DNA from: Pseudovibrio sp. M1P-2-3
GTDB lineage: Bacteria > Pseudomonadota > Alphaproteobacteria > Rhizobiales > Stappiaceae
DNA: 64,000 bases
Assembly (NCBI RefSeq): GCF_031501865.1
Contig: NZ_JARRCW010000001.1
Location: forward strand, 381,001-445,000
Reading direction: 5' to 3'
Part shown: one piece after another, positions 1-64,000 of the stretch
Position numbering within the stretch: the first letter of the stretch is position 1
Layout of the letters: each line of letters opens with the position of its first letter
The notes under the pieces: model-generated
Told to the model about the DNA's origin: nothing
What the model saw: only the letters and a program-made list of their open reading frames with translations
Database searches by the model: none
Program-made: the position numbers and the translations under genes

Positions 1-1
1 T

Positions 2-820
2 CAAGTGACAAGCTTGCAAAAGGTTCTTTCAGATAAGCAGGCGCGAGGAGCTTTCGGACAGAGGCGAATGGAGCAGATCATCGAAGACTCGCTGGCCTCA
101 TCAAGCTATAGTTTTCAAGGGAGACTATCAAATAACACGCGCCCTGACTGCATCATTCATATGCCCTCTGGCGCGCCCCCCTTGGTGATTGATGCAAAGT
201 TTCCGCTTGAGGGGTATGAGGCTGTCCGTTCTGCTAAAAACCGTGAGGAATTTAAAGCAGCCGCAACTCGTTTCAAACGGGATATCTCCAAGCATCTGGA
301 TGATATTTCCTCCAAGTATCTACTGGTGGGAGAAACGCAGGAGACTGCACTGATGTTTGTGCCCTCTGAAAGTGTTTTTGCCGAAATTAATGAGAACTTT
401 GTTGATCTTGTCCAAAAAGCCTATCGCTTGCGTGTAGTCATTGTTTCTCCATCACTTTTGATGTTGTCCGTACAAGTTGTCCAGTCGGTATTGCGGGATG
501 CCCGAATGCGCGAGCAAGCTCACGTTATTCAGGCCGAGGTATCCAAGCTTCTGCTTGATGTTTCACGACTGGCGGAACGTGTCGAAAAACTACATACCCA
601 CTTTTCCCAGACTGCCAAAGATATTGATCAGATTATCGTTTCCGGCGATAAAATCCAAAAGCGTGGACAGAAGATCGAAGAGCTTGAACTTGGGTCTTCT
701 TCCCCGGAGCTTGTGATAAGCAAAGATCCATCCCACCCGGGTTTTAGGGAGACACTAAATGCTGCTGAACACCGGGTTCTAGAGGAGGATGAATTGCCGT
801 CCCCGTTCCACTTTTCCTAG
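2..820 (+). CDS. rmuC: DNA recombination protein RmuC (5' end outside window)
   Basis: C-terminal 270 or so residues of an RmuC-family protein, a predicted nuclease-like factor that limits DNA rearrangements in other bacteria. The visible part carries the family core: a Q-A-R-G-A-F-G-Q segment, then R-P-D-C-I-I-H and V-I-D-A-K-F-P-L, which fit the conserved nuclease-fold strands, followed by a long helical tail. The reading frame is open to the left edge, so the N-terminal coiled coil is missing only because the window starts here. The GTG at position 5 is probably an internal valine. Family assignment is firm; the molecular activity is known only from family studies. Confidence 0.85.
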   Translation, partial: QVTSLQKVLSDKQARGAFGQRRMEQIIEDSLASSSYSFQGRLSNNTRPDCIIHMPSGAPPLVIDAKFPLEGYEAVRSAKNREEFKAAATRFKRDISKHLDDISSKYLLVGETQETALMFVPSESVFAEINENFVDLVQKAYRLRVVIVSPSLLMLSVQVVQSVLRDARMREQAHVIQAEVSKLLLDVSRLAERVEKLHTHFSQTAKDIDQIIVSGDKIQKRGQKIEELELGSSSPELVISKDPSHPGFRETLNAAEHRVLEEDELPSPFHFS

Positions 821-921
821 GCTCATTCACAGCAAAAAGAAGCCGAATATGATTAGTTGTTTCAACTAAAAGAGTCTGTGCTAGATAATAAAATTTATAG
901 TTGAAACTAGGGATATCTGGA

Positions 922-1863
922 ATGTCGGTTGCCATCGCGTTAAGCAAAATGAATGGGGTTAAGTGGAAAAAGCGTATGGAAAGCCGTTTGCCGAACCATC
1001 AGGTGCAAACATGGCCCAATATAGCTAACCATGAAGAGATCAAGTATCTTCTAGCCTGGAAGCCGCCCGCTGATGTATTCGAGACCCTTCCAAACCTGGA
1101 AGTTATTTTTTCACTTGGTGCTGGTGTTGATCATTTAATATTTAACCCCCAGCTTCCAACTGTTCCGGTTGTGCGAATTGTAGACACTGACTTGACCGAC
1201 CGGATGACCGAGTGGGTGACTTTGCAGGTTCTCTTACACCACAGACAGCATCTCCTATATGCGCAACAGCAAAAAGAGCGCATGTGGAAGGGGTATCAGC
1301 AACTCCCGGCGCGAGAAGTTCACGTTGGCATCCTCGGACTTGGAGAATTGGGGGCTGCGAGTGCGGTTGCTCTTCGTCAACTTGGATTTCAGGTGTCGGG
1401 TTGGTCCCGCTCTCGAAAGGAATTACCTTCCATTCAAAGCTATGCAGGCCAATCTGAACTCTTTGGTTTTCTTCAGCAAACAAACATATTGGTCAACCTT
1501 TTGCCCCATACACAGCAGACACAGGGTTTGATCGACTATGAGCTTTTAACCTACTTGTCCCGAAGTGAGGATTTTGGTGCTCCCGTATATATTAATGCCG
1601 GTCGGGGAGGTACTCAAAATGAGAAGGATCTGGCTAGGGCCCTGCAGGACGGAACTTTAAAAGGTGCCAGTATTGATGTCTTTTCCAGTGAACCACTGTC
1701 ACCGGAAAACCCACTATGGCAATTGGAAAACTGTATTGTGACACCTCATGTGGCTTCTGAGAGTGATCCGAACGCGCTTAGCTACAATATCGCAGAACAG
1801 ATCACCGCCTATGAACAAGGGCAGGGGTTGAAGCACACAATTGACTGGTGCTCCGGTTACTGA
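922..1863 (+). CDS. ghrA: D-2-hydroxyacid dehydrogenase, glyoxylate/hydroxypyruvate reductase A type
   Basis: A 313-residue NAD(P)H-dependent 2-hydroxyacid dehydrogenase, closest in layout to GhrA, which reduces glyoxylate to glycolate and hydroxypyruvate to glycerate in the cytosol. Seen: the substrate-domain motif S-L-G-A-G-V-D-H, a Rossmann glycine motif G-I-L-G-L-G-E-L-G, the A-G-R-G segment with the substrate-binding arginine, and the C-terminal T-P-H-V-A motif with the catalytic histidine. The ATG at 922 is preferred over the in-frame TTG at 901 because it aligns with the family N-terminus and has a purine-rich AGGGA upstream. It stands alone between rmuC and the Tad locus. The exact substrate is inferred. 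Confidence 0.8.
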   Translation: MSVAIALSKMNGVKWKKRMESRLPNHQVQTWPNIANHEEIKYLLAWKPPADVFETLPNLEVIFSLGAGVDHLIFNPQLPTVPVVRIVDTDLTDRMTEWVTLQVLLHHRQHLLYAQQQKERMWKGYQQLPAREVHVGILGLGELGAASAVALRQLGFQVSGWSRSRKELPSIQSYAGQSELFGFLQQTNILVNLLPHTQQTQGLIDYELLTYLSRSEDFGAPVYINAGRGGTQNEKDLARALQDGTLKGASIDVFSSEPLSPENPLWQLENCIVTPHVASESDPNALSYNIAEQITAYEQGQGLKHTIDWCSGY

Positions 1864-2047
1864 CCTGCATTTTTTGAATAACAATAAAGTAAATTCATTC
1901 CCTTCAGGGAGGAGTGAGGCTTGCGATCAGTATTGATCTCAAGTCGTACTCCAATATCATAGCGGTCATTTCAACTGCTGCGTTTACTCAGCTTAAAGTG
2001 AGGTCTGGTAAGCTTGAGCTGCACGCAATCTTTGAAAGCTGTTTGCT

Positions 2048-2260
2048 ATGATATCTGTCTGTTTTCGTTACGTATTACCTTTTATTAAAAATGATGATGG
2101 GTATACATCGGTCGAATTTGGACTGATCGGAGGATTGATAGCCCTTACGTTAATTTCAGCATTAGGAATTAGCGGATCTCAACTATCTGAAATATTTAAT
2201 AAAATTTTATCTGACTTCTCTACTTCTGTTTCTGAAAGTACCATTAAAGAAATAAATTAA
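2048..2260 (+). CDS. flp: Flp/Fap-type type IVb pilin
   Basis: A 70-residue prepilin, the structural subunit of the Tad pilus. It has a short basic leader followed by D-G-Y-T-S-V-E-F-G-L-I, the class IVb prepilin site: cleavage is expected after the glycine, and the glutamate five residues later is the conserved one needed for assembly. The hydrophobic helix after it forms the filament core. The gene opens the pilus locus with about 185 bp of non-coding DNA upstream, as expected for a strongly expressed pilin transcribed partly on its own. Processing is expected by the CpaA-type peptidase encoded next. Confidence 0.9.
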   Translation: MISVCFRYVLPFIKNDDGYTSVEFGLIGGLIALTLISALGISGSQLSEIFNKILSDFSTSVSESTIKEIN

Positions 2261-2344
2261 CTACCTCTTAGCAAAATATAACAACTATGAAGTTATGGTG
2301 TAAAGATTATGAGTCTTGAATGCTGTGATTCTTAGTTGCTGCTT

Positions 2345-2866
2345 ATGAGGTGTTCTGTGGTTGTAAAGGCAGTTTTATTAGTATTTCCATTTTCAGTTAT
2401 TCTTGCTGCTTTTTGTGATCTTTTTACAATGAAAGTGCCGAACTATATTCCTGTTTTGCTTTCACTAGGATTTGTTGTCGCTGGTCTGTCTCTTGGTATT
2501 CCGTGGATGCAGTTTGCAATGAATGTGGCAGTGGCCTGTGCCGTCTTGCTTGTAGGTGTTCTTCTTTTCGCATTTGGGGTTATGGGAGGGGGAGATGCCA
2601 AACTGGCTGCTGGCATCGTACTTTGGCTGGGTCTAAGCGGTGTGACTCTTGAGTTTCTTTTGCTGCTATCCATTTACGGCGGGCTTCTGACACTTGCCTT
2701 ACTGGCTTGTAGATACACGTTGGTCTTGCCAGCTATTGTATACCGCTATCAATGGTCTTCTCGTTTATTAAGCAAAGAAACGGGAATACCCTACGCGATT
2801 ACGATGTCTGTCGCGGCCCTTCAAGTATATCCAAGGTCTATGTGGTTTGAGTACTTAGTTCTTTAA
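2345..2866 (+). CDS. cpaA: prepilin peptidase CpaA/TadV
   Basis: A 173-residue polytopic A24-family aspartic peptidase that cleaves and may methylate the Flp prepilin. The two catalytic aspartate sites are visible: F-C-D-L-F-T-M-K-V-P-N near the N-terminus and G-G-G-D-A-K-L-A in the middle, each at the cytoplasmic face of a membrane helix. About five hydrophobic helices are present. The ATG at 2345 is chosen; an in-frame TTG nine bases upstream is possible and neither has a strong ribosome site. It lies between the pilin and cpaB, the usual order in alphaproteobacterial cpa/ctp loci. Confidence 0.87.
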   Translation: MRCSVVVKAVLLVFPFSVILAAFCDLFTMKVPNYIPVLLSLGFVVAGLSLGIPWMQFAMNVAVACAVLLVGVLLFAFGVMGGGDAKLAAGIVLWLGLSGVTLEFLLLLSIYGGLLTLALLACRYTLVLPAIVYRYQWSSRLLSKETGIPYAITMSVAALQVYPRSMWFEYLVL

Positions 2867-2905
2867 TGAATATAACTATTTTTATCAATTGGTTAGGTGG
2901 ATAGA

Positions 2906-3682
2906 ATGAAAGTGGGCAGAATAGTTGTTTTTGTGGTTGCTTTAGGGGCTGGTCTGCTTGCTTCGTTGCTTGTACTCAATTTGGGAGAAGAGCCTGATCC
3001 AGTGCCGATTGTAACAGCAACGCCGGAGAAAGTTGAAACAGAAAAGGTGCTGGTTGTTGCCAAGGATCTTGAGCTTGGGCAATCCTTGCAGTCCGCCGAC
3101 TTTCGCTGGGTTGATTGGCCAAAGGACGCTATTGAGGAAGGAACAATCTTGAAAGCCTCATATCCGCAGGCTGTTACAGACCTTTCTGGCCGTATCGCGA
3201 AAACCCCGATGTATTCAGGCGAGCCCGTTCGCGAAGAGCGCCTTATAGCTACTGACAGAGGGTTTATGGCAGCCATTCTACCCAAGGGAAAGCGCGCCAT
3301 TGGAGTCTCCGTGAAAGCAGTAACAGTTGCTGGCGGGTTTATTCTTCCCGGTGATAAAGTTGACGTCTTGGTTACAAGGTCCGGTGAAAGCGGCAAGTAT
3401 TTGAGTGAAACCGTTTTGGAAAACGTGCGAGTGCTGGCCATCGATAGTAAGACGGCTGGTGAGCATGATGGCAAAAATCTGGAGCCAAACCGCACTGCCA
3501 CACTGGAGCTGACGCCGGTTCAAACCGAAATTATGACACAAGCGCAGAAGATGGGAACAATCTCCCTGTCGTTGCGTTCTGCTCAAGATTCTGCGGATGG
3601 AGATGATGAGCCAAGAGAAGGTCGGGGCAGTTTGACCTTCGTGAAATACGGCATTCAGTCCTATGCCATTAGTAATCAGTAA
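2906..3682 (+). CDS. cpaB: Tad pilus assembly protein CpaB/RcpC
   Basis: A 258-residue periplasmic protein with an N-terminal membrane anchor (about residues 4-24) and a SAF-type domain. CpaB/RcpC proteins sit at the secretin and are thought to help organise the outer-membrane pore. Seen: the segment V-L-V-V-A-K-D-L-E-L-G followed by D-F-R-W-V-D-W-P, typical of SAF/CpaB N-domains, then G-K-R-A-I-G-V-S-V and L-P-G-D-K-V-D-V-L-V-T. The start is the ATG at 2906 with AGGTGG upstream rather than the GTG at 2897. It is followed closely by the secretin gene. Confidence 0.88.
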   Translation: MKVGRIVVFVVALGAGLLASLLVLNLGEEPDPVPIVTATPEKVETEKVLVVAKDLELGQSLQSADFRWVDWPKDAIEEGTILKASYPQAVTDLSGRIAKTPMYSGEPVREERLIATDRGFMAAILPKGKRAIGVSVKAVTVAGGFILPGDKVDVLVTRSGESGKYLSETVLENVRVLAIDSKTAGEHDGKNLEPNRTATLELTPVQTEIMTQAQKMGTISLSLRSAQDSADGDDEPREGRGSLTFVKYGIQSYAISNQ

Positions 3683-3709
3683 TTGTATCGTGTTGGCAGG
3701 TTCTTGATT

Positions 3710-5134
3710 ATGTATTGCGTTCTAAAAAGACTTACCCGCTCATGGAGCTCCTCTTTTCTTTTATGCCTCTTGCTGGCGGTCAACTATGGCCTGTCTACGA
3801 ATAGGGTCGCAGCGCAGGATTTCCCGAAAACTATTGAAATTCTGAAGAATGAAGCCAATGAAAGCCGCTATATCAATCTGGGAATTGGGCGCTCCGTCAT
3901 TATCAATAGTGAGGAAGAGGTTCGGGACGTACTGGTCTCCGATCCAAGGTTTGCCGATGCTGTCATTTCTACCAAGAACAGGATTTATTTACTCGGAAAA
4001 GAGGCAGGGCATGCAAGCCTAGTCTTGTTCGGACATGGAGGACGGCAAGTCGCATCTATCCAGCTGAATGTGCAGTCGGATACGAGTGAGCTGCATACAC
4101 TGCTTCAAAAGTTGCTACCCAACTCTGCGATTGAAGCGGAAGTTCTGAATGGAAGTGTTATTCTATCTGGCAAGGCGGTTTCTGCGAGCGATGCGCAAAT
4201 GGCGGCCAACATTGCAGGCAAATTCATAGGTGAAGATAAAAAGGTTTTTAATGCCATAGCTGTTGCGGAAAAAGATCAGGTCCAGCTGCGTGTGTCTGTT
4301 GCCGAAGTTGCCAGAACGATTGTCAAACAGCTTGGTGTTAATCTTTCTGCTTCCTTTGGTATTGGAAATTATGGTCTCGGCTTTGCTACTGCGAATGGAT
4401 TTAACGTCAATCCAGCTGTTACTGGGCAAAGTATTATCGAAGGAGGATTTTCATCCAACTCTTCTTCAATCGGCGGGCAAATTAAAGCGCTGCAGCGTGA
4501 CGGTATTGTTCGTACATTGGCCGAACCCACGCTGGTGGCCATATCCGGTGAAAATGCAAGCTTCCTTGCTGGTGGCGAGTTTCCGATTCCTGTTTCCTAT
4601 GATGATGACGCCATTGGAATAGAATTTAAGCCCTATGGGGTGGGGTTGGATTTTACACCGGTGGTGCTTTCCAATGGCCGCATAAAGCTGCGCGTTAAGA
4701 CGGAAGTGAGTGAACTGACTTCGGAAGGGGCGGTCAACCTCATTGACGGGATAGCCATCTCGGGTCTTTCTGTTCGAAGGGCTGAATCTACTGTCGAAGT
4801 CCCTTCTGGCGGTACGATTGTCATGGCTGGTCTGTTAAAGGACGACTATGGTCAGGAAGTTACCGGAGTGCCCGGTTTGAGGGATCTGCCAATCCTTGGA
4901 CCGCTTTTCAAAAGCCGCGATTTTCTCTCCCAGCAAACAGAGCTGGTGGTGTTTGTAACGCCGTATGTCGTTAGACCGGTTGCTGAAAACCAACTGGCAA
5001 AGCCCTCGGATAATCTATTGCCACCAAATGATAGTGATACAGTTTTTTTCAATCAATTGAACCGGATTTACCGTTCCAGTGGTGCCCCTGGTAAAGGGCA
5101 ATACCACGGTAAGGTCGGCTATATTTATGAATAG
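3710..5134 (+). CDS. cpaC: Tad pilus secretin CpaC/RcpA
   Basis: A 474-residue outer-membrane secretin forming the pore through which the Flp pilus leaves the cell. A signal peptide occupies about residues 1-35, ending near V-A-A-Q. Next comes the pilus-assembly N-terminal domain with I-I-N-S-E-E-E-V-R-D-V-L-V-S-D-P, then a BON-like segment, then the secretin core with A-E-P-T-L-V-A-I-S-G-E and V-P-G-L-R-D-L-P-I-L-G-P-L-F-K-S. The ATG at 3710 has GGCAGG upstream; the frame is open back to a TTG at 3683 immediately after cpaB. A shorter paralogue of its N-terminal domain is encoded at 14548. Confidence 0.92.
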   Translation: MYCVLKRLTRSWSSSFLLCLLLAVNYGLSTNRVAAQDFPKTIEILKNEANESRYINLGIGRSVIINSEEEVRDVLVSDPRFADAVISTKNRIYLLGKEAGHASLVLFGHGGRQVASIQLNVQSDTSELHTLLQKLLPNSAIEAEVLNGSVILSGKAVSASDAQMAANIAGKFIGEDKKVFNAIAVAEKDQVQLRVSVAEVARTIVKQLGVNLSASFGIGNYGLGFATANGFNVNPAVTGQSIIEGGFSSNSSSIGGQIKALQRDGIVRTLAEPTLVAISGENASFLAGGEFPIPVSYDDDAIGIEFKPYGVGLDFTPVVLSNGRIKLRVKTEVSELTSEGAVNLIDGIAISGLSVRRAESTVEVPSGGTIVMAGLLKDDYGQEVTGVPGLRDLPILGPLFKSRDFLSQQTELVVFVTPYVVRPVAENQLAKPSDNLLPPNDSDTVFFNQLNRIYRSSGAPGKGQYHGKVGYIYE

Positions 5135-5145
5135 GAGCCGCACCA

Positions 5146-5862
5146 ATGACTAAGGCATTTGTTCACATTCGCTTATTTGGTTCCGTGTTCCTTGTGGGCG
5201 TAAGTGCGCTCTTCATAGCAGGGTGCCAGCCGCCGGCTGGAACCATGTCCCCATTGCCTCTTTCAGCGTTTGATTATCGACAGCGGCACCCAATCGTCAT
5301 TGCGGAAGCCTCAGAAAACCTCGACCTCCCAATTGGGGCATCGACCCGTTCCTTGAGCCAGCAAATGAAAGGCTCTTTGATTGCATTTGCGCAGCAAGCA
5401 AGGCTGGAAGGGAACGGATATGTGGAAGTCCTGATCCCCCGTGGATCAGCAAACCAACGGGCAGTTCAGGCTGTGAAGCCGTCTATCCGTAGTTCCTTAA
5501 AAGAGGGGGGGATCGCGCCCACAAACATTGTTATGCGCGGTTATCCGGTTCATGACCCAGAAGCATCCGGCCCAATCAGAGTGTCATTTGCACGGGTTAA
5601 GGCAACGGTTGCTGAATGTGGCCAGTGGCCGGAAAATCTTGTGGGACAAGCGAACAATAAAGACTATCAAAACTTCGGCTGTGCCACTCAAGCAAACTTA
5701 GCAGCTATGGTCGATAATCCTGCGGACCTGCTTTACCCACGCGCGGCAACTCCTCCTGACGCTACACGGCGCGGCGTCGTTATTGAAAAGTACCGTCAAG
5801 GCCAGTCAACTGCTTCCACATTCACTGAGGGTGTGGGCGCCAAAGTTTCGGATTCCAACTAG
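5146..5862 (+). CDS. cpaD: pilus assembly lipoprotein CpaD
   Basis: A 238-residue lipoprotein of the CpaD family, thought to act with the secretin at the outer membrane. It begins with a lipoprotein signal whose lipobox I-A-G-C sits at about residues 24-27. The region H-P-I-V-I-A-E-A and the later R-G-Y-P-V segment match the family, and the C-terminal part has the E-C-G-Q-W-P-E-N-L and N-F-G-C-A-T-Q-A-N-L-A-A-M-V motifs, the two cysteines of which are typical. The ATG has TAGGAG just upstream and lies 11 bases after the cpaC stop, so translation is probably coupled. Confidence 0.9.
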   Translation: MTKAFVHIRLFGSVFLVGVSALFIAGCQPPAGTMSPLPLSAFDYRQRHPIVIAEASENLDLPIGASTRSLSQQMKGSLIAFAQQARLEGNGYVEVLIPRGSANQRAVQAVKPSIRSSLKEGGIAPTNIVMRGYPVHDPEASGPIRVSFARVKATVAECGQWPENLVGQANNKDYQNFGCATQANLAAMVDNPADLLYPRAATPPDATRRGVVIEKYRQGQSTASTFTEGVGAKVSDSN

Positions 5863-5872
5863 GAGGAGCTCT

Positions 5873-7153
5873 ATGAGTATTGCAGTTAAAAAAATACCGT
5901 ACTCGCAGGGCAGGGAAGGAACCGCTGCTGAGTTGGAACAATCTGTGCTTATACCAAGAATTGCCATTCAAGCGTTTGGTTTTGCTGACAACACGCTAGA
6001 GATCTTGAACTCTGTTGCTGATGACAGGCGTATGCGCAAGGCTCATCTCAAAGTCCAAAAAGGTGGCATTCAAACGGCTACGCAGTATTTCGCATCTTCC
6101 GCAACGCCAAATCTGCTCATTTTGGAAACTGATCAAGAAGGGAATGACCTTCTAACCAGCCTCGGGAGTTTGGCTGAAGTCTGCGATGCAGAAACAAAAG
6201 TTCTGATTATCGGTAAAACGAACGATGTGAATTTATATCGTGAGCTAATGGCACGCGGGATCAGTGAATATCTGGTGGGACCAGTGACGATAACAGAGCT
6301 GATTGGCTCCATTAGCCAGCTCTATTGCAAAGCAGATGCTGCGCCATTGGGAAGAACCTTTGCTGTTATTGGTGCAAAGGGGGGATGTGGGGCCTCCATG
6401 ATCGCCCACAATGTCTCATGGGTTCTCTCAAAAAAAGCTGAGGTGGATGTAGCCCTTGCAGACCTTGACCTTGCATTCGGGACAGCGGGACTGGATTTTA
6501 ATGAGGATCCGCTGCAGGGGATTGCAGAAGCAATGGGAGCACCAGAGCGCATTGATGAGACGCTGCTGGATAGATTGCTGTGCCAGTGTAATGAGCGCCT
6601 CAACCTTCTGGCTGCCCCTGCCAGTTTGGAGCAGACCTACGAGTATTCCGAGGACACTTTCGAATTGCTTATTGAGACAATGCGAAAGGGGACACCAGCC
6701 GTGGTGCTGGATATTCCCCATGCGTGGAGCAACTGGGTTCGAAAAGTTCTCACAGGTGCAGATGAGATTATCATTGTAGCGGAACCTGACTTGGCGAACC
6801 TGAGAAATACAAAGAATATGGTTGACCTGCTGGCTCAGTTAAGACCCAACGATAAAGCACCCTACCTTCTCTTGAATAAAGTCAATATGCCCAAACGCCC
6901 GGAAATTAAACCGCAGGAGTTTGCTGAAAAACTAAACGTCGACCTGTTGCCGTCAATTCAATTTGATGCCGCAGTCTTTGGAGAAGCAGCTTTGAACGGT
7001 CAGATGGTTGCTGAAACGGACAAAAGGAAAACTCTGAGTTCAGTTATTGAGCAGATAGCTTTCACAGTGTTGGGGAGAGAGAATACGCGGGGCCGCAAAC
7101 ATTCCTTCTTGTCCCCGCTCCTATCAAAACTTGGGAAAGTGACTGCGGGTTGA
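5873..7153 (+). CDS. cpaE: pilus assembly ATPase-like protein CpaE/TadZ
   Basis: A 426-residue cytoplasmic protein of the MinD/ParA superfamily that places the Tad machine at the cell pole in better-studied species. Residues about 30-150 form a receiver-like domain and the rest the ParA-like domain. The P-loop at about 167-176 reads G-A-K-G-G-C-G-A-S: the signature lysine is kept but the lysine that usually precedes the threonine is absent, as is common in this family. The start at 5873 follows a strong AGGAGG; the frame extends further upstream inside cpaD, which is not a credible start. The intergenic gap is 10 bases. Confidence 0.9.
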   Translation: MSIAVKKIPYSQGREGTAAELEQSVLIPRIAIQAFGFADNTLEILNSVADDRRMRKAHLKVQKGGIQTATQYFASSATPNLLILETDQEGNDLLTSLGSLAEVCDAETKVLIIGKTNDVNLYRELMARGISEYLVGPVTITELIGSISQLYCKADAAPLGRTFAVIGAKGGCGASMIAHNVSWVLSKKAEVDVALADLDLAFGTAGLDFNEDPLQGIAEAMGAPERIDETLLDRLLCQCNERLNLLAAPASLEQTYEYSEDTFELLIETMRKGTPAVVLDIPHAWSNWVRKVLTGADEIIIVAEPDLANLRNTKNMVDLLAQLRPNDKAPYLLLNKVNMPKRPEIKPQEFAEKLNVDLLPSIQFDAAVFGEAALNGQMVAETDKRKTLSSVIEQIAFTVLGRENTRGRKHSFLSPLLSKLGKVTAG

Positions 7154-7186
7154 TGCTGGAAACTTTTGAGGGGGAGGCTGCCTGAG

Positions 7187-8650
7187 ATGTTTGGAAAACG
7201 CGGCAGTTCTGTGTCACAAGGCTCTAAGAGCTCTGGTCTGAAACTGGCTTCATACCACTCCGGGAAAGCAGAAACGAACACGTCATCTGTTATGGATACA
7301 CCTGTGATCCAAGGGGAAACCTTAGAGGAGGGTACATCTAAAGAAGCGCCTCCAAAAAAGCGGAGGACACAAGAGTATTACGAGACTAAATCATCAATTT
7401 TTAACGCTCTTGTTGATGCCATCGACCTCTCGCAGCTCGCGCTTCTCGAAGCGGAAGAGGCCCGAGAAGAAATACGTGATGTTGTCAATGATATCATTGC
7501 GTTGAAGAACATTGTGATGTCCATTGCCGAGCAAGAGGATCTGCTGGACGACATTTGTAACGATGTCTTGGGATATGGCCCTCTTGAGCCGCTTCTGGCA
7601 CGCGATGATATTGCCGATATTATGGTGAATGGAGCGGAGACAGTTTATATCGAGACTGCTGGTAAGGTTGAAGCAACTCAAATTCATTTTCGGGACAATG
7701 CCCAGTTGATGAATATTTGTCAGCGCATTGTCTCGCAAGTAGGGCGGCGCGTGGATGAATCCAGCCCCATTTGTGATGCCCGCTTACCCGATGGTTCTCG
7801 TGTGAATGTGATTGCGCCGCCTCTGGCGTTGGACGGGCCAGCTCTGACAATTCGTAAGTTTAAAAAAGATAAACTCACGCTGGATCAATTGGTAAGGTAT
7901 GGCTCCATCTCAAAAGAGGGAGCTGAAATTCTTCAAATTATTGGGCGCTCACAATGCAATGTAATTATTTCGGGCGGAACTGGGTCTGGTAAAACAACGC
8001 TTTTGAATTGCCTTACGCGTTATATCGATCACACGGAGCGCATTATCACATGTGAGGATAGTGCCGAGTTACAATTACAGCAGCCTCATGTGGTTCGTTT
8101 GGAAACTCGTCCCCCAAACCTCGAAGGCGAAGGGCAGATTACCATGACAGATCTGGTGAAGAACTGTCTGCGTATGCGACCGGAGCGGATTATTGTCGGG
8201 GAGGTCCGTGGTCCAGAAGTTTTTGATTTGTTGCAGGCAATGAACACCGGACACGATGGTTCCATGGGCACTATTCACTCCAACTCTCCTCGTGAATGCC
8301 TCAAGCGTATGGAATCCATGATCGCAATGGGGGGCTATGCGCTTCCCAACCGGACTGTAAGAGAAATTATAACCGGCTCCATTGATATTATCATTCAGGC
8401 AGCGCGGCTGCGCGATGGGTCCCGCCGTATAACCCACATAACCGAAGTGGTTGGAATGGAAGGGGATGTGGTGACCACACAAGATATCTTCGTTTATGAT
8501 ATCACCGGCGAGGATGCCAACGGTCGACTAACCGGTCAGCACCGCTCTACGGGCATTGGGCGGCCTCGCTTTTGGGATAAAGCCCAATACTTCGGGGAAG
8601 ATCAAAGGCTTGCTCAGGCGCTGGATGCCGCAGAAGTGGAGTTGATATAG
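7187..8650 (+). CDS. cpaF: pilus assembly secretion ATPase CpaF/TadA
   Basis: A 487-residue hexameric VirB11/GspE-type ATPase that powers Tad pilus extension. Walker A is at about residues 263-270 (G-G-T-G-S-G-K-T), followed by the Walker B/Asp-box region [11 protein letters not shown] and the His-box G-T-I-H-S-N-S-P. A low-complexity lysine and proline-rich linker occupies about residues 50-65. The ATG at 7187 has GGGGGAGG upstream. The stop codon directly abuts the tadB start, indicating tight coupling. Confidence 0.94.
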
Positions 8651-9673
8651 ATGCAGGATATACTCAGCTCCTTCCCGCCTATTGTGTTTCAAATGATTGT
8701 GGGAGTGTTGGTTGCTCTGTGCGTTGGGGGACTTTCCTATGCAATTCTCTATCCCACGCTTTCTGGAACGAAACAGCAGGATGAGCGGTTAGGAGCCGTT
8801 GCCAATAGTGGTTCACTCGCGCTTAGCCAGCACAAAGCCCTTCGTGAGAACCAAGCCAAAAAAACAAGCGTCCAAAGCCAGTTGAAAGCCCATGAGGAAA
8901 AGCAGGAGGCCCTCAAAAAGAAGGCAAAAAAGCCCACCTTTACGGTTTGGATGGCACAAGCTGGCCTCAATTGGTCGAGAAAGAAGTTCTACATCATTTC
9001 TGCAATTAGTGCAGTCGTCTTTTGTCTAGCCTCCTACCTCACCCAGCAACATACTCTGGTGAGTATTGGAGCACTGTTTGTAGGTGGGCTTGGGATGCCA
9101 AGGCTCTTTGTTGCACGGGCACGTAAAAGACGCTTCGCTGCATTTCTTGAAGAGTTTCCCAATGCCATTGATATTATTGTGCGCGGGGTGAAATCTGGTT
9201 TGCCACTGACAGACTGCCTGAAAGTCATATCAAAAGAGGCAAAAGAGCCCGTTGCCAGCGAGTTCGCGCGTATTGTTGAAACCCAGAATGTGGGAGTGGC
9301 GCTGGGGGAAGCGGTGATGGGCATGAACGAGCGTGTACCTCTGCCTGATATTGGCTTTTTCGCAATTGTTATTTCCATTCAGTCGAAGTCCGGGGGCGGG
9401 CTTTCAGAGGCGCTGGGCAACCTTTCCAAAGTTCTGCGTGATCGCAAAGCTATGAAAGGAAAGGTGAAAGCCGTCAGCTCAGAGGCGAAATCCTCTGCAG
9501 CTATTATAGGCTGTCTGCCGGTTATTGTGGCGGGTCTCGTTTATTTGGTGAGCCCCGAATATATCCTACTTTTATTCAACGATATTCGCGGAAACATCAT
9601 GCTTGTCATTGGCGCGGTCTGGATGCTGATCGGTGTGGTGGTCATGAGTAAAATGATCAACTTTGATATTTGA
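8651..9673 (+). CDS. tadB: inner-membrane platform protein TadB
   Basis: A 340-residue type II secretion F-domain protein (GspF/TadB family), one of two polytopic platform proteins with which the CpaF ATPase works. It has an N-terminal helix, a charged lysine-rich linker at about residues 45-95, then helices around 115-155 and two at the C-terminus. The T2SSF signature region includes F-P-N-A-I-D-I-I-V-R-G-V-K-S-G-L-P-L. It begins at the base after the cpaF stop and is followed by tadC after a 32-base gap. Confidence 0.9.
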   Translation: MQDILSSFPPIVFQMIVGVLVALCVGGLSYAILYPTLSGTKQQDERLGAVANSGSLALSQHKALRENQAKKTSVQSQLKAHEEKQEALKKKAKKPTFTVWMAQAGLNWSRKKFYIISAISAVVFCLASYLTQQHTLVSIGALFVGGLGMPRLFVARARKRRFAAFLEEFPNAIDIIVRGVKSGLPLTDCLKVISKEAKEPVASEFARIVETQNVGVALGEAVMGMNERVPLPDIGFFAIVISIQSKSGGGLSEALGNLSKVLRDRKAMKGKVKAVSSEAKSSAAIIGCLPVIVAGLVYLVSPEYILLLFNDIRGNIMLVIGAVWMLIGVVVMSKMINFDI

Positions 9674-9705
9674 GAGTGGGTAGATTTGAAAGATGAAGGC
9701 AGACG

Positions 9706-10692
9706 ATGGCATTTAACTTGCAGCAATTTGCAGATCAGGAAACTCTTATCGCTGGTCTAACGCTTATCGCCGTCACCGGCACAATTGTTTCTATTGCTCT
9801 GCCGTTGCTGGAAAGGGATCAGCTCAAAGGGCGTATGAAGTCAGCCGCGTTGGAAAGGGCCGAAATCAGAGCCCGTGAGCGTTCACGCCTCGCGAACGAA
9901 AAGAAAAATGCTGCCGTGAGCCTCCGTAATCAACCAAAGGCGGATATCAAGCACTTTGTTGAGAAATATAATTTAAGAGAACGCCTTTCCAATCAAAAAA
10001 CCGTAGAGCAACTGCGCAAAGCGGGCTATCGAGGAACTGGTCCTCTTTATACCTTTTTGTTTTTGCGTGTTGCTTTACCGCTGATGTTTATGCTGGGTTC
10101 CCTTTTATATCTGCTGGTCTTCCTCTCGGAAGAGGTGACGCCGGGAATGGCTATCCTCATTGCTTTGTTATGTGGAGGAGTAGGGTTCTATGCACCTAAT
10201 ATTTATGTCTCCAATCGAATACAAAAACGACAGGATTCAATACGCCGTGCTTGGCCCGATACTTTGGATTTGATGCTCATCTGCGTGGATTCGGGGATGT
10301 CTATTGAGGCTGCGTTCAGGAAGGTTTCAGAGGAAATCGGGATACAATCCGTCGATCTTGCAGAAGAGCTTGTTCTGGCGAATGCTGAACTGTCATACCT
10401 TGATGATCGCAGGCAAGCCTATCAAAACCTAGCGGACAGGATCGGCCTAGACACGGTTAAAAATGTGGTTCTCGCCTTGGTGCAGGCTGAAAAGTATGGG
10501 ACGCCCCTTGGTCAGGCTCTTCGGGTATTGGCAGATGAAAATCGCCTTCAGCGAATGCAAGTAGCAGAGAAAAAGGCGGCAGAGCTGCCACCTAAACTCA
10601 CAGTACCCATGATCCTGTTCTTTCTGCCCGTACTTATGCTGGTGATTATTGGGCCAACAGTTCTTCAAGTGATTGATACTATGAAGAACTAG
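9706..10692 (+). CDS. tadC: inner-membrane platform protein TadC
   Basis: A 328-residue T2SSF-family protein, the partner of TadB in the Tad inner-membrane platform. Seen: W-P-D-T-L-D-L-M-L-I-C-V-D-S-G-M-S-I-E-A at about 185-204, the family's central cytoplasmic motif, plus membrane helices at about 15-35, 115-170 and the C-terminal end. It is the last gene of the first Tad operon; only six bases separate its stop from that of the convergent TPR lipoprotein gene, so no separate terminator can be placed between them. Confidence 0.9.
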   Translation: MAFNLQQFADQETLIAGLTLIAVTGTIVSIALPLLERDQLKGRMKSAALERAEIRARERSRLANEKKNAAVSLRNQPKADIKHFVEKYNLRERLSNQKTVEQLRKAGYRGTGPLYTFLFLRVALPLMFMLGSLLYLLVFLSEEVTPGMAILIALLCGGVGFYAPNIYVSNRIQKRQDSIRRAWPDTLDLMLICVDSGMSIEAAFRKVSEEIGIQSVDLAEELVLANAELSYLDDRRQAYQNLADRIGLDTVKNVVLALVQAEKYGTPLGQALRVLADENRLQRMQVAEKKAAELPPKLTVPMILFFLPVLMLVIIGPTVLQVIDTMKN

Positions 10693-10698
10693 TGGAAC

Positions 10699-11487
10699 TC
10701 AGCTTTGTGCCAGCATTTGGCGAAGATATTCAACATTTGCTTGGGCTTGATTGGGGTCCAGTTCAGCTTGAGCAACGCGAATAGCTTCCTGATATTTTCC
10801 TTGCAGTCCTAGGGTTAAAGCCAGATTTTGTCTTACCCGGCTTCCTGCTTTTGGAGATTGTAATGCCAAACGCAGGGAGGTTTCTGCCTGTTCAAGCTCA
10901 CCGGACAGTAGATAGGACATACCCAGATTATTCAAGATACTTGGCTCGCCGGGCGCAGCCTTCAAGGCCAGTTGATAAAGGCGCCGAGCCTCTTCTTTTC
11001 TGCCCATTTGGTCCAGTATTGCCGCTCTCGCGGATTGCATTTTCCAATCCGGTCTTGCGGGATCCATCGCTGTGTCTATAACCCCCAATGCTTCCTGTAG
11101 CTTTCCGTTTTCTGCAAGTACTTTGCCATAGGCCGCTGCAACATTGGGGTTGCCTTGATGTACGATCATGGTACGGCGCAGAACCGCTTCTGCTTGCTCT
11201 CCCTGCTCGTTCAAGCGCAGGGCCGCAGCAAAGTTCAGTGCGGCACCAAGGTTTCTGTTATCTTTAGCGTAAGTACTTTGCCAGTGGCCCAAAGCCCGCT
11301 TTAATTCTGGTGTTCCCGGCTTCAGTTGACTGATCTCTGGTCTTAACGGCGAGTTACTGGGTGTCTTGTCAATAGCAGAGCAACCAGCAAAATAGGTCGT
11401 GCTCAATAGAGTAGCCGTCAGGGCAAGAGCTCTTAAAACGTTTGATTGTTCTGATTTATGCTGATGTCTTATTCCACTGCGAGGCAT
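10699..11487 (-). CDS. tadD: TPR-repeat lipoprotein, TadD-like
   Basis: A 262-residue lipoprotein with tetratricopeptide repeats. The N-terminal signal ends at a lipobox F-A-G-C at about residues 33-36. At least three TPR units follow, for example A-A-Y-G-K-V-L-A-E-N-G-K-L-Q-E-A-L-G and L-N-N-L-G-M-S-Y-L-L-S-G-E-L-E-Q-A. TadD proteins act as outer-membrane scaffolds for secretin assembly, so a pilus role is inferred from family and position. It runs against the cpa operon and must have its own promoter; a long perfect inverted repeat lies 51 bases before the start. Confidence 0.82.
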   Translation of the reverse strand: MPRSGIRHQHKSEQSNVLRALALTATLLSTTYFAGCSAIDKTPSNSPLRPEISQLKPGTPELKRALGHWQSTYAKDNRNLGAALNFAAALRLNEQGEQAEAVLRRTMIVHQGNPNVAAAYGKVLAENGKLQEALGVIDTAMDPARPDWKMQSARAAILDQMGRKEEARRLYQLALKAAPGEPSILNNLGMSYLLSGELEQAETSLRLALQSPKAGSRVRQNLALTLGLQGKYQEAIRVAQAELDPNQAQANVEYLRQMLAQS

Positions 11488-11537
11488 TAGGGGTATCCTG
11501 CTGGTATAATAATCAATTATCAGTTGTAATAAGGAAT

Positions 11538-11564
11538 ATATTAACCCTAATAACTGGTTAATAT
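11538..11564. promoter_or_regulatory. 9-bp perfect inverted repeat, candidate operator
   Basis: Two arms ATATTAACC and GGTTAATAT are separated by nine bases in the gap between the divergent tadD-like gene and the M17 aminopeptidase gene. The size and symmetry fit a dimeric repressor or activator site. It lies 51 bases upstream of the tadD-like start and 145 bases upstream of the aminopeptidase, so control of the former is more likely. The regulator is unknown. Confidence 0.45.
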
Positions 11565-11708
11565 TAGCTACAGATAAGTCAAGGTATATGCCATGGGATA
11601 GTTGCCTGAAGGGAGCTTGCGTAGTTAGAAAGGGGCAAGTACCTTAACCCCCAATCAATATAAGCAACTGAATAGCTTAAGTTCTTACAGCCGCCATGGA
11701 GATCGTTC

Positions 11709-13091
11709 GTGTTTAATTCTCTTTTGCCTTTCGATGACAAAGCAAAACCCTATTTCCTACAAATCGTTGAGAGCGATAACTGTGTGGAGCTTTTAAACAA
11801 TCTGGGGCAATTGGCCTCTGGTTTGGCAAATGCTCAAGGCTTTGTTGCAGAGCATGGAACCTGCTTCCTTGTGCCGTCTGCTGATGGGACTATTGCAAGG
11901 GTTCTTCTGGGAGCAGGAGAGAATTTTGATAATCTCATGCATCTTGGCGCAGCGGCCGCAAAATCCCTGCCAAAGGGTGCTTATATTCTCGAAGGTCAGG
12001 ATGAAAACGAAGCCGAGTTTGCTCTGGGCTTTGCTTTGGCTTCCTATCGTTATTCTGATTACAGCAAGCAGAAGGCTTGTAACGCACAGCTTATGGTGAA
12101 GTCGCAAAGTGTGCTTGAGGCTTTGTCTCCTGTTATTAGCGGCGTACAGGTTGCGCGCGATCTCATCAATACACCCGCCAATGACATGGGTCCGGAAGAG
12201 CTGGCGAAAGCCGCAACGGATGCTTTTGAGAAAAAAGGTGGGACCGTGAAAATTATAATGGCTGAGGAACTGGAGAATGGTTTCCCTCTCATTCATGCTG
12301 TTGGTAAGGGCAGTGACAGAGCGCCTCGTCTTATTGATGCCGCATGGGGCGACGTGGATGCTCCGAAAATAACTCTGGTCGGTAAGGGCGTTGTATTTGA
12401 TACGGGTGGGCTGGATTTGAAACCTGCTTCCGGTATGCTTTTGATGAAAAAGGACATGGGCGGTGCTGCCAATGTCCTTGGTCTTGCAACAATGGTCATG
12501 GAAGCACAGCTGCCTGTACGCTTGCGCGTTCTTATTCCCGCAGTTGAAAACTCGGTATCTGGCAATTCTTTCCGTCCTTCCGATGTTTTCAAAAGTCGCA
12601 AAGGCCTTACTGTTGAAATTGGAAATACGGATGCGGAAGGTCGTCTTGTCCTTGCTGACGCTCTTACCTTTGCGGATGAGGAAAAACCGGAGCTGCTTAT
12701 TGATATGGCAACGCTCACGGGTGCGGCTCGCGTAGCCCTTGGGCCGGACTTGCCACCATTTTATACCGATGATGAAGAGCTCGCCGAAACCGTGAGTGTC
12801 CATTCAGAAGCGGTGTCAGATCCACTATGGCGGATGCCACTATGGAAGCCCTATGAAAAGTACATAACTTCTAAGATAGCTGACATTGCAAACATCAACA
12901 CCAGCGGAGCCGGATTTGCTGGTTCAATTACGGCTGGCCTTTTCCTGAAGCGTTTTGTTGAGAACACATCCAGTTGGGCCCATTTTGATATTTATGGTTG
13001 GACACCCATTGAAAAGGATGTGCGCACATATGGCGGAGAAGCGCACGGCATACGCGCACTCTTCGACATGTTGAGTGCAAACTACAAATAA
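11709..13091 (+). CDS. M17-family leucyl aminopeptidase
   Basis: A 460-residue cytosolic metallo-exopeptidase removing N-terminal residues from peptides. The catalytic C-domain is complete: V-G-K-G-V-V-F-D-T-G-G-L-D-L-K-P with the metal-ligand lysine and aspartate, M-K-K-D-M-G-G-A-A, and the family signature N-T-D-A-E-G-R-L at about residues 310-317. The length and short N-domain are nearer to the PepB-like branch than to classical PepA. The start is a GTG with GGAGA seven bases upstream; the ATG at 11696 is in another frame and soon stops. A hairpin follows the stop. Confidence 0.9.
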   Translation: MFNSLLPFDDKAKPYFLQIVESDNCVELLNNLGQLASGLANAQGFVAEHGTCFLVPSADGTIARVLLGAGENFDNLMHLGAAAAKSLPKGAYILEGQDENEAEFALGFALASYRYSDYSKQKACNAQLMVKSQSVLEALSPVISGVQVARDLINTPANDMGPEELAKAATDAFEKKGGTVKIIMAEELENGFPLIHAVGKGSDRAPRLIDAAWGDVDAPKITLVGKGVVFDTGGLDLKPASGMLLMKKDMGGAANVLGLATMVMEAQLPVRLRVLIPAVENSVSGNSFRPSDVFKSRKGLTVEIGNTDAEGRLVLADALTFADEEKPELLIDMATLTGAARVALGPDLPPFYTDDEELAETVSVHSEAVSDPLWRMPLWKPYEKYITSKIADIANINTSGAGFAGSITAGLFLKRFVENTSSWAHFDIYGWTPIEKDVRTYGGEAHGIRALFDMLSANYK

Positions 13092-13096
13092 ACCAC

Positions 13097-13127
13097 AGTG
13101 GCTACTATTTATGTGATAGTAGCCACT
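13097..13127 (+). terminator. hairpin after aminopeptidase gene
   Basis: A perfect 11-bp stem (AGTGGCTACTA with TAGTAGCCACT) and a nine-base loop begin six bases after the aminopeptidase stop. There is no clear T-run after it, so it may be a weak terminator or an mRNA 3'-end protector. Confidence 0.6.
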
Positions 13128-13190
13128 TCACCTTAAATTATAGAAAACTCTGTGTTGTTTGATTGAAGATTTTGTTCGGGACGAAAAAGT

Positions 13191-13541
13191 ATGGCAGTTG
13201 ATATTCGGCCAGCGCAAGCGCTTAAACTATGGCAGGAAGTAACTCTGTCGCTTGTAAGAGAAGCCGAACAAGACCTCTCTGCGCGGCAGCTTTCCATTAT
13301 GTTGTGCGTCTATCTGGAGCCCCCCCCTCACACTGTACGGGGCTTGGCTGAAAAACTTGGTGTGACCAAGCCAGCTATTACGCGCGCTTTGGATACTTTG
13401 GGATCACAGAAGTTGCTGTCTCGCAGGCGTGATGAGAAAGACCGTAGAAATGTTATCGTTACGCGCACAGTAAACGGTGCTTTATATCTGGAAAAACTAG
13501 GGGATTTGGTTAGCGAAAAAGCCAAGGCCCTAACTCGCTAA
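13191..13541 (+). CDS. MarR-family transcriptional regulator
   Basis: A 116-residue winged-helix protein. The DNA-binding region is clear: T-V-R-G-L-A-E-K-L-G-V-T-K-P-A-I-T-R-A-L as the helix-turn-helix, then R-R-R-D-E-K-D-R-R-N-V as the wing with the basic tip typical of MarR proteins. It is shorter than most MarR proteins, lacking much of the C-terminal dimerisation helix. It lies 23 bases before the NlpC/P60 hydrolase and is probably co-transcribed with it; the ligand and targets are not evident. Confidence 0.82.
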   Translation: MAVDIRPAQALKLWQEVTLSLVREAEQDLSARQLSIMLCVYLEPPPHTVRGLAEKLGVTKPAITRALDTLGSQKLLSRRRDEKDRRNVIVTRTVNGALYLEKLGDLVSEKAKALTR

Positions 13542-13564
13542 GGGGAGCGATACGTAAAAGGCAG

Positions 13565-14431
13565 ATGGCGAAACCATTAAACCCTCATCTTCATCCCGTT
13601 CGACCTGACCTTGCTGCGTGGTCTTATAAGGGGCAATATAAAGCGAAGTCCTATGTGAGAGGCTCACTGAAAACCTTAAGAACCGATATACAGCCGTTAA
13701 TGTCTGCCCCTTCCGGTGAGGCTGGTAGGAAAACCGAAGTGCTTTATGGTGAAAGTATGATGGTTTTTGAAGTCAGAGATGACGGATGGGCATGGGTTCA
13801 ATGTCAAACGGACAGTTATGTTGGTTGGCTTCCTGCATCTTCATTGGGAGAAGTAATCGATCCAACGCACAAGGTGGCGGTTCAAAGGACGTTTCGTTAT
13901 CCGGAAGCCAATCTAAAAACTGGCCCGGTTGGAATGATTTCATTGGGCTCGCAAGTTAAAGTTACTGGCATTGAAATAAATGGAACGCTGAGTTATGGGC
14001 GGTTAAGTGATGGTTCGTTTGTTGTTGTCGACCACCTGCAACTGCTGAATACTTTTGTTAAGGACTGGGTTTCAATAGCCGAAAAATTGGTGGGAATCCC
14101 CTATCTTTGGGGGGGGCGCTCAACTCTGGGGCTGGACTGTTCGGCACTGGTTCAGATGTGCGCGCAGTGCGGTGGACACGCTCTTTTGCGTGATGCCTAC
14201 ATGCAGGAGGGAACTGCGGGTATAGCTTTGGACCTTACTCAAGGACTACCTGAACTCAAAAGGGGTGATCTGATATTTTGGAAGGGGCATGTAGGTATTT
14301 TAAGTGATCCGAAAACCCTGCTACATGCAAACGGTTACACCATGAGTGTTGCTTACGAAACATTTGACAAAGCGGTTGAGCGTATTCGAACTTCAGAATT
14401 TGGTGAAGTTACAAGTATTCGCCGTTTATAG
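13565..14431 (+). CDS. NlpC/P60-family cell-wall hydrolase with SH3 domains
   Basis: A 288-residue probable gamma-D-glutamyl-diamino acid endopeptidase acting on peptidoglycan stem peptides. Residues about 40-95 and 110-160 look like two bacterial SH3 domains (W-A-W-V-Q-C-Q-T-D-S-Y-V-G-W-L-P in the first). The NlpC/P60 domain follows, with G-I-P-Y-L-W-G-G-R-S, the catalytic cysteine in L-D-C-S-A-L-V, the catalytic histidine in G-H-V-G-I-L and the third polar residue in L-L-H-A-N-G. No signal peptide is visible, so it may recycle cytoplasmic muropeptides rather than cut the wall. Confidence 0.87.
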   Translation: MAKPLNPHLHPVRPDLAAWSYKGQYKAKSYVRGSLKTLRTDIQPLMSAPSGEAGRKTEVLYGESMMVFEVRDDGWAWVQCQTDSYVGWLPASSLGEVIDPTHKVAVQRTFRYPEANLKTGPVGMISLGSQVKVTGIEINGTLSYGRLSDGSFVVVDHLQLLNTFVKDWVSIAEKLVGIPYLWGGRSTLGLDCSALVQMCAQCGGHALLRDAYMQEGTAGIALDLTQGLPELKRGDLIFWKGHVGILSDPKTLLHANGYTMSVAYETFDKAVERIRTSEFGEVTSIRRL

Positions 14432-14547
14432 GTAATGGGTTAACTGTAATCCTAATAAAATTTTAATTATATTTGCACTTACAGCGTGCATTTGCCAATA
14501 TTTACCCTAATAGTTTGATAGTTTTTCGATTCTCCTGGGAGTTTCTT

Positions 14548-15039
14548 ATGGGTGGTGATTGGAATCAATTAAAGAACTGGGGCGTACTTTTTTCTGCTTT
14601 TTGGGCGGCCATACTTGTTGTTGAGGCACATGCGGCAAGTGGTATTGATGTCATCACCGATCAGGCAAAAGTGTTCAGAATTGAAGAGCCTGCCTCCACG
14701 GTTATTGTTGGAAATCCCTCCATTGCAGACGTGGTTATGCATGACAGAACCACGGTTATCATTACGGGTAAGTCCTTTGGAAAGACAAACTTGATCATTT
14801 TAAATGATGATTCTGAACCCATTGTGGAAGATATGCTTGTAGTGAAAGCGGATACAGATACGTTTGTCAGCGTACATCGGTCCAGCGGCCGCTTCAGTTA
14901 TTCCTGTACACCTGAGTGTGAACCTGTGGTGCGCATCGGTGACGAACCGTCCTACTTTGAGGCCGTGGCTGGACAAGTGGATCAACATAATACTTTGGGG
15001 GAAGGTGGCCAGCTGGCCTCGGAAACACCGGCTGAATGA
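14548..15039 (+). CDS. secretin N-domain-like pilus assembly protein
   Basis: A 163-residue exported protein with a signal peptide ending near H-A-A-S. The mature part matches the pilus-assembly N-terminal domain found at the front of CpaC: F-R-I-E-E-P-A-S-T-V-I-V-G-N-P-S-I-A-D-V and V-I-I-T-G-K-S-F-G-K-T-N-L-I. It has no secretin core, so it cannot form a pore itself. It heads a small operon with two TadE/F pseudopilin genes, suggesting an accessory periplasmic role in the Tad machine. The ATG at 14548 follows GGGAG and starts a good signal peptide. Confidence 0.8.
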   Translation: MGGDWNQLKNWGVLFSAFWAAILVVEAHAASGIDVITDQAKVFRIEEPASTVIVGNPSIADVVMHDRTTVIITGKSFGKTNLIILNDDSEPIVEDMLVVKADTDTFVSVHRSSGRFSYSCTPECEPVVRIGDEPSYFEAVAGQVDQHNTLGEGGQLASETPAE

Positions 15040-15057
15040 TTTTTGTGAGGGGGAACT

Positions 15058-15669
15058 GTGTTGGTTTGGACGCAAATACGGGTCTTGAGTTATTTCCCAA
15101 AAGCTCTACGCGATACATCAGGTGCAACAGCCGTGGAGTTTGGGATTGTTGCCATTCCTTTCTTTATGATGATCTTCGCCATCCTCGAAATATCTATGGT
15201 GCATATTTCTGGAACCATGCTGGACCATGCGACTTTGGAAACAGCACGCTTGGTGCGTACGGGGCAGGCACAAACGGCTAATATGTCTCAAAGCGAGATG
15301 AAGACGCAGATTTGTGATCGGATGTTCTTTTGCTCTGACATCGTTCGCATGCATGTTGAAGTCAATAGCTTTACGGATTTCGGAGAAGTTGCAGATGGTA
15401 CAACGCCAGTTATTGATCCAGAAACGGATGATGTGAAGACAGGGCTTCCGTTCAATGTGGGAACTGCTTCGCAAGTCAGCCTTGTACGTGTCATTTATGA
15501 GTGGCCCATGCGCACCAATTGGATGAGAGACGCTTTTCAAGATACAGAAGATGGTGATCGCCTTCTAATATCAACGGCCATTTTCAGAAATGAGCCCTTT
15601 GGAAGTACGGGAGGGGGAGGTAACGGGACGTCCTCCGAGGGGGAAACCAAAGATTCGTCAGGTTCATGA
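15058..15669 (+). CDS. TadE/TadF-family minor pseudopilin
   Basis: A 203-residue TadE-like protein, one of the larger minor pilins of Tad systems. It has the pseudopilin leader with S-G-A-T-A-V-E-F-G-I-V-A-I-P at about residues 19-32, where the glutamate is the conserved +5 residue after the prepilin cut, followed by one membrane helix. The rest is periplasmic and ends in a glycine and serine-rich tail. The start is GTG with GTGAGGGGG upstream, 18 bases after the previous stop. Confidence 0.85.
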   Translation: MLVWTQIRVLSYFPKALRDTSGATAVEFGIVAIPFFMMIFAILEISMVHISGTMLDHATLETARLVRTGQAQTANMSQSEMKTQICDRMFFCSDIVRMHVEVNSFTDFGEVADGTTPVIDPETDDVKTGLPFNVGTASQVSLVRVIYEWPMRTNWMRDAFQDTEDGDRLLISTAIFRNEPFGSTGGGGNGTSSEGETKDSSGS

Positions 15670-15679
15670 AGGAAATAAG

Positions 15680-16300
15680 ATGAAGAGACTATCCTATTTT
15701 TCCGTGTGGCTGCAGCGTTTCAAGAGAGATATTCAGGGGGCTGTTGCCGTTGAATTTGCTATTGTTGTCCCGATTCTTCTTCTGCTGATTATGGCGGGCA
15801 CTGAATTTTCCATTTTGCTCACCCACGATAGAAAAGTGACTCAGGTCTCCAACACAGTTGCCGACCTAGTTGCCAGAGAAGAGAACGTGACACAGAGCCT
15901 TTCTGATATTTTTGACAGTGCTGCCTTGATAATGGAGCCATTTAGCGATGATGCGTTGACCCTCGAACTTGGCGTGGTTTCTTTTGATGCGAGTGGGGCT
16001 TCTCAAGTTGTATGGAGCTGGAGTAAATCTGCTGAGGGAGGGGGAGGAGAGCCATGGCCCAAAAATGGGGCGCCTACAGATATTACAATACCAAGTGCGA
16101 TGCAAATATCAGGAAGTTATTTAGTCATTGCAAAAGCAGACTATACCTATTCTCCTTTATTTACTTCTTTCTTTAAGGATATTTTCTCGCAAGCAACACT
16201 GGATCTCGCAGATGTATATTTTTTGCGATCACGACAGGTGGATTGTGTTGAATACATAAACAATTGTGATGCATATGATAAAAAGAACTCTTCATCATAA
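15680..16300 (+). CDS. TadE/TadF-family minor pseudopilin
   Basis: A 206-residue second TadE/F-type protein. The leader contains Q-G-A-V-A-V-E-F-A-I-V-V-P-I-L-L at about residues 18-33, the pseudopilin motif plus membrane helix. A glycine-rich stretch lies in the middle and two cysteines near the C-terminus (V-D-C-V-E-Y-I-N-N-C-D) may form a disulfide. The ATG at 15680 lies 11 bases after the previous stop; an upstream in-frame extension would overlap that gene deeply and is rejected. No vWA-type TadG is present in the window. Confidence 0.84.
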   Translation: MKRLSYFSVWLQRFKRDIQGAVAVEFAIVVPILLLLIMAGTEFSILLTHDRKVTQVSNTVADLVAREENVTQSLSDIFDSAALIMEPFSDDALTLELGVVSFDASGASQVVWSWSKSAEGGGGEPWPKNGAPTDITIPSAMQISGSYLVIAKADYTYSPLFTSFFKDIFSQATLDLADVYFLRSRQVDCVEYINNCDAYDKKNSSS

Positions 16301-16354
16301 TTTTTATTTGAATTTACTTATATATTTTAAATAAAAATAAAATTTACTTAATTA

Positions 16355-16380
16355 CCTCAGGGTCTTGTCTGAGGATTTTT
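16355..16380 (+). terminator. terminator of second Tad operon
   Basis: A CCTCAG/CTGAGG stem with an eight-base loop is followed by a T-rich stretch, 55 bases after the last pseudopilin gene. The 270-bp gap to the next gene is otherwise AT-rich and without an evident gene. Confidence 0.65.
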
Positions 16381-16572
16381 GGTAATTTTCTCTAAATTGA
16401 CGTAACGCAAATGCTCTTTTGTAAAAAACTGTATTAGTGAGCGCCGAAAAGGAATAAACTGGCGCATTATGGAATTGTAACCTCAGTTAACTATTCTGAT
16501 ACCCATGGCTCAATTAATTCCCGAAAATGGGAAGGGCTGGACGATCTCGTGCGTCAAGAATAAAGAGGCAAA

Positions 16573-17991
16573 ATGGCTACTAACCGAACCTACGATCAGA
16601 TCAAGGTAGGGGATACTGCCACCCGCTCCCGTATTTGTACTGCAAATGACCTGTATGTGTTTGCGCATGCATCTGGGAATATTAATCCGCTGCATCTTCC
16701 TGATACAGAATGGACTCCTTTAAAAGAAGAGGGAGGGCCGTCCGCCCCGTTCATGTGGGGTGCAGCACTCATTTCGGCTGTCGTTGGGAATGTACTTCCA
16801 GGCCCGGGTACTGTTTATCGAAATCAAACGCTTAATTTCCACGCTAAGGCCAAGGTGGACCGCGTTCTTGATGTAACGGTAACTGTTCTGGATAAACTCT
16901 CTGACAACCGCTTGCGGATGCTCACAGAAGTGAGACTGGATGACGGGACGCTCGTTGCTGAAGGGGAGGCGGAAGTTATTGCTCCAACAGTTTCAATTTC
17001 CTATGATCCGGAGAAACTGCCAAGCCTGCTGATGAAACGTCATCACCACTTTGATGGTCTGGTGGAGTTGGCCAAAGGCCTTCCAGCGATGCCAACTTCT
17101 GTTGTTTGCCCTGACGATGCGAACTCATTGAATGGAACAGTGCTAGCGGCGCAGGCTGGCCTGATTATTCCAATTTTGTGTGGACCTAAAAAGCGTATTG
17201 AGGCGACCGCAGAGAAAATCGGTGTCGATATTAGCTCCTATGAGCTGATTGATACGATTGATGAAGATCAGGCTGCGGCCAAAGCGGTTGCCTTGGTTCA
17301 TGAAGGTCGTGTTCGCTCGGTAATGAAAGGGCATTTGCATACGGATGATCTTTTGCGGCATGTGGTCAAGCGTGAAGGCGGACTGCGTACCAAGCGGCGT
17401 ATTTCTCATGTTTTCGTTATGGATGTTCCAGGCCGAAGTACTCCTCTGCTGGTGTCAGACGCTGCCATCAATATCTCGCCAGACCTGAATACGAAGGTGG
17501 ATATTACACAAAACTCCATCAATATAGCGCGGTCAATTGGTATTGATCCGCCAAAAGTTGGGATTTTGTCTGCTCTGGAAACAGTCAATCCAGCAATCCC
17601 GTCCACCATTGATGCCGCTGTCCTTTCCAAGATGGCAGACCGCGGCCAGATCAAAGGTGGGATCGTGGATGGACCGCTGGCCATGGACAATGCCATTGAC
17701 ATGGAAGCTGCTCAAACCAAAGGCATTGTTTCCCAAGTTGCTGGGAATGCGGAAGTTCTTATTGTGCCTAACCTAGAGGCCGGGAACATGGTTGTGAAAG
17801 AGCTGACCTTCCTCGCCCATTCTGAAACAGCGGGCTTGGTTGTTGGTGCCCGCGTTCCTATAATTCTGACCAGCCGGGCAGATAGTGACCGCGCGCGTTT
17901 GGTTTCCTGTGCTCTTGCCAGTTTGTATGACTATTTCAATAATGAAGGAGTGGCATTTTCTGGTGTCTCCCAAGCCGAGGCTGCGGAGTAA
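16573..17991 (+). CDS. bifunctional enoyl-CoA hydratase/phosphate acetyltransferase
   Basis: A 472-residue fusion. The first 150 or so residues are a MaoC-like hot-dog hydratase domain (D-L-Y-V-F-A-H-A-S-G-N-I-N-P-L-H), the rest a phosphate acetyl/butyryltransferase domain (V-H-E-G-R-V-R-S-V-M-K-G and V-D-G-P-L-A-M-D-N-A). The transferase half makes acetyl phosphate from acetyl-CoA; the role of the hydratase half is less clear. It is followed after eight bases by acetate kinase, so the pair should form an acetate or acyl-phosphate pathway. Such fusions are common in alphaproteobacteria. An AGAGG ribosome site precedes the ATG. Confidence 0.9.
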   Translation: MATNRTYDQIKVGDTATRSRICTANDLYVFAHASGNINPLHLPDTEWTPLKEEGGPSAPFMWGAALISAVVGNVLPGPGTVYRNQTLNFHAKAKVDRVLDVTVTVLDKLSDNRLRMLTEVRLDDGTLVAEGEAEVIAPTVSISYDPEKLPSLLMKRHHHFDGLVELAKGLPAMPTSVVCPDDANSLNGTVLAAQAGLIIPILCGPKKRIEATAEKIGVDISSYELIDTIDEDQAAAKAVALVHEGRVRSVMKGHLHTDDLLRHVVKREGGLRTKRRISHVFVMDVPGRSTPLLVSDAAINISPDLNTKVDITQNSINIARSIGIDPPKVGILSALETVNPAIPSTIDAAVLSKMADRGQIKGGIVDGPLAMDNAIDMEAAQTKGIVSQVAGNAEVLIVPNLEAGNMVVKELTFLAHSETAGLVVGARVPIILTSRADSDRARLVSCALASLYDYFNNEGVAFSGVSQAEAAE

Positions 17992-17999
17992 TATCTGGA

Positions 18000-19181
18000 A
18001 TGACAATTGAAACAATACTTGTACTGAACGCTGGTTCGTCTTCTATTAAGTTCCAGCTTTTTAGTGGTGAGACTTCTTTGCTTTCAGGCCAGATTGATGG
18101 TCTGGGAGCTGGTGCCTGGGTCAAGGGTGAAGCTGCTGGAGGGAACGTTCTAATGGACCGGGCGCTGTCAGCGCCAGAGTCAGAAAGTCATAGCTCAGCT
18201 CTGCAGGTCATTCTGGCACTTCTCAAAGAGTATGACCCTGAATTGGAAGTGGATGCCATTGGTCACCGTGTGGTGCATGGCGCTAAGAAATTTTCAAAAC
18301 CTGTATTGGTTAGTGAGCAGGTAGAGCGGGAACTGGAGGCAATCAGCTCTCTCGCCCCTCTTCATAACCCCCATAATCTAGCGGGGATAAAAGGGGCAAA
18401 GACAGCTTTTGCGGGAAAGCCCAATGTGGCTTGTTTTGATACCGCTTTTCATCGTACCCAAGAGTTTAAAAATGAGGCCTATGCACTGCCCTTGAGTTAT
18501 TACGAGCAAGGGGTATTACGCTATGGCTTTCATGGTCAGTCCTTCCAGTACATAGCTCAGGAACTGCACAGTGTTGCTCCAGAGGTAGCGCATGGCCGCG
18601 TTATTGTGGCCCACTTGGGTAACGGAGCTTCTCTTTGTGCTATCAAGGGTGGGAAATCCGTGACAACAACAATGGGTTTCACACCTGCTGATGGCTTGGC
18701 AATGGGCACCCGGTGCGGTCTTATTGACCCTGGTGTCGTACTTTACCTGCAAGATGTTGAAGGAATGACGACGCAGGAGGTATCGAATCTGTTGTTGAAA
18801 GAGTCAGGTATGAAAGGCCTTTCAGGCTTGTCTCAGGATATGCGTGATCTGGAAAACTCTGAGGATCCACGGGCTCAACGGGCACTGGAGTACTACGACA
18901 ACCGCGTGAAGCGTGAGTTAGGCGCTCTTGTGGCTGTTATGGGTGGCATTGATGCTCTGGTATTTACCGGCGGCATTGGCGAAAATTCCACAAGAACGCG
19001 TGCAGGCGTGTGTGAGGGGCTGGAGTTTCTAGGGATAGAAATAGACTGTGATGCGAATAACAAGCGTGCCAAAGAAGCTATTACAATTTCTAGTGGTCAA
19101 TCTAAGGTTCAAGTGATGGCTATTCCTACCAATGAAGAGGTGATGATAGCCCGCCAGACCAGAAGTGTCTGTTCTCAGTAA
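18000..19181 (+). CDS. ackA: acetate kinase
   Basis: A 393-residue acetate/propionate kinase interconverting acetyl phosphate plus ADP with acetate plus ATP. Seen: the phosphate-1 motif V-L-N-A-G-S-S-S-I-K at about residues 8-17, G-H-R-V-V-H-G, C-F-D-T-A-F-H with the catalytic region, H-L-G-N-G-A-S and F-T-G-G-I-G-E-N. Length is normal for the family. It is coupled to the phosphotransacetylase fusion directly upstream, so the two enzymes probably run overflow or anaerobic acetate metabolism, which would fit the nitrate respiration genes elsewhere in the window. Confidence 0.95.
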   Translation: MTIETILVLNAGSSSIKFQLFSGETSLLSGQIDGLGAGAWVKGEAAGGNVLMDRALSAPESESHSSALQVILALLKEYDPELEVDAIGHRVVHGAKKFSKPVLVSEQVERELEAISSLAPLHNPHNLAGIKGAKTAFAGKPNVACFDTAFHRTQEFKNEAYALPLSYYEQGVLRYGFHGQSFQYIAQELHSVAPEVAHGRVIVAHLGNGASLCAIKGGKSVTTTMGFTPADGLAMGTRCGLIDPGVVLYLQDVEGMTTQEVSNLLLKESGMKGLSGLSQDMRDLENSEDPRAQRALEYYDNRVKRELGALVAVMGGIDALVFTGGIGENSTRTRAGVCEGLEFLGIEIDCDANNKRAKEAITISSGQSKVQVMAIPTNEEVMIARQTRSVCSQ

Positions 19182-19271
19182 ACCAAAAATAATAGGCATA
19201 TAAAGCTGTGCGGTGCTTTTTGAAGGCATCGCATGGGTTCTAATTACATGCCCTTGCAAAGCTCTTGGATA

Positions 19272-19298
19272 GTGAGCGTTTGGCCTGACCGACCTAAC
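19272..19298 (+). repeat. 27-base direct repeat, copy 1
   Basis: The stretch beginning GTGAGCGTTTGGCCTGACCG and ending CCTAAC recurs in the same orientation at 23059-23085 with 25 of 27 bases the same. Both copies are intergenic and bracket the decayed accessory segment. A second short shared string, CTTGGATAGTGAG, lies just before this copy and about 60 bases after the other. Confidence 0.75.
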
Positions 19299-19469
19299 GC
19301 CTTTGAAATTCGTGGTTTAAGTTCGGCATGATCTAATTAGGTAGGACTGGATTTATAAGCATGAATAATAAGACGTATTGGAGTGAAGAGGAAAAACGCT
19401 CACGATGATCTATTGCCCTTAAGGAATAATCACAATGGATGTTTAGCATTAGACGGCAAACATAAATTG

Positions 19470-19509
19470 AGGCTCGCCATAGTGTTCGGTCAACTACTAT
19501 TGCGAGCCT
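19470..19509. terminator. 13-bp imperfect hairpin
   Basis: Arms AGGCTCGCCATAG and CTATTGCGAGCCT pair with one mismatch around a 14-base loop. No T-run follows on either strand. It lies 80 bases beyond the end of the enoyl-CoA hydratase pseudogene (read on the minus strand) and may have been its terminator. Confidence 0.4.
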
Positions 19510-19591
19510 TCTGATCGGGGAATTTCGTCCTAAACAGACAGTGCGCTTCTATGGTGGCTGAAATAGCCTAAGCGGTTGCTTTGAAACTAGG

Positions 19592-20483
19592 TCAAGTGAT
19601 GTCCTGAACCTTCATGACCAGCTCATTCCAGTTTCTCTGGTTTTCGATGCTGTGTTCTAGGCCTTGCTCATCGGCAGCACTAAAGCGTTTGAGGGCGGGT
19701 GTTTTGCTGGTTGCCTGATACAGCCAGTAGGCTTCAGCTCAAAGGGCTTCTTGAATAGGCTTATCAATGGATTCGTAAACGGCCTGTTTGCAGGCATTAA
19801 TAGATTCGGCTGGAAACTGCGCAATACGTTTTGCAAGGTTCGTCACATAGTCACCGATTTCATCAGGCTCAAGTGCTCTATTAATGGTTCCCATGGCTTG
19901 AGCTTCGTCGGCATCGAAATCACGTGAGCTGAGGATGATTTCAAGGGCGCGCCCGAGGCCAGTCTAGCGGGCCAGTCTAGCGGGCCATGCGTGAGGCGCC
20001 ACCGCCACACGGCAAGATGCCCATGCCCACTTCCATCTGCATAAACTTATACTTGCCGCGTGCAGCAAACCGCATATCCAGTGCTAGGGCGAGTTCATGC
20101 CCGCCGCCACGCGCAAAGCCCTCCAGTTTGGCGATAGTGGCTTGTGGAACTTTACTAATCCGCTCACAGACTGATTGGAGGTCTAAAAGCTGTACTTCTT
20201 CGCGGGAGACTGCTTCATCGGACATGTCTTTCAAAAGCTCAGCGTCGTAATGGCAAACCCAGATTTTAGGATTTGCAGACTGGAAAATAACAACCTTGAT
20301 TTTCCTGTCCCGTTCCAGCCGCATTGCCAGAGTATTCAAGTCAGCAAGCATTTCCTGCCCTTGAACATTAACGGGTCCAAAGTCAAAAGTAATGGTGAGG
20401 ATGCCTTGAGCTTTATCAGCAGTGAACGTCGTAAATCCTTCATATTTTATTGTATTTCCCTTTCTTATTGGTATTGGGCGCAA
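19592..20483 (-). pseudogene. enoyl-CoA hydratase/isomerase, inactivated
   Basis: Remains of a crotonase-family gene. The first 168 codons are open and include V-V-I-F-Q-S-A-N-P and the oxyanion-hole region E-G-F-A-R-G-G-G-H-E-L-A-L-A. Translation then meets TAG at 19977-19979. Directly beside it a 13-bp unit (AGTCTAGCGGGCC on the plus strand, 19961-19973 and 19974-19986) is duplicated in tandem, shifting the frame. Past the duplication the reading frame resumes with G-R-A-L-E-I-I-L-S-S-R-D-F-D-A-D-E and continues to 19592, broken once more by a TGA where E-A-L-R-A-E-A-Y would be expected. The start near 20483 is a TTG and uncertain. At least three lesions make loss of function secure. Confidence 0.85.
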
Positions 20484-20545
20484 TGACCTTATTCGGAACT
20501 ACTTGAGATTCGGATTTGCCTATGAAGAATGTAAGTGATGCTCTT

Positions 20546-21364
20546 TTAGGGGGCTTTCTGATTCAGCTTGATAATCATATCCTCGATTGCGGCAACAAGC
20601 TTTTCCGTTTTTGCCTCATTCAGCGCGTCGGGGTGTGGCTGCGCGAATTGGCCGGTGTCATTGTCAAAGTACTGTCCTGATGCTTGAGCAAACTCCTCTC
20701 CCAAAGCCGCTCGCACTAGAATTTTCGCGCCAATGCTGAGATCATGGCCCTGTGTGCCGTAGGCCTCTTTCACCATTTTACTAGCTAGGAAAGAGGCGGG
20801 GTTCACCGCAATGATAACGGGACCATCATTCTTGAGGGATTGAGCCATGTGAAAGGACCACATGGTGAGGGCCAATTTGCTTTGGGCATATGCTGCATTG
20901 GCAGACAAAGATAGCTCTCCCGCGAGTGCACCAAGGTCAACAGATGCTTGAGCTGCGGAGGAAAGGTTTACCACACGACTTTGCACGGAAAATAATGGCA
21001 ACAGCCTTTTAGTCAACACATATGGAGCAATGGTGTTGACTATGAACCTCAGATCATACCCATCCTCGTTAAGAGGGTCTAGCAATTTGAACACACCAGC
21101 ATTGTTTATTAGAACGTCCAATGAATCGTGGTTTTGTCTTATTTGGGCTGCGAAGGCTTCAACCTCGGACAGTTTTGAAAAATCAGCCCGATAGCTCTCG
21201 ATAGTCCCTGCACCGGGTATGTTGGTGAGCTCTTGCTTCAACCGGTTGAGCTTCTCGTCACTGCGACCATGCAAAAGCAAACTGTGGCCGTCCGCTGCTA
21301 GAAGTCTGGCAGTTTCCAGCCCAATTCCGTCTGTTGCCCCCGTTATAACGATAGATTTTGCCAT
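20546..21364 (-). CDS. short-chain dehydrogenase/reductase
   Basis: A 272-residue classical-type SDR. Seen: the cofactor motif T-G-A-T-D-G-I-G at residues 8-15, N-N-A-G at about 90, the catalytic serine in N-L-S-S-A-A and the catalytic Y-A-Q-S-K. It resembles the retinol dehydrogenase/WW-domain oxidoreductase-like branch; the substrate cannot be read from sequence. It lies intact between two pseudogenes and has no evident operon partner. Confidence 0.85.
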   Translation of the reverse strand: MAKSIVITGATDGIGLETARLLAADGHSLLLHGRSDEKLNRLKQELTNIPGAGTIESYRADFSKLSEVEAFAAQIRQNHDSLDVLINNAGVFKLLDPLNEDGYDLRFIVNTIAPYVLTKRLLPLFSVQSRVVNLSSAAQASVDLGALAGELSLSANAAYAQSKLALTMWSFHMAQSLKNDGPVIIAVNPASFLASKMVKEAYGTQGHDLSIGAKILVRAALGEEFAQASGQYFDNDTGQFAQPHPDALNEAKTEKLVAAIEDMIIKLNQKAP

Positions 21365-21499
21365 ATTACGATCCTATGCATTCTTACAAGATATGCCTGC
21401 TTGTTGGCGTTTGGAAAGAGTATTCCAAATTTTTCTATACGGAAAGAAGGCGTTGTCATGTAAACTTTGGCACCTGTTTAATGGGTTACCGGTTGGCTC

Positions 21500-22201
21500 A
21501 TGACGACATCATCGATCAGCTACAAGAACCACCGTTTTCCGCCTCAAATCATTGCCTATGTCGTTTGGCTTTATCATCGTTTCTCACTTAACCTGCGCGA
21601 AGTGGAAGAAATGCTGTTGGAACGGATCATTGTGGTCTCGTATGAAACCATCCGACGCAGGGGAGTTAAGTTTGGCCCAGCTTAGAGCCGTCAATTACGA
21701 CGCAAAAAGCACATAGCTCAGATATCTGGTATCTTGATGAGGTTGTGATCAAGATACAGGGCCAGCGATATTATCTGTGGCGAGCCGTTGAGCAGGATGG
21801 TTACACTCTGGACGAAATTCTTCAAAAACGGTGGCAATACCAAGGCCGCCAAACGTTTACTGACCCGTCTGTTATGACAGTAGGGAGTTACTCCAAAACG
21901 AATTGTTACCGACAAACTCGGCTCCTAAGGAGTGGCAAAATGCAAGGTGATACTGGCTGTTGAGCACCGAAGCCACAAGGGCTTAAACAATCGCGCACAG
22001 AACTCGCATTTGCCTTTGCGAAAACGAGAGAGAGCTATGCAAAAGTTCAAATCGCCGGGTCTGCTTCAAAGATTCCTGACAACCTTCTCTGGCCTGCGTA
22101 ATCTGTTCGTTCCCTCTCGCCACCAACGTTCTGCAATCGACATTCATCTTCATCGTATCAACGGAGAGCGGTCGGCGTCCCCGACCTTCCTACAAACATA
22201 A
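21500..22201 (+). pseudogene. IS6-family transposase remnant
   Basis: Broken gene for an IS6/IS26-type DDE transposase. Frame 2 starts with S-I-S-Y-K-N-H-R-F-P-P-Q-I-I and L-R-E-V-E-E-M-L-L-E-R, then a TAG after K-F-G-P-A at 21683-21685. From about 21718 the match moves to frame 1 (W-Y-L-D-E-V-V-I-K-I-Q-G, first catalytic Asp region) and after about 21840 back to frame 2 (V-E-H-R-S-H-K-G-L-N-N-R-A-Q-N-S-H and R-A-M-Q-K-F-K-S-P-G). At least one nonsense change and two frameshifts are needed to explain it. Clear terminal inverted repeats were not found. Confidence 0.85.
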
Positions 22202-22304
22202 ATCCCGCTATACTGGCGTGGCTAGGAAAAGGTGGAGAGACTTCTGTTAGGCCTGAACCGGTCTATCTTGAACCGTTGAAGCAAGGAAAAACTTGGAAGA
22301 AATT

Positions 22305-22784
22305 ATGAGCAAACTGTACGAGAAAATACTCTACGTAATTCTCTGCTGTATCCTATATGGGCACACTGCATTTGCTGATAAGATTTACAATGAGAGTGAA
22401 CAAAAATTAAATAAAACAATCTACTTGTGTTCGAATTCTCCCAAGTTAACAGCCGAAAAGCTTCAGAAATTCGCCGACAGTTCTCGAAATGTCAAAGATA
22501 TTAAAATCCGCCAATTAGATAAAAAAGTTGACAATAAGGGAATGTATGCAGTTTTTCTTTCAAAAGATGGCTTTTTAGCATCAAAACGAGAATTGGACTG
22601 TTTGAACTTTCTTCCGGTGCCACTAAAGGAAGCAAAAAAACAGGTAAAAGAAGTTACTGATATCGTAGGGGGGGGGGAATCCGTATGCCAAATACTCAAA
22701 AGTGGGCCACTACCATGGAACGGTTTATGCAGTAAGCAAAAGTTTCGGGGGAAAGGGTTGGTTGGTGACTTGGTATGCCTTTAA
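22305..22784 (+). CDS. putative secreted protein interrupted by a G10 tract
   Basis: Unrecognised protein of 159 residues as read. A signal peptide covers about residues 1-24 (hydrophobic core I-L-Y-V-I-L-C-C-I-L-Y, cut near A-F-A-D). The mature part is lysine-rich and the gene is visibly richer in A and T than its neighbours, a sign of transfer. Codons 122 onward start in a run of ten G (22668-22677). With nine G the frame would continue as N-P-Y-A-K-Y-S-K and G-K-G-W-L-V-T-W-Y-A-F to a stop at 22873-22875, giving 189 residues. That second reading looks more protein-like, so the assembled sequence is either an OFF state, a decayed gene or a base-count error. Start ATG has a GGAAGAA upstream. 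Confidence 0.6.
   Translation: MSKLYEKILYVILCCILYGHTAFADKIYNESEQKLNKTIYLCSNSPKLTAEKLQKFADSSRNVKDIKIRQLDKKVDNKGMYAVFLSKDGFLASKRELDCLNFLPVPLKEAKKQVKEVTDIVGGGESVCQILKSGPLPWNGLCSKQKFRGKGLVGDLVCL
22668..22677 (+). repeat. homopolymeric G10 tract
   Basis: Ten consecutive G inside a coding region. Loss of one G joins two reading frames of the secreted-protein gene. Tracts of this length are prone to slipped-strand change in bacteria. Confidence 0.8.
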
Positions 22785-22875
22785 TGAGCATGACTCATAT
22801 CCCTCACATAAAGCGAAACAATATTATCTTAGAATGCCAATTGTTTTTTGCCGCCAACAGTCAAGTTGCAAATAA

Positions 22876-23311
22876 TGTAACGCATAGACAACTTTTATCC
22901 CCTTCCTGACCTGCACCGAGCCTCCACATTTCCTTGCGCCCGATACAGTGAAACAATTCTGACCGCAGCTGGGACTAGTTATCGGCTGAATGTTGGTTCG
23001 GCGGTCAAGGTTTCTATCGGGATTAACTATTTTGAAACAGTGAAGGAAGGGCGGTATCGTGAACGTTTGGCCTGACCGGCCTAACAAGTTCTATATCGCG
23101 TATCTAAATTTCTTCAGGTCAGGCAGACCAATCGCATACCTTGGATAGTGAGGGGAATGTAACCAGTGTAGCCAAAATTTGGCGATATTCCTGTGGCAGA
23201 CGCGTACTTGCCATTGTTCGGTTAAACTTTGCTAAATTATTGTCGCTTAGTGGTGCGAGATTATAGTTTCAGTTCAGATGGTTTTAACTTTTTACTAAGG
23301 CTCCAAGTTCT
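22876..23311. other. gene-free region with second 27-base repeat copy
   Basis: No convincing gene. It includes repeat copy 2 at 23059-23085, a nearby partly inverted match GGTCAGGCAGACCAA at about 23115, and the CTTGGATAGTGAG string near 23140. The last 90 bases are AT-rich and probably hold the promoter of the following HAD gene. Confidence 0.5.
23059..23085 (+). repeat. 27-base direct repeat, copy 2
   Basis: Same orientation as 19272-19298, two mismatches in 27. The two copies are about 3.8 kb apart and enclose both pseudogenes, the SDR gene and the G-tract gene. Confidence 0.75.
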
Positions 23312-23935
23312 ATGAAAATACCCCTCAGTGCTGTTGTGTTTGATATTGGCAATGTCCTGATCCGTTGGGACCCTGAAAATCTATACAAGAAGCTCATCTC
23401 GAATGAGGATGAACGCAAATGGTTTTTGGAAAATATCTGCACCATGGACTGGAACCTTCAGCAAGATAAAGGGCGTCCTTGGGATGAAGCTGTAGAGGAT
23501 CTCTGCGCGAAATTTCCTGAGCATAAAACTTTGATCGAAGCCTATCATCACCGGTGGTTTGAGATGCTTGATGGGCCGATTGAAACTTGTGTCACATTAT
23601 TGCATGAACTCAAGAAGCTGGGCTTTCCGACCTATGCTATTTCAAATTTTTCCTGCGAGAAGCTGGCAATAACAAAGCCGCATTACCCGTTCCTTATAGA
23701 CTCGTTTAAAGACATGGTTATCTCGGGGGAGGAAAACGTTCTAAAGCCGGATCGCCGTCTCTATGAAGTGTTGTTGGAGCGTAACAAGCTTGTGGCGAGT
23801 GAGTTGTTGTTCATTGATGATACATTAAGAAATGTTGAAGCGGCTCGCGATTTGGGAATGCATGCGATCCACTTTCAAGGGGAAGAGCAGTTCAAGCAGG
23901 AGCTTGTGAAGTACAGCTTACCTGTTTTAATTTAA
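23312..23935 (+). CDS. HAD-superfamily hydrolase, YihX-like
   Basis: A 207-residue cytosolic haloacid dehalogenase-superfamily phosphatase. Motif I is V-F-D-I-G-N-V-L, with glycine in place of the second aspartate, as in the YihX/glucose-1-phosphatase and epoxide-hydrolase N-terminal branch. Motif II is A-I-S-N-F-S, motif III lysine lies in L-K-P-D-R-R-L-Y, and motif IV is F-I-D-D-T. It is a single gene, convergent with the DUF4265 gene. Substrate unknown. Confidence 0.85.
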   Translation: MKIPLSAVVFDIGNVLIRWDPENLYKKLISNEDERKWFLENICTMDWNLQQDKGRPWDEAVEDLCAKFPEHKTLIEAYHHRWFEMLDGPIETCVTLLHELKKLGFPTYAISNFSCEKLAITKPHYPFLIDSFKDMVISGEENVLKPDRRLYEVLLERNKLVASELLFIDDTLRNVEAARDLGMHAIHFQGEEQFKQELVKYSLPVLI

Positions 23936-23961
23936 CAGGAGCGCAAGGGGAAAAGTTAAGG

Positions 23962-23986
23962 AGCAGGAAATTATAGTCTTCCTGCT
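23962..23986. terminator. bidirectional terminator between convergent genes
   Basis: Perfect 8-bp stem AGCAGGAA/TTCCTGCT with a nine-base loop, between the HAD gene stop (23935) and the DUF4265 gene stop (23993). Confidence 0.6.
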
Positions 23987-23992
23987 TTGACC

Positions 23993-24454
23993 TTACTTGG
24001 ATGCTTGGTACTTATGGCCTTCTTCGAATTCCCAAATGTGTACATGGGAAGCGTCTTCGAGAATAATAATAGCCTTTTTCAGGCTTGTAGTTGGTGGAAT
24101 ATCAACGCTGAAAAGCGGAATGTCGCCGTCCATATCTTCACAAATACAGCCCAGCTTCTCTAGTTTCAGCCAGTGCTCCTGAAATTCTTCCGGTGTTGCG
24201 GTTTCTTCAACGAGAATGCGGTAGGTGGAATGGCCGTGGTGTTTTACAATCCTATCGAATTTCAAACCGGACTTGCCGCGTACTCCGGCAACCTCGTCTT
24301 TATAGCTAACGCCTTTCGCAAGAAATGGTGTATTTTCAATCCGGTAGCGATTTGCTCCCAGAGATGTTACCCAAAGAGCTTCCTTACCAGCTCCATGCCA
24401 TTCCTCGGGGTCCAGAGGAAAATCCATTCTCACGACGGTCTGGTTCGTTTTCAT
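23993..24454 (-). CDS. DUF4265-family protein
   Basis: A 153-residue cytosolic protein that fits the DUF4265 family by A-L-W-V near the N-terminus, the central F-L-A-K-G-V-S-Y-K-D-E-V and H-G-H-S-T-Y-R-I motifs, and its size. Function is unknown in the family. The start at 24454 gives the usual family N-terminus (M-K-T-N-Q-T-V); an in-frame ATG at 24508 would add 18 residues with no ribosome site. Confidence 0.72.
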   Translation of the reverse strand: MKTNQTVVRMDFPLDPEEWHGAGKEALWVTSLGANRYRIENTPFLAKGVSYKDEVAGVRGKSGLKFDRIVKHHGHSTYRILVEETATPEEFQEHWLKLEKLGCICEDMDGDIPLFSVDIPPTTSLKKAIIILEDASHVHIWEFEEGHKYQASK

Positions 24455-24560
24455 CGGGTATACAAGGGTCCTGTTGCGATTGTGCGGCACTATAGCGATG
24501 ACGTACATGAGTGCAATAAAAAGCGGGTTAAAAGCCTCGCATATTCAGTCTTTAGAGTGT

Positions 24561-24660
24561 ATCGCCGAAAAGTGGATACCGGTTCTTGGTCAAAGATACG
24601 CGTCTAAACAGTATGTTAAAACACTGAGGTGTTTCAAGAAATCGTCTAACTGCTTTAAAA
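24561..24660 (+). repeat. dispersed intergenic repeat, copy A
   Basis: About 100 bases beginning ATCGCCGAAAAGTGGATACC, recurring at 52932-53030 with roughly 80 percent identity by eye. The core C-C-G-A-A-A-A-G-T-G-G matches, from memory, a very common intergenic repeat of Rhizobiales genomes. The inverted repeat at its 3' end is less perfect here than in copy B. It lies upstream of the DUF4265 gene and beyond the dapD terminator. Confidence 0.75.
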
Positions 24661-24750
24661 CGAAAGTAACGCCGCCGCGAACTGGTGGTGCACTCACCTG
24701 TTGCAAGTCTTATTCTGAGGGAATGCGTTCACTAAGACCAGTGCCAGAGA

Positions 24751-24776
24751 AAGAGCCGAATTTCTTTTCGGCTCTT
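24751..24776 (-). terminator. dapD terminator
   Basis: Perfect 10-bp stem AAGAGCCGAA/TTCGGCTCTT with a six-base loop, 22 bases beyond the dapD stop and followed by a short pyrimidine run on the minus strand. Confidence 0.75.
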
Positions 24777-24797
24777 TTCGTGTTTTCAGCGTGTAAA

Positions 24798-25649
24798 TTA
24801 GTCACGCAGCAAGTCATTTACGGATGTTTTGGAGCGTGTTTGTGCATCAACACGCTTTACGATAACCGCGCAGGACAGGTTTGGTCCCGGGGTGCCATCT
24901 GGCAATGGTTTGCCGGGAAGTGAACCAGGAACAACAACAGAATAGGCAGGCACTTCACCAACGAAAATCTCTCCCGTATTCCGGTCGATAATCTTTGTGG
25001 TTGCAGAAAGGAATACCCCCATGGAAAGGACTGCACCCTCGCGGACGATAACGCCCTCTACAACTTCAGAGCGGGCCCCGATGAAGCAGTTATCTTCAAT
25101 GATAACAGGTCCGGCCTGAAGCGGCTCCAGAACGCCGCCAATGCCGACGCCGCCGGAAAGGTGCACATTCTTACCGATCTGCGCACAAGAGCCGACAGTA
25201 ACCCAAGTGTCAACCATTGTGCCTTCATCTACGTAGGCGCCCAGATTCACAAAGGATGGCATCAAAACAGCCGATTTCCCAATAAATGCGGAACGCCGTA
25301 CAATGGAGCCAGGAACGGCACGAAATCCGCCTTCTTCAAACTCGGCTGGCCCCCAGCCTTCAAACTTGGAAGGAACCTTGTCCCACCATGTTGCTTCACC
25401 CGGACCACCCTTGATAATTTCCATTGGGTTCAAGCGGAAGGAAAGCAGAACAGCCTTTTTCGCCCATTGGTTAACAACCCAATCTCCAGAAGAGTTTTCC
25501 GCAACTCGCAGTTTGCCGTGATCCAAAAGCTCAAGGGCCTTTTCAACTGCGTCGCGAACGTCACCCTGAGTATTGGATGTTATATTGTCCCGATCATCAA
25601 ATGCGGAATTGATGGTCGCTTCCAAAGCGGAAAAATCGATCTGGCTCAT
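24798..25649 (-). CDS. dapD: tetrahydrodipicolinate N-succinyltransferase
   Basis: A 283-residue cytosolic enzyme that transfers succinyl from succinyl-CoA to tetrahydrodipicolinate in the succinylase branch of lysine and meso-diaminopimelate synthesis. The N-terminal helical domain is followed by left-handed beta-helix hexapeptide repeats ([44 protein letters not shown]). Full family length. The LysR gene lies upstream on the same strand. Confidence 0.95.
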
Positions 25650-25719
25650 CTTGAAATTCTGTCCTATCGAAAACTTGTTGCATACGGTTGATGGAGGTAG
25701 CCATGCTCATGGCCTCAAG

Positions 25720-26631
25720 TCAAGCTCCCTGCGGAGTGTACTTGTCTTCCGGTGCAAACTCTTGAGCCCCGGCTTGCTCCACGAGCCAGTCTCGAAATGC
25801 TGTGACAGGCCTTGTCAGAGGCTTATTGGAATTGCGTACAAACCAGTAACCCGTTTCGATTTCGGTTATTGGCCAGTTTGGAACCATGAGGTGCCCAGCA
25901 TTTACTTCATTTTCAACAAAGTGCTTGTCGATGACAATTGCACCCATACCCGCAACAGCTGCCTGAATTGCCATTGTCCGGCTTTCAAAAATTGCCCCTG
26001 ACGTGGTTTCAGGGTGTTCAAATTTGTTGGCCTTCAGCCATATAGGCCAGTCTTCCCGCCGTGAAGCTGTGTGCAGAAGCTTGAGCTTTTGCAGCTGCTT
26101 TATATTCGGGTCGGGCGCATCTTGTGAGAGCTGCGGAGCGAATGCAACGACCAGATTTTCTTTCCAGAGCATTTGCCGTTCCACGTTCGGCCATGCCCCG
26201 TTTCCTAGCCGAATTGCGCAGTCATAGGACTCTTTTTCCAGGTCGACACTTCTCATGCTGGTCGAAATCAGCAGCTCAATATCCGGGTGCTTTTCCTGAA
26301 AATTAGGAAGCCGGGGAATAAGCCATCTGGTGGCTACGGTTGACAAGGTGGAAATGCGCAGTTCCGTTCTGCTTCGTCGCCGGAACGCATCGACTGCGTG
26401 TTCAATCTGGTCGAACGAGTTGCCAAGGTTGGTTGAAAGGCGCTGCCCTTCTTCTGTGAGCGCTAGACCACGACCATCCCGTACAACAAGGGCTGCTCCC
26501 AACTCGCTTTCCAGTGAGCGAAGCAGGTGGGTCAAAGCAGAAGGTGTCACTCCCAGGTCTTCTGCCGCACGAGCAGCTCGTCCGTGTTTTGCCAGAAGAG
26601 AAAATGCGTGAAGCGCGCGCAAAGAGACCAT
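25720..26631 (-). CDS. LysR-family transcriptional regulator, GcvA-like
   Basis: A 303-residue LysR protein. The N-terminal winged helix is complete (F-S-L-L-A-K-H-G-R-A-A-R-A-A-E-D-L-G-V-T-P-S-A-L-T at about 11-35), followed by the linker helix and a periplasmic-binding-like effector domain. The sequence style resembles the GcvA/AmpR-type branch. It sits between the nucleotidase gene and dapD, on the same strand as both; the target is not evident. A palindrome directly upstream is a likely autoregulatory site. Confidence 0.88.
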   Translation of the reverse strand: MVSLRALHAFSLLAKHGRAARAAEDLGVTPSALTHLLRSLESELGAALVVRDGRGLALTEEGQRLSTNLGNSFDQIEHAVDAFRRRSRTELRISTLSTVATRWLIPRLPNFQEKHPDIELLISTSMRSVDLEKESYDCAIRLGNGAWPNVERQMLWKENLVVAFAPQLSQDAPDPNIKQLQKLKLLHTASRREDWPIWLKANKFEHPETTSGAIFESRTMAIQAAVAGMGAIVIDKHFVENEVNAGHLMVPNWPITEIETGYWFVRNSNKPLTRPVTAFRDWLVEQAGAQEFAPEDKYTPQGA

Positions 26632-26657
26632 GACCCATTATTCCAATTTCGTTAATC

Positions 26658-26678
26658 TTATTGAAATAATCTCAATAA
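26658..26678. promoter_or_regulatory. inverted repeat, likely LysR autoregulatory site
   Basis: TTATTGA and TCAATAA are perfect 7-bp arms separated by seven bases, 27 bases upstream of the LysR start. It contains a T-N11-A type core, the usual LysR recognition form. The activity is inferred. Confidence 0.5.
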
Positions 26679-26725
26679 AGTAAATTGGGGGAATGATCTA
26701 GTGCGCGGCAGTTTTTTTCTGTTTG

Positions 26726-27427
26726 TCACCCGCTGGGAAGCTGGTTGATCACACTGTGAAGAAAGCCCCCTAAATCTTCAGTGATAAAATGAACATGTTT
26801 TTCATTCTGCCCTTCCATTTCCCAGTCCTCTCTGAACACTTCACGCGTCCCTTGTGGGACAACAAGCACAGTCTTCATGCCCAGTTGGTCAGGAATGAGC
26901 AGGTTTCGTGATAGGTCCTCGAACATGACAGCTTTGTGAGGGGAAATATTATTTTTCTGCAAGAACAGACTATAGGCTTGCTCTTCAGGCTTTGGAATAA
27001 ATCCGGCTTCCATGATACCAAAAATTTCCTCGAACTGGTCATGAATACCCAGCTTGTGGGCAACAGCTTCGGCATGCTTTTTGCTGCCGTTCGTCATGAT
27101 GTAGCATTTTCCTGGAAGTTGCTCGATAGCGCTGCGCAGGTTATGGTTGTAGTCTAGTTCCGAGTGATCGATATCATGAACAAATTCAAGGAAGTCATCC
27201 GGTTCGACCTCGTGATTGACCATCAATCCACGCAGGGTTGTTCCATAGTTCTTGTAGTAGCTTTTTTGAATTGCACGCGCTTCTACTCGTGATTTTCCGG
27301 TGATCTTCTGTACATAGTCACTGATCTTCTCGTCAATTTGTGGGAAGAGATTGGAGTGAGCTGGGTACAGCGTATTATCCAGATCAAAAATCCAGCTATT
27401 AACGCCGCTAAAGCCGACAGGGGACAT
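26726..27427 (-). CDS. pyrimidine 5'-nucleotidase
   Basis: A 233-residue HAD-superfamily phosphatase of the SDT1/pyrimidine 5'-nucleotidase type, expected to dephosphorylate UMP/CMP in the cytosol. Motif I is W-I-F-D-L-D-N-T-L-Y at about residues 12-21; then Y-I-M-T-N-G-S as motif II, P-K-P-E-E as motif III and F-E-D-L-S-R-N as motif IV. It follows argB on the same strand, a neighbourhood seen in other Rhizobiales. Substrate assignment is by family. Confidence 0.85.
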   Translation of the reverse strand: MSPVGFSGVNSWIFDLDNTLYPAHSNLFPQIDEKISDYVQKITGKSRVEARAIQKSYYKNYGTTLRGLMVNHEVEPDDFLEFVHDIDHSELDYNHNLRSAIEQLPGKCYIMTNGSKKHAEAVAHKLGIHDQFEEIFGIMEAGFIPKPEEQAYSLFLQKNNISPHKAVMFEDLSRNLLIPDQLGMKTVLVVPQGTREVFREDWEMEGQNEKHVHFITEDLGGFLHSVINQLPSG

Positions 27428-27491
27428 AAGGCCTCTTTTTCGCGATTGGCACAGCAGAATAGGACCAATCAGGTTAAAGGGAAAGAAAAAT

Positions 27492-27523
27492 AAAAGCGAT
27501 ACAGTTGCTGCGCTGTATCGCTT
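27492..27523 (-). terminator. argB terminator
   Basis: A 10-bp stem AGCGATACAG/CTGTATCGCT with a short loop, followed on the minus strand by TTTTATTTTTC. It lies 66 bases beyond the argB stop and before the nucleotidase start. Confidence 0.8.
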
Positions 27524-27588
27524 GAATTTATGTCGCCTTAAACTGGGACTTTAGAGCAGGTTGTGGGTGCCTCCTTGCAAAGGCATGT

Positions 27589-28476
27589 TTAAGGAACGAT
27601 CAATGTTCCCACGCCGTGATCAGTAAATAATTCCAAAAGGATGGAATGTTCAACTTTTCCGTCGACAATCATGACACCTTCCACGCCGCGGTCCAAAGCC
27701 TCCATACAGGTTTCAACTTTGGGGATCATTCCCCCTGAAATCGTTCCGTCTTCAATCAGCGCCCGGACCTCAGCTACAGTAAGCTTCTTGATCAAGTTCC
27801 CTTCCTTGTCCAGAACTCCTGGAACATCCGTCAAGAACAAAAGGCGTTTTGCGTTTATTGAGCCAGCAATGGCACCGGCAAAGGTGTCGGCGTTGATATT
27901 ATAGGTCTCGCCGTCACGTCCTGGAGCTACTGGTGCAAGAACAGGGATGAGGTCTTGCTGCAAGATCATCTCAAGTGTGGTCGAATTAACGGACTCAGGT
28001 TCCCCTACGAACCCAAGGTCAAGAATTTCTTCAATTTTTGAATCTGGATCTCTGTGTTTTCTGTGCAGCTTACGGGCCATAACCATGTCCCCGTCCTTGC
28101 CAGAAAGACCGATTGCCCGTCCGCCTTCTTTATTGATGCTGTGCACGATATTCTTGTTTATGGAACCGGCGAGAACCATTTCAACAATACTTACAGTCGC
28201 TTTGTCAGTGACCCTTAGGCCGCCTTTAAATTCGCTCTTGATATCAAGACGCTTCAGCATTGCTCCTATCTGTGGGCCGCCGCCGTGTACCACAACAGGG
28301 TGGACACCAGCTTGGCGCAGAAGGGTTACATCCCGTGCAAATGCTTGGGTTAAGGTTTCATCACCCATAGCGTTCCCACCATATTTGATAACCACCCGAC
28401 GTTTGTCATATCTCTGCATGTAAGGAAGGGCTTGAGCAATGATATGAGCGCGATTTTTTGCTTCTGTGGAACTCAT
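27589..28476 (-). CDS. argB: acetylglutamate kinase
   Basis: A 295-residue cytosolic kinase phosphorylating N-acetylglutamate, step two of arginine synthesis. Seen: [11 protein letters not shown] at about residues 27-37, the substrate loop [10 protein letters not shown] and the late I-S-G-G-M-I-P-K-V motif. The ATG at 28476 has AGGTG nine bases upstream and is preferred over the GTG at 28488. Confidence 0.95.
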
Positions 28477-28688
28477 TATGATGTACACCTGATGAACCGA
28501 ATAAATGGTTGCTAAACGATATCTAACACTCTTTGAGGGCAGAGTTCAGTATTAGCGCTTATACCCCTTTTTGAGGAGTTCTAAAACCTAAGAGCTGCGG
28601 ATTTATTTGCCATATATATGGAAAAGTTCTCAAGAGGAGTGAAGTGTAACAGCCTTCTTTTGAAAGTGCTGTCACACCTGTTTCAAGG

Positions 28689-29330
28689 TCAACCCAAGCT
28701 ATGGATTTCAGCCCGTAATTCATCAAGGCCCCAACCTTTTTCAGAGGAGGTGGCAAGAATTTCAGGGTGGGCGGCGGGACGCTTAGCCAAGAGACGAACG
28801 GTGTCTTCCTTAACTTTTTCCAATTGTCCGGGTTTGATTTTGTCGGCCTTTGTTAGAACCACTTGATAGGGAACTGCTGCCTTATCAAGGATATCCATGG
28901 CTTCGATATCGTTCTTTTTCAAGCCGTGTCGGCTGTCAATCAGGCAAAAAACACGGCGTAATGTACTGCGGCCACGCAAATATTTAAAAATCAGCGTGGT
29001 CCACGCATCAACCATGCCTTTGGGGGCTTCGGCGTATCCGTAACCGGGCATGTCCACGATGCCAATTGGACTATCCATGGCGATGAAGAAGTTCAGCATC
29101 TGGGTTCGTCCGGGAGTGTTGGATGTGCGTGCTAAAGCCTTTTTTCCTGTCAAAGCATTGATAAGGCTAGATTTTCCAACATTCGACCTGCCTGCGAACG
29201 CAATCTCCAAAGGCCCCAAAGGGGGAAGTTGGCGCATTTCGGCAACGCTGGTAACAAATTCCCAGCTGCGGGCGAACATCAGTCGCCCGGCTTCCAGTTG
29301 TTCTTCTGTATATTTTGGTTCTGTAGTCAT
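28689..29330 (-). CDS. engB: ribosome biogenesis GTP-binding protein YsxC/EngB
   Basis: A 213-residue TrmE-Era-type GTPase needed for large-subunit assembly in other bacteria. G1 is [10 protein letters not shown] at about residues 48-57, G2 threonine region T-P-G-R-T-Q, G3 D-M-P-G-Y-G, G4 T-K-A-D and G5 A-T-S-S. It lies downstream of the CatB-type acetyltransferase gene by 69 bases and upstream of argB by about 210. Confidence 0.95.
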
Positions 29331-29399
29331 CTTTGTCTTTTAGCGATCTTTGGTTCAAACGTCGAGCTTGTAGGAAACAAGGCTTCTCTTCCAGAACGT

Positions 29400-30038
29400 T
29401 TAAGCAGGGTTCAAGAGCTTATCCAGATCTGAGCCGCGAATGGCGTTAATATTTCGAGATAGCTTGTCTTGATCCCAGTTCCACCAAGCGATTTGAAGGA
29501 GGGTTTCAATTGTGTCTTCATCAAAACGATATTTGACAACCCGTGCTGGGTTTCCGGCTACCACAGCATAAGCCGGAACATCTTTGGTGACGACAGCTTT
29601 GGCTCCGATGATTGCGCCATCAGAAATGGTAACGCCCGGCATGATATGGGCATCGCGCCCAAACCAAACGTCATTCCCCACGATTGTGTCACCCCGGTTT
29701 GCCTTTTCATAGTTTGTAATATGGAACCCATCCTCCCAACCATTGCCAAATATGGCGAATGGATATGTGGAGAAACCATCCAGAAGGTGGTTACCGCCAT
29801 TCATTTGAAAGGTGGTCCCGGTTGCTATGGCGCAAAACCGTCCAATAACCAGCCGGTCCGTACTTGTCTCGTAATGGTAGAGAACGTTCTTTTTCTCAAA
29901 GTCCTCAGCACCATCGAAGTCATGGTAATAGGTGAAGTCACCCACTGCTATGGATGGATGCTTGATGAAGTTTTTCAAGAATACGGTATGGGGCTCGCCA
30001 GCTAGAGGGTAGCGAGTCAAAGAACTAGGGCCTTTCAT
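29400..30038 (-). CDS. CatB-related O-acetyltransferase (xenobiotic acetyltransferase type)
   Basis: A 212-residue left-handed beta-helix acetyltransferase like Vat streptogramin and CatB chloramphenicol acetyltransferases. Seen: G-D-F-T-Y-Y-H-D near the N-terminus, the I-G-R-F-C-A-I-A hexapeptide strand, N-G-G-N-H with the catalytic-type histidine, W-F-G-R-D-A-H-I-M-P-G-V and G-A-I-I-G-A-K-A-V-V. Acetyl-CoA is the expected donor; the acceptor is unknown and many family members do not confer resistance. It sits between yidC and engB, genes that are often adjacent, so it looks inserted. Confidence 0.85.
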   Translation of the reverse strand: MKGPSSLTRYPLAGEPHTVFLKNFIKHPSIAVGDFTYYHDFDGAEDFEKKNVLYHYETSTDRLVIGRFCAIATGTTFQMNGGNHLLDGFSTYPFAIFGNGWEDGFHITNYEKANRGDTIVGNDVWFGRDAHIMPGVTISDGAIIGAKAVVTKDVPAYAVVAGNPARVVKYRFDEDTIETLLQIAWWNWDQDKLSRNINAIRGSDLDKLLNPA

Positions 30039-30170
30039 AGGAGGTCCTCCAAAAAGTAAACAGCACTATTTTTTGATGATTTAGCTGATGCTTACTTGTT
30101 CACTGAACCCACTCCCCGTTTAGGTCTGAATGTTATGCGAGCTTGGTACGTCTTGCAAGCTTTTGCGTGC

Positions 30171-30209
30171 ACAAAAAAAGCGGCGCAATCAGTATCGCTG
30201 CGCCGCTTT
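30171..30209 (-). terminator. yidC terminator
   Basis: An 11-bp stem AAAGCGGCGCA/TGCGCCGCTTT followed on the minus strand by a seven-T run, 25 bases after the yidC stop. It should end the rpmH-rnpA-yidC transcript before the acetyltransferase gene. Confidence 0.85.
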
Positions 30210-30233
30210 ATATATCACTCAGACTTGAAGACC

Positions 30234-32036
30234 CTACTTGGGTTTGTCTTCTTTCGGCTTTTTACTGAATGTTGTTTTCAGGTTATCGAGGAGTTCGAAC
30301 TTCACTCCCTGACGACGCATGATAACGCCTTGCTGCAGGATCGATAGGGTATTGTTCCATGCCCAGTAAATCACCAGGCCTGCAGGGAAGGAAGCCAGCA
30401 TGAAGGTGAAGATGACTGGCATCCAGTTGAAGATCATCTGCTGTGCAGGTTCTGTTGGCGCCGGGTTCATCTTCATTTGAAGGAACATGGTGACACCCAT
30501 AATCAAAGGCCAAGCACCAATCATCAGGAATGTTGGTGGATCCCAAGGAATGAGTCCAAACAGGTTGAACAGGGTTGTCGGATCTGGAGCTGAAAGATCC
30601 TGAATCCAGCCAAAGAACGGCGCGTGACGCATTTCAATGGTTACAAACAGCACCTTATAGAGCGAGAAGAAGACCGGAATCTGGATCAGGATAGGCAAGC
30701 AACCTGCCAAAGGATTGATCTTTTCCGTCTTGTACAGCTCCATCAAGGCTTGCTGCTGTTTCTGCTTGTCATCCTTGTACTTTTCGCGAATTTCCGTCAT
30801 CTGCGGCTGCACGAGTTTCATTTTACTCATGGAGACGTAGGACTTGTTCGCAAGCGGGAAGAAGACAGCTTTCACAAGAACAGTAACCAGCAAAATAGCA
30901 GCGCCGAAGTTGCCTGTCATTGTGTAAAGAGCGTCAATGAGCCAGAACATAGGCTTGGTCAGGAAGTAGAACCAGCCCCAGTCAATCATCAGCTCAAAGT
31001 TCTCGATGCCCTTGTCTTTCTGGTAGGCATCTAGAATGGCGCTGACTTTTGCACCTGCAAACAGCATGGAAGACGTTGAAGCTGTACCGCCAGCAGGAAC
31101 CTCGACAGCGTTGCCAAGGAAATCTGTCTGGAAATTCTGCGTATTTTGACTGTAGGAGAAGTTTGGCTGGAAATCTGTTCCCGGTGTCGGGATCAAAGTG
31201 GTTGCCCAATACTTGTCGGTAAACCCGAGCCAGCCTTCGTTAACTTTCGCCGGACGAACGCTTTTGTCGTCAATCAGGTCGCTATATTTCAGCTCGCTCA
31301 GGCCATTCTCGCCAAACTCACCAATCAAACCTTCATGTAAAACGAAATAGCCGGAAGTTTTAGGTTCACCCGTGCGCACAATAAGGCCATACGGGTAAAG
31401 TCTGACATTGGAACCGGTTGTGTTCTCAACACTCTGGTTGACGGTGAACATATAGTTGTCATCAACACTCAGCGTACGCTTGAATATGAGACCCTGACCA
31501 TTGTCCCAGCTGATACTAACAGGTGTGGATGGCGTTAAGTTGGTATTGCCGTCAACTTTCCAAAGGCTTTCAGCACTGGGAAGAGCTATAGAAGCACCTG
31601 GGTCCGCAACCCAGCCATACTCAGCATAATAGGGGTTGGGGCTGCCTTTGGGTGATAAAAGGATAACCGTCGGGCTTTCTGGGTTGAGAGTCTGACGATA
31701 GTCCTTCAGTCGCAGATCATCAAATTTACCGCCAACGAGGTTGACTGAACCGGAAAGCCTCGGGGTTTCGATCGCAACTCGCTGACTCTTGGCAAGAGCG
31801 GTGTCACGGGTCATTGTGACAACTTGCTTCCCGCCTGAGGTATTCTGGGGCAGGCTAATAGCGCCGTTCGATCCAGCAGCCGGTACATTGGAACCAGCTT
31901 GTGTGCTTTGTTCCTGCACCAGCCCCTGTTCGGTCTGCTGCTTTTCCATTTGTGGCTGGGCGTAAAAGAACTGCCATCCTAGTAGTACAACCAGCGACAA
32001 AACCATCGCCAGGATCATATTTCGATTATCATTCAT
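30234..32036 (-). CDS. yidC: membrane protein insertase YidC
   Basis: A 600-residue inner-membrane insertase that integrates and folds membrane proteins with or without SecYEG. An N-terminal helix (about residues 7-25) and a large periplasmic beta-domain (about 60-350) precede the conserved five-helix insertase core from about 370, including M-K-L-V-Q-P-Q-M-T-E-I-R-E-K-Y and L-A-G-C-L-P-I-L-I-Q-I-P-V-F. Its start overlaps the rnpA end by eight bases. Confidence 0.96.
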   Translation of the reverse strand: MNDNRNMILAMVLSLVVLLGWQFFYAQPQMEKQQTEQGLVQEQSTQAGSNVPAAGSNGAISLPQNTSGGKQVVTMTRDTALAKSQRVAIETPRLSGSVNLVGGKFDDLRLKDYRQTLNPESPTVILLSPKGSPNPYYAEYGWVADPGASIALPSAESLWKVDGNTNLTPSTPVSISWDNGQGLIFKRTLSVDDNYMFTVNQSVENTTGSNVRLYPYGLIVRTGEPKTSGYFVLHEGLIGEFGENGLSELKYSDLIDDKSVRPAKVNEGWLGFTDKYWATTLIPTPGTDFQPNFSYSQNTQNFQTDFLGNAVEVPAGGTASTSSMLFAGAKVSAILDAYQKDKGIENFELMIDWGWFYFLTKPMFWLIDALYTMTGNFGAAILLVTVLVKAVFFPLANKSYVSMSKMKLVQPQMTEIREKYKDDKQKQQQALMELYKTEKINPLAGCLPILIQIPVFFSLYKVLFVTIEMRHAPFFGWIQDLSAPDPTTLFNLFGLIPWDPPTFLMIGAWPLIMGVTMFLQMKMNPAPTEPAQQMIFNWMPVIFTFMLASFPAGLVIYWAWNNTLSILQQGVIMRRQGVKFELLDNLKTTFSKKPKEDKPK

Positions 32037-32469
32037 CGACTAGATCACTCGTATTCGAAGGGTGGATTGTTGCGGAGTGCGACAACTTCTGAGGTTGTCT
32101 GGCATGTGGCACTCCAGATCCTGATCGGGCAGGGCGAGGTTTCTTCTTCCGAAAAGCTGTTTTCATGCCGCTGGAAAGATCTTTAACCAGCGTATCGAAA
32201 GGCTGACTGAGAGCACCTCTGCGCCCAATAAGCACGAAGTCTGCACCTGATACCGTAGCATGATCGCTTAACTGCGCGACGGCTGCACGAAGCCGTCTCT
32301 TAATCCTGTTGCGCTCTACAGAGTTTCCGGTTTTTTTTGTAACTGTGTAACCCATACGAGGGTCGCCACAGTCCCGGGTTTTTGCTGCTTGAAGCACAAA
32401 AGCACGCCGAGTAGTCCGTCCGCCTTTTGCTACGGCCAGAAACTCGGAGCGCTTTTTAAGTGTTTTCAT
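32029..32469 (-). CDS. rnpA: ribonuclease P protein component
   Basis: A 146-residue basic protein, the protein cofactor of RNase P in tRNA 5' maturation. The RNR-type signature appears as N-S-V-E-R-N-R-I-K-R-R-L-R at about residues 45-57. A proline and arginine-rich C-terminal tail of about 35 residues extends past the usual family end. The ATG at 32469 gives the typical M-K-T-L-K-K-R-S-E-F-L start. No yidD gene separates it from yidC; instead the two genes overlap. Confidence 0.92.
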   Translation of the reverse strand: MKTLKKRSEFLAVAKGGRTTRRAFVLQAAKTRDCGDPRMGYTVTKKTGNSVERNRIKRRLRAAVAQLSDHATVSGADFVLIGRRGALSQPFDTLVKDLSSGMKTAFRKKKPRPARSGSGVPHARQPQKLSHSATIHPSNTSDLVDE

Positions 32470-32532
32470 AGTGTTGTCGCGGTGGTTAGAACCGTTTGAA
32501 TTGTAAATTTTCCCCACCGCGTAGCGTTACCA

Positions 32533-32667
32533 CTATGCGCTGAGACGCTTACGGCCTTTTGCCCGGCGACGTGCCAGAACCTGACGGCCATTTTTTGTTG
32601 CCATGCGAGCCCGGAAGCCGTGGCGCCGTGCGCGAACCAGACGGCTTGGTTGGAAAGTACGCTTCAT
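32533..32667 (-). CDS. rpmH: 50S ribosomal protein L34
   Basis: A 44-residue, strongly basic ribosomal protein. The sequence begins [12 protein letters not shown] and ends with [11 protein letters not shown], matching bacterial L34 along its whole length. It is the first gene of the rpmH-rnpA-yidC operon, with rnpA 63 bases downstream. Confidence 0.97.
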
Positions 32668-33084
32668 CGTTTCTTACCTGTATTCAGAGCAAAACTCTGA
32701 TCTAAAATGTTATGGTCGGACGCTCATCTCGCTCCTTTTTCAAGGGGCCGCCGCGAAAACGGCTGCTTGGATGGCTAATCCTAGTCGATGGCGCTTATAT
32801 TCTTCCTAGGAAACCAAGTCAATATTGGGTGCAAGCTAAAGCTCAATCTATTTTGTATGATCGACGTTAAAGAGTAATTATCTTCGTGCAAAGGTTCAAA
32901 TTTAGTTGAAATGTAACCGTGAACACGAACCTGTGATTCCCAAAAAAACTGTAGAATTGTTAGGAAAGGTTTTCACAGAAGGTCGTTTGGCGGGCACTGG
33001 TTGTATCAGTGCTCAAGGCAGGAGACCCAAAATACATCCTGCGATGTATTCGGTTGTAAGTTGATTTTTTAAGGTAGGGTCTGG
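32668..33084. other. divergent promoter region
   Basis: 417 bases between rpmH and the TMEM64-family gene. The part near rpmH contains a good vegetative promoter (separate entry). The remainder is AT-rich with no evident gene. No DnaA-box cluster is seen, so nothing suggests a replication origin here. Confidence 0.6.
32794..32822 (-). promoter_or_regulatory. sigma-70 type promoter for rpmH operon
   Basis: On the minus strand TTGACT (-35) and TATAAG (-10) are separated by 17 bases. It lies about 127 bases upstream of the rpmH ATG. Confidence 0.65.
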
Positions 33085-33900
33085 ATGAAATCCTCCAAAG
33101 GGGACGAGGTGAAGCCAACAAGACGCAGGTTTGATACAAAAGTACTTTTGCGCCGGTGGGGACCGGTAGGAATCGTTCTTCTCATTATGGGCATTGGTTA
33201 TCTTTACGGGGCGCACGAGCACTTTACACTCAATACGCTGATAAAACACCGAAACGACCTGATGATACTTATTCAGGGGCACCCGTTTGTGAGTGCCGTT
33301 AGTTACATTGTGGTTTATGTGGTGGTTGTTGCGCTTTCTTTTCCTGGGGCGGCAGTCCTTAGCATCGCGGGCGGATTTCTTTTTGGATGGATCTTGGGGG
33401 GAGGGCTCACAGTTTTTGCCGCGACAGTAGGAGCAACCGTGATTTATCTGATTGCGCGCAGCTCAGTAGGTTCCACACTGGAAAAACGAAGTGGAGCAAT
33501 GCTACAAAAAATGGCCGCTGGATTCCGTGATAACGCTTTCTATTATCTTTTATTCTTGCGTTTAACGCCGATCTTCCCCTTCTGGCTGGTAAATATTGCT
33601 CCAGCAGCTTTCAATGTGGGTTTGGGTACATATTTTTTTGCAACGGCACTGGGTATTTTGCCGGGAACATTTGCCTATACGTTGATTGGTTCCGGTCTGG
33701 ATAGCCTGATCATCGCTCAGGAAGCAACCGATCCAGGGTGTGCCCTTGCAGGTCGTTGTCAAGTCCATATCTCTGCTTTGATAACGCCACAAATACTTGG
33801 CGCTTTCGCAGCGCTTGGTATTGTTTCTTTAATACCGGTGCTCCTCAAAACGCTTCGCCAGAAGAGAATTGACCGGAATTCATCTGATAAGGAATTATAG
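33085..33900 (+). CDS. TVP38/TMEM64-family membrane protein
   Basis: A 271-residue polytopic inner-membrane protein of the VTT/SNARE-associated (DedA-related) superfamily. Seen: five or six hydrophobic helices, the segment F-P-G-A-A-V-L-S-I-A-G-G-F-L-F-G and the conserved L-R-L-T-P-I-F-P-F-W-L-V-N. Lipid scrambling or undecaprenyl-phosphate flipping is known for relatives, but not shown for this branch. It is three bases from the disulfide-oxidoreductase gene, a pairing found in many bacteria. Confidence 0.88.
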   Translation: MKSSKGDEVKPTRRRFDTKVLLRRWGPVGIVLLIMGIGYLYGAHEHFTLNTLIKHRNDLMILIQGHPFVSAVSYIVVYVVVVALSFPGAAVLSIAGGFLFGWILGGGLTVFAATVGATVIYLIARSSVGSTLEKRSGAMLQKMAAGFRDNAFYYLLFLRLTPIFPFWLVNIAPAAFNVGLGTYFFATALGILPGTFAYTLIGSGLDSLIIAQEATDPGCALAGRCQVHISALITPQILGAFAALGIVSLIPVLLKTLRQKRIDRNSSDKEL

Positions 33901-33902
33901 GT

Positions 33903-35333
33903 TTGGTCGGACAAGTTTTGAAACCTGATATTTGTGTTATCGGTGCCGGTGCTGCGGGGCTTACCGTAGCTGCGGCAGCTGCATCTTTTGGAGTTCGTGT
34001 CGTTCTTGTCGAAAATGGCAAGATGGGCGGGGACTGCCTTAACTATGGGTGCGTCCCGTCAAAGTCCCTCCTTGCGGTCGCAAAAAATGTGCAGGAGCAG
34101 AGGGATGGGGTGCGGTTCGGGATGTCTGTAAACGAACCGGAAGTGGATTATGGGGCAGCGAGCACGTTTTTGCATGGTGTTATTGACCAGATTGCTCCCC
34201 ATGACTCGCAGGAGCGCTTTGAAGGTCTGGGAGTTACTGTTCTAAGAAGTGAAGGACGGTTTACCTCACCTTCCTCACTTCAAGTGGGAGAACTGGAGGT
34301 GAAAGCGCGGCGATTTGTGGTTGCTACAGGCTCCAGAGCGTCTATTCCCGAAATTAATGGGCTGGACAGTGTTCCATATCTTACAAATGAAACTCTGTTT
34401 GATCTTCAGGAGAAGCCCGAGCATCTGATTATAGTTGGCGGCGGAGCGATTGGTATGGAAATGGCTCAGGCTCATGCCCGGCTGGGGAGCCAAGTCACTG
34501 TCATTGAAGCTGGAAAAGCCCTTTCGAAAATGGATGCTGACCTTTGCGCTGTTGTTTTGTCATCCCTGCGCAAGGAAGGCGTGACTATTCTTGATAACGC
34601 CAATATTGAACGTGTTAGGAAAAGTGGTCGAGGCCTATCCGTTGAGCTTCGTCATGAAGATCGGGGAGTCGGCATAGAAGGAAGTCACCTGCTGATTGCA
34701 GCGGGACGCCAGGCAAATGTGGAAAAACTCTGTCTGGATCAGGCTGAGGTTCAGTGCAATCAAAGTGGAATTCAGGTAAACAAGGGCTTGAGGACTTCTA
34801 ATCCTAAGATCTATGCGATTGGAGATGTAACCGGAGGACTTCAGTTTACGCATCTGGCGGGTGCTCAAGGCGCACTGGCAATTAAGTCTTTACTCTTTAG
34901 ATTGCCAGTAAATGCCCACAACCTTTTGACTCCAAGAACTCTTTATACCGATCCTGAAATTGTCGAGGTTGGCCTGTCAGAGGCGGAAGCGCGGGAAAAA
35001 CACGGGCGCTTCCTGAAAGTGCTTACCTCTAGTTTTTCCGAGAACGACCGTGCGCTTAGCTCTGGAAAAAAAGAGGGGTTTGTTAAATTGCTCGTTGGTC
35101 GCGGCGGGCGCTTGTTGGGGGCGGGAATTGTCGGCGATAATGCTGGAGAACTGATAAACGTTCTTTCCCTAATGATTTCAAAAAAAATGGGAGTGGGTGC
35201 CCTGCTAGGTCTTGTGATGCCTTACCCAACAAGGTCTGAAGCCATTAAACGTGCAGCTCTTTCCTACTACGCAGATGTGCCCAAAAAATCTGTTTTACGT
35301 GGGGCCCTGCGCATTTTAAGATTATTTGGATAG
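33903..35333 (+). CDS. FAD-dependent pyridine nucleotide-disulfide oxidoreductase, mercuric-reductase-like
   Basis: A 476-residue flavoprotein of the dihydrolipoamide dehydrogenase family. FAD motif G-A-G-A-A-G at about residues 14-19; redox-active pair in G-D-C-L-N-Y-G-C-V-P-S-K; NAD(P) motif V-G-G-G-A-I-G-M-E; and A-I-G-D-V-T-G-G as the second FAD contact. The C-terminal dimer domain is present, but the paired C-terminal cysteines of true mercuric reductase are not seen, so Hg(II) reduction is unlikely. The start is TTG, three bases after the TMEM64 gene. Substrate unknown. Confidence 0.87.
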   Translation: MVGQVLKPDICVIGAGAAGLTVAAAAASFGVRVVLVENGKMGGDCLNYGCVPSKSLLAVAKNVQEQRDGVRFGMSVNEPEVDYGAASTFLHGVIDQIAPHDSQERFEGLGVTVLRSEGRFTSPSSLQVGELEVKARRFVVATGSRASIPEINGLDSVPYLTNETLFDLQEKPEHLIIVGGGAIGMEMAQAHARLGSQVTVIEAGKALSKMDADLCAVVLSSLRKEGVTILDNANIERVRKSGRGLSVELRHEDRGVGIEGSHLLIAAGRQANVEKLCLDQAEVQCNQSGIQVNKGLRTSNPKIYAIGDVTGGLQFTHLAGAQGALAIKSLLFRLPVNAHNLLTPRTLYTDPEIVEVGLSEAEAREKHGRFLKVLTSSFSENDRALSSGKKEGFVKLLVGRGGRLLGAGIVGDNAGELINVLSLMISKKMGVGALLGLVMPYPTRSEAIKRAALSYYADVPKKSVLRGALRILRLFG

Positions 35334-35442
35334 TCGGTATTCTTGTTTTTTGCCAATTTGGGTTAAGCTAAAGATATTTAGAGAAAAACCAAGTTACGCT
35401 GAACCATAAAAACAAACAGTGAGGCCGGACAGAGCGAGCTTT

Positions 35443-36924
35443 ATGGCAGAAATTGAAAATGGCAATCTGGAAGACTGTTCCAATGAAAAACAAAAGCTGA
35501 AGAGCCGTTGGGGCCTGTCCAGTAAGCTGCTGGTGATGACTATTTTGTTTGTCATGCTCAGTGAAGTGCTTATCTTTGTTCCCTCTATCGCAAATTTTCG
35601 CAACGCATGGCTGAGTGACAAGCTGGGTGTCGCGGGTGTCGCAGCAACCCTCCTTTCTGAGACCGGACACTTTTCTCCAGTTCTACAAAGCCAGCTGTTG
35701 GAGGCAACCGATGCTGTTGTGATCTCTTATTCGGAAGGAGGAACGCACCAGCTTATTGCCATGAGCGATCAGCAAAAAGATATCGTTGATACGGTGTATA
35801 TGGACAATATGTCCGCTTGGGATTCTGTGAGTGAGAGTCTGAGCATTTTGTTTGGTCGGAAACAAGGCGATATTCTAGTGGTTGGTGAAATACAGATGGG
35901 GCGTGAAAGGCAAGTGGAAATGGTTATTCCCACTTCCTCCCTGCGCAGCGACATGGTTCGGTACTCACTTAATATTCTAAAACTATCCCTGATTATTTCT
36001 TTGATAACTGCAGGGTTGGTTTACGGCACTCTACGATGGTTGTTTGTTAAGCCTATGAAGCGGATTTTCCGTTCAATGGAGCGCTTTGCTTCAGCACCAG
36101 AAAATGCGCATAGCATCATTAAGCCTACGGAGCGTCTGGATGAAATCGGGTTAGCCGAACAGCAACTTTGCCAGATGCAGAAGAAGTTGAATAAAGATTT
36201 CCACCAACAGCGGCGTATGGCCGCTTTGGGGCTTGCTGTTTCAAAAATAAATCACGATATGCGAAACCTGCTTGCCTCTGCCCAGCTGTTTTCAGAGCGG
36301 TTAGAGCTTTTACCTGACCCGACTGTGCAGAGAATAACCCCCAAAATATTGAATAGTCTGGATCGGGCGGCCAAGTACACCAGTGCGGTTCTCTCCTATG
36401 GCAAAGCGCAGGAGGAACCCCCAAGCTTGAGATTGGTGAGCCTGCGAGAGGTTGTGCAGGATGTTGCTGAAGTGCTTGGGTTGGAAGGGCACTCAGATGT
36501 TCAGTTGGTGAACAATGTCCCTGTAGAGCTTGAAGTTGAGGCAGACCCCGAGCAGCTCTTTCGGGTTTTGATGAACTTATGCAGGAACTCGGTTCAAGCC
36601 ATGCAGGGAGATAAGCAAGAGTTTGTTATCAAACGGGTGATGGTGGAAGCCTATGCCAAAGGGATGACATGCACGATTAAAGTTCTTGATACGGGACCCG
36701 GCATTCCAGCAAATGCCAGAAAGTCTCTTTTCAAGGCGTTTCATTCCGCCGGTAAAGTTGATGGTACGGGGCTCGGCCTTGCGATTGCTGCGGAGATTGT
36801 TGAGGCTCATGGGGGAACTATCAAACTGGATGAAAGCGTCACCACTGGTACATGCTTTGAGATCACCTTACCGCATCATGAGCAAAACTACGGACAAACG
36901 ACTGTGACACAGCTTCACTCCTAA
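35443..36924 (+). CDS. membrane sensor histidine kinase
   Basis: A 493-residue kinase. Membrane helices at about 28-50 and 177-198 enclose a periplasmic sensor region; a HAMP-like segment follows (about 199-250). The phospho-accepting histidine is in K-I-N-H-D-M-R-N at 271. The ATP-binding domain has N-L-C-R-N-S-V-Q-A-M (N box), D-T-G-P-G-I-P (G1) and G-T-G-L-G-L-A-I (G2). No response regulator gene is adjacent, so it is an orphan here. The ATG at 35443 is favoured over a GTG at 35419. Confidence 0.88.
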   Translation: MAEIENGNLEDCSNEKQKLKSRWGLSSKLLVMTILFVMLSEVLIFVPSIANFRNAWLSDKLGVAGVAATLLSETGHFSPVLQSQLLEATDAVVISYSEGGTHQLIAMSDQQKDIVDTVYMDNMSAWDSVSESLSILFGRKQGDILVVGEIQMGRERQVEMVIPTSSLRSDMVRYSLNILKLSLIISLITAGLVYGTLRWLFVKPMKRIFRSMERFASAPENAHSIIKPTERLDEIGLAEQQLCQMQKKLNKDFHQQRRMAALGLAVSKINHDMRNLLASAQLFSERLELLPDPTVQRITPKILNSLDRAAKYTSAVLSYGKAQEEPPSLRLVSLREVVQDVAEVLGLEGHSDVQLVNNVPVELEVEADPEQLFRVLMNLCRNSVQAMQGDKQEFVIKRVMVEAYAKGMTCTIKVLDTGPGIPANARKSLFKAFHSAGKVDGTGLGLAIAAEIVEAHGGTIKLDESVTTGTCFEITLPHHEQNYGQTTVTQLHS

Positions 36925-37115
36925 GATATGATTTGGAGTGGAAATGGACTTAGTTTATTCTCACGAGTGATTCTTTATCCCCAATTCACAGTTCTAATGG
37001 AAAAAAGCAACGAAAGCGCTTGCCAAGCCAGCAAGAGGTGAGTACATAAGGCCCCGTTCCGAGGGAACAGCGCTAGGCCGGTTGGCCAGTAAATGTTCTT
37101 TTAGATTATAGTGAT

Positions 37116-37192
37116 GCACCGGTAGCTCAGCTGGATAGAGCACCAGACTACGAATCTGGGGGTCGGGGGTTCGAATCCTCCCCGGTGCGCCA
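37116..37192 (+). tRNA. tRNA-Arg (anticodon ACG), copy 1
   Basis: 77 bases including an encoded CCA. The acceptor arms GCACCGG and CCGGTGC pair perfectly; D-arm GCTC/GAGC; anticodon stem CCAGA/TCTGG with loop CTACGAA, giving ACG; T-arm GGGGGTTCGAATCCTCC. The A at position 34 is expected to be deaminated to inosine. Confidence 0.97.
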
Positions 37193-37265
37193 TTCTATAA
37201 ATAAAAAATATACTTCGGACTATATAGCACTCACCTTAATAGTGAATGCTTGGAAATGTGATAAT

Positions 37266-37342
37266 GCACCGGTAGCTCAGCTGGATAGAGCACCAGACTA
37301 CGAATCTGGGGGTCGGGGGTTCGAATCCTCCCCGGTGCGCCA
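37266..37342 (+). tRNA. tRNA-Arg (anticodon ACG), copy 2
   Basis: Identical over all 77 bases to the copy starting exactly 150 bases upstream, with little similarity between spacers apart from the immediate flank. A recent tandem duplication or gene conversion would explain it. An IS630 element begins 75 bases downstream. Confidence 0.97.
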
Positions 37343-37499
37343 TTCCTCCATTAAAATTTATCTCTTAAAATAATCAGCGTCATTCCTGCTATCTTGCATG
37401 CGCCTCTCCATTTTATACCAACGGCACCTGTTTTTGACTCGGGATGAGGATTCCCAAATCACTTGAATTGTGATTCAACATTGGGAAAGGAGATTCCCA

Positions 37500-38015
37500 A
37501 TGTCAGCGATCCCATTGCGCCGAGACTATGATGCTTCTTCGTTACGAACTCTTGCTTGTCAAAGTAAGGATGTCAGGCAGAGCCGCCGCCTTCTTGCTCT
37601 TGCTGCTGTTTATGATGGGTTGTCGCGCTTGGAGGCGGCACGCATGGGCGGCATGGACCGCCAAACACTGCGAGACTGGGTGCATCGGTTTAACGCAGAA
37701 GGGCCGCACGGCCTGTACAATCGTAAGAGCCCGGGCCGTGTCCGGTGGTTAAATAAAGAGCAAATGGCTGAATTTGCAGATCTGGTTGAGGCTGGGCCTG
37801 ATTTACAACAACACGGCGTAATTCGCTGGCGTCGGCGGGATCTGCAAGGTGTGATCGAGCAGAAGTTTGGGGTCAGCTATAGCGAAAGGGCTATTTCAAG
37901 CCTCCTCACAGTTCTGGGATTTTCTCGGGTCAGCGTTCGGCCACAGCACCCGGCACAGGACGAGCAAGTTATGGAGACATATAAAAAAACTTCCATGCCC
38001 GGCTTAAAGAAATAA
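37500..38015 (+). CDS. IS630 transposase, upstream frame
   Basis: 171-residue N-terminal part with a helix-turn-helix (L-E-A-A-R-M-G-G-M-D-R-Q-T-L-R-D-W-V) and a winged second domain. It ends in frame soon after a run of seven A (37983-37989). A slip of -1 there (K-K then N-F-H-A-R-L-K-E-I-K) enters the downstream frame, so the full transposase of about 354 residues is probably a frameshift product. ATG at 37500 has AAAGGAG upstream. Confidence 0.88.
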   Translation: MSAIPLRRDYDASSLRTLACQSKDVRQSRRLLALAAVYDGLSRLEAARMGGMDRQTLRDWVHRFNAEGPHGLYNRKSPGRVRWLNKEQMAEFADLVEAGPDLQQHGVIRWRRRDLQGVIEQKFGVSYSERAISSLLTVLGFSRVSVRPQHPAQDEQVMETYKKTSMPGLKK

Positions 38016-38017
38016 AA

Positions 38018-38563
38018 GTGCGCTTGCCCTCACAAACATCCATGGAAATCTGGTGGCAGGACGAAGCCCGCATTGGTCAAAAAAATGGGCTCACCAGAAG
38101 GTGGGCAAAAAAAGGAACGAGACCACGGGCTCCCAGCGACGGGCGCTATCAATCAACTTATGTATTCGGGGCCATCTGCCCCGCCCACGGCAAAGGGGCA
38201 GCACTTGTTTTGCCCAAAGCCAATACCAATTCCATGCAGCTTCACCTTAAAGAAATCAGCCGAACCGTCGCCAAAGGGGCGCACGCAGTGGTCCTGATGG
38301 ATCAAGCGGGTTGGCATACAACAGCAAAACTGAAGTTGCCTGATAATATAACCATCTTGCTGCTCCCACCCCGTTCTCCGGAGTTCAACCCGGTTGAAAA
38401 TGTTTGGCAGTACTTACGGCAAAACTGGCTCTCTAACCGAACCTTTCAAGACTACCAGGAAATTGTCGATGCCGCCTGTTCCGCTTGGAATAAGCTTATT
38501 CAACAACCCCACACAATCACATCAATCGGTAGACGAAATTGGGCGCATACAGGTCAATTATAA
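38018..38563 (+). CDS. IS630 transposase, downstream DDE frame
   Basis: C-terminal DDE catalytic half, probably made only by -1 frameshifting from the upstream frame. The first catalytic aspartate is in W-W-Q-D-E-A-R-I-G, the second in V-L-M-D-Q-A-G-W-H and the glutamate in S-P-E-F-N-P-V-E-N-V-W, so the triad is intact. The annotated start is a formal in-frame start only. Confidence 0.87.
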   Translation: MRLPSQTSMEIWWQDEARIGQKNGLTRRWAKKGTRPRAPSDGRYQSTYVFGAICPAHGKGAALVLPKANTNSMQLHLKEISRTVAKGAHAVVLMDQAGWHTTAKLKLPDNITILLLPPRSPEFNPVENVWQYLRQNWLSNRTFQDYQEIVDAACSAWNKLIQQPHTITSIGRRNWAHTGQL

Positions 38564-38626
38564 GTGCCGTTGGTATTAAATGGTGAAGGAGCTTCCATCC
38601 AACGGATACAAGCTCATATATCTCAA

Positions 38627-39151
38627 CTATTTCGCTTTGGGACGAAAGACCTTGATGACTTCAGGGTCGGTGTCAATATATCCGGCGCCAATCAGATCTA
38701 GGCAATAGGGGACTGCAGGGAAAACTGCATTCAGGCAGGTATTGATGGCCGCTGGTTTGCCCGGCAGGTTGATGATCAGGCTTTTTCCGCGAATACCGGC
38801 AGTCTGGCGTGACAAAATTGCTGTTGGAACTTCCTCAAGGCTGACTTTGCGCATAAGTTCTCCAAATCCTGCCAGCTCTTTTTCTATAACTTGTGCCATG
38901 GCCTCTGGCGTTAAATCGCGTGGGGAAGGTCCCGTACCACCGGTCGTGAGAATTAGATCAACTTCCAAATCATCACAAAGCTCAATAAGGCAGTCTTTGA
39001 CACTATCAACCCCGTCAGGAATAACTCGGCTAATAGGTTCCCAAGGAGAAACCAGCGCATTTTGCATGTATTGCTGAATTGCAGGGCCGCTTTTATCTTC
39101 ATACTCACCGCTGGAAGCGCGGTCTGAGATGGTTACTGAAGCAATTTTCAT
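38627..39151 (-). CDS. mog: molybdopterin adenylyltransferase
   Basis: A 174-residue MogA/MoaB-family enzyme that adenylates molybdopterin before metal insertion. Seen: I-S-D-R-A-S-S-G-E-Y-E-D at about residues 8-19, the T-T-G-G-T-G-P-S-P-R-D loop and L-P-G-K-P-A-A. The molybdenum cofactor it helps make is needed by the nitrate reductase encoded at the right end of the window. The ATG at 39151 is favoured over 39187. Confidence 0.92.
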   Translation of the reverse strand: MKIASVTISDRASSGEYEDKSGPAIQQYMQNALVSPWEPISRVIPDGVDSVKDCLIELCDDLEVDLILTTGGTGPSPRDLTPEAMAQVIEKELAGFGELMRKVSLEEVPTAILSRQTAGIRGKSLIINLPGKPAAINTCLNAVFPAVPYCLDLIGAGYIDTDPEVIKVFRPKAK

Positions 39152-39479
39152 TCTGTCTCTCACTGCCGTGGTCGATTGTATTTTCATCTTTTAATTGGGG
39201 GGAGGAGAGAACGCAACGCATCTGTGGATGCCCCGTGTTTTGCAAGTTGTTTTTCGAGCAATTTTGGCATGTGATCGGTTGCGGTCATCTGTCAGGCCTC
39301 GTTGTGCGGCGCTGCATTTGCCGCGGGCCGGTATGGAGATACGCAACTTGGCTCCAATACACATTTGCGGGCTTTTTGCCCGGTGCGAAAGACTGGTTAT
39401 GCCAAGTCGGATCTAGTCGATCGTTTACCCTTACTGCTCAAAGCCCTCCTCACATCCCGACGGACCTGTCCTGAAGCAC
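39152..39479 (-). other. gene debris between mog and IS110 element
   Basis: 328 bases richer in G and C than nearby DNA. On the minus strand a frame open from the IS side ends with F-R-T-G-Q-K-A-R-K-C-V-L-E-P-S-C at about 39300, followed at once by a 34-codon frame (39288-39184, M-T-A-T-D-H-M-P-K). They may be the 3' end of one or two genes cut by the IS110 insertion. I do not recognise the family. Confidence 0.35.
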
Positions 39480-40505
39480 CTATTTAGCCGGGGACAGGTT
39501 TCGGTAGTCTTCATCTTTGACCAACATAGCCCACAATCTACGAGCCATTTTGTTTGCAAGCGCGATAGCCACCACCATACTTGGTTTTCTTTCAAGCATT
39601 CTTCCAAGCCATAAGCTTTCTGGCCTCCCCGTCCGCCGGGCAGCACCAATGAGTGCCATAGCTCCGATGATCAAAAGCCTTCGGATATCGCGCTGGCCCA
39701 TTTTCGAGGTTCGGCCCAAGATCTGCCTTCCCCCTGTTGAATATTGTTTTGGCACAAGCCCCAGCCATGCGGCAAAGTCCCGCCCTCGGCGGAACGTGCT
39801 CATTGATGGGGCAAATGCTGTAACCGCCATGGCCGTTATCGGCCCTATTCCGGGCATGGTTTGCAATCTTTGCGCAGCCTTGTCCTGGTTCGCTTCTATT
39901 CGAAGCTGCTTTTCCAGGGACTGGATCCGGTTTGTGAGCAGTGCAATTTGCTCCAGGTAGATCTGACCGAGTTGAAGCACCACAGGAGGCAGGTCACTGT
40001 TCGGAGCATTCAAAGCCTCAGCCAGTTTCTTAACGTGTACCGCCTTTCTTGGTGCGAGGCAGCCAAACTCAGCCAAATGAGCTCTCAAGGCGTTGATCAA
40101 CTGAGTACGTTGACGTACAAAAAGATCGCGGCTACGGAATAACACGGCGCGACTTTGCTGATCCTTTGATTTTATCGGAACCGTACGCATTGTGGGGCGC
40201 GACGCTGCTTCCGCAATGGCTTCCGCGTCAGCTGCATCGTTTTTTTGACGTTTTACAAATGGTTTCACATAGATTGGGGGAATCAATTTAACATCATGCC
40301 CCAGAGCGCGAATTTCTCGCCCCCAACTATGGGCAGTAGCGCAAGCTTCCATTGCCACAACACAAGGTTCTTGTTTGGCAAAGAACGGTAACATCTGCCC
40401 GCGTGACAATTTCCGTCGAAATAAAACCTTGCCGTCTGGTGCCGCACCATGAGCTTGAAAACTGTGCTTTGCCAAATCTAAACCTATAATGCTAACCTCT
40501 GCCAT
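39480..40505 (-). CDS. IS110-family transposase
   Basis: A 341-residue DEDD transposase of the IS110 family. The RuvC-like N-terminal domain starts with I-I-G-L-D-L-A-K-H-S-F; later acids lie in V-A-M-E-A-C-A-T-A and K-N-D-A-A-D-A-E-A-I. The C-terminal transposase_20 domain has M-P-G-I-G-P-I-T-A and the conserved serine region L-G-R-T-S-K-M-G. The frame is uninterrupted, so it may be active. The start at 40505 matches the family; the open frame continues upstream without support. Confidence 0.93.
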   Translation of the reverse strand: MAEVSIIGLDLAKHSFQAHGAAPDGKVLFRRKLSRGQMLPFFAKQEPCVVAMEACATAHSWGREIRALGHDVKLIPPIYVKPFVKRQKNDAADAEAIAEAASRPTMRTVPIKSKDQQSRAVLFRSRDLFVRQRTQLINALRAHLAEFGCLAPRKAVHVKKLAEALNAPNSDLPPVVLQLGQIYLEQIALLTNRIQSLEKQLRIEANQDKAAQRLQTMPGIGPITAMAVTAFAPSMSTFRRGRDFAAWLGLVPKQYSTGGRQILGRTSKMGQRDIRRLLIIGAMALIGAARRTGRPESLWLGRMLERKPSMVVAIALANKMARRLWAMLVKDEDYRNLSPAK

Positions 40506-40690
40506 GGATGTCCCTTCCCAATCTTCGATTGCTTCAATCGTAAATATGGCACATTGCGATGCCGCCGGGTGGGGCATCCACTCCATCACATTTGCTCCTT
40601 CGAAGTGGACCAGCCTGTTAGTGATGCCTATGCAGATTTTACGAATATGCAAGCTCAACCCTATGGAAGGATACTGCTTCCCATAGAACG
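39480..40690 (-). mobile_element. IS110-family insertion sequence, ends approximate
   Basis: Element carrying the transposase above. IS110 elements usually lack inverted repeats and have a non-coding region beside the transposase that encodes a guide RNA in studied members. The 180 or so bases upstream of the transposase (40506-40690) are a candidate for this. Exact junctions cannot be fixed without an empty site. Confidence 0.6.
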
Positions 40691-40866
40691 GTGCCATGCT
40701 GAGGGCGTAAGAGGTAAATTGAAGTTAAGGGCTGTTGGTTCTGCTGAGAACTTTAAACTATCCCTATCGGCTTCTTTAAAACAATCTCGATAGTCTTGCA
40801 GGCGTAGCTCGCTCCCGTCAAAGCTCGGTGAGCCGGAGTGAGGCTTGAAAGGAGGTTGAAAGCGAA
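40506..40866. other. non-coding IS110 flank and promoter of redox cluster
   Basis: 361 bases without a convincing gene. The left half probably belongs to the IS110 element; the right half includes an imperfect GC-rich inverted repeat (about 40806-40840) and an AAAGGAGG ribosome site just before the next start. Confidence 0.5.
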
Positions 40867-41091
40867 ATGGGTGCAGCTGAACTCATCATTCTAGTTGCCA
40901 TTGTCTATTGCGTCTTGGGGGCTTGTGTGGCTCTCCCGTTTCTTGTGTTTGGAATTGGCCGCGTTGAGGACGCTGCGAGAGGAGCCTATTGGTTTCGTCC
41001 GCAACTGTTGCCGGGGCTTGTCTTGCTTTGGCCAATTGTTTTGGTGCGCTGGCGTGTTCTGCTTAAACAACAGAGACCAAAGGAGGGGTGA
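40867..41091 (+). CDS. small membrane protein of redox cluster
   Basis: A 74-residue protein with two hydrophobic segments (about 5-30 and 48-62) and a short basic tail. I do not recognise a named family. It has a strong AAAGGAGG upstream and its TGA overlaps the ATG of the next gene, so the two are translationally coupled. Membership in the Rieske cluster is inferred from this arrangement. Confidence 0.72.
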   Translation: MGAAELIILVAIVYCVLGACVALPFLVFGIGRVEDAARGAYWFRPQLLPGLVLLWPIVLVRWRVLLKQQRPKEG

Positions 41092-41252
41092 TGCAAAGAA
41101 GGTATCGCAGGGCACACCGTATCCTATGGTTTTTTCTCGCAGTTCTTATTCCTGCAGTTCTTGCGGTTGCACTTTGGCAAAAACCCTCCGGTCAACATGA
41201 ACAACCCGCTGTTGCGCTTGATGAAACTGCTCAAACAATTGGGGAGGAATAA
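41091..41252 (+). CDS. 53-residue single-pass membrane protein
   Basis: A short gene with a basic N-terminus (M-Q-R-R-Y-R-R-A-H-R) and one membrane helix at about residues 12-29 (W-F-F-L-A-V-L-I-P-A-V-L-A-V-A-L-W), then a 24-residue polar tail, probably periplasmic. AAAGGAGG precedes the ATG; the start overlaps the upstream stop, and the stop lies directly against the GTG of the Rieske gene. Function unknown. Confidence 0.7.
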   Translation: MQRRYRRAHRILWFFLAVLIPAVLAVALWQKPSGQHEQPAVALDETAQTIGEE

Positions 41253-42308
41253 GTGAGTGTAAAGTACATTCCGGTTATCTGGAATCGCACGAAACTGGTT
41301 TATGATTTGGTCGCTCTGGCCTGTATTGGGAGCTACCTGTCAATTTATTTGTATCTCGCTCCTTTCTATCAGCAGGTGACGCGGCCAATTGACGGTGCAA
41401 TATATAAGGCACAGGCATACGGGACTTGTGTCTTTTTCCTACTGACAGTTATTTTGAGTATTGGACCGCTATCTCGTTTGGACCGGCGATTTCTGCCTTT
41501 GCTATATAATCGGCGTCACCTTGGCGTGATTACATGTGCTCTTGCATTTTTTCATGTGTCCTACGTTATTGACTGGTACTATGCATTTTCTCCAACCAAT
41601 AAATATGTGGCAGTTCTTACCAGCAATACGAGCTTTTTTCAGTTCCTAGGTTTTCCCTTTGAGATTCTTGGTCTACTGGCTCTGCTTCTTCTGGTGGTGC
41701 TAGCGGTTACAAGCCATGACTTTTGGCTGCACTTTCTGGGGCCTCCTCTCTGGAAGACCCTTCATATGGGAATTTATGTGGCTTACGCCCTAATAGTTGC
41801 GCATGTTGCCTTGGGCGCTTTGCAAAGTGCAGCCGGGCCGCTGTTTCCAGTTGTTGTTGGAGCTTCGGCCTCGATGGTGATTGTTTTACATTTACTTGCC
41901 GCCCGACATGAGGGGTTGGTCGATCAAAACGGCCTCGTGGCTGAGGACGGAGGCAATTGGGTGAATGTGGGCTCTCCTTTCCGTATTCCAAACAAACGCG
42001 CCATTATCGTCAATGTGAAAGAGGATGAACGGGTCGCCATTTTTAGGGATGGAAATAAGGTTTTCGCTATCTCCAATGTGTGCGCCCATCAAAACGGCCC
42101 CTTGGGAGAGGGGAAAATTGTTTACGGTTGTGTCACATGCCCTTGGCATGGTTATCAATATCGTCTGGAGGATGGTTGTTCCCCCCCGCCTTTCAAGGAA
42201 AAAGTTGCCACATACTCACTTGAGTTGAGAGGGCAAGCCCTGTTTCTTAACTCTCATGCCCACCCTCCCGGGACAAAAATTCCACCAGTTCTTTTGAAGA
42301 AAGAGTAG
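41253..42308 (+). CDS. ferric reductase-like transmembrane/Rieske [2Fe-2S] fusion protein
   Basis: A 351-residue fusion. Residues about 20-215 form a six-helix ferric-reductase-like membrane domain with histidines placed as heme ligands (H101, H171, H184). Residues about 235-345 are a Rieske domain whose cluster ligands are C277, H279, C296 and H299 (C-A-H and C-P-W-H boxes). The plan suggests electron transfer between a membrane b-type heme and a 2Fe-2S cluster; donor and acceptor are unknown. The GTG start follows the preceding stop with GGGGAGG upstream. Confidence 0.87.
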   Translation: MSVKYIPVIWNRTKLVYDLVALACIGSYLSIYLYLAPFYQQVTRPIDGAIYKAQAYGTCVFFLLTVILSIGPLSRLDRRFLPLLYNRRHLGVITCALAFFHVSYVIDWYYAFSPTNKYVAVLTSNTSFFQFLGFPFEILGLLALLLLVVLAVTSHDFWLHFLGPPLWKTLHMGIYVAYALIVAHVALGALQSAAGPLFPVVVGASASMVIVLHLLAARHEGLVDQNGLVAEDGGNWVNVGSPFRIPNKRAIIVNVKEDERVAIFRDGNKVFAISNVCAHQNGPLGEGKIVYGCVTCPWHGYQYRLEDGCSPPPFKEKVATYSLELRGQALFLNSHAHPPGTKIPPVLLKKE

Positions 42309-42315
42309 GGAAGGG

Positions 42316-43086
42316 ATGCCCACTAAACAGCCTGATCCATTTTTTATTGGTTGGTCAAAAAAACCTCCCAAAGCTCTTCGCTGGTTCCTTTTTGTAGTTT
42401 CTGCGGTGCTTGTTGGCGCGGCTGCTGGGGTTGCATTTGGTCTGGGAGCGTCCCTGTCAGACCCCGGGGATGGACACTTTTCATGGTCTCAAAACCAGCA
42501 GCCTCTCATGGGGGTGATTGAAGCCAAGCCCTATCCGATTCTGCGTGTCGTGAAGGAGGGGCAGCAAGGCAGCTCGGAAGCGATCTTACTAGCTGGAATA
42601 GGGAAGCGCGGAATTCAGTCCAAACTCACTGCTGATATCAGTGGCCCTGTTAAAATTCAGGGGGTCCCGTTGAAGCGTGGTACCATCAATATGCTTCAAG
42701 TGGGAAGAATAGAGGCGTTGGAGGAGACTGCTGCAGCAAGCCAACAAAGTCCTATCATTTCCCCTTCCAAAAGCCTTGGGCGTTGGCGGTTAACCGGTGA
42801 GATCTGTGATGGGAAATGCTATATCGGTGCAATGCGGCCCGGCAACGGCCTTGCCCACAAAGCCTGCGCCAACCTTTGTATCATCGGCGGCTTACCACCC
42901 GTATTTGTTACAAGCAGCCCCATAAAAGGGCAGAGTTTTTTCCTTTTGTCAGATGAGCAAGGCAATCCCCTTTCCAGTGATTTTCTAGACTACACCGCCC
43001 TCCTGATATCTATGGAGGGGGAAGTTGAGCAGCGAGACGACCTGTTGATTTTTAAAATTGACCCAACGTCCGTTGAGCGCCTTTAA
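42316..43086 (+). CDS. membrane-anchored protein with Cys/His cluster
   Basis: A 256-residue protein, unrecognised by name. An N-terminal helix at about 22-44 anchors a periplasmic domain. Near residues 161-196 is a dense motif with C164, C168, H181, C184 and C188 around G-E-I-C-D-G-K-C-Y and C-I-I-G-G-L-P-P-V, which could bind metal. From memory, similar motifs occur in proteins encoded beside Rieske or cytochrome genes. It follows the Rieske fusion by seven bases and closes the cluster. Confidence 0.75.
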   Translation: MPTKQPDPFFIGWSKKPPKALRWFLFVVSAVLVGAAAGVAFGLGASLSDPGDGHFSWSQNQQPLMGVIEAKPYPILRVVKEGQQGSSEAILLAGIGKRGIQSKLTADISGPVKIQGVPLKRGTINMLQVGRIEALEETAAASQQSPIISPSKSLGRWRLTGEICDGKCYIGAMRPGNGLAHKACANLCIIGGLPPVFVTSSPIKGQSFFLLSDEQGNPLSSDFLDYTALLISMEGEVEQRDDLLIFKIDPTSVERL

Positions 43087-43277
43087 AAGCGCTGCTGAGA
43101 CACTGTCAGTAGTGAAGCAGAGTTCCTCTTGTTTTCTTCAAAAGGGAGCCAGCTTTTATTTCCCATTAACTTAACGTGAGCTGGAACCTATTGGAAAAGC
43201 TATATATGCCTCTAGGCGAAAGTTTCTCTTAACGGCCTTTCTGCGACTATATCCCAAGACATATGGGAGGGATTGGT

Positions 43278-43826
43278 ATGCTCGGTATCGTGTTTACAGA
43301 ATTTATCGAGATGGTCGAGGAAGAGTTCTCTCCCGATGTCGCAGACGATATCATCGTGGCCATGGAAGAGTTTTTGCCAAGTAAAGGCGTATATACAGCT
43401 GTTGGCGAGTATGATCATACTGAAATTTTGCAGTTGGTGACACACCTCAGTGAAAAAACGAATATCCCTGTTGCTGATTTGGTTGAGGTGTTTGGCCGTC
43501 ATTTATTTTCCCGATTTGTTATTCGCTATCCTGAGTTTTTTGATTCAGTTGATGATATCTTTGTGTTTCTTATGGGAATTGAGGATCATATCCATCGAGA
43601 GGTCCGAAAACTCTACCCACATGCAGAGCTTCCCACTTTTTCCTATCAAAGGCCCGAACCAAATAAGCTGATAATGGACTACTCATCCACACGGCCATTT
43701 TCCCATCTGGCTCTGGGGCTTATTCGAGGAGCCAGTGCCCATTTTGGTACTGACATAGAGTTGCAGATGGTCTCACCTGCCGAGAGTGAGGGTCGTAAAG
43801 CGACATTTACTCTTGTTCGGCGATAG
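43278..43826 (+). CDS. hnoX: H-NOX heme nitric-oxide sensor
   Basis: A 182-residue heme-NO/oxygen-binding protein. The likely proximal heme ligand is H106 (in [12 protein letters not shown]) and the YxSxR heme-propionate motif is Y135, S137, R139. Facultative anaerobes such as this one generally use NO-selective H-NOX. The ATG at 43278 follows GGGAGG; an ATG 15 bases upstream is less well placed. The next gene, a hybrid kinase, is the usual partner. Confidence 0.92.
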
Positions 43827-43831
43827 TTGGT

Positions 43832-45184
43832 ATGGATATTCAGCGTCTCCAACGCCGTTTTGAAAGAGAGCGGCAGGCCAGAAAAGAGGCCGAGAAGCTG
43901 CTTGAGGACAAAGCAAGAGAGCTATACTTGGTCAATAGCGCGCTTTCCACCACACTTGAGGAGCTTGAGGAGCGTATTCACGAGAGAACCCATGAATTAC
44001 GGCTCGCTACTCGGCAGGCTCAGCGGGCGAATGTGGCTAAGTCGGAATTTCTGGCAAATATGAGCCATGAAATCAGAACGCCTTTGAACGGGATCATTGG
44101 AATGTCAGAGTTGATGTTCGAGACCCGGTTAGATGTGAAGCAGCGTGAGTATGCTGCAATGATACAGGACTCTTCTCAGGCCCTTCTTGAAATTATCAAT
44201 GATATTCTGGACTTTTCGAAGATAGAAGCCGGGCAGATGGATGTGAATGTGGGCACTTTGAACCTGCAGGATGTTCTGGGGTCGGTTATGAATATCAATT
44301 GGCACCGGGCTGAAAAAAAGGGACTGGAGCTGAAAGTTGACTACCCTGAGGCAGGGCCCTTCATGTTTGTGAGTGATCAAGCCTTTATAAGGCAGATTAT
44401 CTCTAATCTCGTGGGGAACGCGGTAAAATTTACTGAAAAAGGTGGCGTGTATATCTCTGTATCCTTCCAAGTAGAAGGACAGCTTGCTTATGCCACTGTG
44501 TCCGTTCGCGATACAGGTATCGGGATCGCAGATGATCAGGTAGATCAGGTTTTTGAAAAATTTCAACAAATAGACAGTTCTTCCAGTCGAAAATATGCAG
44601 GTACCGGTTTAGGGCTGGCCATTACCCGCTCACTGGTGGAGTTGTTGAATGGAGAGGTTTACGTGAAGTCCGAGCTGGGTGTCGGGTCGTGCTTTTATGT
44701 TGAGGTCCCCCTTGTCATAGCCAGCAGCATCTACATTGAGATGGAAAAGCAACGGCAGGCCAAAGAAGCTATCGGTGATTTGAGGGGGTATAAATCTGGA
44801 TCCAGAATTCTTGTCGCAGAAGATACGCCAGTCAATCAGCTTGTTTTGATGGCCTATCTGGAAAGTGAGCCTGTTGAGATGACACTTGCCGACCACGGTC
44901 AGCAAGCTTTGGATTCGTTCCATGAAATACAGCCGGATCTGGTTTTTATGGATGTGTCCATGCCGGTGATGGATGGCTATGAAACAACACGGAAAATTCG
45001 GAGCTATGAGAGCAAGTGCGGTTTGCCGCATACGCCTATTGTTGCGCTTACTGCCAATGCAACACAAGAGCACAAGCGCCGATGCCTGAGTGCGGGTATG
45101 GATGATTATGTAAGTAAGCCAGTTACCAAGGCTGGTATTCTTGATAAGCTGCATAAGTGGCTGCCAAAGCAAAACGCAACTTAA
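43832..45184 (+). CDS. hnoK: H-NOX-associated hybrid histidine kinase
   Basis: A 450-residue soluble kinase. An N-terminal coiled coil (about 1-70) leads into the HisKA domain with phospho-histidine H79 (N-M-S-H-E-I-R-T-P), an ATP-binding domain ([23 protein letters not shown]) and a C-terminal receiver with the acceptor aspartate in [11 protein letters not shown]. No membrane helix is present, so signal input must come from H-NOX, encoded five bases upstream. No downstream response regulator or c-di-GMP enzyme is adjacent. Confidence 0.9.
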
Positions 45185-45188
45185 GACT

Positions 45189-45680
45189 TTACGCCAAGAC
45201 CGCCCAGCTTCTCAAAAGAGCTTTGAGGGACGGCTCGTCCACGGACTGGATTGCTTTTTTTATGCCAAACCACTTGCGAGTTCGCTGGTGTTGCTCCGGC
45301 CACCTCTCTGAAAGCCGGTCCACTTTCATGGGGTAGACTTTAACAGAGCACGGCAAGCTTCTTCCTGTTTTGAATACCTTGAAATAGAGGTATGACCCTA
45401 CAGATTTTTTTTTGATTTTTCCGTAAAGTCCGGCCTCCTCATAGGCTTCAATTCCCGCGGTTTCTGGCCCGCTTTTGTTGGGCATGGGCCACCCCTTTGG
45501 TAGAACCCATCTTTTCGTTTCCCGCGATGTAATCAAGAGCACTTGTATATCTCCAGATTTGCTCCTTCGAAAGGGGAGAGCAGCAAACTGCTCCTCGGTT
45601 TCTACGGCTGGTCTATCAATTTTCAAAAGTGCTTCCGTCATTTTGAAAAGTCCAGATATCTTATCGGGACGCGTGTCCAT
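45189..45680 (-). CDS. Nudix hydrolase
   Basis: A 163-residue Nudix-fold protein, in style like diadenosine or diphosphoinositol polyphosphate hydrolases (V-L-P-K-G-W-P near the box). The box reads G-P-E-T-A-G-I-E-A-Y-E-E-A-G-L: the E-x-x-E-E core is kept but the usual arginine before the first glutamate is isoleucine. It is convergent with the hybrid kinase, four bases apart. An alternative start at 45641 would remove 13 residues. Confidence 0.8.
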   Translation of the reverse strand: MDTRPDKISGLFKMTEALLKIDRPAVETEEQFAALPFRRSKSGDIQVLLITSRETKRWVLPKGWPMPNKSGPETAGIEAYEEAGLYGKIKKKSVGSYLYFKVFKTGRSLPCSVKVYPMKVDRLSERWPEQHQRTRKWFGIKKAIQSVDEPSLKALLRSWAVLA

Positions 45681-45842
45681 TGTGTTTGGGAGGGGGGGTG
45701 AAGTTGGGGCTCCCAGTTGAACAGACCTTGCTGCCAGATTCTCCAGTAAGATGAAATCCTCTAAAACTAATAAATTGCGCCCTTAAGTTTCGAAATGAAA
45801 TATATTTCCATTTTATCTTGCTGTGATTTATGAAAGTATTCA

Positions 45843-45869
45843 AATTATGTGATTTTTATCTACATAATT
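45843..45869. promoter_or_regulatory. inverted repeat upstream of kynureninase
   Basis: AATTATGT and ACATAATT form perfect 8-bp arms with an 11-base spacer, about 70 bases before the kynU start. The position suits an operator near the promoter. Lrp-type KynR regulates such genes elsewhere, but no KynR gene is present here, so the regulator is unknown. Confidence 0.45.
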
Positions 45870-45937
45870 GCAGCGAGGCGTTGGTCTTTGAAATAAACAA
45901 GGAGAGCGCTTTAACGGCGCCAATCGGGGGATAGATT

Positions 45938-47182
45938 TTGAGTGGTAAAAAAGACAGTGCTTCCGGTGCTTCTGTTACTGAAAACCTCTTGAACGAGAAA
46001 TTGCCACGCAAGGAGTTATTTTCCCTGCCCGAGAGTGTAATCTATCTGGATGGAAACTCTCTAGGTGTTCTGCCAAAAGGCGTATCTCAAAGACTTAAGG
46101 ACACTGTTGAGAACGAGTGGGGACGTTCGCTCATCACTGGATGGAATGAACACAGCTGGATCGATATGCCAGAGTGTGTTGGCGACAAAATCGGCCGTCT
46201 TGTAGGTGCGCCTTCAGGAACTGTTATTGCAAGCGACTCTACTTCCATCAATGTGTTTAAGGTGCTGTCGGCTGCACTGAATCTAAGGCCTGAACGGAAA
46301 GTTATTCTCTCTGATACTGGCAACTTTCCAACAGATCTTTATGTGGCGCAAGGACTGGTTCGTCTTCGTGAAGCGGGCTATGAGCTGCGATTGGTCAAGC
46401 CTGAGGACCTGCTTCATAGTATTGATGAGAGTATCGCTGTGGTTTTGGTGACCGAGGTGGATTATCGAACTGGACGCCGCCATAATATGAAAGACTTGAC
46501 GGCAGCAGCTCATAACGCTGGCGCGTTGACACTATGGGATCTGGCGCACTCCGCCGGAGCTTTCCCAGTATATCTTGAGGAGTGTCAGGCCGACTTTGCG
46601 GTTGGATGTGGTTATAAATACCTCAACGGAGGGCCGGGCGCTCCTGCTTTCCTCTACGTCTCGCAGCGCCATCAATCTCGCATTGATACCCCGCTCAGCG
46701 GTTGGATGGGCCATGAAGCCCCTTTTGCATTTCAGCTGGATTATGCTCCTGCAGCCGGTGTTAACCAAATGCGCGTGGGAACGCCGCCTGTTCTTGCGTT
46801 GTCTGCGCTGGATGCGGCGCTGGATGTGTTTGATGGTGTCTGCCTTGAGGGGCTATGGCAAAAATCCGTGGTATTGAGTGAGCTGTTCATTGAGGAAGTG
46901 GAAGCCCGATGTCCTGAACTGGAGCTGGTGAGCCCGAGAGATAGCAAGTGTCGTGGCTCGCAAGTCTCCTTCAAAGTGGCTGAGGGCTATGCGGTGATGC
47001 AAGCACTAATAGCTGGTGGGGTTATAGGTGATTTTCGTGCGCCCGATATTATCCGCTTCGGCTTTACGCCGCTCTATCTTGATGAGGAGGATATTTTGAA
47101 GGCCGCGAAAGTTCTGCAGCGCGTTATGGGTGAGAGGCTGTGGGACAATGAGGCGTTTTATAAAAAAGCAAAGGTAACGTGA
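45938..47182 (+). CDS. kynU: kynureninase
   Basis: A 414-residue PLP enzyme cleaving kynurenine to anthranilate and alanine. The PLP lysine lies in V-G-C-G-Y-K-Y-L-N-G-G-P-G-A-P; the W-D-L-A-H-S-A-G segment carries the PLP-binding aspartate. The start is TTG with a GGGGGA upstream. It is followed three bases later by tryptophan dioxygenase. No kynurenine formamidase is adjacent, so that step must be encoded elsewhere or be spontaneous. Confidence 0.93.
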   Translation: MSGKKDSASGASVTENLLNEKLPRKELFSLPESVIYLDGNSLGVLPKGVSQRLKDTVENEWGRSLITGWNEHSWIDMPECVGDKIGRLVGAPSGTVIASDSTSINVFKVLSAALNLRPERKVILSDTGNFPTDLYVAQGLVRLREAGYELRLVKPEDLLHSIDESIAVVLVTEVDYRTGRRHNMKDLTAAAHNAGALTLWDLAHSAGAFPVYLEECQADFAVGCGYKYLNGGPGAPAFLYVSQRHQSRIDTPLSGWMGHEAPFAFQLDYAPAAGVNQMRVGTPPVLALSALDAALDVFDGVCLEGLWQKSVVLSELFIEEVEARCPELELVSPRDSKCRGSQVSFKVAEGYAVMQALIAGGVIGDFRAPDIIRFGFTPLYLDEEDILKAAKVLQRVMGERLWDNEAFYKKAKVT

Positions 47183-47185
47183 GGT

Positions 47186-48022
47186 ATGACTACTGGGGAG
47201 ACTATTTCACATCACGGTGCAGAACTGTCGTTTGATGACAAGATGTCCTATGCTGATTATTTGAAGCTGGAACAGGTTTTAAATGCGCAAAAACCGTTGT
47301 CGGATGCCCACGATGAATTGCTTTTCATTGTGCAGCATCAAACATCCGAACTCTGGATGAAACTGGCAATTCACGAACTTCAATCAGCCGCTAGCTGTAT
47401 CGAACAGGACAGCTATTCGCAGGCTTTTAAGACCCTGTCTCGGGTTGCGCGTATTTTTGATCAACTCAATTCGGCTTGGGATGTTCTGCGTACAATGACC
47501 CCCAGTGATTATACCCGTTTCCGTGAGAGCTTGGGGCAGTCCTCCGGATTTCAGTCCTATCAGTATCGGGCGATCGAATATATGGCGGGAAACAAGCAGG
47601 CAGCGCTCCTCCAGCCTCATAAGCACAATAGGTCTATCCATGCTTGGCTGACTGAAGTCCTCCATCAACCCAGCATCTATGATGTTTCCATTCGGGCATT
47701 GTCGCGAAACGGATTGTCCATTGATCCTTCTGTTTTGAACCGTGACCTGACAACGCCCTACCAAAAGGATGTGAGTGTTTCCCAAGCTTGGGCAGAAGTT
47801 TATAAATTCCCCGACAAATACTGGTGTCTCTATGAGTTGGCGGAAAAGCTGGTGGACTTTGAAGACTACTTCCGCAGGTGGCGTTTTAATCATGTGACCA
47901 CTGTAGAGCGGATCATCGGCTTCAAAAGAGGGACCGGCGGTACGGAAGGTGTCCCTTATCTTCGCCGTATGCTGGAGGTCGTCCTGTTTCCAGAGCTATG
48001 GTCGGTACGTGGAGACTTGTAG
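47186..48022 (+). CDS. kynA: tryptophan 2,3-dioxygenase
   Basis: A 278-residue heme dioxygenase opening the indole ring of tryptophan to N-formylkynurenine. Seen: [13 protein letters not shown] near residues 47-59 with the substrate-contact histidine, F-Q-S-Y-Q-Y-R, and the C-terminal [25 protein letters not shown] with the heme-ligand histidine. Length is normal. Overlaps in function with kynU upstream. Confidence 0.95.
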
Positions 48023-48266
48023 GGAGCTAATTTGCGCGACTAATGAGTGTAATTTGAAATATTGTTTCCAAATTCCTCTAAATTTTGAGGATAATTTGTT
48101 CAAAATCATAAAAAATCGAGTGAAACGCGAAATTCCAATTGATTGCAGCCTCTATTCGATTGTAGGGCAGATGAAGGAAAGTTAATGATATAACCTGCTA
48201 ATTCATTGGGTAGGTTTATAATAACAAGCAATAAAAGTGACATTCTGTGACTTTTGGGGGGATATA

Positions 48267-49040
48267 ATGCTTAGGCTCGATGGGCTGACAGTAACTTTTG
48301 GAGGGTTTCGAGCGCTTCACGATTGTTCGTTTTCGGTAGAGCAGGGCACCATAACAGGCTTGGTAGGGCCTAATGGTGCCGGGAAGACGACTCTCTTCAA
48401 TCTGATTGCCGGTGCGTTCAAGCCAACAGGGGGGAAGATTTATTTTCAAAATAAAGACATTACCCAGTTAACGACCGATCAGCGGTTTCACCTTGGCTTG
48501 GTGAGAACCTTTCAAATTCCCCATGAGTTTCATCGTTTAAGTGTCATGGAGAACTTGATGCTTGTGCCGCCGGCGCAACTAGGAGAAAGCCTGTTTTCCA
48601 ACTGGCTGCGCCATTCTTCGGTCTTGAGGCAGGAGGAAGAAACCAGACGGAAAGCTTGGGATACACTGGAGTTCTTGGAACTCACACATGTTGCGGATGA
48701 ATTGGCCGGTAATCTATCGGGTGGTCAGAAAAAGCTTTTGGAGCTGGGCCGAACCATGATGACCGATGCGCGGCTTGTATTGCTTGATGAACCGGCTGCC
48801 GGTGTGAACCGTACTTTGCTGCGCAAGTTGGAAGAGAAAATACAAATTCTCAATAAGGAGCGCGGTTACACTTTCATGCTTATCGAGCATGACATGGAGA
48901 TGATCGAGAAGCTCTGTGATCCGGTTATCTGTATGGCCGAGGGTACACCTTTGATTGAGGGAGATTTCCAGACGGTACGCTCGGACCCGAGAGTTCTAGA
49001 AGCCTATTTGGGAGAAGTTGCCCAGGCGGAGGCGCTATAA
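48267..49040 (+). CDS. livG: branched-chain-type ABC transporter ATP-binding protein LivG-like
   Basis: A 257-residue ATPase. Walker A G-P-N-G-A-G-K-T-T, signature N-L-S-G-G-Q-K-K, Walker B L-V-L-L-D-E-P-A-A-G, switch I-E-H-D-M. The F-Q-I-P-H-E-F region after the Q loop is typical of LivG. The ATG at 48267 follows GGGGGGAT; the frame upstream has no good start. The stop overlaps the next ATG by one base. Confidence 0.9.
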   Translation: MLRLDGLTVTFGGFRALHDCSFSVEQGTITGLVGPNGAGKTTLFNLIAGAFKPTGGKIYFQNKDITQLTTDQRFHLGLVRTFQIPHEFHRLSVMENLMLVPPAQLGESLFSNWLRHSSVLRQEEETRRKAWDTLEFLELTHVADELAGNLSGGQKKLLELGRTMMTDARLVLLDEPAAGVNRTLLRKLEEKIQILNKERGYTFMLIEHDMEMIEKLCDPVICMAEGTPLIEGDFQTVRSDPRVLEAYLGEVAQAEAL

Positions 49041-49789
49041 TGCTTACAAAAACAGAGAGACAGGGTAAGGCGTCCACCTCAAACCGGCGAGTTCTTTCCA
49101 TGGAAAACGTGGTGGCTGGGTATGGGGATGCAAATATCCTGCATGGCATAGATCTTCACGTAGACCATAAGGAAATCGTGGTTATTGTCGGGCCAAACGG
49201 CGCTGGTAAATCTACGGCCATGAAGGCGGTATTCGGGCTGTTGAATGTGCGAAGCGGCGCTATTGTCGTTGAGGGAACCGATATGGCGGGTTGGTCTCCC
49301 AACAAGATTGTCCAAAACGGAGTGAGCTATGTTCCTCAGGTGGATAATATTTTCAAAGAAATGACCATTCGGGAAAATCTGGAAATGGGCGCGTTCCTGC
49401 GTAAAGGGGATCTTTCTGCAGCGTTCGACCGCGTTTATTCCCTATTTCCAGATTTAAAGGAGCGCAGCGCAACATTGGCTGGAAACCTGTCCGGCGGGCA
49501 GAGGCAAATGGTGGCCATGGGGCGGGCTTTGATGCTGGACCCGAAGCTGCTTTTGCTTGATGAGCCTACTGCGGGGCTTTCCCCTAGATATATGGAGCAG
49601 ATTTTCCAAATCACACGGGATGTACGTGACACAGGGGTCTCCATTTTGCTGGTAGAGCAGCACGCCAAACAGGCGCTTGCATTTGCCGACAGAGGTTATG
49701 TGCTGGCAAGCGGTTCAAACCGCCATGAGGGAACCGGCGAGGCACTTTTAGCGGACCAAGAGGTCGCAGAAATGTTCTTGGGCGGATAA
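49040..49789 (+). CDS. livF: branched-chain-type ABC transporter ATP-binding protein LivF-like
   Basis: A 249-residue second ATPase of the transporter. Walker A G-P-N-G-A-G-K-S-T, signature N-L-S-G-G-Q-R-Q-M-V-A-M-G-R-A-L, Walker B L-L-L-D-E-P-T-A-G-L-S-P, switch V-E-Q-H-A. Its start overlaps the livG-like stop (TAATG), and the permease gene follows four bases after the stop. Confidence 0.9.
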   Translation: MLTKTERQGKASTSNRRVLSMENVVAGYGDANILHGIDLHVDHKEIVVIVGPNGAGKSTAMKAVFGLLNVRSGAIVVEGTDMAGWSPNKIVQNGVSYVPQVDNIFKEMTIRENLEMGAFLRKGDLSAAFDRVYSLFPDLKERSATLAGNLSGGQRQMVAMGRALMLDPKLLLLDEPTAGLSPRYMEQIFQITRDVRDTGVSILLVEQHAKQALAFADRGYVLASGSNRHEGTGEALLADQEVAEMFLGG

Positions 49790-49793
49790 GCGA

Positions 49794-50666
49794 ATGACAC
49801 TTCTTGAATTAATTAACTTCTATCTGGTTCCGGGGATCGTTCTGGGATCTATCTACGCTCTTGGAGCTGTTGGAATTACGCTGGTGTTTGCAATCCTGCG
49901 CTATGCCCATCTGGCCCACGGAGATCTTGCAACATTCGGTGCATTCGCAGCTTTGGGTCTGGTCGCAGGTTTTGGTATAAGCCCGTGGGCGGCGCTGCCC
50001 ATTGCTATGCTTATAAGTGCCTTGCTGGCGGTTGGAATTGATCGGGTGTTCTACGAGCATTTACGTCAAAGACCCAAAATCGTCACGGTTATGGCGTCGC
50101 TTGGTATCGCGCTAATGCTGCGCGCAGTTGTGCAGGTTGTCTGGGGTGTCGATACACAAACCTATACGCGCGGAATTGTGCGTCCGGATGTATTCTGGGG
50201 CATTCGCCTTCGCGACAGGGAACTTTACACCATTTTGGCGATGGTCGGCATTGTGGGCGTGCTTTGGACGTTTTTGCAAACCTCCAAGTGGGGCAAGGCC
50301 ATGCGTGCGATCTCCGATAATCCGGAGCTTGCCCAGCTTTCGGGCATAGATATCCGCCGGGTTACAGTTCTTACTTGGGTAATTGTGGGGCTACTTTGCG
50401 CCGCCTCAGGTTTTTTCCTTGGAATTAATACGGAACTAAAAGCCATGATGGGGTGGTCTATGCTGCTGCCAATGTTCGCTGCGGCCATTCTTGGCGGTGT
50501 TGGACGCATTGAAGGGGCTGTTCTTGGAGGCTTGATTGTTGGAATAGCCGAAGAGCTGTCCGTACTGGTCATTCCAAGTGAATACAAAGCGGCGATGGCC
50601 TTTGCCATTCTATTGATCATTCTGATTGTACGGCCAACCGGGTTGTTACGCGGCAAAGTGCTTTAG
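49794..50666 (+). CDS. livH: ABC transporter permease LivH-like
   Basis: A 290-residue inner-membrane permease with about eight helices. The LivH-type motif G-S-I-Y-A-L-G-A-V-G-I-T-L-V-F-A-I-L-R-Y-A-H near the N-terminus and the EAA-like loop A-M-R-A-I-S-D-N-P-E-L-A-Q-L-S-G-I-D are visible. It forms the channel with the LivM-like protein encoded nine bases downstream. Confidence 0.9.
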   Translation: MTLLELINFYLVPGIVLGSIYALGAVGITLVFAILRYAHLAHGDLATFGAFAALGLVAGFGISPWAALPIAMLISALLAVGIDRVFYEHLRQRPKIVTVMASLGIALMLRAVVQVVWGVDTQTYTRGIVRPDVFWGIRLRDRELYTILAMVGIVGVLWTFLQTSKWGKAMRAISDNPELAQLSGIDIRRVTVLTWVIVGLLCAASGFFLGINTELKAMMGWSMLLPMFAAAILGGVGRIEGAVLGGLIVGIAEELSVLVIPSEYKAAMAFAILLIILIVRPTGLLRGKVL

Positions 50667-50675
50667 GGGGACGTC

Positions 50676-51677
50676 ATGGAACTTTTTGGATTGGCAAACT
50701 ATGCCGTTTACATGGCGATCTTCATCGGAATTTATTCCATTCTTGCCATAGGGCTCAATGTTCAATGGGGATACACGGGCCTGTTTAATGCTGGTATTGC
50801 AGGTTTCTTTGCCGTGGGCGCCTACACATCTGCAATTGTTACCTCTCCAGAGGTTATCGGGCGCATTGGAGGCTTTGGCCTGCCAATCGTTGCTGGATGG
50901 GCGGCGGCAATGGTGGCGTCGGCTCTCATCGCATGGCCCATCGGCAAGATTTGTCTGCGTTTTCGTTCGGATTACCTTGCTATCGCGACCATTGGAATAG
51001 CTGAAATTATCAGGCTCGTCATCAAGTCTGAAGGCTGGCTGACAGGTGGTGCGCGCGGTGTTAGCAAAATTCCTCGCCCCTTTGGAGACTTGCCCTACTT
51101 TCAGTCCCAGTTGGCCTTTCTGGCACTGGTTCTGGTCGTGCTGGCTCTTGTCTACTTTTGTGTCGAACGCCAGATTAAAGCCCCTTGGGGCCGGATGATG
51201 CGCGGTATTCGGGATAATGAAGATGCAGCCGCTGCTATGGGCAAAAATATCGAGGCCCGCCGCCTTGAGGCCTTTATCTTTGGCTCGGCGATTATGGGCC
51301 TTGGTGGCGCTTTGTTTGTGCATTTCAATCGCTCTGTAACGCCAGAAGCCATTGATCCCATGATTGCCACTTTCCTCATATGGATCATGCTGATCCTCGG
51401 GGGAGCAGGAAATAACCGCGGAGCCATTTTGGGTGTGGCTGTCGTTTGGATCATCTGGTCTTTTTCAGAAATGGTCACAGACCAGTTGCCCGCAGAATAT
51501 GCAATCAAAGCCAAATACATGCGTGTATTCGTTATTGGCTTGCTGTTGCAATTGGTGCTGCGCTTCAGGCCTGAGGGGATATTGCCTGAAAAGCTGTACG
51601 TAAATTCCAATAAGAATAAGAAGATGCAGAATAATAATACTGAAAATGCATCCCTTTCACAAACGAGGGGAACGTAG
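50676..51677 (+). CDS. livM: ABC transporter permease LivM-like
   Basis: A 333-residue permease. The N-terminal L-N-V-Q-W-G-Y-T-G-L-F-N-A-G-I-A-G-F motif and the coupling loop M-R-G-I-R-D-N-E-D-A-A-A-A-M-G-K-N are characteristic. The C-terminal 25 residues are polar and asparagine/lysine-rich, an unusual tail for this family. Confidence 0.9.
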   Translation: MELFGLANYAVYMAIFIGIYSILAIGLNVQWGYTGLFNAGIAGFFAVGAYTSAIVTSPEVIGRIGGFGLPIVAGWAAAMVASALIAWPIGKICLRFRSDYLAIATIGIAEIIRLVIKSEGWLTGGARGVSKIPRPFGDLPYFQSQLAFLALVLVVLALVYFCVERQIKAPWGRMMRGIRDNEDAAAAMGKNIEARRLEAFIFGSAIMGLGGALFVHFNRSVTPEAIDPMIATFLIWIMLILGGAGNNRGAILGVAVVWIIWSFSEMVTDQLPAEYAIKAKYMRVFVIGLLLQLVLRFRPEGILPEKLYVNSNKNKKMQNNNTENASLSQTRGT

Positions 51678-51720
51678 ACCGCTTCCGGTTGCGTGTCCGA
51701 ATATAAGCTGGAGGTAGATA

Positions 51721-52926
51721 ATGAAACTGAAGCAATTCGCGGTAACGGCAAGTTTGCTAAGTGCCACCATTCTTTCGGCCGGAAGCGTTGCGGCTGATGA
51801 AGTTAAAGTTGGTCTTCTGGGCGGCGTTTCAGGGCCTATTGCGGCAATGGCGCCCCCTATGTTGGATGCTGCAAACCTTGCCATTGCTCAGGTGAACGAG
51901 CAGGGTGGCATTCTGGGTGGCCAAAAACTCGTCGCTGTTTTGGGTGATAGTGGGTGTAATCCACAAAACGGGGTAGATTCTGCAACCAAGCTCGTCAATG
52001 TGGAGCAGGTCTCCGGTCTAATTGGCCCGCACTGTTCCGGTGCTGTTCTGGCTGTTGCCAACTCCGTTAGTGTGCCTGCAGGTGTTGCCATGCTTACCCC
52101 GTCGGGGACTTCTCCGGAAATTACAGGTCTTGATGATAACGGCCTTGTTTTCAGAACGGTTCCTTCCGATGTGGACCAAGGCCGCTATCTGGCACGTACC
52201 ATGCTGGAACAGGGAAGAAACAAGGTAGCGATTGCCTACCTGAACAACGACTATGGCTCCGGTCTTGCACAAGCTTTCAAGCAGGAGTTTGAAGCAAAAG
52301 GCGGGCAGGTTGCAGGCTTTGCCGCGCACGAGGAAGGCAAAGCTTCCTATCGTTCCAACCTTGCAGCGTTGGCTCGCGAAGGTGCCGACACACTGGTAAT
52401 TTTCGATTACGGCGATGGAACTGGTCTGACCATGCTTCGTCAAGCATTGGAAAACGGCTTCTTTTCCAACTTTGTTGGCGGAGATGGCATGAAGTCCGAT
52501 GCTCTGATTCGTGAACTTGGGGCAGAAAACCTCGAAACCTTCACCGCATCTTCTCCTGTGGGTTCTAAATCTGACGGCCTGTCCATTTTTAATGAAGCCT
52601 TCAAAGGGGCCGGTGGCGATCCAGACGCGATTTTCGTAACAACGTCTTACGACGCTGGTTTCATAATGGCGCTGGCATTGGAAAAAGCTGGTGGTGACAA
52701 ATCAAAAGTTGCGGACGCAATTATCGAGGTGTCAAACGGCCAAGGGGAACCAATTCTTCCGGGCGAATGGAAAAAGGCAGCTGAGCTGATTTCTGCTGGA
52801 AAAGAAATTGACTATAAAGGCGCCTCTGGTGACTTGAACTTTGATGGAGCTGGAGACGTTCCAGGATCTTACGCTCTGTTTAAAGTCAGCGGTGATTCCT
52901 TTGACGCGATCTCCGCGCAGAACTAA
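51721..52926 (+). CDS. ABC transporter substrate-binding protein, LivJ-like
   Basis: A 401-residue periplasmic binding protein with a signal peptide cut near S-V-A-A-D (about residue 25). The mature protein is a type I Venus-flytrap: V-G-L-L-G-G-V-S-G-P-I-A at the start, G-P-H-C-S-G-A-V in the first lobe and S-Y-D-A-G-F in the second. Ligand cannot be read off; the position after kynU-kynA suggests tryptophan, kynurenine or another aromatic amino acid. It closes the five-gene operon. Confidence 0.88.
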   Translation: MKLKQFAVTASLLSATILSAGSVAADEVKVGLLGGVSGPIAAMAPPMLDAANLAIAQVNEQGGILGGQKLVAVLGDSGCNPQNGVDSATKLVNVEQVSGLIGPHCSGAVLAVANSVSVPAGVAMLTPSGTSPEITGLDDNGLVFRTVPSDVDQGRYLARTMLEQGRNKVAIAYLNNDYGSGLAQAFKQEFEAKGGQVAGFAAHEEGKASYRSNLAALAREGADTLVIFDYGDGTGLTMLRQALENGFFSNFVGGDGMKSDALIRELGAENLETFTASSPVGSKSDGLSIFNEAFKGAGGDPDAIFVTTSYDAGFIMALALEKAGGDKSKVADAIIEVSNGQGEPILPGEWKKAAELISAGKEIDYKGASGDLNFDGAGDVPGSYALFKVSGDSFDAISAQN

Positions 52927-52931
52927 CGCGT

Positions 52932-53030
52932 ACCGCCGAAAAGTGGATATCGGTTTTCGGTTAAAGATACGTGCCTAAACAATAGGTTAAAGCAGTGAAC
53001 TGTTTCAATAACACGTCTCACTGCTTTAAC
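52932..53030 (+). repeat. dispersed intergenic repeat, copy B
   Basis: Begins ACCGCCGAAAAGTGGATATC and matches copy A at 24561-24660. Its 3' half contains a perfect 13-bp inverted repeat (52986-52998 with 53018-53030; arms GTTAAAGCAGTGA/TCACTGCTTTAAC), so the transcript can fold into a stem. It lies six bases after the substrate-binding protein stop. Confidence 0.75.
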
Positions 53031-53056
53031 GGTTTACTGAGCCAGTTATAGAAAAA

Positions 53057-53096
53057 CAAAAGCCCGTAGTGCTTCAGACGCATTGCGGGCTTTTTT
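53057..53096 (+). terminator. ABC transporter operon terminator
   Basis: AAAAGCCCG pairs with CGGGCTTTT around a further base-paired inner part and is followed by a T-run. It lies 130 bases after the substrate-binding protein gene. Confidence 0.8.
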
Positions 53097-53128
53097 GTGA
53101 ACGTATTATACAAATATTTTTTAAAGAG

Positions 53129-53290
53129 TTATTTCGTAAGAATCAGCTTGCCAAGCTTTGTAATCGTTAGCTTGTAGGTTTCATCATTGTGGCTGATCTG
53201 AACCTCCTTGTCTCCATTGAACAAGGTTACACTGTCTAGAGTTTTCTTTGTAAACTCAGAGCTTTGCGAGCTTGAAGTTTTGGTGGGCAA
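53129..53290 (-). CDS. hemP: hemin uptake protein HemP/HmuP
   Basis: A 53-residue protein of the HemP/HmuP family. The diagnostic C-terminal half is D-S-V-T-L-F-N-G-D-K-E-V-Q-I, then Y-K-L-T-I-T-K-L-G-K-L-I-L-T-K at the end. HmuP activates hemin-receptor genes in Bradyrhizobium and a similar role is likely. The start is a TTG with GGAG seven bases upstream. It points away from the ExbBD-TonB operon; no hemin receptor gene is within the window. Confidence 0.85.
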   Translation of the reverse strand: MPTKTSSSQSSEFTKKTLDSVTLFNGDKEVQISHNDETYKLTITKLGKLILTK

Positions 53291-53568
53291 GGGGCCGCTC
53301 CATCGTCATGCAGTTCCATCCTGATCTGGCTTGCCCAACGATATAAATTGTCGCAGGCTGGCTATTTATTCTTGACTTGCATACTCATGTTTTATTAGAA
53401 ATGCAATGCCTGTTCGTGCAAAGTTGGTGGTTCGCGTCACATCGAGCACGAGGGACAGGTTTCATACGTTCAGCAAGCCAGCTACGCCCTCTCCCTGTGG
53501 CCAGCCAGCCGAGCGTGCGCTCTTATTGCGAATGACTTTCAGAAGCATTTGCTTGGTTAGGCTAGGAT

Positions 53569-54006
53569 ATGACCAGATTTAGAAGCGTCGCTCTTGGGTT
53601 GGTAGCGGCACTATTTTGTTTTCAAAACTCTGCCTTGGCAGAGAACGCTTCATCCGGTGGTGAAATAAGTCTTCAGCTGAACAAAGCTGTATCTCAAGGC
53701 CAAAGTTGCCGTGTCAGCCTTGTGATGCAGAACGGACTGTCACAAACCATTGAACAGCTGGGTGTCGATCTCGTGATTTTTGATCGCTCTGGCGGTGTTT
53801 TTGATTTTCTGACTGTGAAAGCCGGACGCCTTCCTGCTGGAAAAACGAGAGTGCGCCAGTATGACCTTTCAGGTCAAGACTGCACGAATATCTCCAGTTT
53901 GTTGGTCAACGATGTGCGCAGCTGTGATGGTGATGGCCTAAATCAGAATATTTGTCTGGATGCTTTAACCACGTCCTCCCTTGCCAATATTGATCTGACA
54001 CTTTGA
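53569..54006 (+). CDS. secreted protein at head of TonB operon
   Basis: A 145-residue exported protein with a signal peptide cut near A-L-A-E (about residue 25). The mature part is a small beta-rich domain with four or five cysteines (S-C-R-V near its start, Q-D-C-T-N, R-S-C-D-G, N-I-C-L-D), likely disulfide-bonded in the periplasm. I do not recognise the family. It is 13 bases before exbB and probably co-transcribed. Confidence 0.75.
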   Translation: MTRFRSVALGLVAALFCFQNSALAENASSGGEISLQLNKAVSQGQSCRVSLVMQNGLSQTIEQLGVDLVIFDRSGGVFDFLTVKAGRLPAGKTRVRQYDLSGQDCTNISSLLVNDVRSCDGDGLNQNICLDALTTSSLANIDLTL

Positions 54007-54019
54007 GAGTGAGCTGATA

Positions 54020-54757
54020 ATGATTTCTTTTACAAATTTCCTTTCTGGATTTAACTCACTTGCCCCGTTGAAAAGCCTGCTCGAAAGCGGGGGCAGTGTG
54101 GTTGCTTTGCTCTTGGGCTTGAGTGTTATTGCTGTTGCAATTGCCCTGTCAAAGTTCTGGCAATTTTATGCAATGGGTGTGGGCCGCCAAAAGGAAGCTC
54201 AGGTTACTTTGTACCTGTGGCAGTCTGGCCGTAAAAGGGAAGCATGCGAGAGCGCTGCTGAAAAAGGCTCCATTCTCGCCGTTTGCCTGTCCCACGGTAT
54301 GCGCGGCTTGATGCGGGAAAACGTAGATGAGAAGCGCGTTCGTGAAGACGTGGAGCGCGTTTGCATGGCCAAGCTGTTCGAGCTTCGCTCTTATTTGCGC
54401 GGGCTGGACCTTATCTCCCAAATCGCTCCACTGCTAGGTTTGTTCGGCACGGTTCTTGGTATGATCGAAGCCTTTCAGGCAATGGCGGCTGCTGGTTCAC
54501 AAGTTGACCCATCCGCGTTGGCCGGTGGTATCTGGGTGGCGCTTCTCACAACAGCCGTTGGCCTTGCTGTCGCTATTCCAACAACAGTCATCCTCAGCAT
54601 TTTTGAAGGCAAAATTGAACGGGAACAGGCGTCAATGGAGGAATTGATCACAGCCCTGTTTACCGGCTCAGTAACGGACCTGCCAAACGCTCATAGCCTC
54701 CCCCTTTCGGTAGAGGACGGATTTGCCGGACTTGGGATTGTTAGAGATGCGTCTTGA
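54020..54757 (+). CDS. exbB: TonB-system proton channel ExbB
   Basis: A 245-residue MotA/TolQ/ExbB-family protein forming, with ExbD, the proton channel that energises TonB. Three membrane helices: about 25-45, 135-155 and 170-195. Seen: I-S-Q-I-A-P-L-L-G-L-F-G-T-V-L-G-M-I and W-V-A-L-L-T-T-A-V-G-L-A-V-A-I-P, the family core. Its 3' end overlaps the exbD1 start by 11 bases. Confidence 0.9.
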   Translation: MISFTNFLSGFNSLAPLKSLLESGGSVVALLLGLSVIAVAIALSKFWQFYAMGVGRQKEAQVTLYLWQSGRKREACESAAEKGSILAVCLSHGMRGLMRENVDEKRVREDVERVCMAKLFELRSYLRGLDLISQIAPLLGLFGTVLGMIEAFQAMAAAGSQVDPSALAGGIWVALLTTAVGLAVAIPTTVILSIFEGKIEREQASMEELITALFTGSVTDLPNAHSLPLSVEDGFAGLGIVRDAS

Positions 54758-55124
54758 AGCAAGAGCTCGAAAAAGAAGAGCTCCGGGACTGACGTCACTC
54801 ATTGATGTCATTTTCCTTTTGCTCATGTTCTTCATGCTGGCCTCCACATTCTCTGTGTACCAGCGTTTGGATATTACGAGTGGAACCAGCGGGCGCGGGG
54901 ATATAAAGCAATCTCCTGTTCTCATTCGCGTCGGGGCAGAGGGCAAACTCGATATTGGTGGTCAGCCTATGGAATTTTCTCTTCTTGAACAGAGACTGGC
55001 GGATTTGGATAAAGAGCGCTCAATTGCTGTCATGCCTCGAACAGATGCCAATGTCCAAGATGTTGTTCTGGTTCTGGAAAGGCTTAAAGCCCTGCAACTG
55101 AATGCAACCTTGGTTGGGCAATAA
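54747..55124 (+). CDS. exbD: ExbD-family protein 1
   Basis: A 125-residue ExbD/TolR protein: short basic N-terminus, one membrane helix with the essential aspartate in T-S-L-I-D-V-I-F-L-L-L-M-F-F, and a periplasmic domain. It starts inside the end of exbB. A second, different ExbD follows. Confidence 0.9.
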   Translation: MRLEARARKRRAPGLTSLIDVIFLLLMFFMLASTFSVYQRLDITSGTSGRGDIKQSPVLIRVGAEGKLDIGGQPMEFSLLEQRLADLDKERSIAVMPRTDANVQDVVLVLERLKALQLNATLVGQ

Positions 55125-55184
55125 TCCTGCCTGTTTTGAGGCGCTTATTCTTTTAAGAGTTGTGAAGATAAAAATTACAGATCA

Positions 55185-55583
55185 ATGCGTTTAACACTCA
55201 AAAAGGAAAAGCGGCCTTTCGAAAATACTATTCCGCTTATAAATGTGGTGTTCCTGATGCTGATCTTCTTCCTGTTTGCAGGGACGATTGATCGGGACAG
55301 TGCCAAAGATATCAACCCCGCTGAAGTTGCGGAAGAAGCTGAACGCGAGCTGATTGCTGGTGCCCTCATAGTGGATGCTGAGGGTGCTATGACAATGGAG
55401 GGGGCGGAGATCTCTCTGCCAGACATTGCGGATACGGGCCCATATTCAAAAGAGGCCCCATTAATGTTGGTCGCGGATAAGTCTTTGAATGCTAAGTCGC
55501 TAACACGCCTGCTTGGCCAATTGAAAAAGCTTGGTGTCAATCATATTTCACTCATCACCATTAAGGGGCAGGGCAATGGGTAG
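55185..55583 (+). CDS. ExbD-family protein 2
   Basis: A 132-residue second ExbD/TolR homologue. The membrane helix reads N-T-I-P-L-I-N-V-V-F-L-M-L-I-F-F: where ExbD normally has the proton-carrying aspartate the residue is asparagine. It might therefore act only as a partner in a mixed dimer with the first ExbD. Its last codons overlap the tonB start by eight bases. Confidence 0.85.
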   Translation: MRLTLKKEKRPFENTIPLINVVFLMLIFFLFAGTIDRDSAKDINPAEVAEEAERELIAGALIVDAEGAMTMEGAEISLPDIADTGPYSKEAPLMLVADKSLNAKSLTRLLGQLKKLGVNHISLITIKGQGNG

Positions 55584-56589
55584 CCCTGTGTCGCATCTTG
55601 CAAAAAAAGGACTGCCAGTCGCTATTCTTGTGTCGGTAGGCCTGCATGTCTCCGGATTCAGCCTGTTTGCGGATGAAGTGCCAGATGTACAAATGTCCTC
55701 CTCAAGCGGTGCTTCCCTTGCTGTGGTCGGGTCTTTGGAAGATCTGGTGGCGGGCGCTGAGGAGGAAATTGAGGAAACTATTCCCGAACCAGTTGAAGAG
55801 GTGAGGGAGGTTAAGGAAGTTGAAAACACTGAACCTCAGGAGGTCACAGCTCTTGAGCATACTGAGACGCCGCCTGTGGAACCTCCAGTGGAGGTCTTGC
55901 CTGTTGATGTGGCTTCAGTTGAACCTCTTGGTGAGGGTATTACAGAAGTTCTTGCAACACCTGTTCAAGTCGTCGCCAAGGAAACAGAGCCAAAACAGCT
56001 CAAAGAAGTAAAGCGGGAAGAGGTTAAGCGCGAACCTGTAAAAGAGGTAAAGCCTGAGCAGGTGGAGCCAAAGAAGCAAGAGCAGGTCAAAGAGAAAGAA
56101 AAACCTGATCAGCCGTCTTTGGTAGCAAATGTCCCCAAACCCGCGCCTGCGCGGCCGATAAAGAAGACGACCAAAAAGGAAAGTAAGCCTGCCCAGAAAA
56201 AAGGGACAGCGGCTGTAAATAACAAGAGAGGGAACTCTACTGTCAAAAAAGTCGTTGGGGGGCGTGATGCTGGCGGGCAGGGCGTTGGGAATGCCAGCCA
56301 AGATAACTATTTAGGTAAGGCCAAGCGCCGAGTGCAGCGTGCGGCTGAAAGAAGTTATCCTCGGAAGGCTAAGCGTAGAAAAATTGAAGGCGTTACTCGG
56401 GTGTCTTTTAAAGTTCATCGTGATGGATCAATAACAGGTCTCCGCCTGTCTCAAAGCAGTGGTAAAGATATACTGGATCAAGCGGCCTTGCTAGCTGTGA
56501 AGAGAGCCGCCCCGTTTCCGAAGTTTCCTGCTGAAATTAAGAGTAAGGTTATACCTATGAGGGTACCCATAACCTTTAGGATTCGCTAG
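55576..56589 (+). CDS. tonB: TonB-family energy transducer
   Basis: A 337-residue TonB protein linking ExbB/ExbD to outer-membrane receptors. An N-terminal hydrophobic anchor (about 9-28), a long Glu/Pro/Val/Lys-rich spacer (about 55-235) and the C-terminal TonB domain (about 260-337) with V-S-F-K-V-H-R-D-G-S-I-T-G-L-R-L and S-S-G-K-D-I-L-D-Q-A-A-L. The spacer has many K-E-V-K-type repeats. The start at 55576 overlaps the ExbD2 stop. Confidence 0.88.
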   Translation: MGSPVSHLAKKGLPVAILVSVGLHVSGFSLFADEVPDVQMSSSSGASLAVVGSLEDLVAGAEEEIEETIPEPVEEVREVKEVENTEPQEVTALEHTETPPVEPPVEVLPVDVASVEPLGEGITEVLATPVQVVAKETEPKQLKEVKREEVKREPVKEVKPEQVEPKKQEQVKEKEKPDQPSLVANVPKPAPARPIKKTTKKESKPAQKKGTAAVNNKRGNSTVKKVVGGRDAGGQGVGNASQDNYLGKAKRRVQRAAERSYPRKAKRRKIEGVTRVSFKVHRDGSITGLRLSQSSGKDILDQAALLAVKRAAPFPKFPAEIKSKVIPMRVPITFRIR

Positions 56590-56600
56590 GTTATATATAA

Positions 56601-56624
56601 ATCAGCCCTGAAATTCGGGCTGAT
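56601..56624. terminator. bidirectional terminator between tonB and rirA-like gene
   Basis: Stem ATCAGCCC/GGGCTGAT with an eight-base loop, between convergent stops at 56589 and 56643. Confidence 0.65.
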
Positions 56625-56642
56625 CTGGTCTTGTGTATTGTA

Positions 56643-57143
56643 CTAAAGCTGTGAAGAGACTGAGGCTTCAGATTTGAGAGGAGGCGGGGGCGCTTGAAGT
56701 TCTCCTCCTCCTTCAATTTGCAGAAGGTGGCGAATACTGTTTCTGTTTTCCGCCAGTTCTGCAATGGTACACCCGTCCAATACCTCCAGAAAGGCATTGA
56801 GAGCGCGGTGAAGCACACTGTTAAACCCGCAGTGGTTGACGAGAGGACAGTCTTGACGAGAGCTATCAAAGCACTCTGCAAGCAAAAAGGCTTCCTCTGT
56901 AGCTCTTACCACTTCTCCTACAGTGATCTGACTGGGAGGCCGTGGAAGAACGATGCCGCCGTTTCGGCCTCGTATGGTTTTCATCAGCCCAGCATCAACC
57001 AGCACCTTCATAATTTTGAAAAGGTGGGTTTCAGACATAGAAAACGAGGCTGCAATCTCAGCAACCTTACTTGGTTTGTCAGGGTTAGCAGCACAGTACA
57101 TGAGTGTGCGAACGGCGTAGTTTGTTTGTTGTGTCAAGCGCAT
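56643..57143 (-). CDS. rirA: Rrf2-family iron regulator, RirA-like
   Basis: A 166-residue winged-helix regulator with iron-sulfur ligands C91, C99 and C105. The start M-R-L-T-Q-Q-T-N-Y-A-V-R-T-L-M-Y-C-A-A-N and the I-R-G-R-N-G-G wing fit RirA, which represses iron uptake when the cluster is intact. NsrR is the main alternative because nitrate genes are also nearby, but the sequence style and the TonB neighbour favour RirA. The start at 57143 matches the family; an upstream extension to 57179 is less likely. Confidence 0.8.
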   Translation of the reverse strand: MRLTQQTNYAVRTLMYCAANPDKPSKVAEIAASFSMSETHLFKIMKVLVDAGLMKTIRGRNGGIVLPRPPSQITVGEVVRATEEAFLLAECFDSSRQDCPLVNHCGFNSVLHRALNAFLEVLDGCTIAELAENRNSIRHLLQIEGGGELQAPPPPLKSEASVSSQL

Positions 57144-57764
57144 AACATAATTTATGACGACAATGATGCCCTGCGTCAATAGAAAAACATGGCTCCAGCA
57201 CTCAACAATAAATTCTCCCTAGTTTAGAATGATTTAAAACTGTTAATTGTAAAACATGAGCCGCTGATTTTGGCTTAAATGTGGCAAATTTCACGAATCG
57301 CACCCTTAACTCTTCTTCAAAAAAATGTTCTGCGAGGGGCCTCTTGGCGGTTAATTGCCAAAAGAGTCTTTGGTTCACTCCCATCAGAGTGAGGGGTTTC
57401 CAATATGGTTTGGCGCAGGATGCAAACTATTTGAAAGAACTATCAAAAGGTGTAGGTTGGTTGTTGTGTAAGTCGTCAAGCATCTCCTGATAAAATGCTT
57501 TTGTTTTTTTAGTTTTTCGGACTTTGGGCTGATTGACTTGGTCTTGCCGGTGAAAATCGGGTAAAATTTACTCAGATTTCTACAGACTAATTTTACTAAA
57601 CATAAAAAATTACCTATAATTAACACTGGTCCAATTTCTAGGTCTCTGAACTTTCCTTGTCAAAGTTAAAGCCTGTCTTGTAATTTGCAGCAATCAACCT
57701 GCCTCGAAGTGTCCTTTAGGTAGGGGACTGGCTGTTATTGGACCTGAATAAAATAGGTCCAATA
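57144..57764. other. long gene-free region before membrane protein gene
   Basis: 620 bases with the rirA-like promoter and an Irr-box-like site at 57223-57239, an imperfect hairpin near 57342-57367 (CTCTTGGC/GCCAAAAGAG) and otherwise AT-rich sequence. Short frames here show no family features. A small RNA or long leader is possible but unsupported. Confidence 0.5.
57223..57239. promoter_or_regulatory. Irr-box (ICE)-like site
   Basis: TTTAGAATGATTTAAAA. The left half equals the Irr iron control element half-site TTTAGAA; the right half departs from the TTCTAAA ideal. It lies about 80 bases upstream of the rirA-like start. Irr and RirA regulate each other in Agrobacterium, so a site here is plausible. 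Confidence 0.5.
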
Positions 57765-58412
57765 ATGAATAATAAAACTGGCGTGGTTTGTTCCCTTGCA
57801 CTTTTTGCCTTGGGAATTGTTTTCTCCATCTATCCTATGGAGACTTTTTTTGCCGAAAATGGCCCTTTTGAGATGGCACAGGTTCTTGTAATGGCGGGAA
57901 GTACGCTGATCTGGGCCAATCTTGCATTATTAAGTAAACGTGATGAACGGCGATCGGAACCGGTACATTATACTTTTGCGGTTTTCTTTGCGGTGCTCAG
58001 CCTCGTGGTTGCAGCTCGGGAAACGTCCTTCTTGAGAATTTATGGAGCGGGAGCCGACACTGTAAACGGTCTCAAACTTATGACAGTGCTGCTGTGCCTG
58101 CCCTTTTTGGGGGGCATTGGCCTTGTTTGGCTGAAGAGGCCTCGTCTTTATTTCAGGCGGGCGCTTCGCTTTATGGCTTCCCCGACATTTAGGTGGTGTC
58201 TGGTTTCACTGGCCTTCGTTGTGGGCGGCGATATTTTTGAAAAGAAGTGGCTGCCAATAGACTCGAGCCTCGTTTGGGAAGAAACTCTGGAACTGATGGG
58301 ATACTTTGCAATGCTCTCTGCGGGATGGATTACGATCACCGGGCTGCGGCAGACCGATGTTGCTGCACACAAAGACACTGTAGCATCTGCCCATTCAGCC
58401 AAGGAGGCCTAG
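57765..58412 (+). CDS. integral membrane protein, unknown function
   Basis: A 215-residue polytopic protein with about six hydrophobic segments. Charged residues inside or next to helices (E-N-G-P-F-E near residue 32, V-V-A-A-R-E-T-S-F near 90 and V-W-E-E-T-L-E-L near 178) recur, which suggests a transport or redox role rather than a simple anchor. I do not recognise the family. It is convergent with the Crp/Fnr gene; a hairpin lies between them. The ATG at 57765 is preferred over a TTG at 57738. Confidence 0.7.
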   Translation: MNNKTGVVCSLALFALGIVFSIYPMETFFAENGPFEMAQVLVMAGSTLIWANLALLSKRDERRSEPVHYTFAVFFAVLSLVVAARETSFLRIYGAGADTVNGLKLMTVLLCLPFLGGIGLVWLKRPRLYFRRALRFMASPTFRWCLVSLAFVVGGDIFEKKWLPIDSSLVWEETLELMGYFAMLSAGWITITGLRQTDVAAHKDTVASAHSAKEA

Positions 58413-58456
58413 GGCCTCGAAGCAACTTCTCTGAGCTTCCCATACCCTCAATAAAA

Positions 58457-58483
58457 TGGCCTACGAAGTTCGTTCGTGGGCCA
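58457..58483. terminator. hairpin between convergent genes
   Basis: TGGCCTACGAA and TTCGTGGGCCA pair with one bulge or mismatch around a short loop, between the unknown membrane gene and the Crp/Fnr gene. Confidence 0.5.
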
Positions 58484-58492
58484 GCTCTTATA

Positions 58493-59191
58493 TTACTGAC
58501 TTGGTGTATCAATAAGGGGAGTGGGCTTGGCGAGTGTTGCTAGGTCATCCCGGTCTGCAATGCACACCCGTGGGCCATCTATAGTCACACTGTAGGGCTG
58601 AAGGGCTTTAATTGCTCTTGAGAGGTTCTCCGGCGTCATACCCAGATATGAGGCGAGGCGGCGCTTTTCGATCTGAAGCTCAAATTCTTTCGACCCATTG
58701 TTTTTTATCTGCAGCCGCAAAAGATAGTTTGCCAAGCGCTCAATGGAACTTCTGAGCTTGAGGTTCTTGGTGTCCTTGACCACTGTTCGGTAGCATTTTG
58801 CTAGTTCTGCAACAACTGCCCGCGCAAAAGCGTGGTCTTCATCAAAAATATCGCGAACGTCGTTTGAAGGTAAGAGGATTAATCGTGACTTCTCGAGTGT
58901 TCGCGCTGACATCAAATAAGCGGCGTCTTTTATGGTTGCAGCCAGAATAAAGGATGTAACCGGGTGAACTGTTGCCATGGTTGTCTCGCGGCCATTCCAG
59001 GCAGCGAAAAGTTCGACACTACCCTCTACAACAATGTGTAGAAAGTCACAGGGGTCCCCTTCCGTAATCAGGTCCACTTGGGGTGGAAATGTCTGCACAT
59101 AGCAGCCCCGCATGAGACGCTGGAAATTTTCCTCGCTCATATCCTGAAAAAGAGGGAGCGCTCGAACGCCAGGTATATCAATGGACCGCAT
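58493..59191 (-). CDS. Crp/Fnr-family regulator, NarR/Dnr-like
   Basis: A 232-residue regulator with an N-terminal cyclic-nucleotide-binding-like fold (about 15-125) and a C-terminal HTH_Crp domain (R-R-L-A-S-Y-L-G-M-T-P-E-N-L-S-R-A-I-K at about 178-196). It lacks the N-terminal cysteine set of Fnr (only C30 and C48 early), so it should not sense oxygen through a 4Fe-4S cluster. The gene is divergent from narK, and a TTGAT-N4-GTCAA box lies in between, which fits a NarR- or Dnr-type nitrate/nitrite or NO regulator. Confidence 0.82.
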   Translation of the reverse strand: MRSIDIPGVRALPLFQDMSEENFQRLMRGCYVQTFPPQVDLITEGDPCDFLHIVVEGSVELFAAWNGRETTMATVHPVTSFILAATIKDAAYLMSARTLEKSRLILLPSNDVRDIFDEDHAFARAVVAELAKCYRTVVKDTKNLKLRSSIERLANYLLRLQIKNNGSKEFELQIEKRRLASYLGMTPENLSRAIKALQPYSVTIDGPRVCIADRDDLATLAKPTPLIDTPSQ

Positions 59192-59236
59192 CTGAGTTTC
59201 ACCCTAAAGAACTTTATTTTTTGCATATGATTTGAA

Positions 59237-59250
59237 TTGATATTTGTCAA
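59237..59250. promoter_or_regulatory. Fnr/Nnr-type box
   Basis: TTGATATTTGTCAA, a TTGAT-N4-GTCAA site 46 bases from the Crp/Fnr start and about 200 from narK. It could control the regulator gene itself. Confidence 0.6.
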
Positions 59251-59351
59251 GTGTATATTTGATTTAATGATGTCAAGAGCTTGTCTACGCTAAATCAATC
59301 AAGTGACAAATTTATGTAAGATATTTATTTACTTATAGAAATTACCTTTAT

Positions 59352-59365
59352 CTGATCCAAATCAA
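59352..59365. promoter_or_regulatory. Fnr-type box upstream of narK
   Basis: CTGATCCAAATCAA, one base from the TTGAT-N4-ATCAA ideal, about 90 bases before the narK start. That position would place it near -40 of a promoter giving a 50-base leader, typical of activated genes. Confidence 0.6.
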
Positions 59366-59447
59366 ATCTTTTCAATCCTATTCACATAAATGCTTGTTTC
59401 AAGCGATAAATCGCGACCCGTGAGTTAAAATGCCTGGAGGAGCCGCT

Positions 59448-60812
59448 ATGCATACACTCGCCGACGTTTCACGTTCGGATCAATACCGAGCCTTGGGACT
59501 TAGCACTTTTGCATTCACTGTTTGTTTTGCCGTTTGGACAATTTTTTCCATTATTGGTGTTCAGATTAAGGAAGATTTGGGACTGTCCGATACCCAGTTC
59601 GGCCTTCTGGTTGCCACGCCAATTTTGACTGGCTCCGTCAGCCGCATCTTCTTGGGTGTCTGGACAGAGCAGTTTGGTGGGCGGGTGATGTTCCCGCTGC
59701 AAATGTTAATTACAGCGGTTGCTGTATGGCTGCTAACCTCCGTTGAATCTTATGGGGTGTTTCTAGTCGCTGCTCTTGGTTTGGGCTTGGCTGGCGGATC
59801 CTTTATTGTTGGCGTAGCCTATACGTCTCGATGGTTTGAAAAAGAACACCAAGGCACTGCACTCGGAATTTTTGGTGCAGGTAACGTTGGGGCGGCAGTC
59901 ACCAACTTTGCAGCTCCTTTCCTTGTTGTTGCACTTGGATGGGAAGGCACAGCCCGTGTCTACGCCGTTGTGTTGGTCGTAGCTGCAGTTTTGTTTTTCC
60001 TCTTTTCAAAAACAGACCCGGTGCAGTTAGAGCGCAAGCGCACTGGTAAAGGACACGTTTCTGCTGGTGCCCAGCTGGAACCTCTTAAAGATATTCAGGT
60101 TTGGCGCTTTGCAACCTATTACTTCTTCGTGTTTGGTGCCTTTGTGGCTCTGGCTTCCTTCCTGCCCCGCTATTATGTGGGAGCTTATGGCCTTGAGTTG
60201 ACAACAGCAGGTGTGTTTGCCGGTCTTTATTCTCTTCCCGGTTCCATCTTCAGGGCACTCGGCGGTTGGATGTCAGACAAATGGGGTGCCCGCTTTGTTA
60301 TGTACCTGACGTTTGTCGTCTCTCTCATTGTTCTGTTCATCATGAGTTACCCTGAAACAAGTTATATTGTTTCCGGTATCACAGAAGAAATTCAGTTCAG
60401 CTTTGCTTTGTCTGTCGGAGTTTTCGTTGCGCTAACCGTAATTCTTGGATTCGTAATGAGCCTCGGAAAAGCTGCCGTCTTTAAACATATTCCGGTTTAT
60501 TATCCGCATCATGTTGGATCCGTTGGTGGTCTTGTTGGCATGATCGGCGGTTTGGGTGGCTTCTTCCTACCCATTTCTTTCGGAGTTCTTTTGGACCTGA
60601 CAGGCGTTTGGACTGCCCCCTTCATGCTTCTGTTCGTAATCGTGGCCGTTTCCACCATTTGGATGCACATCGCAATCCGCCGTATGGAACGTGCTCGCCA
60701 CCCACTGTTGGCAGATGAAAAATATCTTTCAGATGTTCCTGAAGCACCACTGGAGCAGCCTGGCTCCCAAGCAGGTAGAGCAAAATCCGCTGCTCAAACA
60801 CAGCCTGTTTAA
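59448..60812 (+). CDS. narK: nitrate/nitrite transporter NarK, type 1
   Basis: A 454-residue major-facilitator protein with 12 predicted helices. Nitrate-porter features: G-V-Q-I-K-E-D-L-G-L-S-D-T-Q-F-G in the first loop, G-L-G-L-A-G-G-S-F-I-V-G-V-A-Y in helix 4-5 and a second glycine-rich G-F-V-M-S-L-G-K-A-A-V-F. It is most like the NarK1 (proton-nitrate symport) half of Paracoccus NarK. ATG follows GGAGGAG. A second NarK gene lies 64 bases downstream. Confidence 0.88.
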   Translation: MHTLADVSRSDQYRALGLSTFAFTVCFAVWTIFSIIGVQIKEDLGLSDTQFGLLVATPILTGSVSRIFLGVWTEQFGGRVMFPLQMLITAVAVWLLTSVESYGVFLVAALGLGLAGGSFIVGVAYTSRWFEKEHQGTALGIFGAGNVGAAVTNFAAPFLVVALGWEGTARVYAVVLVVAAVLFFLFSKTDPVQLERKRTGKGHVSAGAQLEPLKDIQVWRFATYYFFVFGAFVALASFLPRYYVGAYGLELTTAGVFAGLYSLPGSIFRALGGWMSDKWGARFVMYLTFVVSLIVLFIMSYPETSYIVSGITEEIQFSFALSVGVFVALTVILGFVMSLGKAAVFKHIPVYYPHHVGSVGGLVGMIGGLGGFFLPISFGVLLDLTGVWTAPFMLLFVIVAVSTIWMHIAIRRMERARHPLLADEKYLSDVPEAPLEQPGSQAGRAKSAAQTQPV

Positions 60813-60876
60813 CCTGCGAATATTAGGGGGCTGAGTGTTCAGCCTCCTCACTCATCTACCTGTACTGGAGAAATCA

Positions 60877-62271
60877 ATGGCGACAGCTAGCCAACAACAG
60901 GAAAAAAACGGTCATACCTTGACCGACTGGCGTCCCGAAGACCCCTCATTCTGGAAAGAAAAAGGTCAAGCTATTGCAACCAAAAACCTCTGGATCTCCA
61001 TTCCGGCGCTTCTCTTGGCGTTCTGCGTATGGATGGTCTGGTCAGTGGTTGTTGCTAAACTCCCTGCAATCGGGTTCAACTACACAACAGGCCAGCTTTT
61101 CTGGTTGGCGGCGCTCCCAGGCCTTTCCGGTGCTACACTGCGCATCTTCTACAGCTTTATGGTTCCGATTTTTGGTGGCCGTAAATGGACAGCCATTTCC
61201 ACTGCGTCTTTGCTCCTTCCTGCACTGGGCATAGGCTTTGCGGTTCAAGACCCCAATACCTCCTATTTCGTATTCCTCCTGCTGGCGCTTATGTGTGGAT
61301 TTGGTGGCGGTAACTTCGCGTCCTCCATGGCAAATATTGCGTACTTTTACCCAAAGAAGACCAAAGGTAACGCACTTGCCCTGAACGCAGGTCTTGGTAA
61401 CCTCGGCGTATCCGTCATGCAGTTTGTGGTTCCGATGGTGATCACAGCAGGTGTGTTCGGTGCTATAGGTGGCGATGCTCAAACTCTGAAAGATGGAAGC
61501 AACCTCTGGATCCAGAATGCTGGATTTATCTGGGTACCATTTATTGCTCTGTCCGCTATCGCCGCTTGGTTCGGCATGAATGACATTGCTTCAGCCAAAG
61601 CAAGTTTTGCAGATCAGGCTGTTATCTTTAAGCGTAAACACAACTGGCTTATGTGTATCCTTTATACAGGTACCTTCGGCAGCTTCATCGGCTACGCAGC
61701 CGGTTTCCCTCTTTTGATCAAAACCCAGTTCCCCGATGTAAACGTATTTGCCTATGCGTTTCTTGGCCCGCTTGTAGGGGCTTTGAGCCGCGCCGGTACA
61801 GGCTGGATTTCTGATAAGTTTGGTGGTGGCCGAGTTACCTTCTGGGTATTCATCGCCAAAATCCTTATTGTTGTTGTCGTGCACGAAGCTTTGCCTGATG
61901 GCGACTGGGAAGGACACTTCGGGGCCTTCTTCGCTGGCTTCATGGCACTGTTCTTCCTGACAGGTGTAGGCAATGCCTCTACGTTCCAGATGATCCCATC
62001 CATCATGCGTCAGGAAGTGCCTCGTTTGATGCCTCATCTGGATAAAGACGCCATGCTCAAGCAGTCCGAAAGAGAAAGTGCAGCGATCATCGCCTTCACA
62101 AGTGCAATCGCAGCTTACGGTGCCTTCTTCATTCCAAAAGGTTACGGAACTGCAATCGATATGACTGGAACACCGCACGCAGCTTTCTGGGCGTTCGTAG
62201 CTTTCTACGCAGTGTGCGTTGCAATTACTTGGTTCTTCTACAGCCGTAAAAATGCGCCGGTTCCTTGCTGA
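60877..62271 (+). CDS. nitrate/nitrite transporter NarK, type 2
   Basis: A 464-residue second NarK. Nitrate signatures: L-M-C-G-F-G-G-G-N-F-A-S-S-M-A-N-I and F-F-L-T-G-V-G-N-A-S-T-F-Q-M-I-P. It fits the NarK2 (nitrate/nitrite antiport) half of fused Paracoccus NarK. Here the two halves are separate genes. The ATG at 60877 follows CTGGAG; earlier in-frame starts are less likely. Confidence 0.88.
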   Translation: MATASQQQEKNGHTLTDWRPEDPSFWKEKGQAIATKNLWISIPALLLAFCVWMVWSVVVAKLPAIGFNYTTGQLFWLAALPGLSGATLRIFYSFMVPIFGGRKWTAISTASLLLPALGIGFAVQDPNTSYFVFLLLALMCGFGGGNFASSMANIAYFYPKKTKGNALALNAGLGNLGVSVMQFVVPMVITAGVFGAIGGDAQTLKDGSNLWIQNAGFIWVPFIALSAIAAWFGMNDIASAKASFADQAVIFKRKHNWLMCILYTGTFGSFIGYAAGFPLLIKTQFPDVNVFAYAFLGPLVGALSRAGTGWISDKFGGGRVTFWVFIAKILIVVVVHEALPDGDWEGHFGAFFAGFMALFFLTGVGNASTFQMIPSIMRQEVPRLMPHLDKDAMLKQSERESAAIIAFTSAIAAYGAFFIPKGYGTAIDMTGTPHAAFWAFVAFYAVCVAITWFFYSRKNAPVPC

Positions 62272-62286
62272 GCCATCGATGTTATC

Positions 62287-62310
62287 GTGCGCTGGACATG
62301 ACCAGCGCAC
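62287..62310 (+). terminator. intercistronic hairpin between narK2 and narG
   Basis: Perfect 9-bp stem GTGCGCTGG/CCAGCGCAC with loop ACATGA, 15 bases after the narK2 stop and 23 before narG. No T-run follows. It may stabilise or process the mRNA so that transporter and reductase are made in different amounts rather than end transcription. Confidence 0.6.
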
Positions 62311-62332
62311 GTCTCGCCAATAGGAGACAAAT

Positions 62333-64000
62333 ATGAGCCATTTGCTCGACAGGCTGAACTTTCTTCAGTCCAAAGAACTAGAGAAGTTCTCTGACGGCCA
62401 TGGTCAAGTGACCCGTGAAAGCCGTGACTGGGAGGATACCTACAGGAACCGCTGGCGTCATGATAAGGTTGTCCGCTCGACCCACGGTGTGAACTGCACC
62501 GGGTCTTGTAGCTGGAAAATCTACGTGAAGTCCGGGATCGTCACTTGGGAAACCCAGCAGACCGATTACCCGCGCACGCGTCCTGACCTGCCAAACCACG
62601 AGCCGCGTGGCTGTGCCCGTGGTGCCAGTTACAGTTGGTATCTTTATTCTGCAAACCGCGTGAAGAACCCTCTCATTCGCGGCAAGCTGCTCAAGGCGTG
62701 GCGCAGAATGCGCAAAAACCTGAGCCCGGTAGAGGCATGGAAAGCGCTGCAGGAAGATCCAATTCTTCGTGCATCCTATGTCAAAACCCGTGGTAAGGGT
62801 GGTTTTGTCCGTGCGACTTGGGAAGAATCTACGGAAATTATTGCAGCTTCCAATGCCTATACAGCGAAGACATATGGCCCTGACCGGATCTTTGGCTTCT
62901 CGCCAATTCCAGCCATGTCTATGGTCAGCTACGCAGCCGGTTCACGCTATTTGAGCCTGCTCGGCGGCACATGTATGTCATTCTACGATTGGTATTGCGA
63001 TTTGCCACCGGCTTCCCCGCAGATTTGGGGTGAGCAGACAGACGTTCCAGAATCTGCTGACTGGTATAATGCAGGCTTCCTTCTGATTTGGGGGTCCAAC
63101 GTTCCGCAGACCCGTACACCGGATGCGCACTTCTATACTGAAGCACGTTATCGCGGCACCAAGTCTGCTGTTATTTGCCCAGACTACTCTGAAGCCTCAA
63201 AGTTCGGTGATATCTGGCTCAACCCCAAGCAGGGTACAGATAGTGCGCTTGCAATGGCGATGGGTCATGTGATCTTGCGTGAGTTCCATCTGGATCGTCA
63301 GGCACCGTATTTTGATGAGTATGTTCGCAAATACTCCGACTTCCCGATGCTGGTTAAACTGGAAGAAAAAGACGGTAGACTGATCCCGGGCAAGTTCTTA
63401 CGTGCTGATGATCTGGACGGTAAACTGGGTGAAGAAAATAACCCGGATTGGAAAACCGTTGCCATTGATGGCAAGAGCAACAAGCTTGTGTCTCCAAATG
63501 GGTCGGTTGGCTATCGCTGGGGTGAAAAAGGTGAATGGAACCTTGAAGAACGGGCAAGTGGTGAAGACGTCGCTCTCAAGACCTCTTTGATCCTTGAAGA
63601 AGATCATGACGATGTCGTTGGCGTTGACTTCCCGTACTTCGGCGGCGATGCAACCGAGCACTTTGTAAAGTGTGAACACCCGAACATTCTGACCCGTAAT
63701 ATTCCTGTCAAAAAAGTTGCGACTCCTGAAGGTGAAGCTCTGGTTGCGACCGTATTCGACTTGTACTGCGCCAACTATAGTCTTGATCGTGGTCTTGGCG
63801 GTGACTGGACAGCAACCAAGTTCGATGAAGATATTCCGTATACTCCTAAGTGGGCGGAAAAGATCACTGGTGTTTCAGCGGAAAAAATTACCACTGTTGC
63901 ACGCGAGTTTGCTCGCAATGCCGAAAAAACCAACGGTAAGTCCATGGTTATCCTCGGAGCCGGTCTGAACCACTGGTACCACATGGATATGAACTACCGT
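62333..64000 (+). CDS. narG: respiratory nitrate reductase alpha subunit NarG (3' end outside window)
   Basis: First 556 codons of the catalytic subunit, which is about 1,250 residues in the family. It reduces nitrate at a molybdo-bis-MGD centre on the cytoplasmic side of the membrane. Seen: the FS0 iron-sulfur ligands in H-G-V-N-C-T-G-S-C-S-W and R-G-C-A-R-G, and the molybdenum-ligand aspartate in F-Y-D-W-Y-C-D-L-P-P-A-S-P. There is no Tat twin-arginine export signal, as expected for NarG. ATG with AGGAGA upstream. Beta, delta and gamma subunit genes should follow beyond the window. Confidence 0.97.
   Translation, partial: MSHLLDRLNFLQSKELEKFSDGHGQVTRESRDWEDTYRNRWRHDKVVRSTHGVNCTGSCSWKIYVKSGIVTWETQQTDYPRTRPDLPNHEPRGCARGASYSWYLYSANRVKNPLIRGKLLKAWRRMRKNLSPVEAWKALQEDPILRASYVKTRGKGGFVRATWEESTEIIAASNAYTAKTYGPDRIFGFSPIPAMSMVSYAAGSRYLSLLGGTCMSFYDWYCDLPPASPQIWGEQTDVPESADWYNAGFLLIWGSNVPQTRTPDAHFYTEARYRGTKSAVICPDYSEASKFGDIWLNPKQGTDSALAMAMGHVILREFHLDRQAPYFDEYVRKYSDFPMLVKLEEKDGRLIPGKFLRADDLDGKLGEENNPDWKTVAIDGKSNKLVSPNGSVGYRWGEKGEWNLEERASGEDVALKTSLILEEDHDDVVGVDFPYFGGDATEHFVKCEHPNILTRNIPVKKVATPEGEALVATVFDLYCANYSLDRGLGGDWTATKFDEDIPYTPKWAEKITGVSAEKITTVAREFARNAEKTNGKSMVILGAGLNHWYHMDMNYR

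Follow-up and report, generated by a model that had tools for sequence, protein, structure and literature searches.

The cluster of four open reading frames described here, in which a ferric-reductase-type membrane protein fused to a Rieske domain (FR-R) is accompanied by two small membrane proteins (s1 and s2) and an anchored Cys/His protein (CYS), raises the question of whether these genes constitute a functional unit and, if so, between which partners such a unit would move electrons. The cluster is located in a stretch of 64,000 nucleotides of the Pseudovibrio sp. M1P-2-3 genome (contig NZ_JARRCW010000001.1), referred to here as the window. The ORF coordinates (Table 1) confirmed the compact arrangement reported in a preliminary description, with overlaps or gaps of at most 7 nt: s1 and s2 overlap by 1 nt (or by 4 nt if the GTG start of s2 is used), s2 and FR-R are directly contiguous (0 nt), and FR-R and CYS are separated by 7 nt. 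A Shine-Dalgarno-like sequence (AGGAGG) is present upstream of s1, within the interval that separates this gene from the preceding insertion element, while a promoter/terminator scan of the cluster returned signals that were not clearly above those of shuffled sequences.

Table 1. Features of the cluster and of its upstream border (positions in the window)
Feature	Position	Strand	Description
IS110-type element	39217..40596	-	1380 bp; between moaB-like gene and s1, at the position of the Rieske-Glu_synthase gene in congeners
IS110-to-s1 interval	40597..40866	.	270 bp
s1	40867..41091	+	74 aa ORF
s2	41091..41252	+	53 aa from ATG; alternative GTG start at 41088
FR-R (ferric-reductase-type/Rieske fusion)	41253..42308	+	351 aa; Pfam matches
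CYS (Cys/His protein)	42316..43086	+	256 aa ORF

Linkage of the four genes was examined in 80 loci, kept as the best among 205 confirmed stretches that a scan of named genomes with the CYS alignment had yielded. In these CYS-selected loci, tblastn located FR-R in 80/80, s1 in 78/80, s2 in 71/80 and all four genes in 71/80, with identical gene order and strand in 80/80 loci for the genes found. The gap between FR-R and CYS, as measured from the tblastn ends, was at most 75 nt in 79 loci and 311 nt in the remaining one (L110). The same order and strand in 80 loci, 71 of which contain the complete set, indicate that the cluster is not a product of chance; the four genes are thus linked in related genomes, a point on which the preliminary description had staked its proposal. 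When CYS was searched against 61 related genomes, strong matches were obtained in 12 of the 16 that belong to the genus of the window (own genome included) and in four others (G032, G035, G054 and G060), with FR-R present in the same genomes.

When 385 genomes were sampled evenly across the class Alphaproteobacteria (own genome included), CYS was detected in 25 (16 full length and nine with the C-terminal domain only) and FR-R in 18. Two of these (G276 and G442) carry FR-R without a CYS match, and all 16 genomes with a full-length CYS possess FR-R, adjoining CYS by coordinates (Fisher p 1.9e-26, a value in which the kinship of genomes overstates their independence). Among 398 genomes of the phylum, full-length CYS was observed in seven (own genome included), all belonging to the class of the window, with partial matches in four more. 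The module occurs in isolates of Pseudovibrio and Roseibium. Pairwise comparison with the window genes showed 67-82% identity at codon positions 1 and 2 and 32-36% at position 3. First and second positions are therefore far better preserved than third positions, indicative of constraint at the protein level over most of the divergence; dS, and with it dN/dS, was not computable, third codon positions being saturated. It is concluded that s1-s2-FR-R-CYS is one conserved module in some alphaproteobacteria.

Pfam assigned families to FR-R but returned none above cut-off for s1, s2 and CYS; in NCBIfam, none of the four proteins exceeded a cut-off. FR-R was matched by Ferric_reduct (PF01794; 6.3e-11, 42.8 bits vs a gathering score of 28) and by Rieske (PF00355; 1.8e-13), so that the fusion recognized in the preliminary description indeed combines both domains. 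Residues ~12-225 correspond to the ferric-reductase/MsrQ-type domain, for which model prediction gave six membrane helices and the ferric-reductase-domain (FRD) fold. The C-terminal Rieske domain (residues 236-333), predicted to be cytosolic, has a Rieske fold and the CxH...CxxH ligand pattern (C277, H279, C296 and H299), as in Rieske ferredoxin-like proteins.

Residue conservation was assessed in alignments derived from 95 loci; those with incomplete or odd-length ORFs were dropped, leaving 94 CYS and 93 FR-R sequences, which were thinned by similarity to 68 and 60, respectively, and to which the window protein was added in each case. In FR-R, H89, H101, H155, H171 and H184 were invariant (61/61) and H213 nearly so (60/61). 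The distal-heme His pair of the FRD superfamily (TM3/TM5) would correspond to H101 and H184, which align with H91 and H164 of E. coli MsrQ, while H171 corresponds to H151 and R87 to R77 of that protein. The first canonical heme-His position of NOX-type proteins is thus occupied by Arg (R87), suggesting that FR-R may bind only one heme. Two hemes according to the NOX four-His rule (H89-x11-H101 and H171-x12-H184 pairs) were accordingly dropped as proven, since R87, and not H89, holds the canonical place; a second heme may be bound through H89, H155 or H213.

CYS is predicted to be a periplasmic protein with an N-terminal membrane anchor (helix 19-46), followed in the predicted structure by two OB-like barrels, the second of which contains C164, C168, H181, C184 and C188. 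All five residues of the Cys/His cluster that had been proposed earlier are present in the window protein; C168, H181, C184 and C188 were invariant (69/69), and C164 was conserved in 61/69 sequences. Given that C164 differs in eight of the 69, the core site is taken to consist of three Cys and one His. No match was found up to E 1 for the CYS profile against sequences of solved structures or, in Pfam, for the SCO1/SenC domain (PF02630) in CYS. Secreted-looking relatives of the second CYS domain were followed by a second small protein in 10/10 loci and additionally by a SCO1/SenC-type gene in 8/10 (assigned by grouping, with one example confirmed by Pfam).

The two small proteins are likewise predicted to reside in the membrane. 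In s1, two membrane segments (6-24 and 47-65) were predicted and 10 residues (G18, V21, F25, G29, R44, P49, G50, W55, P56 and V58) were invariant across nine aligned sequences, while s2 has one such segment (11-29) and a positively charged N-terminus, for which reason its C-terminus is probably periplasmic. Both share a single ORF in two loci (L134 and L145), and they may act as small structural subunits of a membrane complex.

The upstream border of the cluster differs from that of its congeners. In all 11 congeners that were read, a gene of ~538 aa precedes s1; it is full length in 10/11 and reduced to a 189-aa ORF in P. exalbescens (G008). Its product combines a Rieske and a Glu_synthase domain according to Pfam, as determined for two full-length examples. 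The usual set in the genus is therefore composed of five genes, the fifth of which is lacking in the window, where its place is taken by an IS110-type element (Table 1). The genome has eight further copies of this element with ~100% identity, of which seven are whole and one is split. The idea that part of the Rieske-Glu_synthase gene had survived next to s1 was rejected, since neither the window nor the 270 bp preceding s1 yielded any remnant. The genome contains no orthologue elsewhere, its matches being 31-37% identical and confined to the Glu_synthase part. The element may have caused the loss of the enzyme gene or may have arrived later. The preliminary description had overlooked the upstream enzyme gene and the IS110 copy that occupies its position, as well as the Rieske-thiamine-diphosphate partner described below, which is often unlinked.

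The Rieske-tagged enzyme was also traced beyond the genus. The Glu_synthase cluster of the 80 loci includes 44 called ORFs with a length of 480 aa or more. All 44 contain a C-x5-C-x4-C motif, which we take to be the one that binds the [3Fe-4S] cluster in glutamate synthase, and 41/44 carry Rieske motifs within their first 160 residues; of the remaining three, two are probably called with too long an N-terminus and one is an ordinary large glutamate synthase. No Rieske-Glu_synthase gene was present within the flanks of 31/80 loci. In the sample of 385 class genomes, a Glu_synthase enzyme was detected at E <= 1e-120 in 13, and the match extended into the Rieske part in eight of these. Seven of the eight possess the module, the eighth (G134) being a genome of 67% completeness; the enzyme gene adjoins the module in three of the seven, is located ~17 kb away in two and is found on another contig in two. 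Conversely, full-length CYS or FR-R was found in 0/5 genomes in which the match lacked the Rieske part. Co-occurrence of the Rieske-tagged enzyme and the module gave Fisher p values of 3.8e-10 by genome and 5.7e-7 by genus (5/6 genera), both of which are inflated by shared ancestry. A relative of the enzyme encoded on a Vibrio fortis plasmid (L177) was shown to have CDGSH in place of the Rieske domain.

A second Rieske-tagged enzyme, containing a thiamine-diphosphate (TPP) domain, was observed in the fetched flanks of 28/80 loci, in 25 of them together with the Glu_synthase gene; a Na/H antiporter gene is present in the flanks of 23/80. In a set of 80 hand-chosen, hence non-random, genomes (those with the module were taken first, followed by others in numerical order), Rieske-TPP was found in 6/15 module genomes, in 2/62 without the module (G061 and G063, which also lack Rieske-Glu_synthase) and in none of three others (G134, G276 and G442). 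All six module genomes with Rieske-TPP also encode Rieske-Glu_synthase, corresponding to six of the seven genomes in which module and Rieske-Glu_synthase coexist, and in one genome (G183) the module and the two enzyme genes are located on three separate contigs. The Glu_synthase fusion occurs without Rieske-TPP in G349 and in G134, the latter also being devoid of the module. No full Rieske-TPP match was obtained in 16 genomes of the genus of the window. Three haloarchaeal plasmids with Rieske-Glu_synthase each encode a Rieske-bearing ORF of Rieske-TPP size, confirmed by Pfam as Rieske-TPP in the two tested; the membrane part of FR-R is absent from the same plasmid records (3/3), where the fusion profile was matched by its Rieske part only. 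Together with G061 and G063, these plasmids indicate that the Rieske-tagged enzymes do not always need a conduit. The two enzymes thus appear to belong together as a pair, and in alphaproteobacteria they tend to accompany the module.

Attention was also given to 31 loci chosen mainly for the absence of a nearby Glu_synthase enzyme. OpgC and TPR genes were noted in 11/31 and an SDR gene in 8/31 (Pfam on examples; many of these loci derive from related Rhizobiaceae), and a thiamine-diphosphate enzyme without a Rieske part was found in nine of the 11 OpgC/TPR loci (a Rieske-motif check from which L138 is left out). The nearest tested genes differ between these loci (RecQ, BKACE, SIR2, TetR, glycogen debranching, patatin and others); a single recurrent nearest partner was consequently rejected, and no substrate is implied by the neighbours. 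The recurrence of the untagged form suggests that the thiamine enzyme itself, rather than its Rieske tag, may be what accompanies the module.

Beyond what computation shows, namely the gene set, its order and conservation, the FRD/MsrQ and Rieske homologies, the co-occurrence with tagged enzymes and the IS110 element at the site, we lean towards the view that the module is an electron conduit across the membrane, similar in kind to MsrQ and the ferric reductases. Electrons would enter in the cytosol at the [2Fe-2S] Rieske domain of FR-R, may be carried over the membrane by one or two b-type hemes bound within the six-helix core of this protein and would exit at the periplasmic face to CYS, whose site of three Cys and one His (holding a metal, possibly Cu, or acting as redox thiols) could accept them or pass them on. 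In some genomes, cytosolic Rieske-bearing enzymes, i.e. the Glu_synthase-type enzyme with FMN and [3Fe-4S] and the acetolactate-synthase-type enzyme with thiamine diphosphate, may exchange electrons with this conduit. As neither partner was found in the genome of the window, the conduit there would be fed by another donor or be losing its role. A bolder version, which we advance tentatively and consider somewhat doubtful, is that the module serves as a docking station, where unrelated cytosolic enzymes (the Glu_synthase-type FMN enzyme and the thiamine-diphosphate enzyme) would use their Rieske domains as plugs to put electrons from amino or keto acids onto a transmembrane cytochrome and thence onto a periplasmic Cys/His protein. 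The presence near the module of thiamine-diphosphate enzymes both with and without a Rieske tag renders this docking idea somewhat weaker, and the link to that kind of enzyme stronger.

Besides R87, the differing neighbours and the Rieske-tagged enzymes in genomes without the module, points against the conduit view are that the flow could be opposite and that FR-R occurs without CYS in two class genomes (G276 and G442). If reversed, FR-R would oxidize quinol (or a periplasmic donor via CYS) and its Rieske domain would feed the cytosolic Rieske-tagged enzymes, for example in a reductive amination of the glutamate-synthase type. Enzymes of the glutamate-synthase class consume electrons, and the retention of the cysteine motif in every long Glu_synthase-type partner, as well as the tracking of the module by this partner across genomes, is consistent with such inward flow. 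We nonetheless judge it unlikely, because MsrQ, STEAP and NOX proteins move electrons outward, as stated in the portion of PMC11031084 relied on here, and because the absence of Rieske-Glu_synthase from the flanks of 31/80 loci and of an orthologue from the genome of the window makes a permanent inward role for that enzyme improbable. Another reading places the module in metal-site assembly, with FR-R keeping CYS reduced and CYS serving a metalloprotein of the periplasm or of respiration, either by delivering Cu(I) or by maintaining thiols in the reduced state; the invariant site of CYS and the small-protein and SCO1/SenC-type genes that follow relatives of its second domain (in 10/10 and 8/10 loci, respectively) point in this direction, but no recurrent oxidase or copper enzyme was noticed in the neighbour listings, a few dozen neighbours of which were tested with Pfam, and we give this reading a rather low probability.

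The module in the window could moreover be a remnant that is losing its function after loss of Rieske-Glu_synthase, a scenario compatible with the other readings. The IS110 element at the position of the enzyme gene, the lack of an orthologue elsewhere in the genome, the lack of a full Rieske-TPP match in 16 genomes of the genus and the shortened enzyme gene of P. exalbescens would all fit such decay. However, the four window ORFs are intact with every ligand present, the codon-position pattern indicates protein-level constraint, and the module also exists without a nearby enzyme in other genomes (31/80 loci), making a remnant rather improbable. A functional tie to NO or nitrite stress, suggested in the preliminary description, derived from an H-NOX gene (Pfam HNOB, 8.8e-39) that begins 176 nt downstream of CYS on the same strand and forms a pair with a histidine kinase gene. 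Among 123 loci searched (several from the same genome, 15 with only ~1.5 kb of flanks and some on short contigs), H-NOX was found beside the module elsewhere only in P. exalbescens (L052/L068) and P. flavus (L054/L074), and the other Pseudovibrio genomes read carry different genes at this position. With the linkage limited to three Pseudovibrio species, the window included, an H-NOX-regulated operon was rejected and an NO/nitrite unit is regarded as very improbable.

The preferred conduit can be compared with several known systems, most closely with MsrPQ. FR-R shares with MsrQ (YedZ) a six-helix core of the ferric-reductase type, three aligned His and the R87/R77 correspondence, and in both cases the gene adjoins the one encoding a partner in the periplasm (msrP in E. 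coli; CYS, as predicted, here). In contrast to MsrQ, which uses a separate flavin reductase, FR-R possesses a C-terminal Rieske domain, and its H89, H155 (both invariant) and H213 (nearly invariant) are not His in MsrQ; furthermore, the partner is a Cys/His protein instead of the molybdoenzyme MsrP, and two extra small membrane proteins are present. FR-R scored 34.3 bits (34.8 in the genome search) against the MsrQ equivalog NF003831, far below its cut-off of 130, so a true MsrQ was rejected, and no MsrP gene was found among the genes tested at the window locus. Unlike NOX, ferric reductase (FRE) and STEAP proteins, FR-R has Rieske in place of an FAD/NAD(P)H domain (Pfam) and Arg at the first canonical His, and it therefore does not correspond to the NOX/long FRE form with four canonical His and an FAD/NAD(P)H domain. 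The MsrQ-like flavinylated systems (eLife 2021, PMC8238504), as described in the parts of that paper drawn on here, similarly pair a membrane protein of PF01794 with an electron partner outside the cytosol, whereas Pfam matched none of the four proteins to an FMN-binding or ApbE family; the word 'Rieske' is absent from the main text of that paper. A known defence system was also rejected, since PADLOC gave no match either for the four proteins or for one example of each partner enzyme.

With regard to the partner enzyme, CDGSH type 5 comprises CDGSH-glutamate synthase fusions, as given in the section of PMC3174974 cited here, in which a [2Fe-2S] module likewise precedes the Glu_synthase domain. 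The enzyme described here carries Rieske rather than CDGSH, and this Rieske form accompanies the membrane module in 7/8 genomes vs 0/5 for enzymes without a matching Rieske part (a comparison drawn on the Rieske part alone). A full-text literature search, with subscription journals mostly outside its scope, returned no paper that was recognized as dealing with the four-gene set or its Rieske-tagged partners. The architecture itself has been recorded: PMC3591440 lists Rieske as one of the fusion partners of bacterial ferric-reductase domains, and its relevant part assigns no function to the combination. The module would accordingly represent, as judged from sequence comparison, an MsrPQ-like conduit that is neither a member of MsrQ nor of the NOX/FRE long form. 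According to a 2024 statement in the portion of PMC11031084 consulted, MsrQ is to date the only prokaryotic ferric-reductase-domain protein with a clearly identified physiological function. Beside it, the present module, which is small and directly testable, is a second, well-delimited candidate. Its partner is probably periplasmic, a Rieske domain takes the place of a flavin domain on the input side, and cytosolic enzymes co-occur with it across genomes. Should the docking station prove true, it would be the second bacterial ferric-reductase-domain pathway with a defined physiological partner, after MsrPQ.

Relatives of the four-gene module, which consists of two small membrane proteins (s1 and s2), the ferric-reductase/Rieske fusion FR-R and the anchored Cys/His protein CYS, displayed variation in gene organization. 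At L134 and L145, s1 and s2 were contained within a single ORF, suggesting that the two proteins act jointly. In Pseudovibrio exalbescens (L052:8703-9272 / L068), the Rieske-Glu_synthase gene, which is the usual fifth gene upstream of s1 in congeners, was shown to be reduced to a 189-aa ORF next to an intact module, possibly representing an independent loss. Within the genome of strain M1P-2-3, no protein passed the MsrQ family cut-off, the sole match being the FR-R fusion itself.

Features of the window surrounding the module are listed in the table below. Among the loci searched, an H-NOX gene adjoining the module was observed only in the window, Pseudovibrio flavus and P. exalbescens. The IS110-type element was represented by eight further copies in the same genome (seven whole and one split), all exhibiting ~100% identity, indicating that this element has probably been active recently. 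At the tandem tRNA site, stretches of ~80 nt exhibited 95-99% identity to relatives.

Features in the vicinity of the module (window positions)
Feature	Position	Length	Strand	Remark
tRNA-Arg(ACG), tandem pair	37116-37192 and 37266-37342			
Two neighbouring ORFs resembling a split IS630-type transposase	37470-38563		+	Judged by eye
IS110-type element	39217-40596	1380 bp		
H-NOX gene and hybrid histidine kinase, a pair	43263-45184			

The flanks of nine module loci (L116, L118, L126, L131, L134, L138, L139, L144 and L146) recurrently encoded OpgC, a TPR protein and a thiamine-diphosphate enzyme, the last without a Rieske part, with Pfam searches being performed on examples. A chlorite-dismutase-family gene was located near the module in L174 (Rhizobium leguminosarum WSM1689), according to the record annotation, and in L129, where its Pfam score was slightly under the cut-off.

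The second predicted CYS barrel also has small relatives that look secreted, which belong to a separate alphaproteobacterial gene group (L180-L189) together with a second small protein and, usually, an SCO1/SenC-type gene. In the examples tested, neither small protein matched a Pfam family above the cut-off.

In all three haloarchaeal plasmids (L175, L176 and L179), ORFs of the Rieske-Glu_synthase and Rieske-TPP (Rieske plus thiamine-diphosphate enzyme) types were present on the same record, with an Na/H antiporter annotated close by in one of the three. As Roseibium was shown to possess a similar set of Rieske-tagged enzymes, this likeness may reflect transfer between domains.
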